NCBI GenBank assembly: GCA_019686135.1 | Contig: JADGHL010000048.1 | Location: 1 to 33,423 of the forward strand | Length of the DNA: 33,423 bases | Reading direction: 5' to 3' | Source: Myxococcaceae bacterium | GTDB taxonomy: Bacteria; Myxococcota; Myxococcia; Myxococcales; Myxococcaceae | Shown here: positions 1-33,423 of the stretch, piece by piece | How the letters are laid out: each line of letters opens with the position of its first letter | How positions within the stretch are numbered: the stretch's first letter is position 1 | Translations under genes and position numbers: made by a program | Notes under the pieces: generated by a model | What the model saw: the letters and a program-made list of their open reading frames with translations, nothing else | Told to the model about the DNA's origin: nothing | Databases searched by the model: none

Positions 1-29
1 TCGTCGGCAGCGTCAGATGTGTATAACAG
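1..29 (+). other. Nextera transposase adapter remnant (not genomic)
   Basis: Positions 1-14 match the Nextera read-1 tail and 15-26 match the first 12 bases of the 19-bp Tn5 mosaic end. The mosaic end's last bases (CAG) follow at 27-29, with the intervening GAGA missing. This is library adapter left on a contig end. Biological sequence begins at about position 30. Confidence 0.93.
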
Positions 30-43
30 CCCGCCCCCTCTAC

Positions 44-64
44 TCACGAGTCACGACTCACTGA
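44..64 (-). repeat. Heptamer tandem repeat, 3 units, overlapping the pcnB stop
   Basis: Read on the minus strand, the units are TCAGTGA, GTCGTGA and CTCGTGA, followed by a degenerate GTAGAGG at 43-37. The consensus is close to GTNGTGA. The array encodes the last six residues and the stop codon of pcnB. Related arrays lie at 15401-15428 and 18155-18182, also at gene ends. Confidence 0.6.
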
Positions 65-1741
65 TTTTCGGCGCCGGCGGCGGCGTTTGCGGCGGGGCCC
101 TTCGGCGTCGGGGGCCACGCTGGGCGCTCCTCCGGAGAGCCACGCGTCGAGTTGTTCGCGGAATTCGCCGGTGGCTTCCACCGAGATCGCGAACACCGTG
201 AGCGCTTCGTTGAAAAGCGGGTGCCGCCGGAAGGACGCCAGCGATCCACGGCGCCGCCTCTGCCCGGAGAGCGTCCGCTGGGCGATGAGGATCATCCGGC
301 ACCGCTCGGCGATCCGCCGCGGCAGCCGCGCGTTGCGGACGAGATCCGACAGGAGTTGTTCGATCGCCTCCGCCACCGAGGGCGGCTTGCCCTGCTCTTC
401 GGTGGCCGGCGCGTCGTTGGCGATCGGCAACAGGATCGCCGCGAGCAGCACCGCGTCCTCCAGCTGCTCGCCCTCGCGCACCCGCCGGTCGAGCGCGCGG
501 GTGTGGGCGAAGAAGCGCGCCTCCCCCTGCTCCCCGGTCCGCTGGAGGTACTCGTGCACGGGCGGAAGAAGGATCTTCAGCGCGTCCAGCGCGGCGATCA
601 GCTTGAGACTGTCGGTGGCGATCCCTCCGCGGATCAGCCGGAAGGTCTCCTCCAGGAGCCGCGCCGGGGCGCAGCGCGGCAGATCCTCCACGGCGCCCTC
701 CATCGCCGCATAGGTGCGGGACTCGAGCTCCAGGCCGCACTTGCAGGCGAACCGCACCGCCCGGAGGATCCGCACCGGGTCCTCCCGCATCCGGATCTCG
801 GGGTTGCCGATGGTGCGGATGTTCCGCTCCTCCAGATCGCGGCGGCCGCGGACGTAGTCGATCACCTTGCCGGCGAACGGGTCGTAGAACAGCCCGTTGA
901 TGGTGAAGTCGCGGCGGCGGGCGTCCTCCTCGGCGGTGCCGAAGACGTTGTCCATGGTGATGAGCAGGTCGCCTTCCTCGCCGTTGGCGTCGGCGCCGTT
1001 CTCATCCTCCGACTGACCCGCCAGCCCAGTGGGGTTGGCGCGGAAGGTGGAGACCTCGATGATCTTCCCGCCCTTGAAGTAGACGTGCGCCAGCCGGAAC
1101 CGCCGGCCGATCAACCGGCAGTTGCGGAAGACGTTCCGCACCTCGTTGGGCGTGGCGCTGGTGGCCACGTCGAAGTCCTTCGGCGTCCGGCCCAGCAACA
1201 GATCGCGGACGCAGCCGCCCACGAAGTACGCCTCGTGACCGAACTGCCGGAGCCGGTACACCACCTTGAGCGCGTCCGGATCGAGCTTGGCGGGATCGAT
1301 CTCCGCCTCCTCCGCCGGCGCCATCCGCAGCTGCAGGCCAGCACCGGCGCGCTCCTCGTCCCGGGCCTCCGGCGTGACCGCGGCGATCACCTCGGCCGCC
1401 TCGTCGTCGTCGTCCTCGTCCTCCACCACCGTCGCCTGGGCCAGCTCCTCTGCGCGGCGGCCCTCGTCCCCGAAGCGCGGCGGCGGCTCCGGGGAGTCGT
1501 CCCGGTACGCCATCAGCGCGTCCTCGGCGTCGTCCTTGAGCGAATCGTCCCGTCCCTCTGGTTCGGCTGGCGGCACCGCGGGGCGGGGGTCCTCAGGCCG
1601 GATCGCGCGGGCCGGGTCCTGCCCGGGCGCGGTTGCTTCACTCGTCATTTCCAGTCTGCCTTCGTTCGCGCGGTGCGCGGAGCCGGTCCACCCGCGATTC
1701 CGGGGGTGGCGGCTCTTCTTTGTGTCCTCTGGACTGCTCAT
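44..1741 (-). CDS. pcnB: Poly(A) polymerase / tRNA nucleotidyltransferase family protein (PcnB-type)
   Basis: Adds 3' nucleotides to RNA; PcnB-type enzymes polyadenylate transcripts and so promote decay. The class II nucleotidyltransferase signature is clear: GGCVRDLLLG at residues 175-184, then the metal-binding pair D189-F-D191, then an RNA-binding region with the typical RREDPVRILRAVRF-like stretch. The C-terminus is a run of Arg/Lys (RKRRRRRRKS), common in PcnB and presumably RNA-binding. Before the catalytic core is a disordered acidic/Pro-rich extension of about 150 residues. An alternative ATG at 1648 would shorten this by 31 residues; neither start has a strong ribosome site. A TATAGA -10-like hexamer lies at 1804-1809 (minus). 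The family also contains CCA-adding enzymes, but the basic tail favours PcnB. The last codons and stop come from a 7-bp repeat array. Confidence 0.88.
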   Translation of the reverse strand: MSSPEDTKKSRHPRNRGWTGSAHRANEGRLEMTSEATAPGQDPARAIRPEDPRPAVPPAEPEGRDDSLKDDAEDALMAYRDDSPEPPPRFGDEGRRAEELAQATVVEDEDDDDEAAEVIAAVTPEARDEERAGAGLQLRMAPAEEAEIDPAKLDPDALKVVYRLRQFGHEAYFVGGCVRDLLLGRTPKDFDVATSATPNEVRNVFRNCRLIGRRFRLAHVYFKGGKIIEVSTFRANPTGLAGQSEDENGADANGEEGDLLITMDNVFGTAEEDARRRDFTINGLFYDPFAGKVIDYVRGRRDLEERNIRTIGNPEIRMREDPVRILRAVRFACKCGLELESRTYAAMEGAVEDLPRCAPARLLEETFRLIRGGIATDSLKLIAALDALKILLPPVHEYLQRTGEQGEARFFAHTRALDRRVREGEQLEDAVLLAAILLPIANDAPATEEQGKPPSVAEAIEQLLSDLVRNARLPRRIAERCRMILIAQRTLSGQRRRRGSLASFRRHPLFNEALTVFAISVEATGEFREQLDAWLSGGAPSVAPDAEGPRRKRRRRRRKSVSRDS

Positions 1742-1866
1742 GGATCCGCCGCGCTCACGCCGCCCGGGCTGCAGGCGGGCGGGCGCTGCGGTTCCGGATG
1801 CCGTCTATACCGCATCTTCGAACAACGGAAGCCTGACCGGTCATTTGTCCGCGGCTGGACGCCTGC

Positions 1867-2943
1867 TCAGCGCCCGCCCTCTCCCTTCGGGGTGCCGGCC
1901 TTCGTCCGATCCGGCTTCTGCGCCCGGCGCGTCCGGGGCCGTGCGTCATCGATCACCTGCAGATAGTCGATGACCACCGCCGGCGGGGGCTTCGGCGTGG
2001 TGCCCAGGGCGGCGATCCGCTTGGTGAACGCCCGCACGATGTCCGGCACCGGCCGCACCGCCGTCACCAGCGCTCCCGGCCCTTCGAGCGCCTGGGCCAG
2101 GTTCGCCGTCAGCTTCTGCAGCGGCAACCCGCGGCGGATCAGATCCTGGAACGAGTTGGACAGGGTGAGCAGGTTGTAGCCGGCGGTCTGCGCCATCTCC
2201 ACCGCCACCCGGATCGCCTGCGGCGCCGTGAGAATCCCGTCCCCCGCCAGCACCAGCGCCGCCTGGAAGTAGTTGAACACCGGCACCACCCTTGGCCCGT
2301 AGCGGGAGAAGTAGTGCGGCGGGGTGAGGCGGTCGAGGTGGATGAAGATCCGCCGCACCGGATCCGCCGGGGGGATCTTCTTCCAGGTGGTGAGGATCCG
2401 GTCGCGGTCGTCCGGGTAGACCTCGGCGTGCTCGAGCACCTGCCGCAGCACCCGCTCGTCCACCCGCCCGGCGATCAGATCCGCGTAGAGCGAATAGACG
2501 AACGCGTCCGCCTCCGCGTCGTCTCCGAAGAGCACCTCCTCCGCCTCCACCGGCGAGGCCAGCCGGCTCTCGAGGAGCGCCGGGAGCTTGTAACCGACCT
2601 GGCCGCGCAGCGCCTTGAAGCGGCCGCGCAACAGGTTGCGGACGTTGTCCTTGAGGATGAGCTCGTCCCACACCACCCCGTCCAGCCGGAGCTTCTCCTC
2701 GAGCACCGACCGCATCTGCCGCGGGCTGCCGGAGATGATGCAGAGGCGGACATCGCCCGTCTGTTTGAGCTCGCGGATGAGCGCCGCCGCGCCCGGCACC
2801 GCCACCTTCTCGTGGGCCTTCTGCAGGGCGGTGGAGACCAGCTGCCGGAGCGTGTCGAACTCCGTGCGCAGGTAGGTCTTGTCGAGGTCCCAGCGGTAGA
2901 TCCGCTTCGGCGGTGGCGGGTCGATCCGGTCCGGCAGGCTCAC
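1867..2943 (-). CDS. HAD-superfamily phosphatase-like protein
   Basis: Predicted cytoplasmic hydrolase of 358 residues. The HAD motifs can be read in order: motif I DLDKT near residue 20, motif II serine in CIISGSP, a lysine-containing stretch (LKDNVRN), and motif IV in LFGDDAEAD. The N-terminal half therefore looks catalytically complete. The C-terminal half, which includes FSRYGPRVVPVFNYFQ, I do not recognise. It most resembles the App1/DUF2183-type phosphatase group, but that is an inference and the substrate is unknown. It starts with GTG and overlaps the plsX stop by four bases (GTGA), so it is probably translationally coupled to plsX. There is no signal peptide. The C-terminal tail is Lys/Arg-rich. 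Confidence 0.7.
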   Translation of the reverse strand: MSLPDRIDPPPPKRIYRWDLDKTYLRTEFDTLRQLVSTALQKAHEKVAVPGAAALIRELKQTGDVRLCIISGSPRQMRSVLEEKLRLDGVVWDELILKDNVRNLLRGRFKALRGQVGYKLPALLESRLASPVEAEEVLFGDDAEADAFVYSLYADLIAGRVDERVLRQVLEHAEVYPDDRDRILTTWKKIPPADPVRRIFIHLDRLTPPHYFSRYGPRVVPVFNYFQAALVLAGDGILTAPQAIRVAVEMAQTAGYNLLTLSNSFQDLIRRGLPLQKLTANLAQALEGPGALVTAVRPVPDIVRAFTKRIAALGTTPKPPPAVVIDYLQVIDDARPRTRRAQKPDRTKAGTPKGEGGR

Positions 2944-3986
2944 GTCGGCAGGCCCTGCAGGATCGCACGGCTGAGGTCGCTGCTCACGGCCTTGGCGGCG
3001 ACCTTGCCCGCATTCGCGATCGCCCGCGCCCGCGAGCGGCCGTGCGCCTTGATGAACACGTGGTCGAACCCGAGCACGGGCGCACCGCCGTACTGGTTCC
3101 AGTCGGTGACCGACTTCAGCTTCTCGATCCCGGACGAGAGCATCGCCAGCCCGGCGCGCCAGCGGAGCGACTCCTTGTAGGCGTACTGGGCCAGCTCCAC
3201 GACCGTCTCCGCCACCCCCTCCAGCATCTTCAGGCAGACGTTGCCGACGAACCCGTCACAGACGATCACGTCCGCGGTGCCCTTGGGGATGTCCACGCCC
3301 TCCACGTTGCCGATGAACTTGATCCCCTTCATCATGCGGAGCCGGGAGTGGGCCTCCACCACCCGCGGCGGGCCCTTCTGCGGTTCGGTGCCGTTGGAGA
3401 GCAGCGCGACCTGCGGCTCGGGGTTGCGGGAGATGATCTTCGCGTACGCCGCCCCCATCACCGCGAAGGCCACCAGATCGTCGGCCGTGGCCTCCACCGT
3501 CGCGCCGACGTCGAGGATCAACGCGAAGGGATCCTGCTTCGGCCCGTGGGTGGCCCGGGTCGGGTACACGGCGGCCAGCGCGGCGCGGCGGATCCCCGGC
3601 AGGAGCTTGAAGTTCCGCGCCGCGGCGAGGATCCCCGCGCCGGTGTTCCCCGCCGAGACCAGGCCGTCCGCCTCACCCTGCGCCACCAGCCTGGCGGCGG
3701 TGAGGATGGACGCATCGGGCATGCGGTGGAGCGCCTCGGCGGGCTTGTCCGTCATCGCCACGAACTGCGCGGCGTGGTGCACGGAGATCCGCTCCCCGTT
3801 GTGCCGGGTCTCCGCGAGCGCGTCGTTGATCTGATCCGCGTCGCCCACCAGGAGCGCGTGGATCCACGGCGCTTCGATGGAGAGCTGCGCGGCACCGGCC
3901 ACCACCTCCGCCGGGCCGTAATCGCTGCCCATCACGTCGAAGGCGATGGTAACGGTCCTGTCGGGGGTCGGGGTCGGAGTGCTCAT
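2940..3986 (-). CDS. plsX: Phosphate acyltransferase PlsX
   Basis: Converts acyl-ACP plus phosphate to acyl-phosphate, the first step of the PlsX/PlsY route to phosphatidic acid; it is a peripheral membrane enzyme. Its 348 residues are the normal family length. Diagnostic stretches are FDVMGSDYGP near the N-terminus (family AxDxMGGD), VSAGNTGA near residue 110, LLSNGTEPQKG, and CDGFVGNV near residue 245. The ATG at 3986 has GGAG four bases upstream. In many bacteria plsX sits between rpmF and fabH; here it lies downstream of the glt genes with a 24-base gap and is overlapped by the HAD gene. This suggests read-through transcription from the glt promoter, though an internal promoter cannot be excluded. 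Confidence 0.95.
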   Translation of the reverse strand: MSTPTPTPDRTVTIAFDVMGSDYGPAEVVAGAAQLSIEAPWIHALLVGDADQINDALAETRHNGERISVHHAAQFVAMTDKPAEALHRMPDASILTAARLVAQGEADGLVSAGNTGAGILAAARNFKLLPGIRRAALAAVYPTRATHGPKQDPFALILDVGATVEATADDLVAFAVMGAAYAKIISRNPEPQVALLSNGTEPQKGPPRVVEAHSRLRMMKGIKFIGNVEGVDIPKGTADVIVCDGFVGNVCLKMLEGVAETVVELAQYAYKESLRWRAGLAMLSSGIEKLKSVTDWNQYGGAPVLGFDHVFIKAHGRSRARAIANAGKVAAKAVSSDLSRAILQGLPT

Positions 3987-4010
3987 GGGGGCTCCGCGGA
4001 CCTGGTTGCG

Positions 4011-5960
4011 CTACCGGCCGCCGGAGCCTTCGTCGTCCCCGACGCGTCCGGCGCGTTCGATGCAACCCTTGGTGAGCGTGTACTGGTAGGTACCCAGCTC
4101 ATCGCGCCAGTACTCGCCCTCATAGGGCCAGTAGAGCTCGGTGTCGCTCACTGCGACCGAGTACTTGTAGTTCTTGACGATCTCCTTCTTGCCGCCGCTC
4201 TGGAGCTGCTCCTCGAGGAACTCCTTCTCCTTCTCGGTGGTCTCGAACTTGATCCGCAGCCCCTTGCCGAGCAGGTCGTTGAGCTGGCCCAGCTCGTACT
4301 GGAGCTTGCCCTTGGCCATGATGCCGGCCTTCTTGATCAGGTTGGTGCGCTGGACCTTGAGCTCCTCCTCCAGCGACTTCACCAGGCTGGAGTAGCGGAA
4401 GGCGTCGGACTGATTCTCGAAGCTGGCCATCTCCGCCTCGAGCTCGAGGATCGAGTCGTTGGTCTTCTTCAAGTCCTTGTCGGTCAACGCGAGGCGCAGC
4501 ACGCGCTCGAGGATCAGATCGGTCGGGTTCTTCTCCGACGCGGAGGCGTTCTTCTTCTGCACCTCGGAGAGGATCGTGTAGTACTCGCTGGCGTCCATGT
4601 CCCGGGCGATGAGCTGATCCAGTTCGTCGCGGACCGGGCCGTAGAGCCGCTCGAAGTCCTCGATGATCATCGTCGATTCGCGGTAGCGGCAGTTCTCGTA
4701 ATAGATGACCGCCTTGAGGATCATCGACTCGGGGAAGTACTCGTCGCGGAAGAAGGGCGAGGAGAGCGTGATCAGGTTGCCGAGCGCCTGCTCGTACTGG
4801 CCGACGCGGTAGTTGGCCCACGCGGACTCGAAGAGCGCCTCCAGCCACTGCGAGGTGCCGCGTTCGATCTTCGAGAGATAGAAGATCGCGTTGCGGTTCT
4901 GCCGGTGTTCGTAGTGGATACGCGCCAGCTGCATGAAGGCCAGCTCGCGCAGCTGCTTCATCACCTTCGGATCGGCGCCGTGGTTCACCGCGGTGCGGGT
5001 GAGCCGGACCACCTGCTTCAACGACTCCAGCGCCCCGGAGAAGTTCCCGTCCCGGTACAGGGCGAGCGCCTCGAGGTACCGCGCGCGCGGGTAGAACGGA
5101 TCGCTCTCGGGGATCTGAAGCGCCACCCGCTTCACCTCGGCGAACGACTTGTCCGCCTCCTCCTTCTGGCCCACCTGATCGAGCGCGCGGCCGCGGACGA
5201 AGTGGTAGCGCGACAAGAGGTAGCGGAACTCGTTGCGGAAGCGCTCGGGGAACTCGAAGTTCGAGTAGCGGGCGATCGTCTCCAGCACCACCGACTCGTT
5301 CACCGTCTTGCGCGAGACGTAGAAGAGCCACTCGAGCGAGGTGTTGAAGTATTTGGTCGTGGGGCCGCGCTCGAGGATGCGGGTGAACTCCACCAGCGAC
5401 GAGTGGTACAGCCCCATCCGGTACAGCGACTTGGCGAGCAGGTAGTGCGCGTCGACCTGCAGGGCCGCCATCTTCGGGTCCTGCATCAGGTCCCAGGCCG
5501 CCAAAGCCGCCTGGTCGTACTTCTCCGCGCGGAAGAGATCCTGCGCGGCGCTCAGGCGCTGCTGTTCGCCGCTCTTGCCGGAGACGTCCACCGCCTCGAA
5601 GGACATGGTGGGCGCAGTCTTCGTCTCGGGCGGCTTGACCGACTTCTCGATCGTCGGCGTGCCCACGTCCGCGGCGCCGGTGCTCGCATCGTCCCGCAGG
5701 TCGAGGCCGCCGGTGGGCAGGGGGAGGTCGGTCCCGGAAGACGCCGACTCCTCGTCGTCGCCCTCCTCTTTGTCCTGATCGGATTTGTCGGAGCGCGCCG
5801 GGGTGGAATGCGTGCGGCGCTTCTTCTTCCGTTTCTTCCTGGACGCCGTGTCGCCGGAGAGATCGAGCCCCTCGAACGACATCTGCGCGAACACCGGCGC
5901 GGTGTAGGTCAGCGCCAGCGCCAGAGCGAGGTACCGGAGATAGCGCTTCATGGGGCTCAT
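4011..5960 (-). CDS. gltC: Periplasmic TPR protein, GltC-like gliding machinery component
   Basis: Likely the periplasmic TPR partner of the GltA/GltB barrels in the Glt gliding apparatus. Its 649 residues begin with a signal peptide ending APVFA-Q (cleavage after about residue 25). A low-complexity linker follows (residues 37-118), with a Lys/Arg patch then an acidic patch. From about residue 130 there are helical repeats of TPR type, such as AQDLFRAEKYDQAALAAWDL and ARYLEALALYRDGNFSGALE. A Gln/Glu/Lys-rich coiled-coil-like segment lies near residues 500-590. Three related short motifs occur before the TPRs: MSFEGLDLSG (27-36), GGLDLRDD (84-91) and MSFEAVDVSG (119-128). The start overlaps the gltA stop (ATGA); a second ATG at 5951 gives an equally good signal peptide. 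A paralogous NfsC role (spore coat export) is the main alternative. The assignment rests on order and architecture, not on a search. Confidence 0.72.
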   Translation of the reverse strand: MSPMKRYLRYLALALALTYTAPVFAQMSFEGLDLSGDTASRKKRKKKRRTHSTPARSDKSDQDKEEGDDEESASSGTDLPLPTGGLDLRDDASTGAADVGTPTIEKSVKPPETKTAPTMSFEAVDVSGKSGEQQRLSAAQDLFRAEKYDQAALAAWDLMQDPKMAALQVDAHYLLAKSLYRMGLYHSSLVEFTRILERGPTTKYFNTSLEWLFYVSRKTVNESVVLETIARYSNFEFPERFRNEFRYLLSRYHFVRGRALDQVGQKEEADKSFAEVKRVALQIPESDPFYPRARYLEALALYRDGNFSGALESLKQVVRLTRTAVNHGADPKVMKQLRELAFMQLARIHYEHRQNRNAIFYLSKIERGTSQWLEALFESAWANYRVGQYEQALGNLITLSSPFFRDEYFPESMILKAVIYYENCRYRESTMIIEDFERLYGPVRDELDQLIARDMDASEYYTILSEVQKKNASASEKNPTDLILERVLRLALTDKDLKKTNDSILELEAEMASFENQSDAFRYSSLVKSLEEELKVQRTNLIKKAGIMAKGKLQYELGQLNDLLGKGLRIKFETTEKEKEFLEEQLQSGGKKEIVKNYKYSVAVSDTELYWPYEGEYWRDELGTYQYTLTKGCIERAGRVGDDEGSGGR

Positions 5961-6724
5961 TCCGCGATGAAGTTGGTCGGGAGGAAGACCGAGAGCCCGA
6001 GCTCGAAGAGGAGCTGGTTGCGCAGGGAGCTCGACGGCGTCCCCGCCACGCTCTCGACGTAGATCAGATCGCGCAGCTCGGCGCGCACGGCGAGGAACCG
6101 GTTGAGGATGATCCGGCTGCCCACGCCGAGGTTGCCGCCGCCGCTCATGTAGGCCTTCGACCCGGCGCCGCCGTTGGGCCCGTTGTAGCCGACCACCGAC
6201 GCGCCCAAAAGGCCGTAGAGATCGAAGTGGAGGAACTTCTCGGCGATCAGGCTGATCTTCCCGTAGATGGGCGAGTACTCCACGTCCGCGCCACCGATCA
6301 GGGTGATCTGCCCGGGAGCGCGGCCGTCGAGTTGCTCGAAGGTGGGCGGTCTGCAGCCGCGCACCGTGCCCGCGCCGGTACTCTCGGTGGTGCAGATCTG
6401 CGCCGCGTGGGAGACGGTGGGGAACGCGTACCCGAAGCGCAGGTGGATCCCCAGGTCCTCGCGGGGAAAGAACCCGATCGTGGCGCCCACCGCGTACTTG
6501 GTGAAGAACGCATCATCGAGCGACATCGTCCCGGACGGGCTGAGCTCGAAGCGGCCCTTCTTGAGGAAGAGGTTGCCGGAGACCGGGCGCACCCGCTCGC
6601 GCAGCGGCCCGAGGCGATCCTTGTCCACCTCGGAGACATCACCCGCCTCCTCGTCCGACTGGGCGACTGCGGCCACGGGGGCGAACACCACCGCCAGAAG
6701 AAGCACCGCGAGGAGCCGCTTCAT
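5957..6724 (-). CDS. gltA: Outer-membrane beta-barrel protein, GltA-like
   Basis: A 255-residue outer-membrane barrel of the type found in tandem in myxobacteria. It has a signal peptide (MKRLLAVLLLAVVFAP..., cleaved near AAVAQ) and a short acidic periplasmic linker. Alternating hydrophobic/polar strands follow, including KKGRFELSP, ADVEYSPIYGKISL, HFDLYGLLGASVV and LGVGSRIILNRFLAVRAEL. The same landmarks recur in the upstream gene, so the two are paralogues. The reading frame is open upstream as far as 7189, but that extension runs through gltB in another frame. The ATG at 6724 sits in a TGATG stop-start overlap with gltB and begins a perfect signal peptide, so it is the start. Two cysteines lie in the AQICTTE...RGC loop. 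The A versus B label follows the M. xanthus order K-B-A-C as I recall it. Confidence 0.7.
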   Translation of the reverse strand: MKRLLAVLLLAVVFAPVAAVAQSDEEAGDVSEVDKDRLGPLRERVRPVSGNLFLKKGRFELSPSGTMSLDDAFFTKYAVGATIGFFPREDLGIHLRFGYAFPTVSHAAQICTTESTGAGTVRGCRPPTFEQLDGRAPGQITLIGGADVEYSPIYGKISLIAEKFLHFDLYGLLGASVVGYNGPNGGAGSKAYMSGGGNLGVGSRIILNRFLAVRAELRDLIYVESVAGTPSSSLRNQLLFELGLSVFLPTNFIAE

Positions 6725-7578
6725 CACTGCGCCTCCTGGTTGGTGGACTTGAACGGGAAGAAGATCGACACCCCCGCATTGAGCGCGAGGAGGTTCTGGG
6801 TGGCGCCCTTGGTGGTGCCGGTGGGCTGGTCCACGTAGTTGGTGTTGATCAACGCCACGTTGAAGGCGAGGTAGTCGCGCGCGACGAAGCGCACGCCGAT
6901 GCCGAGGTCCGCGGCGGGGTTGAGCGAACGCCCGGGGGCGTCCGAGGTCTCCGTCCGCACCACGCCGATCCCGCCGAGCAGGTACGAGTCGAAGTGCCAG
7001 ATGTCGTTCCAGATGGCGATCTTCCCGTAGATGGGGCTCCACTGGATGTCCGCCATCCCGGCCCACTGCGGCACGGAGTAGTAGATGCGGCTCTGGAAGG
7101 TGTGCTTGGCGGTGGTGACGTCCTCGGTGGCGAGCACGTTGATCCACGCGCCGCGCACCGCCAGCCCGAGCGTGTCTGCAGGGAACCACGACACCTGCGC
7201 GGAGAGCCCGTACTTCATGTAGTACGGGTCATTCACCGCGTAGGTGATGAAGGGCGCCACCTCGAAGCGGCCCTTCTTCATGTACAGCTTGCGCTGCACG
7301 CTCTTGACGCGGTCCTCCACGGTGACGTCACGCTCGCCCTCGAGGAGCGACTCCCGGGTGAGCGGCTTGCGCTCCGGGGTGTCGTCCGCGGTGGGAGCGG
7401 TGATGTTGGAGACCGGAGTGGAGGTGGTGACCGCCGCAGCGTTCTCGTCCCCGGACTTCGGCGGCTCCTCGGGCTTCTGTTCGGCGCTGTCAGACAGATC
7501 CAGGCCGAAGCCCTCCTGCGCCAGCGCCGACAGGGGGCACAGGAGAATTGCGAGCGCGATCGCGGATTTACGGAACAA
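6724..7578 (-). CDS. gltB: Outer-membrane beta-barrel protein, GltB-like
   Basis: First gene of the glt operon; 284 residues. The signal peptide ends at LSALA-Q and the mature protein begins with EGFGLDLSD, a motif also found in GltC. A Pro/Glu/Thr-rich linker of about 70 residues precedes the barrel, whose strands include KKGRFEVAPFITY, ADIQWSPIYGKIAIW, HFDSYLLGGIGVV and LGIGVRFVARDYLAFNVAL. In M. xanthus GltA, GltB, GltC and lipoprotein GltK form the outer-membrane part of the gliding complex. The start codon is TTG (7576-7578) with GGAG about 10 bases upstream; no better in-frame start gives a signal peptide. A candidate sigma-70 promoter lies about 60 bases upstream. The stop overlaps the gltA start (TGATG). 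An NfsB-like paralogue is possible, but nfs genes normally sit in one larger operon. Confidence 0.7.
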   Translation of the reverse strand: MFRKSAIALAILLCPLSALAQEGFGLDLSDSAEQKPEEPPKSGDENAAAVTTSTPVSNITAPTADDTPERKPLTRESLLEGERDVTVEDRVKSVQRKLYMKKGRFEVAPFITYAVNDPYYMKYGLSAQVSWFPADTLGLAVRGAWINVLATEDVTTAKHTFQSRIYYSVPQWAGMADIQWSPIYGKIAIWNDIWHFDSYLLGGIGVVRTETSDAPGRSLNPAADLGIGVRFVARDYLAFNVALINTNYVDQPTGTTKGATQNLLALNAGVSIFFPFKSTNQEAQ

Positions 7579-7646
7579 GTGGACGCGTCTCCGAGTCGAA
7601 GGCCGCGCAGCACCAGCACTTCCCCTTTGGGCGCGGCGACGCGGTC

Positions 7647-7676
7647 ATCCTACTTGCGGGTTCAAAGCCCCATCAA
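7647..7676 (-). promoter_or_regulatory. Candidate sigma-70 promoter for gltBAC
   Basis: On the minus strand, TTGATG (7676-7671) is followed after 18 bases by TAGGAT (7652-7647). This places a transcript start about 60 bases upstream of the gltB TTG. Each hexamer matches four of six consensus bases, so this is plausible, not certain. Confidence 0.38.
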
Positions 7677-7743
7677 CCTTTGTTGAGAGCGAGCAGGCTC
7701 AGCTTTCCTTCGCGCCGAACGGGGGCGGTGCTAGGGTCGCCCC

Positions 7744-8256
7744 GTGCCACATCTTCAGCATCGAATGCTCGCAGGAGCGCTGATCGCGCTCGGGTTGGCG
7801 GTGGCCGGCAGCGGTTGCAAGGCGAAGACGGACCTCGGCCAGCCCTGCATCCTGGTCCGTAAGGATCCATCCGACACCGACCCCTCCGACGGCATCCGCT
7901 CCATCGACATCCTGGAGGACGAGGTCACGCCGGGAAAGGACTTCGTCTCCTTCGGCTCCACGGAATGCGACGACCTCGTGTGTGTCCGCGACGCGAGCGA
8001 TCCGCCCGGGGAGAAGGGCACTCCGGCCCAGGGCTTCTGCACCCGGCCGTGCGTCCAGGCCAGCGAGACGTCGTGCCTCACCGGCGACGACCAGGTGGAC
8101 CGCGAGACCCCGTTCACCTGCCGTTCGCTGCTCCTCGACGAGGACACGCTCGCGTCGATCAAGCAGGCCGACCCGCAGACGTACCAGCGGTACTTCGGCG
8201 ACACGCAGTCCCCGTACTTCTGCGCGCGCCCGCGGCAGGCGCCCACGAACCCTTGA
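7744..8256 (+). CDS. gltK: Small Cys-rich lipoprotein, GltK/CglC-like
   Basis: A 170-residue exported protein. The hydrophobic segment (residues 8-24) ends AGSGC, with C25 as the likely lipidated cysteine. The lipobox is weak because position -3 is Gly instead of Leu or Val. Eight further cysteines (C35, then TECDDLVC, GFCTRPC, ETSC, FTC, YFC) would allow four disulfides, as expected for a surface or periplasmic domain. It is divergent from gltB across a 165-base gap. In M. xanthus the outer-membrane lipoprotein GltK (CglC, one of the contact-transferable Cgl proteins) is encoded beside gltB, gltA and gltC, so identity is inferred from position, size and type. The start is GTG at 7744; an in-frame ATG at 7765 is possible. 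A TAGGGT hexamer six bases before the GTG could be either a -10 element or a weak ribosome site. Confidence 0.6.
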   Translation: MPHLQHRMLAGALIALGLAVAGSGCKAKTDLGQPCILVRKDPSDTDPSDGIRSIDILEDEVTPGKDFVSFGSTECDDLVCVRDASDPPGEKGTPAQGFCTRPCVQASETSCLTGDDQVDRETPFTCRSLLLDEDTLASIKQADPQTYQRYFGDTQSPYFCARPRQAPTNP

Positions 8257-8321
8257 TGCTCCGGGGCCGGTAGATCCTTTCCTGGCGCGGTTCGTTTCAA
8301 CGGGCACCCGAAGGAGCCCGT

Positions 8322-9770
8322 ATGAACAAGACCGTGGCCTATCTCTCGCTTGCTGGCGGGCTGGCGCTGGTGGCGCTGGTGCTCGCTGTTCCCCGGACCG
8401 ACGCTTCGCCCACCGGGTCCACCGGCCCCACGCCGGAGACGCGCCTCCCAGAGACGCCGCCGGCGGTGGATCCACTCCCCACCTCGCAGCCGCAGTCCGC
8501 GGACGGTTCGCTGAAGCTCACGGGGAGGTTGTCCCACCCGGTGGTTGCGGCAGGCACCTCCGGGGTCTTCCTGACGGTGGACATCACCGGCGTGGAGGTG
8601 CCGGGCAAAGAGCGCGCGCCGGTGAACCTGGCGCTGGTGATCGACCGCTCGGGCTCGATGGCTGGCGAGAAGCTGGCCCGGGCGAAAGAGGCCGCCCGGC
8701 ACCTCGTGAATCAGCTCCGGCCCACCGACCGCCTGGCGATCGTCCACTACGGGTCGGATGTGCAAATGCTCCGGTCGTTGGAGGCGACCGAGGCGAACAA
8801 GGCGCAGATGCTCCGCTTCATCGATCAGATCACCGACGACGGCGGCACCAACATCGGCGACGGTCTTCAGAGCGGCAAGGCGCAGCTCTTGACGCACCTA
8901 TCCGGGTTCAAGGTGAACCGGATGATCCTCATCAGCGACGGTGAGCCCACCGAGGGGATCACCGGCCCGAAGGCGCTGATGCAGCTGGCGCGGCAGATCC
9001 GCACCGCGGGTGTGACGGTGAGCGCGATCGGCGTGGGCGACGAGTTCAACGAGGATCTGATGCAGGGCCTCGCCGAGTACGGCGCGGGGGCCTATGGCTA
9101 CCTGCAGGACGCGTCCCGCCTGGCGAGCATCTTCCAGAAGGATCTCCAGCAGGCCGGGACCACCGTGGCGCGGAACGTCGAGCTCTCCTTCGAGCTGCCG
9201 GACGGCGTCTCGCTGGCGGAGGTCATCGGCTACCGCACCTCGCAGGCGGGCCGCACCGTGCGCGTGGCGCTGCCCGACTTCTCCGCCGGCCAGGTGGAGC
9301 GCGTGGTGGCGAAGCTGAACGTGCGCACCGCGGCGGTGGGCGAGCGCATCGACGTGGCGCACCTGAGCCTCGCCTACGACGACCTGCTGGCCGACAAGCC
9401 GGTGGAGACGAAGACGATGTTGGCCGCACTTGTCACCGACCGCGTGGAGGAGGTGGCGCTCCGGCGCGACAAGGAGGCGACGGTGATCGCCTCCCGCGCG
9501 GTGGCGGCCCGCAACCTCTCGCGCGCCGCCGACGCGCTGGCGCACGGGAACCGCGAGAAGGCCGAAGCGCTGATGGAGGAGAACGAGGCCGTCTTCGGCG
9601 ACGCGGCGGCGGTGGCCGGCGCAGCGGCGGTGGCCCCGGACGTGGCGGCCATGAACGACGCCGCCACGGGCCTGATGGAGGCCCACAGCGAGGCTGAGGT
9701 GCGGCAGGAGGTGAAGGCCGCCAAGGCCCGGGCGCTCAAGGGCTTCGGCCGGATGGGTTCGACGTACTGA
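8322..9770 (+). CDS. Secreted or membrane-anchored VWA-domain protein
   Basis: A 482-residue protein with an N-terminal hydrophobic segment (residues 5-23, signal peptide or anchor), a Pro/Thr-rich linker (28-60), a stalk-like domain and a von Willebrand A domain (about 100-270). The MIDAS metal site is complete: D108-R-S110-G-S112, T176 in DDGGTNIG, and D206 in LISDGE. It should therefore bind a divalent cation and a partner protein. The C-terminal half is the beta-rich plus helical region usual in 'Ca-activated chloride channel homologue' (YfbK-like) proteins. There is no cysteine and no lipobox. AAGGAG five bases upstream of the ATG is an excellent ribosome site. It follows gltK in the same direction by 65 bases. 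The known VWA adhesin of the Glt system, CglB, is a Cys-rich lipoprotein, so this is not a straightforward CglB. The partner is unknown. Confidence 0.82.
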   Translation: MNKTVAYLSLAGGLALVALVLAVPRTDASPTGSTGPTPETRLPETPPAVDPLPTSQPQSADGSLKLTGRLSHPVVAAGTSGVFLTVDITGVEVPGKERAPVNLALVIDRSGSMAGEKLARAKEAARHLVNQLRPTDRLAIVHYGSDVQMLRSLEATEANKAQMLRFIDQITDDGGTNIGDGLQSGKAQLLTHLSGFKVNRMILISDGEPTEGITGPKALMQLARQIRTAGVTVSAIGVGDEFNEDLMQGLAEYGAGAYGYLQDASRLASIFQKDLQQAGTTVARNVELSFELPDGVSLAEVIGYRTSQAGRTVRVALPDFSAGQVERVVAKLNVRTAAVGERIDVAHLSLAYDDLLADKPVETKTMLAALVTDRVEEVALRRDKEATVIASRAVAARNLSRAADALAHGNREKAEALMEENEAVFGDAAAVAGAAAVAPDVAAMNDAATGLMEAHSEAEVRQEVKAAKARALKGFGRMGSTY

Positions 9771-9791
9771 CGCGTGGCGGAGTCGGATCCC

Positions 9792-10970
9792 ATGAGCCCT
9801 GCCCTTCTCCAGCTCCATCACCGCGAGTCGTTCGAGCGCAACGTCACCTTCGCGCTGGTGGCCGGCTTAGCGGCCGGCGCGGTCCACCTGCTCCTCACCC
9901 GCGCCGGCTTCCAGGTGCCGCTCGCGTATCTGGCGATCTCCGGGGCGGCGGTGGCCACATCGCGCGGCCGCCGGTTCGATCGGATCCTCCTCATCGCCCT
10001 GGGGCTGGCGCTGCCCGCTCTGCCCTTTTTCCTGGGCCTGGAGCCGGGTTGGACGGTGGCGCTGGCCGCGGCGGCCGCAGGCGCGTTGATGGTCCGCAGC
10101 CACCTGTGCGAACGCGGCGCGGACGGTCCGCTGGCTTCGGGACGACCCGGCGGGGTCAACTACGTCCTCGGCGCGGCGCTCGCCGCAGGGCTGGGGCTGA
10201 TCGCGCTGGAGGTGATCCGGATTCTCGGCGTCCGCCTGAGCGCGATCGCCACCCCGTCGTTGATCGCCGCGGGCGTGCTCGGCGCGGTGTTCGCGCTCTT
10301 CGTGGCGATCGGCTCGCTGCCGGCGCACCTCGCGCTTAGGCCGGATCCGGTGGAGGCGCGGTGCGAAGCGCTCCTCCCGCAGCTGGCCGGAGACTTCCAT
10401 TCGCTCGCCGCGCGCGCGCTCGAGCTCTACCGCCAGTGCGGCGAGGCGCTGACGCGCCTGACCCGGAACCGCGAACGCGAGGAGCTGGCGCGCACGCTGT
10501 CGCGGATGACCACGAGCGCCGTGGAGCTGGCCAGCGAATGGTCCGGCGTGGAGCACGAGCTGGAGGAGCGCACCGCGCGCGAGCTCTCCGAGGAGATCGC
10601 CAATCTGGAGAAGAGCGCCGCCGGCGCGCGCGACGAGCTGGCGAAGAGGCAGCTTTTGCTCGCCGCCGAATCCCTGCGCGAAGAGCTCGGGCGCGTGGGC
10701 GAGCTCACCCATCGCCGCGAGCGGATCCTCGCCAAGCTCAAGGCCCAGGTGGCGCTGCTGGAGCGGGCGCGGGTGTCGCTTCTGTCACTGCGCAGCGGCC
10801 AGGCGCAGATCCGCGCCGCCGAGCTCTCCGCGCTCTCGCGCAAGTTCTCCTCGCTTTCGGAGCTGCAGAGCGACGAGGCGAAGCTCGCCGACGAGGTCGC
10901 CACCGGCGCGGAGCTGGCGCACCAGGAGGCGGAGGCCGCGCGGCGTAGGGACCGCATTGCCCTGTCCTGA
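9792..10970 (+). CDS. Membrane protein with C-terminal coiled coil, function unknown
   Basis: Not recognised. The N-terminal half (to about residue 185) is hydrophobic with about six predicted membrane helices, including FALVAGLAAGAVHLLLT, LALPALPFFLGL, YVLGAALAAGLGLIALEVI and IAAGVLGAVFALFVAIG. The rest is a long cytoplasmic heptad-rich helix full of Glu, Arg, Leu and Ala, typical of coiled coil. The ATG at 9792 has GGAG (9778-9781) about ten bases upstream. A GTG at 9774 would add six residues but has no ribosome site. It starts 21 bases after the VWA stop and is probably co-transcribed with it. The shape would suit a membrane scaffold or sensor, but that is speculation. Confidence 0.7.
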   Translation: MSPALLQLHHRESFERNVTFALVAGLAAGAVHLLLTRAGFQVPLAYLAISGAAVATSRGRRFDRILLIALGLALPALPFFLGLEPGWTVALAAAAAGALMVRSHLCERGADGPLASGRPGGVNYVLGAALAAGLGLIALEVIRILGVRLSAIATPSLIAAGVLGAVFALFVAIGSLPAHLALRPDPVEARCEALLPQLAGDFHSLAARALELYRQCGEALTRLTRNREREELARTLSRMTTSAVELASEWSGVEHELEERTARELSEEIANLEKSAAGARDELAKRQLLLAAESLREELGRVGELTHRRERILAKLKAQVALLERARVSLLSLRSGQAQIRAAELSALSRKFSSLSELQSDEAKLADEVATGAELAHQEAEAARRRDRIALS

Positions 10971-10984
10971 GCGGAAGGCGGGCC

Positions 10985-11533
10985 CTATTCGACGGCGATC
11001 AGCGACAGCCCCTCGAACTCGGTCTTCGCCCCCGGCTCGATGGCGTTCTTCTCACACCACCCGCCGGGCACCTCCAGCACGTAGCGCGACGGCTTGCCCA
11101 CGCTGCGCGAGGTGAGCGTCCGCGGTTCGGCGTTGCGGACGATGCCGACCACCTGCCCGTCTTTGTCGATGAACAGCATGTCGAGGGGGATGAGCGTGTT
11201 CCGCATCCAGAAGTTGTGGATCTGATCGTCGCGAAAGACGAAGAGCATCCCCTTGCCGTCATCGAGGTGCTCGCGCCACATCAGCCCGCGCTGGCGCATG
11301 GGTCCGGTCGCGGCCACCTCCACCTCCACGAGGTGCCGCCCGCCGAATGCGTCGGTGAGGATCACCTTCGCGCGCGGAAGCGGCGGCCCCACCCAGTCCT
11401 TGGCGGTCACATCCGACGTGGGGCGGCGCGCGGGCACGGTCGCCTCGTCGTGGCTTCGTGCGTTGTCTCCGTCCGCGGTGCACGCCCCGAGCATGACCAG
11501 CGCGCCCACCGCGGCGCACGCCGCCCGGTTCAC
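10985..11533 (-). CDS. DUF192 family lipoprotein
   Basis: A 182-residue lipoprotein of unknown molecular function. Its signal peptide ends in a good lipobox (LGAC, with C18). A 40-residue linker leads to a DUF192 domain. Recognisable stretches are QRGLMWRE, GMLFVF, FWMRNTLIPLDMLFID and, near the end, VLEVPGGWCEKN, all hallmarks of this family. DUF192 proteins are small beta-rich envelope proteins; no enzyme activity can be assigned. The gene starts with GTG in a four-base GTGA overlap with the PilZ gene stop, so the two are co-transcribed and probably translationally coupled. It ends only 14 bases from the convergent membrane/coiled-coil gene, with no obvious terminator between them. Confidence 0.85.
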   Translation of the reverse strand: MNRAACAAVGALVMLGACTADGDNARSHDEATVPARRPTSDVTAKDWVGPPLPRAKVILTDAFGGRHLVEVEVAATGPMRQRGLMWREHLDDGKGMLFVFRDDQIHNFWMRNTLIPLDMLFIDKDGQVVGIVRNAEPRTLTSRSVGKPSRYVLEVPGGWCEKNAIEPGAKTEFEGLSLIAVE

Positions 11534-11922
11534 GACGGCAGCGCCTTGTTGAGGAGCTTGGAGGTGAGATCGCTCCCCAGCGAGTCCGACATCAGCTGTT
11601 CGACCACGGACTCGAACGCGGTGCGCTGGGCGTCGTCGGAGTAGATGAAGCGGATCCCCATCCCGGGCTCGTCGCCCTCGGCCTTGGACCAGACCACTTC
11701 GCCGAGGAGCTCGAACGGCTCCTCCCGCCTGGGCACGGTCAGCTTGAAGAGAAAGCGCGTGCCGATCGGCAGCGGCTTCTTGGTTTTGATGAAGGTGCCG
11801 CCCTTGGAGATGTTCTTGGTGTAGTCGGCGAAGAACGAGTTCAGCTTCTTGTAATCGACCTTGAGCTCGATCGGCGCCCGGGTGTGGGCTCGGTTCTCGG
11901 GGCCACCTTTGGGTTCGGTCAT
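11530..11922 (-). CDS. Single-domain PilZ protein (c-di-GMP receptor type)
   Basis: A 130-residue cytoplasmic protein made of one PilZ domain of the kind much expanded in myxobacteria (the TIGR02266 group). Both parts of the cyclic-di-GMP site are present: R11-A-H-T-R15 matches RxxxR, and N37-I-S39-K-G-G42 matches (D/N)xSxxG. It should therefore be able to bind c-di-GMP. A short helical tail follows the beta barrel. PilZ adaptors usually act by touching a partner protein, and none can be named from this sequence. The neighbour it overlaps encodes a DUF192 lipoprotein. A TATAGT hexamer ends nine bases before the ATG, so the transcript may be nearly leaderless. No clear ribosome site precedes the start. 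Confidence 0.9.
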   Translation of the reverse strand: MTEPKGGPENRAHTRAPIELKVDYKKLNSFFADYTKNISKGGTFIKTKKPLPIGTRFLFKLTVPRREEPFELLGEVVWSKAEGDEPGMGIRFIYSDDAQRTAFESVVEQLMSDSLGSDLTSKLLNKALPS

Positions 11923-11931
11923 CGGGGCCGC

Positions 11932-11937
11932 ACTATA
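11932..11937 (-). promoter_or_regulatory. Candidate -10 element upstream of the PilZ gene
   Basis: TATAGT on the minus strand, nine bases upstream of the PilZ ATG. No -35 hexamer is visible at the right distance. If used, the 5' leader would be only about two or three bases long. Confidence 0.3.
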
Positions 11938-11976
11938 TCCTGTCGCGCTGCGGTGGCTGCGTTAGCTTCCGGCCCC

Positions 11977-14331
11977 ATGCGGCAGGTGCTCTACCGCGCG
12001 CTCGCGCTGCTTCGGCGCCCCTTCGTGATCGCGGTGATGCTGATCCTGGTGGCCGGCGGCGTGGCGCTCTGCTTCGTCCCCTTGTTCGGCGTCCCCGGCT
12101 ACGAGCTCGGCGAGGCGCTCGCGCTCGCGGTGGGTGTGCTGGGTGGCGGGGTCGGCGTTGCCGCCGCGTTCCAGGAGCGGCGGTTGATCCAGGGGCGGGA
12201 TCCACGTCCGGCGCGCGCGCTGCGCATCGACGGGGCGCTGTCCGCCTCCGCGGTGGCGCTGTTCACCGCGCTGCTGCTTCTGGTGGTGGCGCTCGTCCCG
12301 CCCTTCGTCACCGCGCTCTTCCGCGCGATCTTCACCACGCAGTGCAACCCGCTGGCGCACATCGGGTTCTTCCCGCTGCTCACCCTCCCCTCCGCGCTGA
12401 TCGCCTCCGCCACCGGAGTGCTGATCGGCTTTTCCGTGCGGACGTGGTGGATGGCCCTTCTGAGCTGGGTGCTGGTGTTGTTGGCTTCCGTGGTGGTGAC
12501 CGCGTGGCCCATCTACTTCGGCCCGCAGGTCTTCGCCTTCAACCACTTCGGCGGCTACTTCCCCGGGCCGCTCTATGACGAGGCGCTCTTCCTCACCCCA
12601 GCGGTGTACGCCTTCCGGCTGCAGACGGTGCTCATCGCCGCGGCGGCGTGGCTGTTCACCGCCTTCTGCCTGGACATGAAGGAGGGGCGCGTCCGCCGGC
12701 CGCACTTCCGCCCGGCCAGCGCGTTTCTCCTCGCGGCGGTGGTGGCCGCGGTGGTCGGCATCGAGCAGCAGGGGCCGGTGCTGGGGCTGCGCACCACCAA
12801 CGCGTGGCTCGCGGGGAAGCTGGGCGGGCTGCGCACCAGCGAGCACTTCCGCATCCATTATTACCGGGGCAAGGACAAGGAGTCGCTCGACCGGCTGGAG
12901 CGCGATCTCGAGTTCCGCTTCGACCAGCTGCGCGCCTTTCTGGGCGACGCGCCGAAGGAGCCGATCGACGTCTACGTCTACCGGTCGGCGGCGGAGAAGA
13001 AGCAGCTGGTGGGCGCGGGTGGCACGCAGTTCGCCAAGCCCTGGCAGCGGGCGCTGCACATCAACGACGCGCCGTTCCCGCACCCGGTGATGAAGCACGA
13101 GCTGTTGCACGTGATGGCGGCGCCGTTCGGCTCCGGGCCGTTCCACATCACCGCGCGCGGCGCAGTGCTCGCGCAGATGGCGATCGTGGAGGGGATGGCG
13201 GTGGCCGGCGACAACCACGTCGACGACCTCACGCTGCACCAGTGGGCCGCGGCGATGCGCCGGCGCAAGCTGGCGCCAAACGTGCGCGACCTCTTTCAGC
13301 CGAGCGGCTTCTACGGCGCCGCCGCGAACCGCGCGTACACCATCGCCGGGAGCTTTCTGCGCTTCCTCGCGGACACCCGGGGCACCGACAAGCTGCGCAA
13401 GCTCTACTTCTCCGGCGACTTTACCGCGGCGTACGGCAAGAGCCTCGATGAGCTGGCCACCGAGTGGGAGCGGTTCATCGACGCGGTACCGCTGGATGCG
13501 CGCGCGGAGGCCGCCGCCTGGCGCCGCTTCCGCCGCCCGTCGCTGTTCTCGAGGCCCTGCGCGCGCGAGGTGGCCACCCTCGAGCAGGCCGCCGGCGAGT
13601 TCCTCGCCAGCGATCCCGACGAGGCGCTCGCGCTCTATCAGCGCTGCAGCCGGCTGCAGCCGGACGAGCCCGCGTTCGTGCTCGGCGAGGCGCGCGCCCT
13701 CACGCGGCTGGACCGGATGCCCGAGGCGGAGGAGGTGCTCGCCCACCTCGCGTCGAAGCTGTCGGATCAGCCGTCGGTGGCGACCGACGTGGAGATGGCG
13801 CGCGGGGACATCGCCTGGCGCGCGGGCAAGGAGGACCGGGCCCGCAAGCACTACGAGGAGATCCTCGCGCACGATCCGGAGCCGGCGCAGGACCGCGCCG
13901 CGCGCGTGAAGCTGGCGGCGCTGGGTCGTCCGGTGCTGGACGCGCCGATCCGCGCCTGGTTCGAAGAAGGCGCCGACGACGTGAAGCTGTACCTGTTGCG
14001 CGAGGCGGTGGACCGCGCCCCGGACGATCCGTACCTGCACTACCTCATCGGCCGGCGGCTCACGCAATCCGGCGCGCCGAGGCTGGCGCTGGAGCACCTT
14101 CAGGCGGCGCTCGCCCACCCGCTGCCCGAGTCGATCCACAACGAGGCGCTCCGGCTGCAGATCGAAGCCGAGTACCTCGCCGGGGACTGCGACCGGGTCC
14201 GAGAGATCGTCAACGTCCTACCCGACTTCGGAGCCGCGTTCGCGCTCTGGGCGCGCGAATGGGTCGACCGGTGTGACTTCGAGGACCGCGTCTACAAAGG
14301 ACCGCTGGTGCCCGAGGGACCTTTCCGCTAG
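11977..14331 (+). CDS. Polytopic membrane protein with HExxH peptidase-MA domain and TPRs
   Basis: A 784-residue protein in three parts. Residues 1 to about 265 hold about seven hydrophobic helices, including FVIAVMLILVAGGVALCF, FTALLLLVVALVPPFVTALF and WWMALLSWVLVLLASVVV. Next is a gluzincin-like metallopeptidase domain: H374-E-L-L-H378 supplies two zinc ligands and the catalytic Glu, and E405 in VEGMAVAGD is the likely third ligand. This spacing fits the peptidase-MA family. From about residue 530 come TPR-like helical pairs. The domain probably faces the periplasm, but topology was judged by eye. The ATG at 11977 is preferred; the open frame reaches back to 11884 only by running over the divergent PilZ gene. 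No Shine-Dalgarno is present, but TAGCTT ends eight bases before the ATG. Substrate unknown. Confidence 0.8.
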   Translation: MRQVLYRALALLRRPFVIAVMLILVAGGVALCFVPLFGVPGYELGEALALAVGVLGGGVGVAAAFQERRLIQGRDPRPARALRIDGALSASAVALFTALLLLVVALVPPFVTALFRAIFTTQCNPLAHIGFFPLLTLPSALIASATGVLIGFSVRTWWMALLSWVLVLLASVVVTAWPIYFGPQVFAFNHFGGYFPGPLYDEALFLTPAVYAFRLQTVLIAAAAWLFTAFCLDMKEGRVRRPHFRPASAFLLAAVVAAVVGIEQQGPVLGLRTTNAWLAGKLGGLRTSEHFRIHYYRGKDKESLDRLERDLEFRFDQLRAFLGDAPKEPIDVYVYRSAAEKKQLVGAGGTQFAKPWQRALHINDAPFPHPVMKHELLHVMAAPFGSGPFHITARGAVLAQMAIVEGMAVAGDNHVDDLTLHQWAAAMRRRKLAPNVRDLFQPSGFYGAAANRAYTIAGSFLRFLADTRGTDKLRKLYFSGDFTAAYGKSLDELATEWERFIDAVPLDARAEAAAWRRFRRPSLFSRPCAREVATLEQAAGEFLASDPDEALALYQRCSRLQPDEPAFVLGEARALTRLDRMPEAEEVLAHLASKLSDQPSVATDVEMARGDIAWRAGKEDRARKHYEEILAHDPEPAQDRAARVKLAALGRPVLDAPIRAWFEEGADDVKLYLLREAVDRAPDDPYLHYLIGRRLTQSGAPRLALEHLQAALAHPLPESIHNEALRLQIEAEYLAGDCDRVREIVNVLPDFGAAFALWAREWVDRCDFEDRVYKGPLVPEGPFR

Positions 14332-14344
14332 AGGTGGCCGCCCC

Positions 14345-14872
14345 ATGAGGTTCGAGATCGTCCAGCGCGTGCAGGCCACCGCGGAAGAGGTGGAGAAGGC
14401 GTTCCTCCACCCCGACTACCCCGCGTTCCTCCTCCAGAATCACGGCGTCCTCCTCGAAGTGGTCCCCATGGAGGTGAAGGACGAGGGCGACCGGGTGCGC
14501 CGCAAGGTGCGCTACCGCCCCAGGCCGGTGATCAAGTCCGTGGGGCCGAAGGAGATCCCTCCCGAGTGGTTCGCCTTCGTCGAGGAGTCCACTTGGGACA
14601 AGCGGCGCAAGGAGCTCTCTTTCCGGAACGTCCCCACGTCGAATGCGATCAGCAACATGCTGCTCAACACCGGCACGCTGAAGGTACGGGACCTCGGCAA
14701 CGGTCAGGCAGAGCGCACCATGGAAGGGGAGATCAACATCAAGGTGCCGTTCCTCCTCAAGCCGCTGGGGATGCTCGCGGAGAAGATCATCCAGGCGGAA
14801 GGCGTGAAGATCGTCGAGGGCGAGCTGCCGGTCCTCAACCGCTTCGTCGCCGAGGTCATCCGGGCGAAGTGA
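14345..14872 (+). CDS. DUF2505-like (SRPBCC fold) protein
   Basis: A 175-residue cytoplasmic protein without signal peptide or membrane segment. The pattern fits the START/SRPBCC superfamily and most resembles DUF2505: an N-terminal strand (MRFEIVQRVQATAEEVEKAF), a middle of alternating charged strands (VRRKVRYRPRP, LSFRNVP), a GEINIKVPFLLKPLG stretch, and a long C-terminal helix. Such proteins enclose a hydrophobic pocket; the ligand is unknown. The ATG at 14345 is chosen because AGAGGTGG lies seven bases upstream. The frame is open back to 14273, but that part overlaps the end of the peptidase gene. It starts 13 bases after the peptidase stop and is likely co-transcribed. Confidence 0.65.
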   Translation: MRFEIVQRVQATAEEVEKAFLHPDYPAFLLQNHGVLLEVVPMEVKDEGDRVRRKVRYRPRPVIKSVGPKEIPPEWFAFVEESTWDKRRKELSFRNVPTSNAISNMLLNTGTLKVRDLGNGQAERTMEGEINIKVPFLLKPLGMLAEKIIQAEGVKIVEGELPVLNRFVAEVIRAK

Positions 14873-14922
14873 CGCCGGATTCTTTGGGAATGAACCGGAC
14901 CATGCGACGTTCGGGGGTGCGC

Positions 14923-15393
14923 ATGAACGCTCGAATCCTCGTCGTGGGAGTGGCCCTCTTGTCGCTCGCCGGGTGCGCCAAACGGTTCATCCCGGGCACG
15001 GAAATCGTCGACACGGACGACACGCGCGAGATCCTCGACGTCATCCAGAAGTTCCAGGCGTCGGTGGAGGCAAAGAACGCGGATGCGATCGTCCAGCTCG
15101 CTGCGCCGGACTTCAACGACGACGCGGGGACGCCGGACCTGGATGACGATCTGCGCTACGACAACCTGGGGGAGGCGCTCAAGGAACGCTTCTCGAAAAT
15201 CGACCACGTCCGGCTGGACATGGACGTGCGCCGAATCGACATCCAGGACGGGGGAGCGCTCGCGGTGTACTATTACACGCTGCGCTACGAAATGCCGAGC
15301 CTCTCCGACAAGCCGCAGACGGCCGCCGAACTCAAACGGATGGAACTGAAGAAAATCGACAAGCAAGGCTGGCGCATCGTCAGCGGCATCTGA
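14923..15393 (+). CDS. NTF2-like lipoprotein
   Basis: A 156-residue lipoprotein. The signal peptide (MNARILVVGVALLSLAGC) ends in a textbook lipobox LAGC with C18. The mature part has the NTF2/SnoaL-like layout: a helix of type REILDVIQKFQASVEAKNADAIVQLAAPDF, then strands ending in ALAVYYYTLRYE and WRIVSG. NTF2-like envelope lipoproteins usually have no known substrate. In-frame ATGs at 14890 and 14902 would add 11 or 7 residues in front of the signal peptide; 14923 is chosen because it leaves a normal-length signal. A heptamer repeat array begins eight bases after the stop. Confidence 0.75.
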   Translation: MNARILVVGVALLSLAGCAKRFIPGTEIVDTDDTREILDVIQKFQASVEAKNADAIVQLAAPDFNDDAGTPDLDDDLRYDNLGEALKERFSKIDHVRLDMDVRRIDIQDGGALAVYYYTLRYEMPSLSDKPQTAAELKRMELKKIDKQGWRIVSGI

Positions 15394-15400
15394 CGCGTTC

Positions 15401-15428
15401 GTAGTGAGAAGTGAGTCGTGGGTAGTTT
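15401..15428 (+). repeat. Heptamer tandem repeat downstream of the NTF2-like gene
   Basis: Units are GTAGTGA, GAAGTGA, GTCGTGG and a degraded GTAGTTT, all in 7-bp register. The array starts eight bases after the lipoprotein stop and lies between convergent genes. It shares its consensus with the arrays at 44-64 and 18155-18182. Confidence 0.6.
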
Positions 15429-15460
15429 GGCGCGCTTTGCCGCTTCTCGGCGCGCTGGCG

Positions 15461-16426
15461 TCAGGGGCGGACCAGGGTTCGGAAGCCTGAGGGTCCGAGC
15501 TCCTTCAGGGTTCTCACTCTTGCGAGGTAGGTGCGGTAGTCCTTCGGGTGGAGGCGATCCGGCGGCAGCGTGCTGAGGTGGAAGTCTCGGATGCGTGAGG
15601 CGGTGTAACGGACGGCGCCGAAGAGCGCGGCCCGGTAGAGCGCATCGAGCTCGTTTTCGGCCAGGGGCCGCTGCTCCTCGTAGCCCTGCACCATCCCCAC
15701 ACAGAGGCCGGGCTGGTAGGTGCCATCGAAGCACCAGGCGTTCAGCGTGATAGCCAGGTCCACCACCAGCGCGTCCCGGCAGGCCATCTCGAAGTCGAAG
15801 ACCGCGCTCACCCGGTCGCCGATCCACTTCACGTTGTCCAGGAAGAGATCGGCGTGGATCACCCCGCGCGGCACCAGCGCTCCGAACGGCAGCGTGTCCT
15901 GCAACGCCCGGTCGAGCTCGTCCGCGACGTCGCGCAACGTGGGGTCGGGGTTCGTCCTCATGAGCTCGAGCCAGCCCCGGACCGTCTCGGGACCGTAGGG
16001 GTTAGGACGGTCCTCCGAGAAGGCGGCGCACACCCGGTGGAGCTTGCCGAGCACGCGCCCCACCGCCCGCGCGTGATCGACCTGCAGATCTGCGCGGGTG
16101 CGCTCCTCGCCCGTCAGCCAGTGGAAGACGCTCACCCGCCCGCCCTCCAACGGCAAAAACGGCCGGCCGTCCGCCGTTCGCACCAACACCGGCGCGGGAT
16201 AGGCGCTCGCGTGGAGGTGATCGAGCAGGCGCGCTTCGAACAGAAGGTCCGCCTCCGATCGCACGGTGGTGTGCCGGAGGAACCAGCGCCCGCGCGCCGT
16301 TTCGAGGCGGTAGTTCGTGTTGATGCTCCCCTGAGGGATGCCGTGCGCCTCCTTCAGATCGCCGAGCCCGAAGGCTTCGCAGGCGGCCTCGAGAGCCGGC
16401 CGGGTGAGCTGCGTGTAGACGGCCAC
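15461..16426 (-). CDS. thrB: Homoserine kinase, type II (APH fold)
   Basis: Phosphorylates L-homoserine with ATP in threonine synthesis; cytoplasmic. It belongs to the aminoglycoside-phosphotransferase-like (ThrB_alt) family, not the GHMP family of E. coli ThrB. The opening MAVYTQLT, the loop HGIPQGSINTNYRLE, the catalytic H191-A-D193 with N198 (HADLFLDN) and the metal-binding D211 in VFDFEMACRD all match. The start is GTG at 16426: AGGAGG lies exactly eight bases upstream, and the resulting N-terminus is the family's usual first residues. An ATG at 16450 would add eight unrelated residues. At 321 residues it has family length. It stands alone, with no other threonine genes nearby. It is convergent with the NTF2-like gene and divergent from the TPR gene. 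Confidence 0.9.
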   Translation of the reverse strand: MAVYTQLTRPALEAACEAFGLGDLKEAHGIPQGSINTNYRLETARGRWFLRHTTVRSEADLLFEARLLDHLHASAYPAPVLVRTADGRPFLPLEGGRVSVFHWLTGEERTRADLQVDHARAVGRVLGKLHRVCAAFSEDRPNPYGPETVRGWLELMRTNPDPTLRDVADELDRALQDTLPFGALVPRGVIHADLFLDNVKWIGDRVSAVFDFEMACRDALVVDLAITLNAWCFDGTYQPGLCVGMVQGYEEQRPLAENELDALYRAALFGAVRYTASRIRDFHLSTLPPDRLHPKDYRTYLARVRTLKELGPSGFRTLVRP

Positions 16427-16434
16427 GCGGACTG

Positions 16435-16440
16435 CCTCCT
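16435..16440 (-). promoter_or_regulatory. Ribosome binding site that fixes the thrB start
   Basis: A perfect AGGAGG on the minus strand, eight bases before the GTG at 16426. It lies inside the reading frame of the longer alternative start at 16450, which argues against that start. Confidence 0.8.
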
Positions 16441-16483
16441 GGTAGGACACGTAGGTGCGGCGATCGCGGACGACCTGGCGTCG

Positions 16484-16513
16484 TTGACAGCCTCCGAAGG
16501 CGGCAGTTATACC
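16484..16513 (+). promoter_or_regulatory. Sigma-70-type promoter for the TPR gene
   Basis: TTGACA (16484-16489) is a perfect -35 hexamer. After 18 bases comes TATACC (16508-16513); read with a 17-base spacer the -10 is TTATAC. The predicted leader is about 45 bases. It is the best promoter match I found in the window. Confidence 0.65.
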
Positions 16514-16565
16514 CGCCGCCCTCTTCTCCTCGATGTAACCCCCGAAAATTCAGAGGCTTCTACCC

Positions 16566-18158
16566 ATGGCAGTCGCCGAGACTCCGAACAACAACTCCGA
16601 CTGGAAAAAGCGTGAGAGCTTGGGCAGCGCGCTCTTGCAGATCGTGGTGGTGGGCGTGGTCCTCGCCGTCGCGGTCTACTTCTTCTACGCGCGCACCACG
16701 CGACGGAAGGAGATCGCCGACAAGCTGAAGGAGGCCAGGACCGTCGCACTGCGCGGCAACCCCGGCGACCTCGCCAAAGCGACGAAGCAGCTCGAGGAGA
16801 TTTTCGCGCTCGACTCGTCGGCGAAGGACGCGCTCGCGTTCGCCGCCAGCATCGAGACCGACCGGTGGCTCGTTCACGGGGTTTCGGGCGCGGAACAGAA
16901 GGCGAAGGACTACCTGGCCCGCGCGGAGTCCGAGGACTCGCGCACCGAGGACCGCTTCGGCACGAAGGTCCTGCACATGATCGCCGCGGGCAAGGCGAAG
17001 GAGGCCGCCGAGTACGCGGAGGATCTCCGCAAGAAGGGCGCCTCCTCCGCGAAGCTCTGGTACGGGATCGCCATGGCCTACGAGCGCCAGGGGAATGTCG
17101 CCCTGGCCCGGCCCGCGTTCCAGCAGGCCATCGAGAAGGCGTGGAAGAACCCCGCCTACTACGCCGGGTACGGTGAGGCGCTCCTGGATCAGGCCGAGTA
17201 CCGGATGGCGGTCGACATCCTCTCCAAGGGGCTCAACAACAACCCGGATCACCTCCTCAGCCGGATCGACCTCGCGCTCGCGCGGATCTACCGCGAGGAC
17301 CGGGTGAAGGACGCCGCGGACTCGCTCAAGGAGATCCTCGCGGCGACGGATGAGCTGACGCCGGGCCTCAAGGCGCGCGCGCTCGCGGCCAACGCCGAGC
17401 TCGCCAACTTCGAGCACCGCTTCGACGACGCCCTCAAGGCGGCCGACGAGGCGCTCGCCGTCAACCCGAACGAGCGCTACGCCCTCTTCGCCCGTGCGCG
17501 TGCGCTGGCCATGAAGAAGGACCCGGGCGCACTCGACGCGTTCAAGAAGGCGATCGCTCAGGACCCGATGGCCCCCGGCCCGTACATCACCGGCGCGAAG
17601 CTGCTGGCAGATGCCGGCAACTTCGACGGGGCGATCGCGCTGCTCGACGACTACGAGAAGGCCTACGCCAACGTCACCGTCACCCAGGCGGACGGGTCGG
17701 AGAAGAAGGCGCTCGATCGCGACGACCGTTACTGGGTCGCGCGCGGCGACACGCTGCGCGCGGCGGGCAAGCTGGACGACGCGATGGCCGCCTACGACAA
17801 GGCCATCGCCGTGGACAGCGTCAACCGCACCCGCGCGCACTACGCCAAGGGCGCGCTGCTCCTGGAGAAGAAGGACTACGACAAGGCGCTCGAGGAGCTG
17901 GACCTGGTCACGCCGGACGACGGCACTGGGCAGATCGCCGAAGCCTACGCCGCCAAGGGCCAGGTCCTCTTCGCCAAGAAGGACTTCGTCAACGGCTGCC
18001 AGAACTTCGCCTTCGCCCTCACCCGCATGAAGGCGCAACAGGTGGCCCGCGAGAAGATGAACGCGCTGCTCGAGTCCGTCTCGAAGGACCTCGTCGCCAA
18101 TGGCCAGCGCGCCATGGCCAAAGCGTGGGAGACGGAAGCCAAGCCACTCATCCAGTAG
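16566..18158 (+). CDS. Membrane-anchored TPR protein
   Basis: A 530-residue protein with a short charged N-terminus, one membrane helix (about residues 22-43, LLQIVVVGVVLAVAVYFFYA) and then TPR units to the end. Clear units include LWYGIAMAYERQGNVALARPAFQQA, YYAGYGEALLDQAEYRMAVDILSKG and YWVARGDTLRAAGKLDDAMAAYDKA. Several units carry the TPR Gly/Ala/Pro signature positions. Such a protein is likely a scaffold, with the TPR part in the periplasm if the charge rule holds; partners are unknown. It has its own sigma-70-like promoter (16484-16513), AGAGG nine bases before the ATG, and a strong intrinsic terminator after it, so it is a self-contained transcription unit. The stop codon lies inside a heptamer repeat. 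Confidence 0.83.
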   Translation: MAVAETPNNNSDWKKRESLGSALLQIVVVGVVLAVAVYFFYARTTRRKEIADKLKEARTVALRGNPGDLAKATKQLEEIFALDSSAKDALAFAASIETDRWLVHGVSGAEQKAKDYLARAESEDSRTEDRFGTKVLHMIAAGKAKEAAEYAEDLRKKGASSAKLWYGIAMAYERQGNVALARPAFQQAIEKAWKNPAYYAGYGEALLDQAEYRMAVDILSKGLNNNPDHLLSRIDLALARIYREDRVKDAADSLKEILAATDELTPGLKARALAANAELANFEHRFDDALKAADEALAVNPNERYALFARARALAMKKDPGALDAFKKAIAQDPMAPGPYITGAKLLADAGNFDGAIALLDDYEKAYANVTVTQADGSEKKALDRDDRYWVARGDTLRAAGKLDDAMAAYDKAIAVDSVNRTRAHYAKGALLLEKKDYDKALEELDLVTPDDGTGQIAEAYAAKGQVLFAKKDFVNGCQNFAFALTRMKAQQVAREKMNALLESVSKDLVANGQRAMAKAWETEAKPLIQ

Positions 18159-18182
18159 TGAGTGGTAGGTGGTGAGAAGTGA
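18155..18182 (+). repeat. Heptamer tandem repeat containing the TPR gene stop codon
   Basis: Four 7-bp units: GTAGTGA, GTGGTAG, GTGGTGA and GAAGTGA. The TAG stop of the TPR gene (18156-18158) is inside the first unit. The array is followed directly by the terminator hairpin. The unit type is the same as at 44-64 and 15401-15428. Confidence 0.65.
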
Positions 18183-18188
18183 GTGAGG

Positions 18189-18225
18189 CGCCCCGCACGG
18201 CTTTGCCGGCGGGGCGTTCGCTTTT
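18189..18225 (+). terminator. Intrinsic terminator of the TPR gene
   Basis: An 8-bp stem CGCCCCGC / GCGGGGCG (18189-18196 with 18209-18216) is extended, past a bulged A, by CGGC / GCCG (18198-18201 with 18205-18208) closing a TTT loop. The run TTCGCTTTTT (18217-18226) follows. This is a classic Rho-independent terminator for the plus strand. On the minus strand no T-run follows the hairpin. Confidence 0.85.
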
Positions 18226-19356
18226 TCAGGCGAGCACGCCGTCCCAGGCGAAGATGTGGGAGCCGGCGATCAGGCTCTTTTCGATCTGCAGCTCCGGCAC
18301 CTCTTCCAGCGTCCGGGTGGAGACGAAGGACACGGTCGCGGTCTGCCCGTGGCAGATGACGTAGTGCTGCCGGTCCAGCGTCTGCATCACGCCGCGCGCC
18401 TTGGGCTTGGCGTAGCTCTTCACGAACTTCTGGGTGGACAGGTCCCACACCGTCACGAGGTTGGCGTCCGGGTTCGTCACCATCACCCGCCGCGTGGGGT
18501 CGTGGATGGTCAGGCTCAGCGACTCGCCCGTCATCGCCCTCGTCACCTCCACGGGATCGACCAGCGTGGTCAGCTTCCCGTTCGGCGGCTTGATCGACAC
18601 GGCGCCGTGCTCGGTGTTGGGCAGACCATCCCGCGGGGCGGAGACCACCACCAACTCGCCCCGCGCCGAACGCTGCACGTGGCCGGCGTTGATCCGCGGA
18701 TCGGTGAAGACGTTCTTCTCCAGGAGCTGCCGCGTGGCGATGTCGATCACCGTCACGCACGGGGCATCTCCGTCCGGATACGCGCCGCCGCCGTTGGTCA
18801 CCACCAGCTGCTTGCCGTCCGGCGTCAGCAGGATGTCGTGCGGGTTCTCCCCGTAGGTGGGGAACTCGCCCATCGGCGCGAGCGTCCGGCCGTCCCACAC
18901 CGACACCAGTCCTTTCCGCGTGGCGAGGTGGTTCTCGGTGACGAACAGGAGCGTCCCGTCCTTCGAGAACACGCCGTGGCCGTAGAACGCCCGCTCGGGG
19001 GTGGTCTTCAGCGGCCGCATGAACTTCGCCGACTTCAGCTCTACCTCCGCCGCCCCCGGCCCCCGCTTCTCGAAGACGATCGCCCGGTTGGGGTTCCGCG
19101 GGTCGAGCGCGAACCCGTGGGCCAAAAACGTCAGGGGGATCGACCGGCGCTCGGTGGGCGCGTCGAGGTCGATCAGCGTGAGCGCGTGGACCATCTGCCG
19201 CGTGGTGGGATCCAGCCCCTTCAGCCCGCCCACCATCACGCCCTTCCGTCCACGCCGGACCGCCTTCTTCGCGGCCTCCGCGCTCTGCGGCAACAGCGCC
19301 ACCGCCGAGAGCGCGGCCATGCCGCTCAACAGGGTGCGTCGATCGAGGTGCGCCAT
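18226..19356 (-). CDS. Tat-exported beta-propeller protein, DUF1513-like
   Basis: A 376-residue protein with a twin-arginine-type signal (LDRRTLLSGMAALSAVALL), cleaved near AEA. The mature part is a repeated beta-strand pattern of propeller type. Stretches such as FLAHGFALDPRNPNRAIVFEKRGPGAAEV, YGHGVFSKDGTLLFVTEN, GENPHDILLTPDGKQLVVTNGG and GHVQRSARGELVVVSAPRD match DUF1513 proteins. In other bacteria DUF1513 genes often lie near imelysin/EfeO-type iron-uptake genes, but none is visible here, so a metal role is only a guess. The ATG at 19356 is preferred over an upstream in-frame start at 19395, because it puts the RR motif close to the N-terminus and has GGGG nearby. A role other than DUF1513 cannot be excluded, but the propeller call is safe. 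Confidence 0.78.
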   Translation of the reverse strand: MAHLDRRTLLSGMAALSAVALLPQSAEAAKKAVRRGRKGVMVGGLKGLDPTTRQMVHALTLIDLDAPTERRSIPLTFLAHGFALDPRNPNRAIVFEKRGPGAAEVELKSAKFMRPLKTTPERAFYGHGVFSKDGTLLFVTENHLATRKGLVSVWDGRTLAPMGEFPTYGENPHDILLTPDGKQLVVTNGGGAYPDGDAPCVTVIDIATRQLLEKNVFTDPRINAGHVQRSARGELVVVSAPRDGLPNTEHGAVSIKPPNGKLTTLVDPVEVTRAMTGESLSLTIHDPTRRVMVTNPDANLVTVWDLSTQKFVKSYAKPKARGVMQTLDRQHYVICHGQTATVSFVSTRTLEEVPELQIEKSLIAGSHIFAWDGVLA

Positions 19357-19447
19357 GACGGCCCCGATGTTCTCTCCAGTGGCCGATGAAACCAAGCGCA
19401 GGTGGGATGGCCCGCCCGCGGCCGGCCGGAAGGCGGCCGAATGTGGC

Positions 19448-19936
19448 TCAGAAGAGCTCTCCGGGCGGAATCGTGCGGTATCGCCCGGTCACGAAGCGCC
19501 ACTCCCCGTCCGCCTCCTTCTCCAGCGTACCCTCGAGCTCGTACGCCTCGATCCGCCCCTTCGAGGGGATCTCCTCGGGCCGGTCGGTCGGCGCGTCGGT
19601 GAAGATGAACTTCCCCGTGAAGGTGGCCTGATCGGGTGAGGTCACCTGCGGATCCATGCTCTTGATGAATACCCGGGTCCAGCGCCCGGTGACGAGCTGC
19701 GCCGCGAGCAGCCGCTTCAGGTCGTCCCGCGTCGCCACCTGCCCGCTGCCGCGGAACCGTTCGGAGATGTGGGACATGATCTCCGCGGTGTCCTTGCGCC
19801 GAACCGCGTCCGCCATCTGGATCACCTGATGCCGGATCCGGTCCTCGTCCGAGAGCTTCGGCTTGGGCCACAGGACCACCAGCGCAATCGCCGCGACGAT
19901 CAGCACCAGCAACGCGATGAGCTGGGAGCGCTTCAC
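19448..19936 (-). CDS. NTF2-like protein with N-terminal membrane anchor
   Basis: About 162 residues: a short basic start, one membrane helix (SQLIALLVLIVAAIALVVLW) and a periplasmic NTF2-like domain. The domain opens with an RHQVIQMADAVRRKDTAEIMSHISERF helix and then alternates strands (ATFTGKFIFTD, GEWRFVTGRYRTIPP). The function is unknown. The start is uncertain: GTG at 19936 gives MKRSQL..., a natural anchor, while TTG at 19954 would add six residues; neither has a ribosome site. It follows the cNMP gene by about 60 bases on the same strand and is probably in its operon. Confidence 0.65.
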   Translation of the reverse strand: MKRSQLIALLVLIVAAIALVVLWPKPKLSDEDRIRHQVIQMADAVRRKDTAEIMSHISERFRGSGQVATRDDLKRLLAAQLVTGRWTRVFIKSMDPQVTSPDQATFTGKFIFTDAPTDRPEEIPSKGRIEAYELEGTLEKEADGEWRFVTGRYRTIPPGELF

Positions 19937-19999
19937 GGCGAGCGGTCGTAACAACGCAGGAGCGGATGCGGAAGCCCGGGGCGCGCCCGCCGCCCGCTT

Positions 20000-21334
20000 C
20001 TAGACGGCCTCCGCTTCGGGTTCGACCACCAGCTCGTCGGCGTCGATGATCTCCGCCGGTCGCAACGCCTCACCGATTTGCTTGAGCCGCCGGCTGGAGA
20101 GCGACTCCAAATAGGTGCGGGTGTTGGGGTACTCGGAGAGGAGCGCGTCGAACGCGGCGCGGTCCAGAAATGCGCACGCGGTCTTGCGGGTGGCCTGCAC
20201 AGTGGCGGTGGCGCGCAACCCGGTGAGCAGCGAGATCTCCCCGGCCACGTCCCCTTCCCGGAGGATCCCCAAGGTCACCTTCCCGCCCGACGGGTCGTCC
20301 TTCTGCACCACCAGCTCGCCGGCCAGCACCACGAAGAGCCCCGGCGAGTGCTCGCCCTCGGACAGCGCCTTCTCCGCAGGCTGCAACGCCCGGAAGGTGA
20401 AACGGCTGAGGATCCGCGCGCGATCGGCTTCGGGGATCTGCTGGAACAGCGGGGACGTCGCCATCAGGTTGCGCGACATGCGCTGCTGGACGAACTCCGC
20501 CAGCACCTGCGGCACCGCGGGGTGGCTACGAGCCACCGCGTTGAGGACCTCCCGCTTGAGCTCGAAGACCTCGGTGTCCGCCACCGCGGTGACCATGGCG
20601 GTGGGCGGCGCCCCGGTGAGCATGGCGATCTCTCCGAAGATCGACCCGCCGCCGAGGAAGCCGAGCGTCTTCTGTTCGGCGTCCACCCGCCGGCTGACCT
20701 CGCACTTGCCGGCGACGATCATCCAGATCGCGTCGCCGCCCTCGCCCTCCCGCGAGATCGCGCTCTCCGCCTTCACCGTGCGGTAGCTCATCCGCTCCAC
20801 GAGATCGAGGAAGGGCTCGCGGTCCAGATCGGCGAACAAGGGCAGCGGCGGCCGCGCGTCCGGATCCGCGGCGCCGCCCGGGTCCGGAGCCGCCAGGACC
20901 TCGATGGCCTTGTCGCGCAGCTCCTCGCCGGAGAGCGCCATCAGATCGTCCTCCACCTTGCCGTCGTACAAGGCCTCCGGCGGCAAGGGCGGCGGCACCT
21001 GCGCGCGGCCGGGCACGTTCCGCGCGGCGCGCGCGTGGATCCGCAACAGCGTGTCCTTGAGGCGGCGCTCGGCGGGGGAGAGCTCCAGCGCGAGCTTGAT
21101 CGACGCGATCGCGCTGAGGAGGTAGTCGCGGCGCAACAGGCCTTCGGCGCAGGTGTGCAGCGCCGTCACCGCGCGCTCGTGCTCGCCCAGCTTCGCGAAG
21201 CACTGCGCCGCCAGCATGCGGGCGCGGTGATCGGCCGGGGCGCGCCGCACCGCTTCGGCGAACACGCCCAGGGCGCGCTCGAACTGCCCGTCCTCGAAGA
21301 GGTCGACCCCCAGCTCCCGGAGCGCTTGCGTCAT
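20000..21334 (-). CDS. TPR protein with two cyclic-nucleotide-binding domains
   Basis: A 444-residue cytoplasmic protein. Residues 1 to about 105 are TPR-like helices (LGVDLFEDGQFERALGVFAEA...). A Pro-rich linker follows, then two CRP-type beta-roll domains (about residues 165-290 and 295-420). The phosphate-binding cassettes differ: the first reads FGEIAMLTGAPPTAMV and lacks the Arg that contacts the cyclic phosphate; the second reads AGEISLLTGLRATATV and keeps it. Only the second domain is therefore a good cAMP/cGMP candidate. There is no helix-turn-helix, so it is not a CRP-type regulator. The ATG at 21334 has AGGAG seven bases upstream. It follows the FHA/TPR gene by 40 bases and is probably co-transcribed. 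Confidence 0.85.
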   Translation of the reverse strand: MTQALRELGVDLFEDGQFERALGVFAEAVRRAPADHRARMLAAQCFAKLGEHERAVTALHTCAEGLLRRDYLLSAIASIKLALELSPAERRLKDTLLRIHARAARNVPGRAQVPPPLPPEALYDGKVEDDLMALSGEELRDKAIEVLAAPDPGGAADPDARPPLPLFADLDREPFLDLVERMSYRTVKAESAISREGEGGDAIWMIVAGKCEVSRRVDAEQKTLGFLGGGSIFGEIAMLTGAPPTAMVTAVADTEVFELKREVLNAVARSHPAVPQVLAEFVQQRMSRNLMATSPLFQQIPEADRARILSRFTFRALQPAEKALSEGEHSPGLFVVLAGELVVQKDDPSGGKVTLGILREGDVAGEISLLTGLRATATVQATRKTACAFLDRAAFDALLSEYPNTRTYLESLSSRRLKQIGEALRPAEIIDADELVVEPEAEAV

Positions 21335-21373
21335 CGGTTCTCTCCTCCCGGTGTCATCCTACGCGGGCCCCCT

Positions 21374-23677
21374 TCATTGCCCGAGGCGCTCCAGCTGCGA
21401 CTTCGCCTTCTCCCAGGTGGGGCTGTCCGTCGGGAGCGCATCCATCACGGCGCGGAACTTCGCGGCGGCTTCGCGCGGCTCGCGGTCGCGGATCATGTAG
21501 CCCTCGAGGTAGAGCTGTTCGGCCTTCTCGGCGACGGTGTCCAGCCCGCGCTGCGCGCGCGTCTCTCCGGGGTTGAGCTGGAGCGCGAGCCGGAACGAAT
21601 TGCGCGCGCTGCCGAGATCGTTGCGCTGCAGCGCCGCCTTGCCCGCCGCCAGCGCGGCCCCGGCCAGCTGTTCGTCGATGATCGCCCCGAGCGCGCCTTC
21701 GAAGCCGATCTTCGCGTACAGCTCGCGGGCGCGCATGAGCGGCCGCGCCGCGGACTCCAGCGCGCCCTGCCGGTACTTGCGCTGCCCCTCGTCGAGGTAC
21801 CGGCCGAACTGGGGCATCCACTTCTTCAGATCGCGCGCGCGCCGGCGGATCTCCTCATCTCCGGGGTGGAGCGCCACCACGCGATCGCACTCCAGCGCCG
21901 CGCGGGCGTACTCCCCCTGATTGAACTTCCGCGCCACGCCCATGAAGGCGTCTTCGATGTACGCCTGACGCTTCGCCTTCGCGCGCCGCGCCGCCGCGGC
22001 CGCGGCCGCCTTCGCGTCTTTTGCCTCGGCCTCCTTCTGTGCCTCGACCTGCGCCTTCACCTCCTCCAGCCGCGGGCGGAGCTCCTCTGCCATACGCGGC
22101 GGGAGCTTCGCGAGGATCGCCTCTGCCGTCTCCACGTCCTGCGCGTCCAGCGCCTCTTCCGCCTTCTTGCGGCCGTAAGCGTTCTCCGCGGCGTCGAGCT
22201 CCTCGGCGAGCGCCTTGCGCCGGGCCTCGTTGATGACCACCGCGCTGGGCGCCGCCTTCAGCTTCTCCCGCGCCTCGTCGAACGCGTTCTGGGCGATCAA
22301 CGCCCGCACCTCCGCGAACGCCTTCTGCGCCTCGAGCTCCTTCTGCGCGGCGGCGGCCATCCCGGTGCTGTCCACTCCCGGCTCGAGCCGCTCGGCTTCA
22401 GCGATCAGCGCCAACGCCTGCTCGAACTTTTCCTCGCGGAGCGCGTTACGCGCCTCCTGGAGCTTCGCCGCGGCGCGGGGAGCGTTCGGGTCCGGCGGCG
22501 GAGGAGGCGGCTTCGACGGCACCAGCGCGAAGACAAGAAGGACCATCAGCCCCAACGCCCCGGCGCCCAGAGCGATCGCCAGCTTCTGCTTCGGCGTGAG
22601 CGCGGCGATCGCACTGCGCCCGCCCCGGATGGGCCGTCGGCGCGCGATCGCCGGAGGGACGTGGGTGTTGGTGCGGTCGGCCTCCTCGTCTCCGAGCGCC
22701 TTCTTCCGGCGCGCCCGCGGCTTCGCCTTCGGGGCGTCTTCGTCGGCCGCGTCCTCTTCCTCGCCCGACTCCTCATCAGCCTCCTCGTCCGCGGGTGCCT
22801 CGTCGTCGCCATCGCCCACGTCCGCCGGCGCCTCCTCCGACTCCGCAGCCGCCCCGTCCTCCTCCGCCCCGGGCGCGTCCTCCTCCCCGGCCTCGGCGGC
22901 TTTGGCGGCGGCCGCCTCTTCCGCCTCCTTCTTCTTCCGGGCGGAAAGCTCGTCGACGAACCGGAACCGCGTCTGGCCGATGGCGATCTCGTCCCCATCC
23001 TGGAGCAGCTTCTCGTTCACCCGCTGGCCGTTGACCCGCGTCCCGTTGCCGCTGCCCAGATCGCGCAGCATCACGCCGCGGTCGCTGACCACGAGCTCGA
23101 GGTGACGCCGAGACACCGAGTTGTCGGTGAGCTTGAAGTCGCACCCCTCGGTGCGTCCCACGACCATGCGCACGCCGCGAAAGCGCTTCGTGCGCCCTTG
23201 ATCCGGGCCAGAGAGGACCTCGAGGTGGATCGGCGGGCCCGCCCGGGTGGCGTTCGGGTCATCGTCGTCCTCGTCCTCTTCGTCTTCGAGCAACGCCGCG
23301 GGTGCGATGCGCGTCACCTCGGCGGGACGGGGCACCGCGCGCAGCTCGTCGGTGGGCGAGCGCGGCTCGTAGTAGACGCCGTCCTCGTCGGGGAACGGGT
23401 CGTTCTCGCCGTAGATGTCCTCCTCGAGATCATCCCCGTCCACCGCCGGGTAGTCGGAGCCGGTCTGGTACTCCGCGGCGGCCTCGTCGGCGGACTCCTC
23501 GAACGGGGTGTGGAGAATGGTGCGTTCGGGCTCGCCGGGGTCGGGAATCCCTGCCGGGTCCGGGCCCACGTACGGCGAGCCACCAGGCGGCCGGGGACCG
23601 TGCGGTTCCACAGCCCTGCCGCCACGCATGGCGCCGGGGTTCGAGGCGCGCGAGGAGAGTGGTTTTCGAGGAGGCAT
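21374..23677 (-). CDS. FHA-domain / transmembrane / TPR fusion protein
   Basis: About 767 residues in order: a disordered acidic N-terminus (to about 150), an FHA domain (about 151-241), an Ala/Glu/Asp-rich linker, one membrane helix (about 365-386) followed by a Pro run, and a long alpha-helical TPR-like region to the end. The FHA core is intact: G-R at 174-175, SRRH at 189-192 and GSGNGT at 208-213, so it should bind phosphothreonine peptides. Topology suggests FHA in the cytoplasm and TPRs in the periplasm, a way to carry kinase signals across the membrane. The start is uncertain: ATG at 23677 is chosen because a weak promoter (TTCCTG, 17 bases, TACACT) lies just upstream; GTG at 23719 or ATG at 23629 is possible. 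The cNMP gene follows. Confidence 0.83.
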   Translation of the reverse strand: MPPRKPLSSRASNPGAMRGGRAVEPHGPRPPGGSPYVGPDPAGIPDPGEPERTILHTPFEESADEAAAEYQTGSDYPAVDGDDLEEDIYGENDPFPDEDGVYYEPRSPTDELRAVPRPAEVTRIAPAALLEDEEDEDDDDPNATRAGPPIHLEVLSGPDQGRTKRFRGVRMVVGRTEGCDFKLTDNSVSRRHLELVVSDRGVMLRDLGSGNGTRVNGQRVNEKLLQDGDEIAIGQTRFRFVDELSARKKKEAEEAAAAKAAEAGEEDAPGAEEDGAAAESEEAPADVGDGDDEAPADEEADEESGEEEDAADEDAPKAKPRARRKKALGDEEADRTNTHVPPAIARRRPIRGGRSAIAALTPKQKLAIALGAGALGLMVLLVFALVPSKPPPPPPDPNAPRAAAKLQEARNALREEKFEQALALIAEAERLEPGVDSTGMAAAAQKELEAQKAFAEVRALIAQNAFDEAREKLKAAPSAVVINEARRKALAEELDAAENAYGRKKAEEALDAQDVETAEAILAKLPPRMAEELRPRLEEVKAQVEAQKEAEAKDAKAAAAAAARRAKAKRQAYIEDAFMGVARKFNQGEYARAALECDRVVALHPGDEEIRRRARDLKKWMPQFGRYLDEGQRKYRQGALESAARPLMRARELYAKIGFEGALGAIIDEQLAGAALAAGKAALQRNDLGSARNSFRLALQLNPGETRAQRGLDTVAEKAEQLYLEGYMIRDREPREAAAKFRAVMDALPTDSPTWEKAKSQLERLGQ

Positions 23678-23762
23678 TCGGGCGGGTGAACGGTGAGTGT
23701 AGACGGTGCCACTGCCCACAGGAAGCAGGCGCGTCGTTCCGGCTGTTCTGATGTGAAGTTGC

Positions 23763-23768
23763 TATAGG
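23763..23768 (+). promoter_or_regulatory. Candidate -10 element placing the tldD start at the ATG
   Basis: TATAGG preceded by TGC resembles an extended -10 (TGnTATAnn). The expected transcript start is about seven bases downstream, at the tldD ATG itself (23775). No good -35 is visible. Confidence 0.35.
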
Positions 23769-23774
23769 TGCCCC

Positions 23775-25220
23775 ATGAAAAAGAGCCCGGCCGCCTCGCT
23801 GGTGGTGCCCGCGATCCGAAGTCCCATCCTCGCCCCTGCCCTGCTCGAAAAGGTCCTCGCCCGCGCGATGGCGCGGGGCGGCGAGTTCGCCGAGGTCTAC
23901 GTGGAGCGCTCGGTCAGCACCGCGGTGGTGCTGGAGGAGAAGCAGATCAAGAGCGCGCAGTGCGGCCTGACGCAGGGCGTGGGCGTCCGCGTCATCGCCG
24001 ACGGAAAGGTGGGCTACGCGTACTCGGACGATCTGGACGATGCCGCCCTGTTCCGCGCCGCGGAGACGGCGGCGCTGATCGCCGAATCCGGCGGATCGGA
24101 GCGCACCTTCCGCGTCTCGCGCGCCGCGCTGCCGTCCTACTACCGCGTGGACACGCCGCTCGCGGACGTGGAGGTGGCGCGGAAGGTCGATCTGGTCAAG
24201 CGCGCCAACGCCGCCGCATACGCGTACGACAAGCGGGTCAAGCAGGTGACCGCCACCTATGCGGACACGTCGAAGGCCATCTGGATCGCCAACACCGAGA
24301 ACCGGCTGGTGGCGGACAACCAGGACCTGTGCCGGCTGGGCGTGCACGTGGTGGCCGAGGGCAAGAAGGGCGAGCGCCGCACTGGGTTCTTCGGCGGCGG
24401 CGGACGCGTGGGCTTCAACTACTTCGACAGCTTCACGCCCGAGCACGTGGCGAAGGAGGCCGCGCGCCAGGCGATCGCCACGCTCGGCGCGGTGGACGCG
24501 AAGGCGGGGCAGCAGACGGTGGTGCTGGCGCCGGGCTGGAGCGGCATCCTTCTGCACGAGGCGGTGGGCCACGGCCTGGAGGCGGACTTCATCCGGAAGA
24601 AGACCTCGCTGTTCACCGGCAAGCTGGGACAGCAGGTGGCCAGCCCGAAGGTGACGGTCATCGACGACGGAACGGTGGCCAACGCGCGCGGGTCGATCAA
24701 CACCGACGACGAGGGAAACCCGGGCCAGCACAAGGTCCTGATCGAAAACGGGATCCTCAAGGGCTACATGTACGACGCGCACAACGCGAAGCTGATGGGC
24801 CAGAAGTCCACCGGCTCGGGGCGGCGCCAGTCCTTCAAGCACATGCCGATGCCGCGGATGACCAACACCTATCTGGCGCCGGGCGACGACGCGCCCGAGG
24901 ACATCATCCGGAGCGTCCGGCGCGGGCTGTACTGCGCCAACTTCGGCGGCGGCCAGGTGGACATCACCAACGGGAACTTCGTGTTCGAGATCTCCGAGGC
25001 CTACGAGATCGAGAACGGGAAGCTGGGCCGGCCGGTGAAGGGCGCCACGCTGATCGGCGTGGGCCCCGAGGCGCTCAAGAACGTGACCATGGTCGGCTGC
25101 GACCCGATGCCCGACCCGGGCCTGGGCATCTGCGGCAAGGACGGCCAGAACGTCCCGGTGGGCGTGGGCCTGCCCACCCTGCGGATCGACAACATGACGG
25201 TGGGTGGAACGCGCGTATGA
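23775..25220 (+). CDS. tldD: Metalloprotease TldD
   Basis: Catalytic zinc-binding subunit of the TldD/TldE heterodimer, a cytoplasmic protease that trims unfolded or small peptides (microcin B17 maturation and CcdA turnover in E. coli). Its 481 residues are normal length. Zinc site: H261-E-A-V-G-H266 in LLHEAVGHGLEAD, and C453 in GLGICGKDGQ. Other family stretches are GVGVRVIADGKVGYAYSDDL near residue 75 and GILKGYMYDAHNAKLMGQKSTGSGRRQ. It overlaps tldE by four bases (ATGA), giving tight coupling and probably one-to-one synthesis. No ribosome site precedes the ATG; a TATAGG element six bases before it suggests a leaderless message. No RiPP precursor gene is apparent nearby. Confidence 0.95.
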   Translation: MKKSPAASLVVPAIRSPILAPALLEKVLARAMARGGEFAEVYVERSVSTAVVLEEKQIKSAQCGLTQGVGVRVIADGKVGYAYSDDLDDAALFRAAETAALIAESGGSERTFRVSRAALPSYYRVDTPLADVEVARKVDLVKRANAAAYAYDKRVKQVTATYADTSKAIWIANTENRLVADNQDLCRLGVHVVAEGKKGERRTGFFGGGGRVGFNYFDSFTPEHVAKEAARQAIATLGAVDAKAGQQTVVLAPGWSGILLHEAVGHGLEADFIRKKTSLFTGKLGQQVASPKVTVIDDGTVANARGSINTDDEGNPGQHKVLIENGILKGYMYDAHNAKLMGQKSTGSGRRQSFKHMPMPRMTNTYLAPGDDAPEDIIRSVRRGLYCANFGGGQVDITNGNFVFEISEAYEIENGKLGRPVKGATLIGVGPEALKNVTMVGCDPMPDPGLGICGKDGQNVPVGVGLPTLRIDNMTVGGTRV

Positions 25221-26563
25221 ACTACCAGGCACTGGCGAAGAAGCTGGTCCAGCGTGCAGCGCGCAAGGGCGCAACCCAGGCCGAGGCCTTCATCCAGGTG
25301 GGCCGGGAGTCGTCGGTCCGGGTGCGGGACGGGGCGATCGAGGACCTCACCCAGGCCACCTCCCGCGGCGTGGGCCTGCGGGTGATCGCCGGATCGCGCC
25401 TGGGATTCGCCTACACCTCGGACTTCAATCCCGCGACCCTGGACGCGTTCGTCGATCGCGCGCTGCAGTTGGCCTCCGCGGCGGCGCCGAACCGCCACAA
25501 CGGGCTGCCGAAGAAGGCGGACCTCGAGGGCCGTCAAGACGTCGGCCCGCTGTTCGATCCCGCGGTCGCCAACCTGCCGGCGGACTGGAAGGTGAAGACC
25601 GCCCTGGAGATCGAACGCGCGGCGAAAGCGTTCGACCCGCGGGTGACCACGTTCGATTCGGTGGGCGCGGGCGATCACGTCAGCGAGGTCTACGTGGCCT
25701 CCACCGAAGGTCTCAGCGACAGCTACCAGGGCACGTACGTGTTCATGTACGCGGTCCCGGTGGCCACCGACGGGCACGGCGGGCTGCAGACCAGCTACTG
25801 GGTCGACTACAAGCGCTTCCTCGACGAGCTGGACACGCCCGAGGCGATCGGCACCGAAGCGGCGCGGCGGGCGGTACGGATGCTCGGCGCGAAGAAGGTG
25901 AAGAGCCAGAAGGTCCCGGTGATCTTCGACCCGCTGATGGCCGCCACCTTCGTGGGCAACGTCGCCGCCGCGGCCAGCGGGGACCTCATCTTCAAGAAGT
26001 CGTCCATCTTCGTGGGCCGGCTCGGCAAGAAGGTCGGCGCGAGCGGCGTGACGATCGTCGACGACGGGCTGCTCGCGCGCGGGCTGGGCACCTCCCCGTT
26101 CGACGGCGAGGGCGTGCCCACCCGGCGGACGCCGCTCATCGAAGCGGGCGTGTTGAAGGGCTTCCTCTACGACGCCTTCACGGCGCGCAAGGCCGGCGCG
26201 AAGAGCACCGGGAACGCCTCGCGCGGCTACGCGTCGCTGCCGCACATCGGCTTCAACAACCTCTATCTGGAGCGAGGCGACGTCTCACCGGAGACGCTGA
26301 TCGGCGAGGTGAAGAACGGCTTCTACGTCACCGCCATGCTCGGACACGGCGCCAACGTGGTCACAGGCGAGTACTCGCGCGGGGCCAACGGCCTGTGGAT
26401 CCGGGACGGCGAGCTCGCGGAGCCGGTGCAGGAGGTGACGGTCGCAGGAGACCTCCTCGGGATGCTGTCGTCGATCGACGGCATCGGCAGCGATCTCACC
26501 TTGCGCGGGCCGGTGGGCGCGCCCACCATCCGATTCAGCGAGCTCACGGTGTCCGGCGAGTAG
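25217..26563 (+). CDS. tldE: TldE/PmbA, non-catalytic partner of TldD
   Basis: A 448-residue TldE (PmbA) protein, the second half of the TldD/E protease; it lacks the HExxxH zinc motif, as TldE should. Shared family stretches are TSRGVGLRVIAGSRLGFAYTSD near residue 45, VPVIFDPLMAATFVG, IEAGVLKGFLYDAFTARKAGAKSTGNASRG and GHGANVVTGEYSRGANGLWI. The ATG at 25217 overlaps the tldD stop (ATGA), with GGTGG nine bases upstream. The frame is open much further upstream, but that part is the tldD gene read in another frame. The end is 19 bases from the convergent SPW-like gene. Confidence 0.94.
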   Translation: MNYQALAKKLVQRAARKGATQAEAFIQVGRESSVRVRDGAIEDLTQATSRGVGLRVIAGSRLGFAYTSDFNPATLDAFVDRALQLASAAAPNRHNGLPKKADLEGRQDVGPLFDPAVANLPADWKVKTALEIERAAKAFDPRVTTFDSVGAGDHVSEVYVASTEGLSDSYQGTYVFMYAVPVATDGHGGLQTSYWVDYKRFLDELDTPEAIGTEAARRAVRMLGAKKVKSQKVPVIFDPLMAATFVGNVAAAASGDLIFKKSSIFVGRLGKKVGASGVTIVDDGLLARGLGTSPFDGEGVPTRRTPLIEAGVLKGFLYDAFTARKAGAKSTGNASRGYASLPHIGFNNLYLERGDVSPETLIGEVKNGFYVTAMLGHGANVVTGEYSRGANGLWIRDGELAEPVQEVTVAGDLLGMLSSIDGIGSDLTLRGPVGAPTIRFSELTVSGE

Positions 26564-26582
26564 GGTGCCCCGGCCGCACCGC

Positions 26583-26969
26583 TCAGGCGGTAAAGCGGCG
26601 CGGAGGCTCCAGTGTTCGGGGCCGGCCGACGTACGTGTGGTGCGGAGACCAGGCGGCCAGGAACACGAGTGCCGCCAGCAAACCGTCGTGCCACGCGAGC
26701 CCCGGGTGCACGTCCTCCAGCACGATCGCGCACACGAAGAGGTAGACGCTGGTGATCACGTTCACGTAGCGGAGCTCCGGGACCCTTCGCGCGCCCAGCG
26801 CCACGCCGAGGATCAGCAGGCCCACGATCCACGCGTTCGTCTGCTCGGCCACCGTCCGCTGGAGGAGAAAGGCGGACAGAAACAGCCAGGCTCCCAGGAC
26901 GACGTTGGTCCACCGCGCGGCGTGCCGTGTCGCGACGGATTGGGGAACGGACCTGGTGCGCTCGGCCAT
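26583..26969 (-). CDS. Small four-helix membrane protein, SPW-repeat-like
   Basis: A 128-residue integral membrane protein with four hydrophobic helices in two similar halves: WTNVVLGAWLFLSAFLL and ITSVYLFVCAIVL each open a half, followed by AWIVGLLILGVALGA and HDGLLAALVFLAAW. This internal repetition, with a conserved W/N-x-V-x-G-x-W/Y-L pattern, matches SPW-repeat proteins (function unknown). The start is well fixed: AGGAGG lies five bases upstream of the ATG at 26969. The much longer open frame to 27752 is antisense to the ParB-like gene. It is divergent from that gene across 141 bases and convergent with tldE. Confidence 0.75.
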   Translation of the reverse strand: MAERTRSVPQSVATRHAARWTNVVLGAWLFLSAFLLQRTVAEQTNAWIVGLLILGVALGARRVPELRYVNVITSVYLFVCAIVLEDVHPGLAWHDGLLAALVFLAAWSPHHTYVGRPRTLEPPRRFTA

Positions 26970-27030
26970 GGCTTCCTCCTGTCCGTCAGGTGTGCATTGG
27001 CCCATGGCCGGAGAACCGGGCGTCCGCGCG

Positions 27031-27042
27031 GGCAGGCCTGCC
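27031..27042. promoter_or_regulatory. 12-bp perfect palindrome in the divergent promoter region
   Basis: GGCAGGCCTGCC, a perfect inverted repeat, 15 bases upstream of CGTATACG (27056-27063), which contains a -10-like TATACG. The spacing would place a bound dimer near the -35 position of the ParB-like gene. It may be an operator, but GC-rich palindromes also occur by chance. Confidence 0.25.
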
Positions 27043-27110
27043 TGCACGGCAGCCGCGTATACGGCGCCGCAGGGTTGAGCTACGACACGCGCCGGGAGAG
27101 GTCTTTCGAC

Positions 27111-28085
27111 ATGGCGAAGAAGGCAGCTACGGTGAAGAAGCCGGCGCGCAGGCCGCGCCGGAAGAAGGTCGCCGCTGGATCGCGCGGATTGGCGCCGGCG
27201 GAGGTGGCCCAGCCCGGGGACGACGGTCAGGCGCTCGCGGCGCTCATCCGGGAGGACGGCGGCCAGTCGCTCGCGGTGTACCGCGATCCGATCGGCGGGC
27301 ACTCCGTGGTGTTCGCCGCGCTGCCGATCGACAAGGTCGAACCGACGCCGTACCAGCGCGACCTGTCGGAGCCTCACGTCAAGCGGCTCGCCAACGCCAT
27401 CGAACGGCTCGATCGCTACCTGGATCCGGTCATCGCCGTGCGCGTCGACGGCCGTTACTGGACTCCGAACGGCAACCACCGCCTCCACGCGTCGAAGCTC
27501 CTGGGCGGCCGGACACTGATGGCATTGGTGATGCCGGAAGAGGACGTCGCCTACCAGATCCTCGCGCTCAACACCGAGAAGGCGCACAACCTCAAGGAGC
27601 GATCGCTCGAGGTGATCCGCATGTACCGGGGCCTGGTCGCCGCACGCGGCGGCAAGGAGTCCGACTACGTGGGCCTCTTCGAGGAGCCGGCGTTCATAAC
27701 GCTCGGCGCGGCCTACGAGAAGCGGCCGCGGTTTTCGGCCAGCGCGTACCACCCGATCGTCAAACGCCTCGATCGCTTCCTCGACGAGGACATCGGAGAA
27801 GCGCTGCAGATCCGCGAGGAGCGCGCCGACAAGCTTTTGGCGTTCGACGACAAGGTGGTGGCCGCGGTCGACGCGCTCAAGGCGAAGGGGTTCGTCAGCC
27901 CCTACCTCAAGAACTTCGTGATCGCGCGGATCAACTTCCTCCGCTTCAAGAAGGGCGACGAGTTTGACTTCGACGAGATCGTCGACGAGCTCACCGCAAA
28001 AGCGGCGCGCTTCAATGTCGACAGCGTGAAGAAGGAGGACATCGCCCGAGCAGGTGGCGGACCTCCGGCGGAAGCAGAGGAGTAA
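27111..28085 (+). CDS. ParB-N (ParB/Srx fold) domain protein
   Basis: A 324-residue protein with a Lys/Arg-rich N-terminus (residues 1-22) followed by a ParB-N domain (about 65-170). Landmarks: VEPTPYQRDLSEPHVKRLANAIE at the domain start, the nucleotide-site-like motif NGNHRLHA (compare GERRWRA in ParB), and LNTEKAHNLKERSLEVIR, which lines up with the ENIQRxDL box. The C-terminal half is helical. I see no clear helix-turn-helix of true ParB, and no parA or parS lies nearby. This is probably not the chromosome partition protein but a CTP-binding or switch-type relative. The ATG at 27111 has GGGAGAGG nine bases upstream; earlier in-frame codons (open to 26565) lie over the divergent gene. Confidence 0.75.
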   Translation: MAKKAATVKKPARRPRRKKVAAGSRGLAPAEVAQPGDDGQALAALIREDGGQSLAVYRDPIGGHSVVFAALPIDKVEPTPYQRDLSEPHVKRLANAIERLDRYLDPVIAVRVDGRYWTPNGNHRLHASKLLGGRTLMALVMPEEDVAYQILALNTEKAHNLKERSLEVIRMYRGLVAARGGKESDYVGLFEEPAFITLGAAYEKRPRFSASAYHPIVKRLDRFLDEDIGEALQIREERADKLLAFDDKVVAAVDALKAKGFVSPYLKNFVIARINFLRFKKGDEFDFDEIVDELTAKAARFNVDSVKKEDIARAGGGPPAEAEE

Positions 28086-28103
28086 AAGCTCGAGCGCGCC
28101 GGC

Positions 28104-28577
28104 TCACTGCCCGCGGTACAGCGCCCGCGTCTTCAGGAACACGAACCCGCTGTCCCCGAATTGCACCCACTGCTCGTCCGCCAGCACCACCCCCGGCGGC
28201 CCCACCCGCACCTGTTCGACGAAGGTCCCGTTCCTCGACCCGAGCTCGTACAGCCGGCACTCGCCGTTCGAGACGATCACCCGCGCGTGGTGTTGGAGAC
28301 GCTCGCGTCGGCGACGATCAGATCGCACTCCATCAGCCGGCCGATCTCGAACTCGCCGTTCGAACGCAAACGGCCGAGGGTGCCGATGTCCTCGTCCGCG
28401 AGCTCCTGCACGAGCGAGCCCGGCGCGCGACGCTCCACGGTGGGTCCGTTCAAACTGATTGGACGTGCCCGGCGGCCGCGGCGACTTCCGGAAGAACACG
28501 AACGGCCCCACCAGCCGCTCCAGTTCTTCGGCCCGGAGCCTCATCGCCATTCGGCGAAGGGTGCCGAACCTCAGCAT
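28104..28577 (-). pseudogene. FHA-domain gene with two compensating frameshifts
   Basis: The frame is open for 157 codons, but its middle third does not look like protein. Both ends are FHA-like: the start (LVGPFVFFRKSPRPPGTS) and the end (HHARVIVSNGECRLYELGSRNGTFVE). Between about 28460 and 28291 the FHA core is found in the +1 frame instead: ISLNGPTVERR..., GRLRSNGEFEIGRL and MECDLIVADASVS. Removing one T from the TT at 28459-28460 and adding one base near 28291-28294 restores a continuous FHA protein with GR, (S)xxH and NGT motifs. It is either a damaged gene or two sequencing errors. It is convergent with the ParB-like gene. The start is uncertain (ATG at 28577 or 28544). Confidence 0.75.
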
Positions 28578-28669
28578 CGAGCGGTGACGCTACCCGAAGC
28601 TAGAAACCACGTGGGAGCGCGGGGTACCTTCGTGACTTCCCCGGATCCCGCACGAGTCGGAGTCGAACG

Positions 28670-30571
28670 ATGTGTCGTCGCCCAGGCATCGCGCTGTTGC
28701 TGCTGGCGGCCGTGACCGTCGTCATGGCCTGTTCCTCCCCTCCTCCCCATGAGGAACCGAAGGGCCCGGAAATCTGCGACAACAACCGGGACGACAACGG
28801 CGACGACAAGATCGACTGCGCAGATCCGCTTTGCTTCCGCGAAGCGGTGTGCGGGATGGGCGGCGGCGAGGACTGCGCCAACGGCTCCGACGACGACGGC
28901 GATCTCGCCGCGGACTGCGACGATCCGGACTGCGCCGCGTTCCCAGCCTGCCAGTCGGACGCCCGGGAGGACTGCACCGGCGGCCAAGACGAGGACGCGG
29001 ACGGCAAGCTGGACTGCCTCGACCCGGACTGCGTGAGCGATCCCGCCTGCAAGCCGAAGGAGATCTGCAACAACAACCTCGAGGACAACGGCGACGTCTT
29101 CATCGACTGCCAGGACCCGACCTGCGCGGGCACCGCCTTCTGCCCCAGCGCGGAGGTAGGCGCCTGCTCCGACGGGCAGGACAACGATCTGGACGGCGCA
29201 GTGGACTGCCAGGACGCGGACTGCCTCGCCGACTGTCCGGGCGGCGAGAACACCGACGAGCTGTGCTCGAACGGGCAGGATGATGACGGGGACTTCCTCG
29301 TCGACTGCAACGATGGCTCCTGCAAGCTGGCGCAGACCTGCAAGAATCCCCCGGAGTCCCTCTGCCTCGATGGGCAGGACAACGACGGCGACGGGAAGAC
29401 CGACTGCCTCGACCCGGACTGCGTGCTCTCGCCCAACTGCCAGACCTCCGCGGAGAACTGCGCCAACGGCGCCGACGACGACGGCGACACCCTGAGCGAC
29501 TGCGCCGATCAGGACTGCGACGGGCAGGTCTGCGGAGCCGGCTGCGTGTGCGGCGCAGGCGTGAAGACGGAGGCGCTCTGCGGCGACGGCCTGGACAACG
29601 ACGCCGACGGCGCGAAGGACTGCATGGACTCCGACTGCGCCGCCGCGTCGGGTTGCCAGAAGACCTCGGAATCCGACTGCGTCAACGGTGCGGACGACGA
29701 CGGCGACGGCGCCACCGACTGCGCCGACCCCGACTGCGTCGACCAGTCCTGCGGCGCCGGCTGCACCTGCGGCCCCTCGGCGAAGCGGGAGACGGCCTGC
29801 AACGACACCAGCGACAACGACGGCGACGGCGCAACCGACTGCGCCGACCCGGACTGCGGTGGGACGACCTCCTGCCCGGCGGTCGACGACGGCCAGCCGT
29901 GCACCTCGGACTCCCAGTGCAAAGGCGCCCGCTGCCTCACGGAGATCGGCTCGGGCTTCCCCGGCGGCTTCTGCACGAACGCGTCGCCGTGCACGGTAGG
30001 CACCACCAACGGCTGCCACGGCGGAACCTGCTACCAGGTTGGCTCGGAGACGCGCTGCTACATCCCCTGCTCCGGCCAGAGCGGCTGCCGGCCCGGCTAC
30101 GCCTGCTTCGATCCCGACGGGAACGCGGCCACGCAGAACAGCGTCTGCGAGACGCTCTGCACGTCGGACTCCGAGTGCACCGCCACCGGGCAGACCAACT
30201 GGGGCTGCAACCCCTGGAGCAAGTACTGCGAGAACAAGAACAAGGGCCTGAAGAAGTACGGCGAGCCCTGTACCCAGTCCTCCGAGTGCGAGTCCGACTG
30301 GTGCTACACCGGTCTCGCCGGCGGCTACTGCCTCGGGATCTGCAACCTGCAGGCGGGCACCTGCGGAGGCGACGGGGTGTGCCTGGACGACATCAATCCC
30401 CCAACAGACAACGTGGGCAACTGCTGGGACGGCTGCACCAGTGACGCCGATTGTCGCAGCCAGTACTTCTGCGACGCGGCGAATACCTGCTACTGCGGGC
30501 TGCCCGGCGACATCTGCATCAGCGGAGACGACTGTTGTTCCGGCTCGTGCTTCCTCTTCAGCTGCGATTGA
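28670..30571 (+). CDS. Cys-rich lipoprotein with 11 acidic Ca-loop-like repeats
   Basis: A 633-residue lipoprotein. The signal peptide ends VVMAC, with C21 as the lipidated residue. Residues 34-396 hold 11 copies of a motif of about 22 residues, pattern C-x-N/D-G-x-D-D/N-D-G-D-G-x-x-D-C-x-D-P-D-C. Each has a DxDxDG calcium-loop-like core and three cysteines. The layout recalls thrombospondin type-3 and MopE-type metal-binding repeats. Residues 400-633 form a different Cys-rich region (for example CTSDSQCKGARC, CTSDSECTATG), ending YCGLPGDICISGDDCCSGSCFLFSCD, knot-like. It is probably surface-displayed and stabilised by calcium and disulfides; the role is unknown. GGAG lies seven bases before the ATG. 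The sigma-54 regulator gene follows after 42 bases. Confidence 0.83.
   Translation: MCRRPGIALLLLAAVTVVMACSSPPPHEEPKGPEICDNNRDDNGDDKIDCADPLCFREAVCGMGGGEDCANGSDDDGDLAADCDDPDCAAFPACQSDAREDCTGGQDEDADGKLDCLDPDCVSDPACKPKEICNNNLEDNGDVFIDCQDPTCAGTAFCPSAEVGACSDGQDNDLDGAVDCQDADCLADCPGGENTDELCSNGQDDDGDFLVDCNDGSCKLAQTCKNPPESLCLDGQDNDGDGKTDCLDPDCVLSPNCQTSAENCANGADDDGDTLSDCADQDCDGQVCGAGCVCGAGVKTEALCGDGLDNDADGAKDCMDSDCAAASGCQKTSESDCVNGADDDGDGATDCADPDCVDQSCGAGCTCGPSAKRETACNDTSDNDGDGATDCADPDCGGTTSCPAVDDGQPCTSDSQCKGARCLTEIGSGFPGGFCTNASPCTVGTTNGCHGGTCYQVGSETRCYIPCSGQSGCRPGYACFDPDGNAATQNSVCETLCTSDSECTATGQTNWGCNPWSKYCENKNKGLKKYGEPCTQSSECESDWCYTGLAGGYCLGICNLQAGTCGGDGVCLDDINPPTDNVGNCWDGCTSDADCRSQYFCDAANTCYCGLPGDICISGDDCCSGSCFLFSCD
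28769..29857 (+). repeat. Eleven diverged DxDxDG/Cys coding repeats
   Basis: Unequal spacing (about 22-residue motif plus variable linkers of 8-16 residues) and diverged DNA show this is an old coding repeat, unlike the young 27-bp array at the right end. Copies 8-11 are the most alike (NGADDDGD, DCADPDC). Confidence 0.8.
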
Positions 30572-30613
30572 GACCGGGAACAACCCGACCGGCCGGCCGT
30601 TGAGAGAACCCGT

Positions 30614-32023
30614 ATGAGCACCGAGGCGACCCAGACCACGGTACTGGTCGTCGACGACGACCACGCCAACCAGGAGAGCGTCGCGCGCATCTTCCAGCGC
30701 GAGGGCCTGGCCACGCTGTGCGCCTCCAACGGGGCCGAGGCGATCGAGCTGCTCCGCCGGCCGGAGGTGGCGGTCATGGTCACCGACCTGATGATGCCGG
30801 GCATCGACGGGCAGGAGCTCCTCAAGACCGCCCGCGCGATGCGCCCCGACGTCGAGGTGGTCCTGATGACCGCCTACGCCACGGTGGAGACCGCCGTCGC
30901 GGCGATGAAGGACGGGGCGTACGACTTCATCACCAAGCCGCTCAAGCGGCACTCGCTCGTCAAGGCGGTCCAGAAGGCGCTCGAGAAGCAGGCGCTCGTC
31001 GCGGAGAACCGGGATCTGCGCGCGCAGATCGAGGCGCTCGGCGGCCAGGGGAGCCGGCTCATGGTCGGCCAGGCGCCGGCGTTCCGGGCGCTCCTGGAAA
31101 TGCTCAAGCAGGCCGCGCCCGCGACCGCGACGGTGCTGCTACAGGGCGAGTCCGGCACGGGCAAGGAGCTCGCCGCGCGCTTCGTCCACGAGCAGTCGCC
31201 CCGCGCGCGCAAGCCGTTCGTGGCGATCAACTGCGGAGCGCTCCCGGAGTCGATCCTCGAGGCGGAGCTCTTCGGCGTGGAGAAGGGCGCCTTCACCGGC
31301 GCGGTCATGCGCCGCGAGGGCCGCTTCGAGCGCGCCAACGGCGGCACGCTCTTCCTCGACGAGATCGGCGAGATGCCGCTCTCGGCTCAGGTGAAATTGC
31401 TGCGCGCCCTGCAGGAGGGGGAGATCGAACGGCTGGGCGGGACGCAGACGATCAAGGTGGACGTGCGCGTGATCGCCGCCACGAACAAGGACCTGCAGAA
31501 GGAGGTCGCCGAGGGCCGCTTCCGCGAGGACCTCTATTACAGGCTCAACGTGGTGAGCGTGCGCATCCCCCCGCTGGCGTCGCGGCGCGAGGACATCCCG
31601 CTTCTGGCGGACTACTTCCTGCGCCGCTTCGCCCAGAAGAACGGCAAGAACGTGCGCGCCTTCTCCGCCGAGGCGCTGGCGGCGCTCGAGAACTACGCGT
31701 GGCCCGGCAACGTGCGCGAGTTGGAGAACGCCGTGGAACGCGCGGTGGTGCTGTGCAAGGGCGACATCATCGAGAAGTCGAACCTGCCCGAGGACGTGGT
31801 GCGCGGGCCGCAGGGCGCCGCGGGGCACGTCATCATCTCCATCGGCACGCCGATGGAGGAGGTGGAGCGCCGGATGATCCACGAGACGCTCCGCCACACC
31901 CGGGGCGACAAGACGATGGCGGCGCGCCTGCTGGGGATCGCGGCGCGCACCATTTACCGGAAGCTGGAACGCGACGCGGAGATCTCGGAAGGGGACCGCG
32001 CGCTTCTCCCGAAGGAGAAGTAG
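30614..32023 (+). CDS. NtrC-family sigma-54-dependent response regulator
   Basis: A 469-residue activator in three domains. Receiver (about 8-125): D14-D15-D16 acidic pocket, phospho-acceptor D58 in VTDLMMPG, Thr in VVLMTAY and Lys in ITKPLK, all intact. AAA+ domain (about 145-375): Walker A GESGTGKE, the sigma-54 contact loop GAFTGA, Walker [11 protein letters not shown] and arginine-finger region. DNA-binding domain: a Fis-type helix-turn-helix in [20 protein letters not shown]. It should activate sigma-54 promoters when phosphorylated. No histidine kinase is adjacent, so it is an orphan here; myxobacteria have many such regulators. The ATG has GAGAG about nine bases upstream. Target genes cannot be named; I found no convincing -24/-12 element nearby. 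Confidence 0.95.
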
Positions 32024-32042
32024 CCGCGCCCCGGTTCGCACC

Positions 32043-33098
32043 ATGAAGAAGATACTTTTTGGAGTGATGCTGGGGCTGGTGGGCCTCCCCTTGCTTGCGG
32101 CCGCGGCGCTCTGGGTGGCCGGGATGCGCAGCAACGCCGGGCACACCGGCGGGTCGATCGTGATCCACCGTCCGGCGGTCGAGATCTGGCCGTACTTCAC
32201 CGAGATCGAGAAGCTCAAGCGCTGGCAGAGCGGGATTCAAGAGATCACCCCCCTCAGCGGCTCGGGCGTGGCAGTGGGTACGAAGTCGCGCGTCGTCGCC
32301 AGCGCGGGCCCGGACGAACACCCGTTCCCGATGGAGCACGTCTACACCGCGGTCGAACCGCCGAAGCGGCTCGCGTACACGCTGAGCGCCGACGAACAGG
32401 GCATGGGGTTCGTGAGCAGGTTTCAGGTGCGCCTCGACGAGAAGGACGGCGCCACCACCGTGACCATGCTCTCGGACACCGAGTACCGGGGGCCGATCCC
32501 GCGGCTCTTCGAGCCGTTGCTTACCGCCTCCGCGCAGTCGAAGGGCGCCAGCGATCTGCGCGCGCTCAAGGAGTTGGTTGAAGGCACACCGCGCGCTGAG
32601 CCGCCGCCGTCGGCCGGTCCCCGGGACGAAGCGCGCCCGGCGCCCGAAGCCTCCGCCGCTTCCCGCGAAGCCGCGGACGAATCCGAGTCGCACGATTCAA
32701 ACGAAGTCGCCCCGGCGAACGCAGAGGCCGCCGCTCCCATGCCGGAGACGAACACAACCACCGAGACTCCGCATTCGGGCGAGGCACGCGCAGCACAGGA
32801 CCCGAGCGGGCCCCACACGGCACAAGCCCCGAGCGAGACGCGCACGGCACTGGACTCGGGCGAGGCGCACGCGGCACAGGACTCGGGCGAGGCGCACGCA
32901 GCACACGACTCGAGCGAGGCGCACGCGGCACAGGACTCGGGCGAGGCGCACGCGGCACAGGACTCGGGCGAGGCGCACGCGACACACGACTCGAGCGAGG
33001 CGCCCACAGCACGCGACTCGAGCGAGGCGCACGCAGCACACGACTCGAGCGAAACGCACGCAGCAGAAGACTCGGGCGAGACGCAGGCAGCTCCGTAG
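32043..33098 (+). CDS. Membrane-anchored SRPBCC protein with 9-residue C-terminal repeats, probably truncated
   Basis: A 351-residue protein: membrane segment or signal (residues 4-26), SRPBCC/polyketide-cyclase-like domain (about 38-180; SIVIHRPAVEIWPYFTEIEKLKRWQ and FVSRFQVRLDEKDGATTVTM), a Pro/Ala/Glu linker, then from residue 242 tandem 9-residue repeats with consensus AQDSGEAHA. The reading frame stops at TAG 33096-33098 inside the repeat array. The array continues in the same frame to a further TAG at 33330-33332, which also ends it, and a second internal TAG lies at 33150-33152. The ancestral or intended product is probably 32043-33332 (429 codons), cut short by a duplicated 54-bp block. 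Ligand unknown. It follows the sigma-54 regulator by 19 bases. Confidence 0.72.
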   Translation: MKKILFGVMLGLVGLPLLAAAALWVAGMRSNAGHTGGSIVIHRPAVEIWPYFTEIEKLKRWQSGIQEITPLSGSGVAVGTKSRVVASAGPDEHPFPMEHVYTAVEPPKRLAYTLSADEQGMGFVSRFQVRLDEKDGATTVTMLSDTEYRGPIPRLFEPLLTASAQSKGASDLRALKELVEGTPRAEPPPSAGPRDEARPAPEASAASREAADESESHDSNEVAPANAEAAAPMPETNTTTETPHSGEARAAQDPSGPHTAQAPSETRTALDSGEAHAAQDSGEAHAAHDSSEAHAAQDSGEAHAAQDSGEAHATHDSSEAPTARDSSEAHAAHDSSETHAAEDSGETQAAP

Positions 33099-33332
33099 TC
33101 GAGCGAAACGCACGCAGCAGAAGACTCGGGCGAGACGCAGGCAGCTCCGTAGTCGAGCGAGACGCACGCCGCACACGACTCGGGCGAGACGCACGCTGCA
33201 CAGGACTCGGGCGAGACGCACGCGGCACAGGACTCGGGCGAGACGCACGCGGCACAGGACTCGGGCGAGACGCACGCGGCACAGGACTCGGGCGAGACGC
33301 ACGCGGCACAGGACTCGGGCGAGACGCAGTAG
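32766..33332 (+). repeat. 27-bp tandem repeat array, 21 units
   Basis: 567 bp, exactly 21 units of 27 bp, coding for 9-residue units in the SRPBCC frame. The first three units are diverged and the last five nearly identical, implying recent expansion at the right side. A 54-bp block (33045-33098) is duplicated exactly at 33099-33152, and each copy ends in TAG. No spacers separate the units, so it is not a CRISPR array. Confidence 0.92.
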
Positions 33333-33365
33333 TGTCCCCGGACGTGGTGTTCGAGCGCCGGTCGC

Positions 33366-33422
33366 TTACTTGAGAGAAGCGACCACCGCGCCATCCTCGA
33401 AGGGAACCGTCAGCGAACGGAA
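33366..33422 (-). CDS. Possible C-terminal end of a gene running off the window
   Basis: On the minus strand, 18 codons read FRSLTVPFEDGAVVASLK and end in TAA (33368-33366). The composition is protein-like, with high third-position GC. The rest lies outside the window, so no product can be named. It would be convergent with the SRPBCC gene. Confidence 0.35.
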   Translation of the reverse strand, partial: FRSLTVPFEDGAVVASLK

Positions 33423-33423
33423 T

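Follow-up and report, generated by a model that had tools for sequence, protein, structure and literature searches.

Three short arrays of a 7-bp unit, each lying at the 3′ end of a gene, occur in the 33,423 nucleotides of Myxococcaceae DNA analysed here (the window), and they raise the question of whether such arrays are a slippage-prone repeat or copies of an element that acts where transcripts end. All three were found in the window sequence in the orientation given by the initial annotation and with the three or four units it had counted (3, 4, and 4 in the best register); the register in which it had read them, GTNGTGA, fits the arrays less well than GTGAGNN. Array 1 (GTGAGTC GTGACTC GTGAGTA; minus strand, 41–61) comprises three heptads, matched in the best-fitting register, the third of which contains the stop codon TGA of a poly(A)-polymerase-like gene with a poly(A) polymerase head domain (ORF 44–1576, minus strand). 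Array 2 (GTTCGTA GTGAGAA GTGAGTC GTGGGTA; plus strand, 15397–15424) has four heptads, lies 4 nt after the stop TGA (15391–15393) of a short plus-strand ORF with a weak DUF4440 match (14890–15393), and is covered by a covariance model, R1, at 15380–15459 (23.5 bits). Array 3 (GTGAGTG GTAGGTG GTGAGAA GTGAGTG; plus strand, 18158–18185), again of four heptads and with an R1 match at 18138–18216 (21.2 bits), begins on the last base of the stop TAG (18156–18158) of a gene for a protein with TPR repeats (16566–18158, plus strand). Each array thus points away from a gene whose stop codon it overlaps or stands close behind, as had been described. Arrays 2 and 3 are flanked by convergent gene pairs according to our own gene calls. 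Directly behind array 3, a strong terminator-like hairpin is followed by a T-rich tail (18183–18221, plus strand; −31.5 kcal/mol, z = −4.9) and was also picked up in a terminator scan; behind array 2, folding shows no hairpin above chance (z = 0.2), and an Rfam scan covering the window only gave no match at gathering score. At the contig start, a near-complete Nextera/Tn5 adapter (window 1–33, 3 mismatches in 33 bases) makes the first ~30 bases non-genomic and, being untrimmed, leaves the genomic sequence past array 1 unreadable on that side.

The three arrays alone would not have proved that a family exists, since a two-unit scan of the window allowing 2 mismatches gave 29 hits against 42 expected, which is not above chance. 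The initial annotation had nevertheless proposed a genome-wide family, and this proposal is borne out by the 5,504,528-base draft genome to which the contig belongs (69 % G+C, 97 % complete). Here, exact matches to GTGAGNNGTGAG number 96 as compared to 3 for the reversed pattern, and three-unit patterns are found 12 and 18 times versus 0 for either control. In ~1 Mb around the seed hits, pairs of GTGAG are strongly spaced in steps of seven (95 at a gap of 2, 37 at a gap of 9, and 28 at a gap of 16, with at most 9 at any other gap up to 23). A motif profile built from the GTGAGNNGTGAG matches and run over 1.28 Mb detected 92 copies scoring at least 20 bits, while order-2 shuffles yielded none even at 12 bits. 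Stretches chosen blind to arrays contained 6 copies of at least 14 bits in ~410 kb, which suggests by extrapolation a total of ~130–170 copies in the genome. With the covariance model and the pattern, none of 194 other genomes of the phylum gave a convincing copy (there were a few weak matches), and a scan of named genomes returned 7 isolated matches in unrelated taxa.

Aligned with each other, the copies resolve into a motif of fixed size, ~29 bp, built from four heptads that read GTTCGTV, GTGRSKG, GTGAGTN, and GTGAGTA, followed by a G. Of the 92 arrays, 51 have four units and 29 have five, which together makes 80. When the copies are aligned on the last exact pair, the information spans the four heptads and has a sharp left edge (on the right, the edge depends in part on the alignment anchor), and within the family the motif is conserved at 0.86 versus 0.71 in its flanks. 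The heptads moreover differ by rank: rank 1 is mostly GTTCGTV, rank 2 GTGGCTG, GTGACTG, or GTGACGG, rank 3 GTGAGTG/C or GTGAGGA, and rank 4 GTGAGTA/C/G. Constant across the ranks are G at position 1, T at position 2, and G or C at position 5, with T at position 6 kept less strictly. The initial annotation missed this order and also that the motif forms the middle of a longer, structured element whose hairpin covaries.

The enrichment at stop codons seen in the window holds genome-wide, as judged with gene calls from a simple codon-model caller written for this analysis instead of a standard annotation. Of 90 copies, 72 share the strand of their upstream neighbour and 18 are antisense to it, and between co-directional genes 35 copies are sense versus 12 antisense. 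Convergent gaps hold 31 copies and divergent gaps 3, with 1 copy inside coding sequence in 1.13 Mb; expressed as density per kb, this amounts to 1.71 in convergent gaps, 0.48 for sense and 0.16 for antisense copies in co-directional gaps, 0.08 in divergent gaps, and 0.0009 in coding sequence, that is, a ~20-fold difference between convergent and divergent gaps. Stop and motif are separated by a median of 3 nt, as compared to 33 nt for random placement in the same gaps, which never fell below 6 in 2000 trials. The same placement is preferred by copies without the exact seed (17 of the 22 that score at least 14 bits). Neighbouring copies form nine tail-to-tail pairs and no head-to-head pair. A stop in register with the array is unavoidable in overlapping copies, and where the stop lies before the motif the tendency is weak (p = 0.10); the register was accordingly given no weight. 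The idea that the motif marks highly expressed genes was discarded, as coding score, GC3, and length of the genes differ little from those of other genes at unit ends.

The initial annotation had considered a slippage-prone element spreading at gene ends, and the usual reading of such heptamer repeats in other bacteria points the same way (PMC4692102, PMC4679880), namely Mrazek's proposal as it is described in these two papers: a microsatellite that polymerase slippage generates and regenerates and that is tolerated only outside genes. Tandem units with a period of 7 are in line with this. However, two units of the same array resemble each other no more than two units taken from different arrays do (z of about −3 to 0): compared by pair of ranks, z is ~0 except between ranks 1 and 4 (z = 2.0), and slightly negative overall. 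The test has power, since two positive controls gave z = 30 (GTGAGNN arrays on contigs of a viral collection) and z = 7 (heptads in another genome of the same order). As similar heptads elsewhere are so strongly homogenised, and as the units here are ordered by rank and nearly constant in number (4 to 5), slippage is refuted as the origin of the four-heptad family and we consider it practically untenable. Scarcely more credible is a fail-safe for translation, in which three TGA-containing units would close all three reading frames because 7 leaves a remainder of 1 on division by three. Indeed, 63 of the 92 motifs close all frames versus 2 % of shuffles, and an in-frame stop follows within 10 codons in 80 % of the genes with a motif versus 11 % of other unit-end genes. 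Yet three-frame closure, at 68 %, is not above the 65 % of a column-shuffled null, so that the stops come with the consensus as a side effect. Only 24 % of rank-1 and 48 % of rank-2 units retain TGA, as compared to at least 90 % that retain GT, and the conserved letters are accordingly not the stops.

In about 22 copies, the motif is part of an 87-nt element with a hairpin at its end (covariance model, 22 copies at E <1e−6), and a 95-base consensus has ~28 matches in the genome. The full element runs GGCTTCGAGG-GCAGTGCCGGC..GCGTG, the four heptads, a 4-nt spacer, and a hairpin of the form N4-TCC-N4..6-loop-N4..6-TCC-N4, in which the TCC/TCC internal loop is invariant and the stems around it covary. 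The exact hairpin with this internal loop is found in 13 copies versus ~0.03 expected; elsewhere, eight matches in 3.1 Mb of strand are chance-like. Among 15 aligned copies, nine pairs are paired in 99 % of cases, a percentage that is inflated because 12 of the 15 had also been found by the hairpin descriptor; in the same copies, 28 cells have changed on both sides of the stem as compared to 8.5 after shuffling and at most 6 with the partner slid. The stems differ by genuine sequence differences (AGCG/CGCT, ATCC/GGAT, ATGC/GCAT, and ACCC/GGGT). Of the 22 full-length copies, 17 lie in sense orientation behind a gene, often 13 nt away from its stop codon. Seven copies have the element beginning at this distance past the stop, and TGA-GGCTTCGA recurs as its edge. 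The covarying hairpin is missing from the majority of short copies. More generally, a perfect stem of at least 7 bp stands behind 20 % of motif copies after genes versus 3–5 % of other unit ends, hairpin energies behind motif copies are lower than at other unit ends, and a T-tail is present in a minority of copies. In one case (L217, 6254–6354), array and hairpin occur twice in tandem, 71 bp apart, behind a single gene at a contig end. Poly-G-rich sequence stands directly behind some arrays on other contigs (L179, L219, and L221) and is probably an artefact of sequencing or assembly downstream of strong hairpins.

An ordered, stop-proximal motif followed by a hairpin whose two sides have changed together looks like a transcript-end element rather than a microsatellite made by slippage, and the sense placement behind stops, the absence from promoters and genes, the hairpins, and their covariation jointly suggest a part that works in the 3′ region of the mRNA. 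The reading that we prefer, which follows the transcript-end role already suggested in the initial annotation and to which we give about an even chance of being right, is that the arrays are copies of a lineage-specific 3′-UTR element, an RNA-level module for transcript ends that would have spread by copying. In such an RNA, the element would begin at or just after the stop codon with four heptads that form an unpaired, GU-rich stretch (rank-specific, skeleton GUNNGUN), followed in many copies within 0–10 nt by the hairpin, the UCC/UCC internal loop of which is conserved in ~20 full-length copies. The hairpin may stop RNA polymerase or block 3′-to-5′ decay, and the four heptads could offer a landing site of fixed size to a pausing polymerase or an RNA-binding protein. 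Copies might have spread within the genome by being duplicated from one gene end to another or by conversion between them. Counting against this reading are the many short copies that have no covarying hairpin, array 2 with no hairpin above chance, the presence of a T-tail in a minority only, and the 18 antisense copies among 90. The main competitor, which is possible but clearly less probable, is a small dispersed repeat (REP- or MITE-like and non-autonomous) that lands or persists at the 3′ ends of genes, where it does least harm, and has no function for the host. The 22 full-length copies, confined by the covariance model to this one genome among 195 of the phylum, would suit such a repeat, as would the two-level structure of a short motif within a longer element and the GT(A/G)G head and imperfect palindrome that REPs likewise have, given that many motifs end in GTAG. 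However, tolerance at harmless sites would by itself predict neither the sense bias nor the offset from the stop, the family alignment shows no terminal inverted repeats, and a search for the Y1/RAYT transposase (PF01797), which gave matches in control genomes, found none in this 97 % complete genome; mobility as a REP driven by a RAYT was rejected on this ground. Alternatively, the arrays could be binding sites for a protein at the DNA level, placed between transcription units as a transcription roadblock or a nucleoid or replication signal. The fixed size with spaced contacts, the concentration in convergent gaps, and the nine tail-to-tail pairs with no head-to-head pair are all compatible with this, but a DNA site does not require a sense bias toward the upstream gene between co-directional genes, and the covarying hairpins suggest a single-stranded form, so that we regard it as unlikely. 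For the preferred transcript-end reading, the covarying hairpin offers a concrete object for testing, present in ~22 full-length copies alongside well over 100 short copies in a single genome.

The architecture of the family closely matches that of known heptamer repeats, and the likeness that had been suspected from the window is supported by published families with the same layout in Xanthomonas and Nostoc. Rehm et al. (2015, PMC4692102) described repeats of GGGAATC and GGGGA(C/T)T in these bacteria that prefer four units, are mostly intergenic and sense, lie less than 50 bp after stops or overlap them, are rare in coding sequence and divergent gaps, and form many facing pairs; the number four was tied to G-quadruplexes, and no function was found. 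Shared with the family described here are the period of 7 in tandem units far above chance, the preference for four units, the sense placement within 50 bp of the stop, the rarity in coding and divergent sequence, the facing pairs, and the skeleton G-N-G-A-N-T-N. In contrast, the present family has neither a G3 tract nor long perfect arrays, its units are degenerate, rank-specific, not homogenised by slippage, and nearly fixed in number, it has the stronger sense bias, and in a subset of copies the array is followed by a covarying hairpin. It also lacks G-quadruplex potential, as four tracts of three or more G (three tetrads) occur in 0 of the 92 motifs. Heptamers at bacterial gene ends have so far been put down to polymerase slippage or, in the case of four G-rich units, to G-quadruplexes; a family that keeps the four-unit size and the stop-proximal sense placement with neither implies that these explanations cannot be general, and neither accounts for the number four here. 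Speculatively, and with little confidence, four-heptad arrays of this skeleton behind stops in unrelated bacteria (GTGAGTN here, GGGANTN in Xanthomonas and Nostoc) may represent one convergent or shared class of mRNA 3′-end site, recognised by a protein able to count four modules of 7 nt. Arrays of other GNGANTN heptads (GGGAGTT, GAGAGTC, GGGATTT, GCGAGTG, and GCGAATA) were also seen in genomes of the same phylum: G037 (L318–L330), where they are homogenised and lack a sense bias, G065 (L331–L333), G038 (L334), and G165 (L335–L354), the last being excluded from the classification of arrays on account of its poor gene table.

Other known systems resemble the family in part. The TAACTGA repeats of Beggiatoaceae, cyanobacteria, and Bacteroidetes (MacGregor 2015, PMC4679880) are likewise short intergenic heptamer arrays of sporadic distribution for which an RNA-binding role has been proposed; however, they consist of identical units and lie mostly just upstream of start codons, whereas the four-heptad family is ordered and stands behind stops. 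REP elements and BIMEs with RAYT (Nunvar et al. 2010, PMC2817692) share the many extragenic copies, the hairpin with a mismatched loop, the inverted pairs, and a GT(A/G)G-like sequence before the hairpin, in that GTAG stands ~4 nt before it in several full-length copies; a four-heptad array is, however, no part of REPs, and most motif copies here lack that hairpin. With intrinsic (Rho-independent) terminators, the family has in common the strong hairpin behind many arrays and, in some, a T-tail such as that behind array 3, but the array itself is no terminator part and the full-length hairpins have no T-tract. On four IMG/VR contigs (L028, L049, L066, and L117), GTGAGCA arrays lie near or overlap several gene stops, apparently as an independent family of similar layout. 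Two further repeats were noted in the window. A tandem near-duplicate of 219 bp (29457–29858) lies inside ORF 28724–30571, the protein of which has no Pfam match, and a minisatellite with a 27-bp unit (32775–33328, ~20 copies, 84 % matching) overlaps the end of ORF 32067–33098, the first part of which matches a polyketide-cyclase/AHSA1-like domain.
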